Assembly: GCA_025966215.1 (NCBI GenBank)
Contig: JAOPVM010000084.1
Coordinates: 1-11,229, forward strand
Direction of reading: 5' to 3'
Source: Klenkia sp.
Lineage (GTDB): Bacteria > Actinomycetota > Actinomycetes > Mycobacteriales > Geodermatophilaceae
Length of the DNA stretch: 11,229 nt
The position numbers were made by a program, and so were the translations under genes. The notes beneath the pieces were generated by a model, which was not told the DNA's origin, did not search any database, and saw nothing but the letters and a program-made list of their open reading frames with translations. This document shows, piece by piece, positions 1-11,229 of the stretch (positions within the stretch are counted from its first letter, which is position 1; every line of letters begins with the position of its first letter).

Positions 1-782
1 AGGCCGTGCGCTCGCGGACCGAGCCGCTGGACGTCAAGGCGATCCTCGCCCAGATGCTGCAGATGGGCGACGAGGGGCACAACCGCAACCGGGCCGGCTC
101 GCTGATGACCCTGCGCGACCTGTCCCCGGCGATCGTCGAGGTGGACGCCCCGTCGGCCGACATCGCCGCGGTGCTGAAGTTCATCGGCGGCAACGAGCAC
201 TTCTTCCTCAACCTGGGCATGCCCACGGCCAAGCTCGCGATGGACGCCGCCCGCGACGTCCCCGGCTCCACGCTGGTCACCGTGCTCGCCCGCAACGGCA
301 CCGAGTTCGGCGTGCAGACCGCCGGCACCGGCGACCGCTGGTTCACCGCCCCGGCCAACACCCCGGTCGGGCTGTTCCTCGGCGACTACGGCCCGGACGA
401 CGCCAACCCCGACATCGGCGACTCCGCGATCATGGAGACCTACGGCGTCGGTGGGTTCTGCATGGCCGCGGCCCCGGCGATCGTCCGCTTCGTCGGCGGC
501 ACCGTGCCCGACGCGCTGGCCACCACCGAGCGGATGTACCAGATCACGATGACCGAGAACCCGGCGATGCAGGTGCCGGTGCTCGGTTTCCGCGGCGCCC
601 CGACCGGCATCGACGTCGTCTCGGTCGCCCGTACCGGTTGGCTGCCGCAGATCAACACCGGCATGGCCGGGCGGGTCGCCGGCACCGGCCAGGTCGGCGC
701 CGGCCTGGTCCAGCCCCCCGCCGCCTGCTTCGAGCAGGCGGTCGCCGCGCTGGCCGAGGAGTCCCGCACCGCCCTCGCCTGA
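1..782 (+). CDS. allG: Oxamate carbamoyltransferase subunit AllG-like (DUF1116/YlbE family), 5'-truncated by window edge
   Basis: The reading frame is open from the left edge (first full codon at 3) to TGA at 780-782, giving about 259 residues. Family members are about 420-470 residues, so this is the C-terminal 55-60% and the GTG at 6 is unlikely to be the real start. The sequence follows E. coli YlbE/AllG closely as I remember it: MGDE-x-H-x-RN near the start, the FFLNL segment, then RWFTAPANTP, the ANPDIGDSAI block, a GxGG turn, INTG and the final ACFEQA. In E. coli, AllF (FdrA), AllG and AllH form the transcarbamylase that phosphorolyses oxalurate to oxamate and carbamoyl phosphate in allantoin fermentation, and AllK (carbamate kinase) makes ATP. 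A carbamate kinase lies about 5 kb away here. The partner subunits are not visible and could lie upstream. Family is certain, but substrate is unknown and may be a related ureido-acid. Confidence 0.88.
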   Translation, partial: AVRSRTEPLDVKAILAQMLQMGDEGHNRNRAGSLMTLRDLSPAIVEVDAPSADIAAVLKFIGGNEHFFLNLGMPTAKLAMDAARDVPGSTLVTVLARNGTEFGVQTAGTGDRWFTAPANTPVGLFLGDYGPDDANPDIGDSAIMETYGVGGFCMAAAPAIVRFVGGTVPDALATTERMYQITMTENPAMQVPVLGFRGAPTGIDVVSVARTGWLPQINTGMAGRVAGTGQVGAGLVQPPAACFEQAVAALAEESRTALA

Positions 783-795
783 CACCCCTGACACC

Positions 796-842
796 GGGCG
801 CTCCGCACCCCCTCTCGGTCGCTGAGGGGGTGCGGAGCGTCC
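796..842. terminator. Bidirectional intrinsic terminator between convergent allG and SDR operon
   Basis: A perfect 16-bp stem joins 799-814 (CGCTCCGCACCCCCTC) to 824-839 around a 9-nt loop at 815-823. With one mismatch the pairing extends to 796-842. It starts 13 bases after the allG stop and ends 20 bases before the SDR stop on the other strand, so it serves both convergent genes. No strong T-tract follows on either strand, as is usual for actinobacterial hairpin terminators. Confidence 0.85.
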
Positions 843-861
843 TTCGCCGCGGGGGCGGACG

Positions 862-1677
862 TCAGCGGATCAGCGTCCCCAGGTCCACCGGCAGCTGGAT
901 CCCGGTCACGTGCCGGGCCTCGTCGCTGGCCAGGAACGCGACGGCGTTCGCGATGTCCTCGGGCTGGGAGAACTGGTCGGGCAGCGCCTGCATGAAGATC
1001 GGCGCCAGGGTCTGTGCGTTGGCCGCGATCAGCGGGCCCAGGTCGTCCACGGTCATCCCGGTCGCGACCCCGTGCGGGTGCACGGTGTTGACCCGGATCG
1101 AGTGCTGGGCCAGCTCGTTGGCCAGCGACTTCGCGTACCCGACGACCCCGTGCTTGGTGGCGGCGTAGGCCGAGAGGAACGGCAGCCCGCGCAGCCCGGC
1201 CACCGAGCTGGTGATCACGATCGAGCCCCCGGTGCCCTGCTCGAGCAGCGTGGGGATCGTGGCCTTGGCGGTGTGGAAGACCCCGGTCAGGTTGACCGCG
1301 ACCGTCTCCTCCCACTGCTCGAGGGTGATCTCCCAGCTGTTCCCGGCCGAGCAGATGCCGGCGTTGGCGACGACGACGTCCAGCCGCCCGAGCTCGGCGA
1401 CGCCCTCGGTCACCGCGGCCTGGACGGCGGCGAAGTCCCGGACGTCGGCCTGCCGGGCCACGATCCGGCGGTCCAACGCCTCGACCTGGCGGACGGTCTC
1501 GGCGAGGTCCTCGGGGGTCGAGCCGGCGTAGTGCGTGGTGGCCGGCTGGGCGCAGACGTCGATGGCGATGACGTCGGCGCCCTCGCTGGCCAGCCGGACG
1601 CAGTGCGCCCGGCCCTGGCCGCGGGCGGCACCGGTGACGAAGGCGACCTTGCCCTCGAACCGCCGTGCGGTGCTCAC
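862..1677 (-). CDS. SDR family oxidoreductase, mycofactocin-coupled type (downstream gene of pair)
   Basis: This is a 271-residue classical short-chain dehydrogenase. Visible motifs are the Rossmann glycine motif TGAARGQG (residues 15-22), an acidic D40 after the second strand that favours NAD(H), NAG at 105-107, catalytic S158 and the Y171-x-x-x-K175 pair. The N-terminal ARGQGR-H signature with the longer loop between the second strand and its helix is typical of the mycofactocin-coupled SDR subfamily (TIGR03971). Those enzymes hold NAD tightly and pass electrons to the peptide cofactor mycofactocin. The GTG start at 1677 is chosen because it overlaps the TGA of the upstream SDR by four bases (GTGA), implying translational coupling. 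It also gives the usual short N-terminus before the first strand. The open frame continues further upstream, but that part is a shadow of the other SDR. Substrate, probably an alcohol, is unknown. Confidence 0.9.
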   Translation of the reverse strand: MSTARRFEGKVAFVTGAARGQGRAHCVRLASEGADVIAIDVCAQPATTHYAGSTPEDLAETVRQVEALDRRIVARQADVRDFAAVQAAVTEGVAELGRLDVVVANAGICSAGNSWEITLEQWEETVAVNLTGVFHTAKATIPTLLEQGTGGSIVITSSVAGLRGLPFLSAYAATKHGVVGYAKSLANELAQHSIRVNTVHPHGVATGMTVDDLGPLIAANAQTLAPIFMQALPDQFSQPEDIANAVAFLASDEARHVTGIQLPVDLGTLIR

Positions 1678-2540
1678 CCCGGGGCCCCGGAGGTGGTCGT
1701 GGCCAGCAGGGCGCCGGCATCGACCTTGAGCTGCAGGCCGGTGACGTAGCGGGCCTCGTCGGAGGCCAGGAACAGGACGGCGTTGCTGATGTCGACGGCG
1801 TCCACGAAGGGGATGGGCATCGGCTGCATGGCCGGGAAGGCGAGCATGGCGTCCTCCCGGGTCGGGTTCTCCAGGTCGGGGCGGAAGACCTTGTACATCG
1901 GCTCGCTCTGCAGCATCGGGGTGTCGACGTTGGTGGGGTGCACCGCGTTGACCCGGATGGACTGCGGGGCCAGCTGCTTGGCCAGCTCGTGCACGAACCG
2001 GGCCACGTTCTGCTTGGCGTAGCTGTAGCCGGACCCGCCGGGGCCGTTCTGCGGGTTGTCGGTGCCGCCGGACAGCAGCCCGGCGACCGAGCCGGTGCAG
2101 ACGATCGAGGCCCCCGCGCCCAGGTGCGGCAGGGCGACCTCGACGGCGTTCAGCACCCCGGTCAGGTTCACCGCGACGACGTCGAACCAGCCCTGCAGGG
2201 GCACGTCGGCGCCCAGCGGGCAGATCCCGGCGTTGGCGACGACGACGTCGAGGTGCCCCAGCTCGGCGACCCCGGCCTCGAGAGCGGCGGCCAGCTGCCC
2301 CTTGTCCCGGACGTCGGCGACCGTCGTGACCACCCGGCGGTCCAGGGCCTCGATCTGGCGGGCCGTCTCGGCGAGGTCGGCCTCGGTGGCCAGCGGGTAG
2401 TGGTTGGAGGCGATGTCCGCGCAGACGTCGACGGCGATCACGTCGGCGCCCTCCTGGGCCAGCCGCAGCGCGTGGCTGCGTCCCTGACCGCGTGCGGCCC
2501 CTGTCACGAACGCGACCTTGCCGGTCATCCGACCTGCCAC
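1674..2540 (-). CDS. SDR family oxidoreductase, mycofactocin-coupled type (promoter-proximal gene of pair)
   Basis: This is a 288-residue short-chain dehydrogenase, clearly paralogous to the gene it overlaps. It has TGAARGQG at residues 13-20, D38, NAG at 103-105, S151, and Y172-x-x-x-K176 within YSYAK. Between S151 and Y172 it carries a glycine- and asparagine-rich insertion absent from its neighbour, so the two enzymes probably take different substrates. The start is GTG 2540, with GGAGG at 2551-2547 spaced six bases away. ATG 2528 (four codons in) has no comparable ribosome site. It is first in a two-gene minus-strand operon, divergent from a TetR-type regulator, with a palindromic operator-like site just upstream. 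The subfamily depends on mycofactocin where studied. No mycofactocin biosynthesis gene is in this window, so that link is inferred from subfamily features. Confidence 0.9.
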   Translation of the reverse strand: MAGRMTGKVAFVTGAARGQGRSHALRLAQEGADVIAVDVCADIASNHYPLATEADLAETARQIEALDRRVVTTVADVRDKGQLAAALEAGVAELGHLDVVVANAGICPLGADVPLQGWFDVVAVNLTGVLNAVEVALPHLGAGASIVCTGSVAGLLSGGTDNPQNGPGGSGYSYAKQNVARFVHELAKQLAPQSIRVNAVHPTNVDTPMLQSEPMYKVFRPDLENPTREDAMLAFPAMQPMPIPFVDAVDISNAVLFLASDEARYVTGLQLKVDAGALLATTTSGAPG

Positions 2541-2546
2541 AGCTGT

Positions 2547-2551
2547 CCTCC
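2547..2551 (-). promoter_or_regulatory. Ribosome binding site of first SDR gene
   Basis: Minus-strand GGAGG ends six bases before GTG 2540. It decides for this start over the in-frame ATG at 2528. Confidence 0.7.
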
Positions 2552-2561
2552 ACGTGAGTTG

Positions 2562-2578
2562 GTTGCACTGAGTGCACC
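2562..2578. promoter_or_regulatory. Palindromic operator between SDR operon and tetR
   Basis: TGCACT-G-AGTGCA at 2564-2576 is a perfect 13-base palindrome with a single central base. The outer G2562/C2578 also pair after one mismatch. It lies in the 81-base divergent intergenic region, 22-38 bases upstream of the SDR start and about 45 bases upstream of the regulator start. This is the typical location and form for a TetR-family operator that controls both directions. That the neighbouring regulator binds it is inference. Confidence 0.65.
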
Positions 2579-2608
2579 GTGATCGGGGTCACCGTAGCGC
2601 GCTCGGGC

Positions 2609-2614
2609 TAGCGT
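2609..2614 (+). promoter_or_regulatory. -10 element of tetR-type gene, leaderless arrangement
   Basis: TAGCGT fits the actinobacterial TANNNT -10 consensus and is followed by seven bases and then GTG 2622. Transcription would therefore start at or next to the start codon. No clear -35 hexamer is seen. Confidence 0.5.
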
Positions 2615-2621
2615 GGGAACC

Positions 2622-3212
2622 GTGTCCATCCCGGTCCGCGAGCAACAGCGCCGGGACAGCTGGTCGGCCCTGCAGGCCGCGGCCCTGGACCTGGTGGGCC
2701 GGTACGGGTTCACCGCCGTCACCGCGGACGACATCGCCACGGCTGCCGGGGTCTCCCGGCGCACCTTCTTCAACCACTTCCCGACCAAGGCCGCCGCGCT
2801 CTTCGACCCGCACCCCGACGACGCCGACCGGCTCACCGAGCTCCTCGCCGAGGTCGACACCACGCCCGGCCTCTGGGCGGCGTTGCGCGCCGTGTGCCTG
2901 GACTTCGTGGCCGGCTACGAGGCGGTGCTGCCGGTCCGCCGGCGGCTGGTCGCCGAGGACGCCGAGCTCGACGTCTACCACCGGACGGCCCACCGGCACG
3001 TCGGGTCCGCGGTCGAGGGCTGGACCGCCGCGCACCTGCCCGGTGACCCGCTGCGGGCCGCGCTCCTGGCCGAGGGGGTGGCCGCCGTCCTGATCACCGC
3101 GTTCCGCAGCTGGCAGCCCGACGACGACCCGGCGGTCTTCGCCGACCTCGTCGCCCGCGGCTTCGACGTCGTCGGCACCGGCCTGGCTCACCAGGAGTCG
3201 ACACCGCCGTGA
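2622..3212 (+). CDS. TetR/AcrR family transcriptional regulator
   Basis: This is a 196-residue one-component repressor. The N-terminal helix-turn-helix covers about residues 18-60: a helix ending in GRYGF, then VTADDIATAAGVSRRTFFNHF and a lysine-containing helix, the textbook TetR DNA-binding domain. The C-terminal ligand-binding half is helical and diverged, so the ligand cannot be predicted. I choose GTG 2622 over GTG 2613 because a TANNNT -10 box sits seven bases upstream, which fits leaderless initiation, whereas 2613 overlaps that box. The gene is divergent from the SDR operon across a perfect palindrome, so the SDR pair and the gene itself are the likely targets. The Fe(II) oxygenase starts 34 bases downstream on the same strand and may be co-transcribed. 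The DNA-binding domain resembles the regulators seen beside mycofactocin systems (MftR type), but assignment to that clade is not secure. Confidence 0.9.
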   Translation: MSIPVREQQRRDSWSALQAAALDLVGRYGFTAVTADDIATAAGVSRRTFFNHFPTKAAALFDPHPDDADRLTELLAEVDTTPGLWAALRAVCLDFVAGYEAVLPVRRRLVAEDAELDVYHRTAHRHVGSAVEGWTAAHLPGDPLRAALLAEGVAAVLITAFRSWQPDDDPAVFADLVARGFDVVGTGLAHQESTPP

Positions 3213-3216
3213 CACC

Positions 3217-3235
3217 GGCGCAACACGGCTGCGCC
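3217..3235 (+). repeat. Small inverted repeat between tetR and the oxygenase gene
   Basis: GGCGCA (3217-3222) and TGCGCC (3230-3235) form a 6-bp stem with a 7-base loop in the 34-base gap. It ends 11 bases before GTG 3247. It could be a weak attenuator or operator, or chance in GC-rich DNA. Confidence 0.3.
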
Positions 3236-3246
3236 AGCCTGGGCCG

Positions 3247-4281
3247 GTGACCTTCGAGGTGCCCGTCGTCGACATCTCCCCCTACGTCACCGGGGTCGGT
3301 GACCGGGCTGCCACCGCTGCGGCGATGGACGCCGCCTGCCGCTCCGTCGGGTTCGTGCAGGTGGTCGGGCACGGCGTCCCGGAGACGGCGGCCGAGGCGC
3401 TGGCCGCCGCGATGGACGCCTTCTTCGGTCAGCCGGCCGAGGCGAAGCTCGCCGTCCGCACCCCGCCGGAGGTCAACCGCGGTTACAGCCCGCCGAAGAG
3501 CGAGTCGCTGTCGCTGTCCCTGGGCGTGGAGTCCGCGGCCCGGATGAACGACTTCTTCCAGGCGTTCAACGTCGGCGCCTCGCAGGCCACCTACCCCGAC
3601 GTCCCCGACCTGCCGTTGCCGGACTACGCGCCCAACACCTGGCCGGACGTCGAGGGCTTCCAGGACGCCGTGGACACCTGGTTCGCCGAGGCCGCGCGGG
3701 TGGCCCGCACCCTCACCCGGGTCTTCGCCGACGCCCTGGACCTGCCGCCGGACTTCTTCGACCGCATGACCGGGCACTCCCTGGACGTGCTGCGGATGAA
3801 CGACTACGCCCTCCCGCCGGGCACCGTGGACCTCGACGGCGAGCTCACCGGGATGGGCGAGCACACCGACTACGGGATCGTGACCGTGCTCTGGGCCGAC
3901 CAGGTGCCCGGCCTGCAGGTGCTGTCCGCCGACGGCGGCTGGCACGACGTCTCCCCGGTCGACGGCGCGCTGCTGGTCAACCTGGGCGACGTCACCGCCC
4001 GGCTCACCAACGAGCGTTGGTCCTCGACCCTGCACCGGGTCAAGCCGCCGGTCGTCGACGGCACCATCCGGCGCCGCCGGTCGGCCGCGTTCTTCCACGA
4101 CGGGGACGTCGACGCCGTCATCTCGGTGCTGCCGTCGTGCGTGGCCCCCGGGGAGGAGCCGAGGTACCAGCCGGTCACCGTCGGCGAGCACGTGGCCGCG
4201 AAGCTGCGCGGCTCCCGGGCCGGCGTGGTCAACACCGCCGCCGGGCGGGAGGCCGCCCGGGTGCTCGCCGCCCGCACCTGA
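3247..4281 (+). CDS. Isopenicillin N synthase-like Fe(II)/2-oxoglutarate-dependent oxygenase
   Basis: This is a 344-residue member of the DIOX/IPNS-like oxygenase family. The N-terminal DIOX_N region (residues about 5-120) starts with PVVDISPY and contains GFVQVVGHGV. The C-terminal double-stranded beta-helix holds the metal triad H206-x-D208 (GEHTDYG) and H263 (STLHRV). R277-x-S279 is the expected anchor for 2-oxoglutarate. All key residues are present, so it should be active. The family hydroxylates, desaturates or cyclises small molecules using O2 and 2-oxoglutarate. Members include plant hormone oxygenases, IPNS, and fungal thymine-7-hydroxylase, which acts on a pyrimidine base. Nothing here fixes the substrate. 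The start is GTG 3247, which places the PVVDI motif at the usual distance from the N-terminus. No clear ribosome site precedes it. It may be co-transcribed with the TetR gene 34 bases upstream. Confidence 0.9.
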   Translation: MTFEVPVVDISPYVTGVGDRAATAAAMDAACRSVGFVQVVGHGVPETAAEALAAAMDAFFGQPAEAKLAVRTPPEVNRGYSPPKSESLSLSLGVESAARMNDFFQAFNVGASQATYPDVPDLPLPDYAPNTWPDVEGFQDAVDTWFAEAARVARTLTRVFADALDLPPDFFDRMTGHSLDVLRMNDYALPPGTVDLDGELTGMGEHTDYGIVTVLWADQVPGLQVLSADGGWHDVSPVDGALLVNLGDVTARLTNERWSSTLHRVKPPVVDGTIRRRRSAAFFHDGDVDAVISVLPSCVAPGEEPRYQPVTVGEHVAAKLRGSRAGVVNTAAGREAARVLAART

Positions 4282-4334
4282 GGGAATCCCCGGACGGCAC
4301 CGTGTCTTGGCCCAGGTGACCACCCCGACCACCT

Positions 4335-4339
4335 GGAGG
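4335..4339 (+). promoter_or_regulatory. Ribosome binding site of ohr-like gene
   Basis: GGAGG with a five-base spacer to GTG 4345 supports that start. Confidence 0.7.
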
Positions 4340-4344
4340 CCACC

Positions 4345-4770
4345 GTGCCCGTCGTCTACACCGCCATCGCCACCGCGACCGGGGAGGGCCGCAACGGCCA
4401 CGCCCGGTCCTCCGACGGCCTCCTCGACGTCGACCTGGCCACCCCGGCGGAGATGGGTGGCGCCGGCGGGGCGACGAACCCCGAGCAGCTGTTCGCCGCC
4501 GGGTACGCGGCCTGCTTCCACTCCGCGCTGAAGGTCGTGGCCACGCGTGCGGGCACCACGCTGGCCGATTCCGCGGTCACCGCCGAGGTCGGCATCGGGC
4601 CGAACGACGCCGGCGGGTTCGGTCTGGAGGTGGTGTTGCACGTGGAACTGGGCGGGGGCCTGGACCAGGCGGCTGCCGAGGCGCTCGTCGAGGCGGCCCA
4701 CCAGGTGTGCCCGTACTCCCATGCGACCCGCGGGAACATCCCGGTCACCCTGGAGACCACGGTCGCGTGA
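4345..4770 (+). CDS. ohr: Ohr family organic hydroperoxide reductase (OsmC/Ohr superfamily)
   Basis: This is a 141-residue, full-length thiol peroxidase of the Ohr subgroup. It reduces organic and fatty-acid hydroperoxides in the cytosol, using a peroxidatic and a resolving cysteine recycled by lipoylated proteins. The peroxidatic Cys57 sits in GYAACFHSAL and the resolving Cys122 in VCPYSHATRGN, both Ohr signatures. R16 in the N-terminal segment and E48 (NPEQLF) match the arginine and glutamate that activate the cysteine. The start GTG 4345 has GGAGG five bases upstream. It follows the oxygenase by 63 bases on the same strand and ends at a strong terminator shared with the convergent barbiturase operon. 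No OhrR-type MarR regulator is present in the window, so peroxide-responsive control would have to come from elsewhere. Confidence 0.93.
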   Translation: MPVVYTAIATATGEGRNGHARSSDGLLDVDLATPAEMGGAGGATNPEQLFAAGYAACFHSALKVVATRAGTTLADSAVTAEVGIGPNDAGGFGLEVVLHVELGGGLDQAAAEALVEAAHQVCPYSHATRGNIPVTLETTVA

Positions 4771-4886
4771 TCGGCGACGTCGTGGTCGGCCGGGTCCAGG
4801 ACTCCGCCGCCGAGCCCAGCCGGATCAGGGACGAGCTCGTCGGCGTGCTGTGCGCCGAGACCGCCCGCGTCCGGTTCGACGCCTGA
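4767..4886 (+). CDS. Possible small ORF (39 aa), unknown
   Basis: A 39-codon frame starts at GTG 4767, which overlaps the ohr TGA as GTGA, and ends at TGA 4884-4886, six bases before the terminator stem. The peptide has no membrane segment, contains one cysteine (residue 29) and resembles no family I recognise. In favour are the coupled start and its fit up to the terminator. Against are its length and the ease with which open frames arise in such GC-rich DNA. It could be a degraded remnant of a longer gene. Confidence 0.25.
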   Translation: MIGDVVVGRVQDSAAEPSRIRDELVGVLCAETARVRFDA

Positions 4887-4891
4887 ACGCA

Positions 4892-4929
4892 CGAACGGCC
4901 CGCACCCCCGGTGGGGTGCGGGCCGTTCG
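4892..4929. terminator. Bidirectional terminator between ohr and barbiturase operon
   Basis: A perfect 17-bp stem (4892-4908 with 4913-4929) is closed by the 4-base loop CGGT. It lies between the convergent ohr (+) and ring-opening amidohydrolase (-) genes and ends nine bases from the latter's stop codon. No T-tract follows. The core CCGCACCCC/GGGGTGCGG resembles the terminator at 796-842. Confidence 0.9.
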
Positions 4930-4937
4930 CGTCGTGG

Positions 4938-6041
4938 TCAGGCCTTGACGATGGCGGCGACGGGACCGCCGCCCGAGGGGCCCTGGTGCACGGCGGCGAC
5001 GGAGACGAACACCGCCGGGTCACCGGTCACCGAGGCGGCGACGCCGCCGACGGTGGCCTTGATCTGGCGGTGCCAGAAGACGTCGGAGTCATCCAGCATC
5101 GCGTTGCGCCGGCCGCGGACGTAGCCGGTCGGGTCGGCCTCGCAATTGAGGAAGACGTTGACCAGCTTGTCGCCGAGGTCGGAGGTGCGCGGCCGCTCGG
5201 GCAGCTCGAGGCCGGCCTCGCGGATGGCGTCCCAGATGCCGTCGGTGTCCAGGGCGTCCGTCATGACCGAGTGGCCGATCCGGTAGGCGCCACCGTGCCC
5301 GCGGGCGTTGCCGACGACGACGATCTGCGCCTGGTCGAGCTCCACGCCCGAGGAGCAGGAGGCGACGGCGGAGAACAGCGAGAAGTCCCGCATGACCTGC
5401 TTCTGCTCGGGCAGCTCGATCTCGCCCAGGGCCAGGGCGATGCCCAGCGCCGTCGTCCCGTTGGAGAGGTCCATCGAGCCGTGCGGCTCGTCGTAGTAGG
5501 TCTCCTGGCCCCGCGACTTGGCCTCGCGGATCGTCTCGATGGTCAGCAGCGGGGTCTTGGTCTGCACGTAGTGCACGTCGGCGGGGTCGGTGATCCCGGC
5601 CTCGGCCATCGCGCGCCGCACGCCCTCGGCGACCTTCTCGACCATGGTGATCCGGCCGATGTCCTCGGGCAGCAGCACCTCGCTCATCGCGAAGCCCACG
5701 GTCAGCCGGGGCTCGTCGGTCTTCTCGACCGAGTCCTCGGGCAGCGTGGCGAAGATCGTGGCGTGCGGGCTGATGACCCCGTCGGTGCCGCCGGACCAGA
5801 CGATCGGGATCTGCTTGACCTCGGCCTCGCTGCGGGTGCCCTTGGCCATCAGCACCTCGCGGAAGGCCCGGTCGGCGATGATCCGGGTGTAGTCGTTGAC
5901 CCCGCCGTTGCCCTCGGTCTTGCCGATGACGGCGACGACGCGGTCGGCGTCCATGACGCCGGAGTCGATGAGCTTGGCCAGCTCGGAGGCGTCACTGACG
6001 TTGTGCAGCGGGACCTTGCGGACCTCGATCGGTGCGGGCAC
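4938..6041 (-). CDS. Ring-opening amidohydrolase: barbiturase (or cyanuric acid hydrolase)
   Basis: This is a 367-residue, full-length member of the barbiturase/AtzD family, whose fold has three similar domains each giving a Lys-Ser pair. Likely pairs are K41 ([11 protein letters not shown]) with S83 (VWSGGTDG), K162 ([10 protein letters not shown]) with S230/S231 (SCSSGVEL), and K328 (RQIKATVGG) with S356 ([11 protein letters not shown]). The [12 protein letters not shown] block is also typical. The reaction opens barbiturate to ureidomalonate, as in oxidative pyrimidine catabolism, or cyanurate to carboxybiuret. Details such as the TKTPLLT and CSSGVELD segments match my memory of actinobacterial barbiturase better than AtzD/TrzD, so barbiturase is preferred. 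GTG 6041 is the start, with AAGGAG six bases upstream. The gene lies 12 bases after carbamate kinase, in one operon, which suggests that ring nitrogen ends up as carbamoyl phosphate. Confidence 0.88.
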
Positions 6042-6047
6042 GGCGGG

Positions 6048-6053
6048 CTCCTT
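6048..6053 (-). promoter_or_regulatory. Ribosome binding site of barbiturase-like gene
   Basis: Minus-strand AAGGAG begins directly after the carbamate kinase TAG (6056-6054) and lies six bases before GTG 6041. This tight junction supports co-transcription. Confidence 0.75.
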
Positions 6054-7007
6054 CTACTGGATGACGGTGCCGACGGCCACGTCGGCGACGGCTTCTGCGA
6101 TGTGTTCGAGTGAGGTGATGACGGCGCGACGGCCGGTCCCGCCGGCGACGAACCGCAACGCGGCGTCGACCTTCGGGCCCATGCTGCCGCGCGCGAACTG
6201 TCCGGCCGCGGCGTGCGCGCGCAGCTCGGCGACGGTGACCCGGCCCAGCGGTCGGGCGCCGGGGGTCCCGAAGTCGACCATGACGTTGTCCACGTCGGTG
6301 GCGATGACCAGGGTGTCGGCGCCGAGTTCGGCGGCCATCAGCGCGGCGGTGAGGTCCTTGTCGATGACGGCCTCGACCCCGCGCAGCGCGGCGCCGGCCT
6401 GACCGTCGTCGACGACGGGGATCCCGCCCCCGCCGGCGCAGACGACGACGAACCCGGCACCGGCCAGCGTGCGGACGGCGGAGGAGTCCAGCACCGAGAC
6501 CGGAGCGGGGGAGGCGACGACGCGGCGCCAGCCCTTCTCGCCGCGGTCCTCCCAGGTCTGTCCGAGCTCGATGAACCGCGCGGCCTGCTCGCGGGGCAGG
6601 AACCGGCCGACCGGCTTGGTGGGCTCGGTGAACCCGGGGTCGTCGGCGTCCACCAGGGTGCGGGTGACCAGGGCGGCGGTGCGCTGGGTCAGTCCCCGGG
6701 CGGCGAGTGCTGCGTCCAGCTCGTCGACGACGGTGAAACCGATCGTGGCCTGGGTCTGGGCGACGTTCCAGTCCAGCGGGACAGGCGGCACCTCGTGTGC
6801 CGCGAGCTCGTTCTTGACCAGCAGGTTCCCGACCTGGGGGCCGTTGCCGTGGGTCAGCACGACCTGAACCCCGGTGGCGACGACGTCGGCCACGTGTCCG
6901 GCGGCGACGGCGATGGCGGCGCGCTGGGCGGCCGGGGTGGCGGAGCCGTCCGCCCCGGTCATCGCGTTGCCACCCAGGGCGATCACGACGGTGCTGGGTG
7001 CGGTCAT
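6054..7007 (-). CDS. arcC: Carbamate kinase
   Basis: This is a 317-residue amino-acid-kinase-fold enzyme that interconverts carbamoyl phosphate plus ADP with carbamate plus ATP. All family blocks are present: ALGGNA (10-15), HGNGPQVGN (53-61), EPTKPVG (128-134), EKGWRRVVASP (157-167), AGGGGIPV (191-198), DKD (216-218), ATDVD (236-240) and GSMGPKVDAA (274-283). Length is normal. ArcC usually sits beside arginine deiminase and ornithine transcarbamylase, but neither is here. It is instead the first gene of an operon with a ring-opening amidohydrolase, and an AllG homologue lies nearby. That favours the AllK-like role, making ATP from carbamoyl phosphate released during nitrogen-ring degradation; arcC is used as the generic symbol. 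ATG 7007 has a TANNNT -10 box six bases upstream, indicating a leaderless transcript. Confidence 0.95.
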   Translation of the reverse strand: MTAPSTVVIALGGNAMTGADGSATPAAQRAAIAVAAGHVADVVATGVQVVLTHGNGPQVGNLLVKNELAAHEVPPVPLDWNVAQTQATIGFTVVDELDAALAARGLTQRTAALVTRTLVDADDPGFTEPTKPVGRFLPREQAARFIELGQTWEDRGEKGWRRVVASPAPVSVLDSSAVRTLAGAGFVVVCAGGGGIPVVDDGQAGAALRGVEAVIDKDLTAALMAAELGADTLVIATDVDNVMVDFGTPGARPLGRVTVAELRAHAAAGQFARGSMGPKVDAALRFVAGGTGRRAVITSLEHIAEAVADVAVGTVIQ

Positions 7008-7013
7008 GCACGG

Positions 7014-7042
7014 ACCTTAACCGCAGATTGCTTAGCGGTGAA
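7014..7042 (-). promoter_or_regulatory. Promoter of carbamate kinase-barbiturase operon, leaderless
   Basis: On the minus strand, TTCACC (7042-7037), a 17-base spacer and TAAGGT (7019-7014) lie six bases before ATG 7007. The spacer contains ACCGC-N10-GCGGT (7039-7035 and 7024-7020), an inverted repeat placed where a repressor would block polymerase. This implies that the operon is transcribed separately from the PHP gene upstream, whose stop at 7050-7048 is only 40 bases from ATG 7007. The promoter is predicted from pattern only. Confidence 0.5.
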
Positions 7043-7047
7043 GTAGT

Positions 7048-7869
7048 TCAGCGTCGCCAGAAGTCGAACCGGTCCCGGCCCGGGGAGAACCCGGCCGCCT
7101 CCACCACGTCGACGGCGAGGTCGAACCGCTGGCCGACGGCGGTCGGGGTGTGCGCGTCGCTGCCGAAGCTCACCGCCTCGCCCCCCTCGTCGCGGAACCA
7201 GCGCACCAGCTCCACCGAGGCCAGCGGGCTGGTGGTGTTGACCTCCAGCGCCCGGCCGGTCTCGGCCAGCGCCCGGAAGACCTCGCGGTACTCGGCCTCG
7301 AAGGGCAGCTCGGCGTAGCGGTCGCGACCGCCGGGCCAGTAGCGGCGCGGGTAGTCCACGTGCGCGAGCACCTGGAACACGTCGCTGGCCCGCACCATCG
7401 CGGCCATCTCGGTGAGGTAGCGGCGCATCGTGGTGTCGGCCCCGGAGCGGGTGAGCATCCGGTTGACCCCGATCAGCCGCTCGCCCTGGGTGAGGGAGTG
7501 CAGCGAGCCCAGGACGCGGTCCACCGGGGCTGCGGCCAGGTGCTGCGCGACGCTGGCGGCGAACAGGTGCGGTTCGCCGGCCTCGACCCCGGAGACCACC
7601 CGCAGCTCGGGGAAGCGGTCCCGGCACTCGGCGATGGACGCGGCGTAGGCCTCGACGTCGATCGGACGCTGGTTGGCCGGGTGCCGGTCCACCAGGCCGT
7701 CCCGGCTGGCCCGGTCCTCGGCCGCCCAGACGGTGAAGTCCAGGTGCTCGGTGAACGCGACTGCCGGCAGCCCGATCCGGACGGCCTGCTCGCAGGTCTC
7801 CACCATCGAGGCCCAGGGCCCGGTGTCCCACGAGAACTCGGTGTGCACGTGGTTGTCGGGAGGCAGCAT
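7048..7869 (-). CDS. PHP-domain phosphoesterase, histidinol-phosphatase (HisK-like)
   Basis: This is a 273-residue PHP-family metallo-phosphoesterase. The trinuclear metal site is complete: H7-x-H9 (NHVHTEFSWD), H42, E96 (GVEAG), H124 (GSLHS), H170 (LAHVDY), and D238-x-H240 (GSDAHTP). The size and the HxH-x-E-x-S start match the HisK/HisJ type of histidinol-phosphate phosphatase, which performs the penultimate reaction of histidine synthesis. No other his gene is nearby, so another phosphomonoester substrate is possible. I chose ATG 7869, which places the HVH motif at residues 7-9 as in relatives. GGAGG at 7884-7880 lies ten bases upstream, slightly far. An in-frame GTG at 7896 would add nine residues with no clear ribosome site. 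It is divergent from the RecQ gene with 80 bases between them. Confidence 0.85.
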   Translation of the reverse strand: MLPPDNHVHTEFSWDTGPWASMVETCEQAVRIGLPAVAFTEHLDFTVWAAEDRASRDGLVDRHPANQRPIDVEAYAASIAECRDRFPELRVVSGVEAGEPHLFAASVAQHLAAAPVDRVLGSLHSLTQGERLIGVNRMLTRSGADTTMRRYLTEMAAMVRASDVFQVLAHVDYPRRYWPGGRDRYAELPFEAEYREVFRALAETGRALEVNTTSPLASVELVRWFRDEGGEAVSFGSDAHTPTAVGQRFDLAVDVVEAAGFSPGRDRFDFWRR

Positions 7870-7936
7870 CGAGGTGCATCCTCCCCCGTCGTCCACAGGT
7901 CCGCCTCGGCGGGCGGGGACTGTCGCACCCGGTGCC

Positions 7937-7942
7937 TAGTGT
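7937..7942 (+). promoter_or_regulatory. -10 element of recQ-like gene, leaderless arrangement
   Basis: TAGTGT (TANNNT) is followed by exactly seven bases and ATG 7950, the same arrangement as at the TetR gene. No good -35 is visible. It supports ATG 7950 over the in-frame GTG at 7932, which lies upstream of the box. Confidence 0.5.
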
Positions 7943-7949
7943 CGGACCC

Positions 7950-10190
7950 ATGAGCACCGCCGTGGCACCCACCGAGATCGCCGACGAGGCCCTCGCGGTC
8001 CTCCGTGAGCTCACCGGCCGGGCCGATGCGGTCTTCCGCGAGGGCCAGGACGCCGCGGTCTCCGCCCTGGTCGAACGACACCAGCGCGCCCTGGTCGTGC
8101 AGCGCACCGGGTGGGGCAAGTCCGCGGTCTACTTCGTGTCCACCGCCCTGCTCCGCCGTCGCGGCGCCGGCCCGACGCTGCTGGTGTCGCCCCTGCTGGC
8201 GCTGATGCGCGACCAGGTGGCGGCCGCCGCCCGGGCCGGGATCAAGGCGGTGGAGATCTCCAGCGCCAACGCCACCGAGTGGGACGACGTCGCTGCGCGG
8301 CTGGCCGCCGACGACGTCGACGTGCTGCTGGTCTCCCCGGAGCGGCTGACCAACCCGCGGTTCCGCGACGAGCAGCTGCCCGGCCTGGTCGACAGGTGCG
8401 GCCTGCTGGTGGTGGACGAGGCGCACTGCGTGTCCGACTGGGGCCACGACTTCCGGCCCGACTACCGGCGCATCCGCGAGCTGCTGGGTCGGCTGCCCGC
8501 GGGCACCCCGGTGCTGGCCACCACGGCGACGGCCAACGAGCGGGTGGTGGCCGACGTCGCCGAGCAGCTGGGCTCCGGCGGTGTCGACGTCACCACCGTC
8601 CGCGGCCCGCTGGCCCGGGACTCGCTGCGGCTGGGCGTGCTCCGGCTGGACACCGACCGGGCCCGGCTGGCCTGGCTGTCCGCGCACCTGGAGGACCTGC
8701 CGGGCAGCGGCATCGTCTACACCCTCACCGTGGCCGCGGCCGAGGAGACCGCGGCGCTGCTGCGCGACGCCGGTCACGAGGTGCGCTCCTACACCGGGCG
8801 GCTCGACGACGCCGACCGCAAGGACGCCGAGGAGGCGCTGCGGGAGAACCGCGTCAAGGCGCTGGTGGCCACTTCCGCCCTGGGCATGGGCTTCGACAAG
8901 CCCGACCTGGGCTTCGTGGTCCACCTGGGTGCGCCGTCGTCGCCGGTCAGCTACTACCAGCAGGTCGGTCGCGCCGGACGTGCCGTGGAGCACGCCGACG
9001 TGCTGCTCCTGCCAGGACCCGAGGACCTCGCGATCTGGCAGTGGTTCGCCACGTCCTCCATGCCCCGCGAGGACCACGCTGCCTCGGTGCTGACCGCGAT
9101 GGCCGACGGGAAGGCGTGGTCGGTCGCCCGCCTGGAGACCGTCGCCGACGTGCGTCGCTCCCGGTTGGAACTGCTCCTGAAGGTGCTCTCGGTGGACGGT
9201 GCGGTGGAGCGGGTCCAGGGCGGCTGGCGGTCGACCGGGGTGCCGTGGGTCTACGACGCCGACCGGTACGCCCGGGTCACCCGCACCCGGGAGGCCGAGC
9301 AGCGTTCGATGATCGCCTACGCCCGACCGGTCGGGGAGGCGGAGTGCCGGATGGCCTTCCTGCAGACCGCGCTCGACGACCCGACGGCCGCGCCCTGTGG
9401 ACGGTGTGACGTCTGCGCCGGGCCCTGGTACGCCACCGACATCCCCGCCGGGGCCTCGGAGGCCGCGACCGCCCGGCTCGACCGGCCCGGCGTGGAGCTG
9501 CCGCCCCGGGCCCAGTGGCCCACGGGTGCCGACCGCCTGGGGGTCGAGGTCAAGGGCAAGATCGCGCCCGGGGACCAGGTCCTCCCCGGCCGCGCGGTCG
9601 CCCGGTTGACCGACCTCGGGTGGGGCCAGCGCCTGCGCACCCTGCTGGGTGACGACGGCGTGGGTGGGATCGCCACGCTGGCCGAGGACCTCGAGGCTCC
9701 TCCGCTGGAGGAGGACCCGGACGCAGCTCTGGACGTCGCGCACCGGGTGATCCGGCCGGGCGTCGCCTCCGACGCACCCCCCACCGACGAGCTGATGAGC
9801 GCCTGCGCACGGGTGCTCGGGGCCTGGGACTGGGCCGATCGCCCGGTCGCGGTGGTCTCGATCCCCTCCCGGCGGCGCCCTGTGCTGGTGTCCGGAGTCG
9901 CCCAGGGGCTGTCCCGGTTGGGTCGGCTCCCCTACCTGGGGGAGCTGGAGCTCGCCCACGGCGGGCCCAGCGGTGGGCCCGGGGGCAACTCCGCCTTCCG
10001 GCTGGCCGGCGTGTGGCAGCGGATCGTGGTGGGTGACGAGCTCCGGGGACGGTTGGCCGAGCTCGCCGGGCCGGTCCTGCTGGTCGACGACCTGTCCGAC
10101 TCCCGGTGGACGGTGACCGTCGCGGGGCGCGAGCTGCGCCGGGCCGGGGCTTCGGGAGTGCTGCCCTTCGTGCTGGCCCTGTCCGCCTGA
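7950..10190 (+). CDS. RecQ-type ATP-dependent DNA helicase with C-terminal phosphoribosyltransferase-like domain
   Basis: This is a 746-residue superfamily 2 3'-5' DNA helicase. Motifs are Walker A TGWGKS (53-58), SPLLALMRDQV (80-90), DEAH 156-159 followed by CVSDWGHDFRPDY (the RecQ aromatic-rich loop), TTAT (191-194), ATSALGMGFDKPD (307-319) and motif VI QQVGRAGR (337-344). The RecQ zinc site is intact: C466, C483, C486 and C489. There is no HRDC-like tail. Instead, residues about 610-746 look like a type I phosphoribosyltransferase: strand VAVVSIPS (633-640) and then VLLVDDLSDSRWT (709-721), which resembles the PRPP-binding loop VLLVDD-x-x-x-T-G-x-T with the usual glycine replaced. E. coli RecQ is 609 residues, so the extra length is this domain. 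ATG 7950 is chosen because a -10 box lies just upstream. Likely role is recombination and repair, and its downstream neighbour is also a repair gene. Confidence 0.92.
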   Translation: MSTAVAPTEIADEALAVLRELTGRADAVFREGQDAAVSALVERHQRALVVQRTGWGKSAVYFVSTALLRRRGAGPTLLVSPLLALMRDQVAAAARAGIKAVEISSANATEWDDVAARLAADDVDVLLVSPERLTNPRFRDEQLPGLVDRCGLLVVDEAHCVSDWGHDFRPDYRRIRELLGRLPAGTPVLATTATANERVVADVAEQLGSGGVDVTTVRGPLARDSLRLGVLRLDTDRARLAWLSAHLEDLPGSGIVYTLTVAAAEETAALLRDAGHEVRSYTGRLDDADRKDAEEALRENRVKALVATSALGMGFDKPDLGFVVHLGAPSSPVSYYQQVGRAGRAVEHADVLLLPGPEDLAIWQWFATSSMPREDHAASVLTAMADGKAWSVARLETVADVRRSRLELLLKVLSVDGAVERVQGGWRSTGVPWVYDADRYARVTRTREAEQRSMIAYARPVGEAECRMAFLQTALDDPTAAPCGRCDVCAGPWYATDIPAGASEAATARLDRPGVELPPRAQWPTGADRLGVEVKGKIAPGDQVLPGRAVARLTDLGWGQRLRTLLGDDGVGGIATLAEDLEAPPLEEDPDAALDVAHRVIRPGVASDAPPTDELMSACARVLGAWDWADRPVAVVSIPSRRRPVLVSGVAQGLSRLGRLPYLGELELAHGGPSGGPGGNSAFRLAGVWQRIVVGDELRGRLAELAGPVLLVDDLSDSRWTVTVAGRELRRAGASGVLPFVLALSA

Positions 10191-10204
10191 CAGCGCCATC
10201 CACA

Positions 10205-10230
10205 GGGTTTCGCACACCTGTTCGAAACCC
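10205..10230. promoter_or_regulatory. Putative LexA SOS box and overlapping inverted repeat upstream of alkB-like gene
   Basis: Positions 10210-10225 read TCGCAC-ACCT-GTTCGA, which matches the actinobacterial LexA box TCGAAC-N4-GTTCGA at 11 of 12 positions. The same stretch also holds an 8-bp inverted repeat, GGGTTTCG (10205-10212) and CGAAACCC (10223-10230). The box falls where the -35 element would be for the -10 TAGCCT at 10234-10239, a good position for repression. Confidence 0.6.
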
Positions 10231-10233
10231 CGC

Positions 10234-10239
10234 TAGCCT
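10234..10239 (+). promoter_or_regulatory. -10 element of alkB-like gene, leaderless arrangement
   Basis: TAGCCT (TANNNT) with a six-base gap to ATG 10246 suggests a leaderless mRNA. It favours ATG 10246 over the in-frame GTG at 10240. Confidence 0.5.
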
Positions 10240-10245
10240 GTGGAC

Positions 10246-10875
10246 ATGTCCGTGGCACACCAGCCGTCCATGTTCGACGTGGCCGAAGCCGCATCGCTGG
10301 GTCCCCTCGGTGCGCGGGTCACCCGCCACCACCTGAGCCGAGGGGCGTGGCTCGACCACCTGCCCGGTTGGGTCCTCGGTTCCGACGACGTGCTCGAGGT
10401 GCTGCTCGGCGACATCGGCTGGCGGTCCGACCGACGGCAGATGTACGACCGTGAGGTGGCTGTGCCCCGCCTCCTCCGCTGGTACGCCGGCGACGAGGAG
10501 CTGCCCCACCCCCTGCTGGCCCAGGCGCGGCACGCGCTGGACGAGCACTACGCGAGCGAGCTGGGCGAGCGGTTCGTCTCCGCCGGCATGTGCCTCTACC
10601 GGGACGGCCGCGACTCCGTCGCCTGGCACGGGGACACCATCGGCCGGGGCCGGTCGAGCGACACGATGGTCGCGATCGTGTCCTTCGGGTCGCCCCGGGT
10701 GCTGGCGCTGCGGCCCGTCGGTGGGGGCGAGTCCCTGCGCTTCACCCTCGGACACGGCGATCTGGTGGTGATGGGTGGTTCGTGCCAGCGCACCTGGGAG
10801 CACGCCATCCCCAAGACGGCCAAGCCCGTCGGCCCCCGCGTCAGCGTGCAGTTCCGCCCTCGCGGCGTGGCCTGA
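10246..10875 (+). CDS. AlkB-like Fe(II)/2-oxoglutarate-dependent dioxygenase (alkylation repair)
   Basis: This is a 209-residue AlkB-family oxygenase, full length compared with the 216 residues of E. coli AlkB. These enzymes remove methyl groups from 1-methyladenine and 3-methylcytosine in DNA by oxidation, using Fe(II), O2 and 2-oxoglutarate. The metal triad is H128-x-D130 (AWHGD) and H186 (WEHAIPK). R198 and R204 (RVSVQFR) form the AlkB RxxxxxR signature, where the first arginine holds 2-oxoglutarate. The N-terminal QPSMFD stretch is typical of the bacterial subgroup. The gene starts 55 bases after the recQ-like gene but appears to have its own promoter. A near-consensus SOS box over the -35 region suggests LexA control rather than the Ada control known from E. 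coli. It ends at a GC-rich hairpin before the rRNA promoter region. Confidence 0.92.
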   Translation: MSVAHQPSMFDVAEAASLGPLGARVTRHHLSRGAWLDHLPGWVLGSDDVLEVLLGDIGWRSDRRQMYDREVAVPRLLRWYAGDEELPHPLLAQARHALDEHYASELGERFVSAGMCLYRDGRDSVAWHGDTIGRGRSSDTMVAIVSFGSPRVLALRPVGGGESLRFTLGHGDLVVMGGSCQRTWEHAIPKTAKPVGPRVSVQFRPRGVA

Positions 10876-10895
10876 CCTGTCGTTCTGCCTGCTCA

Positions 10896-10924
10896 GGGGC
10901 CGTGTGCGCACGCTCCGCGGCCCC
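10896..10924 (+). terminator. Hairpin terminator after alkB-like gene
   Basis: GGGGCCG (10896-10902) pairs with CGGCCCC (10918-10924) over a 15-base loop, which itself contains the palindrome GTGCGCAC (10904-10911). It begins 20 bases after the stop codon and would protect the following rRNA promoter region from read-through. There is no T-tract. Confidence 0.55.
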
Positions 10925-10928
10925 GCTG

Positions 10929-10955
10929 GACCCCCCTCTGCAGACCCCCCTGCAA
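10929..10955 (+). repeat. Short imperfect tandem repeat upstream of rRNA promoters
   Basis: GACCCCCCTCTGCA (10929-10942) is followed at once by GACCCCCCTGCA (10943-10954), two near-copies differing by two bases. They lie just upstream of the first predicted rRNA promoter. Confidence 0.45.
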
Positions 10956-10973
10956 GGCCCTCCAGGAGCCGTG

Positions 10974-10979
10974 TATGGT
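10974..10979 (+). promoter_or_regulatory. Candidate upstream rRNA promoter (extended -10)
   Basis: TATGGT is preceded by TG directly (TGTATGGT), similar to an extended -10. A -35 is poor: CTGCAA 18 bases upstream matches TTGACA at only three positions. A second, upstream promoter is common for actinobacterial rrn operons. Confidence 0.4.
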
Positions 10980-11043
10980 TCTCCCTGCACCGCGAAACAC
11001 CGGGGCGGGACGAGAGTCCAGCCCCCGAGCCAGCCCCCCGGGG

Positions 11044-11071
11044 TTGACCGGCTCGGAGCGTGGAGTAGCGT
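11044..11071 (+). promoter_or_regulatory. Main rRNA operon promoter
   Basis: TTGACC (11044-11049), a 16-base spacer and TAGCGT (11066-11071) give the best promoter match in the window, as expected for rrn. Transcription would start at about 11078, 60 bases before the boxA-like element ends. Confidence 0.75.
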
Positions 11072-11077
11072 GTAGCA

Positions 11078-11229
11078 GCCACCAGGAAGACGAAGCCCTC
11101 ATGGGCTGGCGTTCCTGAGTGTCCGCTCCTTGAGAACTCAACAGCGTGCTGAAAGTCAGTGCCATATGTTTTACCCCAGTTCCGGGGTGTCTCTTCGGGG
11201 GCTAGCCGGGATGGGTTCCTTTGGTTGAT
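11078..11229 (+). ncRNA. Pre-16S rRNA leader with boxA-like antitermination signal
   Basis: This is the transcribed leader of an rRNA operon, running off the window before mature 16S begins. Its hallmark is GCTCCTTGAGAACTCAA (11125-11141), followed by CAGCGTGCTGAAAGTCAGTG. This is the conserved actinobacterial leader segment containing the boxA-type site for NusB/NusE-dependent antitermination. Small hairpins are present at AGCCC/GGGCT (11094-11098 with 11103-11107) and ACCCC/GGGGT (11173-11177 with 11184-11188). The 3' part, ending in GGTTCCTTTGG, would pair with the far side of 16S for RNase III processing. No 16S sequence is inside the window. Confidence 0.8.

Follow-up and report, generated by a model that had tools for sequence, protein, structure and literature searches.

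Gene content of the window

What would a barbiturase, a carbamate kinase and a subunit of the carbamoyltransferase AllFGH accomplish at one locus? We address this question for a window of 11,229 nucleotides, which is the whole of contig C367 of a Geodermatophilaceae-like MAG (G000) and has no DNA to the left of position 1. We suggest, with a probability of about 0.7, that the window encodes the final steps of an energy-conserving oxidative pyrimidine degradation, whose end would be phosphorolytic and would regain ATP.

The initial annotation had placed the barbiturase-family gene and the carbamate kinase gene in one operon with a 12-base junction and an AllG subunit at the same locus, and the coordinates and the profile match agree with both statements (Table 1). 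The kinase lies upstream of the barbiturase, and the 5' end of the AllG gene is missing, the gene being cut by the contig start. AllF and AllH had been expected to the left of position 1, where the contig ends; AllF was recovered on a second contig (C247), and the MAG, which is 73% complete, yielded AllF and AllG but no AllH. Contig C247 starts with the N-terminal part of AllG, which AllF precedes; next to AllF lie genes for a pyrimidine-like permease and for a molybdenum hydroxylase of the CoxMSL type. When the two pieces of AllG were compared by eye, they were seen to overlap by about 16 codons, with sequence differences and a length difference of one codon, so that the two contigs may represent strain variants or two copies. 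Positions 862-4770 of the window encode SDRs, TetR, a 2OG oxygenase and OsmC, which were dropped as pathway members because their presence varies between related loci.

Table 1. Positions of the proposed pathway genes in the window and of an intact AllG in a relative
Feature	Position	Strand	Basis or remark
AllG (oxamate carbamoyltransferase subunit), C-terminal part	3-782	+	PF06545, 189 bits, profile 78-215 of 215
Barbiturase (predicted barbiturate ring opening to ureidomalonate)	4938-6041	-	PF09663 (Amido_AtzD_TrzD), 487.9 bits
Junction, carbamate kinase stop to barbiturase start	6042-6053	-	12 bases, from frame coordinates
Carbamate kinase (predicted carbamoyl phosphate + ADP to ATP + carbamate)	6054-7007	-	TIGR00746, NF009007, 1b7b
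Intact AllG of Modestobacter sp. Leaf380	L004:10408-11814	-	Relative of the window AllG

Barbiturase and carbamate kinase

The window barbiturase scored 616 bits against the solved Rhodococcus barbiturase 5hwe, with 285 of 365 residues identical (78%), and 317 bits against the best cyanuric acid hydrolase. According to the accessible part of PMC3758960, the signature of Bar (group VI of the AtzD/Bar family) comprises Asn194, His324, Lys328, Val348 and Ser/Ala349, and AtzD carries Arg, Thr, Arg, Gly and Gly at those sites. The window enzyme has N194, H324, K328, V348 and A349, which is the Bar signature and not that of the cyanuric acid hydrolase AtzD. NHKVA or NHKVS was read in 118 of 121 loci, the remaining three having NHKIA, NHKIA and IHKVA. 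As judged from these residues, the window enzyme is of the barbiturase kind and not of the cyanurate kind. The NCBIfam model NF052395 gives it a score of 471, above its cut-off of 360, despite the barbiturase-type residues.

The window kinase shows full-length homology to solved carbamate kinases, aligning over residues 7-316 of 317 to 1b7b with 242.7 bits. It scored 289.5 bits with NF009007, over the cut-off of 266, and 333.8 bits with TIGR00746, under the 358-bit cut-off of this arcC equivalog model. The gene immediately upstream of barbiturase is a kinase in 56 of 59 near loci, in all 21 more distant loci and in 23 of the 30 class-sample loci with the best scores; 2 of these 30 were too short to tell, and an adjacent kinase is thus missing from 5 of the 28 assessable loci. 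These are counts of loci, as distinct from a class-wide count of kinases, and the adjacency exceeds chance. No adjacent kinase appeared in the stretches read from Nonomuraea gerenzanensis (L234) and G276, nor any AllG in that of N. gerenzanensis.

AllFGH subunits and their co-occurrence with barbiturase

AllG and AllF match the solved structures 3clq (389 bits) and 3dmy (234 bits), respectively, and in relatives AllG is followed by AllF. AllF carries CoA-binding and CoA-ligase domains and matches succinyl-CoA synthetase alpha. The unlinked AllH was present in 11 of the 12 near genomes tested, that is, in all 11 besides the MAG. We then calculated a FastTree phylogeny of AllG, from which exact duplicates (146 reduced to 122) and pieces of at most 330 residues, including both pieces of the MAG, had been removed. 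The barbiturase-linked AllG sequences formed one clade of 99 tips with a support of 0.998, while the 8 tips from operons that have a kinase of their own, E. coli included, fell apart from it. The two kinds share 40-56% identity, 34 columns are nearly constant over all kinds, and two genomes (G019 and G011) hold both. Seven columns differ between the two kinds; they were kept out of the evidence, with the E. coli kind represented by 8 sequences only.

We counted these genes in a class sample of 394 genomes of the class, 82 with and 312 without the barbiturase family. A count of co-occurrence had been suggested in the initial annotation; AllG was present in 75 of the 82 genomes and in 13 of the 312 others, and by genus in 35/41 and 8/97, respectively, kinship within genera being uncorrected in both counts. 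AllH was found in 72 of the 82 genomes, and the gene set co-occurs in about one fifth of the sampled actinobacteria. The barbiturase family and AllG share a contig in 47 class-sample genomes, at a distance of at most 48 kb in 39 of them. AllG was also present in 31 of 35 barbiturase genomes tested, drawn from 80, one of the 31 (G009) having distant paralogues only. At each of 21 distant barbiturase loci AllG was absent within the 10 kb fetched; it lay elsewhere in the genome in 18 of the 20 such genomes tested.

Among the class-sample genomes, 77 were called barbiturase-type, the signature being read in the 30 best-scoring and a few others and the rest being assigned by score (at least 459 bits). 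A contig-end fragment (G058) and a split gene (G244) were counted as barbiturase-bearing, and G143, an 80%-complete MAG with a barbiturase-type AllG in which no barbiturase was found, as AllG-only. There are further exceptions: G241 combines a barbiturase with a distant kinase (378 bits) and has no AllG, G010 (L036) has AllG and no kinase above 31 bits, and the sole AllG of G086 is a distant paralogue.

Carboxybiuret, a triazine product, had also been considered as the substrate. This reading was rejected as unsupported on the basis of the Bar signature together with the absence of AllG from all 5 class-sample genomes that carry only divergent family members, with Gly at positions 348 and 349. 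In a general profile scan, no biuret hydrolase was found among the 9 window proteins.

Organization of the locus in relatives

Modestobacter sp. Leaf380 (L004) carries an uninterrupted locus of kinase, barbiturase, AllG, AllF, permease and CoxS. Genomes of five families hold the set at one locus, composed of AllFGH, in some cases a permease, CoxMSLG, often an amide hydrolase, HyuAB, kinase and barbiturase; this layout was seen in G408, G237, G080, G137 (no permease seen), G292, G065, G122 and Embleya sp. NBC_00888. Each of the 8 clusters mapped in full contains HyuA/HyuB, and CaiB and AccAD-like genes also occur in clusters. The slot between CoxG and HyuA is occupied by an amidase in G408, G237, G080 and L062, and in G137 and G292 by a hydrolase of the nitrilase family that is unrelated to the amidase. 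The amidase is related to AtzE, scoring 238 bits, which is under the cut-off of 426. A search of 12 near genomes for the nitrilase at E <= 1e-30 gave no match, nor was any amide hydrolase located close to the genes of the window. In two Modestobacter genomes (G004 and G006), which retain barbiturase, permease, CoxMSLG, HyuAB and an orphan AllH, AllG and a true carbamate kinase are both missing.

Proposed pathway

We propose that the NCS2 permease, nearest to RutG/UraA, would import uracil or thymine, which the CoxMSL-type molybdenum hydroxylase would convert to (5-methyl)barbiturate. Barbiturase would open the ring to give ureidomalonate, an acylurea, and AllF-AllG-AllH of a subfamily of its own would split ureidomalonate with Pi into malonamate and carbamoyl phosphate. 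From the latter, carbamate kinase would form ATP, NH3 and CO2. An amide hydrolase, of the amidase-signature or nitrilase family depending on lineage, would release NH3 from malonamate, and a class III CoA transferase and the AccAD-like protein would carry the resulting malonate through malonyl-CoA to acetyl-CoA, with PucR as the putative regulator. We infer all substrates but barbiturate, the phosphorolysis and the direction of the kinase.

The phosphorolysis of ureidomalonate was the core of the initial annotation. The pyrimidine half of that annotation draws good support from the observed gene content, order and linkage, the co-occurrence, the separate AllG clade and the paired absence of AllG and kinase, the reaction itself being putative. 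The amide hydrolase in the CoxG-HyuA slot suggests an amide product, which fits phosphorolysis better than urea release, although the substrate of the AtzE-like amidase could be other than malonamate. HyuAB has no place in the proposed scheme; it belongs to an ATP-dependent type, and if it spends ATP, the gain would be smaller. We know of no AllFGH activity on ureidomalonate. Among the matches listed for the non-subscription literature, no paper joined barbiturase to carbamoyl phosphate formation. We lean towards the broader view that this is a widespread and overlooked ATP-yielding pyrimidine catabolism of actinobacteria, in which the enzyme at present annotated as 'CO dehydrogenase group 5' would oxidise uracil, barbiturase would open the ring and a ureidomalonate-specific AllFGH would phosphorolyse the product.

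Alternative explanations

AllFGH might be an ordinary oxalurate enzyme of the purine/allantoin route, its proximity to barbiturase arising from a shared nucleobase-degradation regulon under PucR. Oxalurate is the only AllFGH substrate known to us, the nearly constant AllG residues are retained, and PucR is named as a purine-catabolism regulator family. However, several observations make this explanation unlikely. The kinase adjoins barbiturase, and the barbiturase-linked AllG forms a separate clade, with two genomes carrying both kinds. AllD, which makes oxalurate in E. coli, was above the cut-off in none of 20 chosen genomes, with weaker relatives in 4, and the gene maps showed no match to E. 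coli AllB, AllC or AllD; an allantoin pathway beside AllG, which the initial annotation had named as evidence against its proposal, did not appear, the neighbours of AllF being the permease and CoxMSL. The NCS2 permease, which passes the cut-off of the general NCS2 superfamily model only, scored 374 bits with RutG, 281 with UraA and 175 with the xanthine permease, and CoxL scored 469 bits with quinoline 2-oxidoreductase and 141 with xanthine dehydrogenase. Since the pyrimidine and quinoline models score higher, the xanthine reading of both proteins was rejected, and use of a pyrimidine seems likelier. Form I aerobic CO dehydrogenase has the CoxL active-site loop AYRCSFR; the loop here was PYRGAGR in all 23 stretches read, some of them from one genome.

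It is quite improbable that ureidomalonate is instead hydrolysed, by a ureidomalonase or perhaps by the amidase or HyuAB, with AllFGH and the kinase serving reverse carbamoylation or another ureido compound. The accessible part of PMC3758960 does describe a classical oxidative pyrimidine route in which a hydrolytic ureidomalonase yields malonate and urea, the clusters hold HyuAB and amide hydrolases, and G004 and G006 do without AllG and kinase, but this would not explain why AllG and AllH accompany only the barbiturase kind. Since no sequence for ureidomalonase was found, its gene may be present.

Cleavage of the other amide bond of ureidomalonate by AllFGH, releasing urea and forming malonyl phosphate or malonyl-CoA, could draw on the CoA-related domains of AllF and on the CaiB and AccAD-like genes that handle acyl-CoA, but it is highly improbable, as it leaves the adjacent carbamate kinase without a substrate, the kinase and AllG are jointly absent from two genomes, and the accessible part of PMC11326118 writes the E. 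coli AllFGH reaction without CoA.

Comparison with known systems

E. coli AllFGH converts oxalurate and Pi to oxamate and carbamoyl phosphate, as given in the accessible part of PMC11326118. The system proposed here shares with E. coli allFGHK the families of all three subunits, the presence of a carbamate kinase and probably the acylurea bond type, but its kinase is joined to barbiturase, its AllG belongs to a separate clade and the surrounding genes include a pyrimidine-like permease and a molybdenum hydroxylase. The same first steps are proposed as for Rhodococcus erythropolis JCM 3132, whose oxidative pyrimidine route consists of uracil/thymine dehydrogenase, barbiturase and ureidomalonase; the window barbiturase shares 78% identity with the solved enzyme. 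The end would be phosphorolytic, whereas the published one, as far as the accessible text goes, is hydrolytic. The AtzD/TrzD pathways have PF09663 in common with the locus, where the signature is barbiturase-like; the non-barbiturase members of the family had no AllG beside them in any of the 5 genomes concerned. The arginine deiminase and agmatine pathways also obtain ATP from carbamoyl phosphate through carbamate kinase, but use other substrates and an ornithine or putrescine transcarbamylase without similarity to AllFGH, according to the same part of PMC11326118.

If the proposal is true, the few known routes from carbamoyl phosphate to ATP would gain a further substrate class, and urea, the accepted end of oxidative pyrimidine degradation, would change for many soil bacteria. 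One locus would provide candidate genes for uracil/thymine dehydrogenase, ureidomalonate transcarbamylase and malonamate amidohydrolase, including enzymes known to us as activities only, and genes now labelled 'CO dehydrogenase' or 'cyanuric acid hydrolase' could be given a corrected annotation. Named strains with the locus are Modestobacter sp. Leaf380, Klenkia species and Embleya sp. NBC_00888, and the two Modestobacter genomes without AllG and kinase represent natural controls.

Genes in the window and on contig C247

The window makes up the whole of contig C367, from a MAG of 2.92 Mb at 73% completeness. The genes for carbamate kinase and barbiturase stand in tandem on the minus strand with a 12-base junction, as the initial annotation had described, and its placement of AllG in the same locus was borne out by the C-terminal part of this gene at the contig start.

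Features of the window, and CoxL of contig C247
Feature	Position	Strand	Remark
AllG, C-terminal part	3-782	plus	at contig start
Two SDRs, TetR regulator, 2-oxoglutarate oxygenase, OsmC protein			between AllG and barbiturase
Ring-opening amidohydrolase (barbiturase)	4938-6041	minus	12 bases beyond carbamate kinase
Carbamate kinase	6054-7007	minus
PHP protein			right of carbamate kinase
RecQ-like and AlkB-like frames			right side of window; named by eye
CoxL	L003:5187-7592		contig C247, locus L003

AllF, which the initial annotation had suggested looking for left of the window, was present in the same MAG on contig C247. This contig starts with the N-terminal part of AllG and AllF, followed by a divergent NCS2 permease, CoxM, CoxS, CoxL and CoxG, and it also carries HyuA and HyuB more distant from AllG-AllF (L003/L085, from 19.6 kb). 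The AllG pieces of C367 (window 1-60) and of the C247 end overlap by about 16 codons with non-identical sequences, so the MAG may be a mixture of strains or may carry two copies. An unbroken arrangement of these genes is seen in Modestobacter sp. Leaf380 (L004) and in many others. AllG was within the fetched stretch in 47 of the 59 nearest barbiturase loci, nearly all from Geodermatophilaceae; among the remaining 12, nine are stretches shorter than 14 kb, one (L010) is from a genome with AllG elsewhere, and two (L009 and L014) are from genomes without AllG. AllH lies apart from AllF-AllG in this family, and a PucR-like frame adjoins five of the seven AllH loci examined.

Identity of the ring-opening enzyme

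The window enzyme is 97-99% identical to its closest genes (Modestobacter, Klenkia), which makes Geodermatophilaceae the most likely family of the MAG. Comparison with the solved barbiturase 5hwe gave 616 bits with 285 of 365 residues identical, and that with cyanuric acid hydrolases at most 317 bits. NCBIfam model NF052395 names the gene a cyanuric acid amidohydrolase with a score above the cut-off. The five specificity sites are occupied by Asn, His, Lys, Val and Ala, which is the barbiturase pattern according to PMC3758960, and the signature was NHKVA or NHKVS in 118 of 121 loci, NHKIA in two and IHKVA in one. Separately, four family members (L244, L245, L247, L248), 38-40% identical to the window enzyme, have a mixed signature NHKGG that is neither AtzD-like nor Bar-like, and an amidase adjoins in L244 and L248. 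Ring-opening amidohydrolases that share about 47% identity with the window enzyme are plasmid-borne in Citrobacter, Klebsiella, Enterobacter and others, and 130 of 132 such plasmid records are below 60% identity.

Gene set shared by distant genomes

Seven genomes with five family labels hold the genes at one locus; it spans 18 kb in G408, and the spacers are longer in G237, G080, G137, G292, G065 and G122. All of them share AllG-AllF-AllH, CoxM, CoxS, CoxL, CoxG, HyuA, HyuB, carbamate kinase and barbiturase. PucR (except in G408) and NCS2 (except in G137) are in the set of six genomes each, an amide hydrolase is in that of five, and CaiB with an AccAD-like gene is inside or adjoining the set in G237, G137, G292 and G122. 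Embleya sp. NBC_00888 (NZ_CP108785.1) has the entire set within 35 kb in a different gene order. A kinase beside barbiturase was not seen in the stretch read from Nonomuraea gerenzanensis (L234) or G276.

Co-occurrence and natural controls

Among the 394 genomes of the class sample, the barbiturase family (PF09663) was found in 82, AllG in 88 and AllH in 79. For the co-occurrence of this family with DUF1116 (AllG), which the initial annotation had proposed to count, 75 of the 82 PF09663 genomes carry AllG, versus 13 of the 312 others (both 75, PF09663 alone 7, AllG alone 13, neither 299; odds ratio 246, Fisher p 3e-58 with kinship ignored). When counted by genus, the numbers were 35, 6, 8 and 89, respectively (p 6e-19). 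Of these 82 PF09663 genomes, 72 also carry AllH. G086, one of the 75, has a distant paralogue as its sole AllG. PF09663 and AllG share a contig in 47 genomes and are 13-48 kb apart in 39. Five of the seven PF09663 genomes without AllG (G066, G128, G135, G157, G382) have no family members other than divergent ones, which carry Gly in place of Val348; thus AllG is found in 75 of the 77 others, whose barbiturase-type signature was read in part of them, versus none of these five. The other two are G049, a 72%-complete MAG, and G241, a real exception with a kinase elsewhere in the genome. In a second set, 35 of 80 barbiturase genomes were tested and 31 had AllG (G009 by distant paralogues only); it was not found in G004, G006 and the small MAGs G017 and G020.

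G004 and G006 are Modestobacter genomes that retain a single row of genes for barbiturase, the permease, CoxMSLG and HyuAB (L009/L014). Our searches of both gave no AllG and no carbamate kinase match better than 32 bits. This joint absence, which may be one event, fits serial action of AllG and the kinase downstream of barbiturase. An orphan AllH with an adjoining PucR-like frame is retained in both (L260, L261). Counter to this pattern, G010 has AllG with no carbamate kinase above 31 bits.

Two kinds of AllG and the oxalurate alternative

In a tree of 122 AllG sequences, 99 fell in a single clade (support 0.998), and 98 of these are from barbiturase genomes, the exception (L215) coming from a MAG of 80% completeness. 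Outside the clade, at 40-56% identity, are eight sequences whose operons contain a carbamate kinase of their own, among them that of E. coli, and 15 further ones are more distant still. Both kinds are present in G019 and in G011. Since 34 columns are nearly constant across all kinds, AllG of the barbiturase-linked kind is expected to have remained an active subunit. AllF-AllG-kinase operons of a second context (L213, L216, L217, L218, L232, L155), some near PucR-like, nitrilase-like, cysteine-hydrolase-like and ABC-transporter-like frames named by eye, resemble the nitrifier clusters of PMC12625717.

Alternatively, the barbiturase-linked AllFGH might act on oxalurate. AllD, the E. coli oxalurate maker, was above the cut-off in none of 20 chosen barbiturase and AllG genomes (no match in 16, weaker relatives at 121-222 bits in four), whereas the E. 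coli control was above it. The gene maps had no match to E. coli AllB, AllC or AllD, and the allantoin pathway that the initial annotation had raised as another explanation of AllG did not appear in them. Oxalurate may come from a source other than AllD.

Proposed reaction and accompanying genes

AllFGH is described as interconverting oxalurate and Pi with oxamate and carbamoyl phosphate (PMC11326118), and ureidomalonate as the barbiturase product (PMC3758960). Ureidomalonate, which is oxalurate plus one CH2, is probably the AllFGH substrate here; its phosphorolysis would give malonamate and carbamoyl phosphate, and carbamate kinase would work in the ATP-forming direction. From general chemistry, an acylurea is expected to outdo citrulline as a carbamoyl donor, which makes the proposed reaction plausible. 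The genes, their linkage and their co-inheritance were observed, and on this comparative evidence the proposed phosphorolytic route, in its pyrimidine form, appears well supported.

Among the matches listed, our literature search gave no paper linking barbiturase to carbamoyl phosphate formation, and the four naming both 'barbiturase' and 'carbamoyl' treat, as listed, triuret, biuret, Arabidopsis and cyanurate. In nitrifiers, AllFGH and the kinase adjoin triuret genes, interpreted as oxalurate use in a 2025 paper (PMC12625717). The proposed route would join known enzyme families in a combination, and with a substrate, that are not described among the literature matches listed.

HyuA and HyuB, of hydantoinase/oxoprolinase type and nearest to caprolactamase subunits, do not fit the proposed scheme. 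They are in all eight fully mapped clusters and also in L009 and L014, where AllG and the kinase are absent. Known relatives are ATP-dependent, and HyuAB, if on the same route, could use up the ATP gained. CoxL matches NCBIfam 'CODH_aero_grp5' with 1441 bits; its active-site loop is PYRGAGR in all 23 stretches read (C247 and other loci), and this labelled CO dehydrogenase is probably an N-heterocycle (uracil) hydroxylase. The slot by CoxG is occupied by two unrelated amide hydrolases, an amidase-signature protein in G408, G237, G080 and L062 and a nitrilase-family carbon-nitrogen hydrolase in G137, G292 and Embleya. If ureidomalonate is phosphorolysed, the amide malonamate is the expected product; if it is hydrolysed, urea is. 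CaiB and the AccAD-like protein are compatible with malonate use in either case. The cluster amidase is also a distant AtzE relative.
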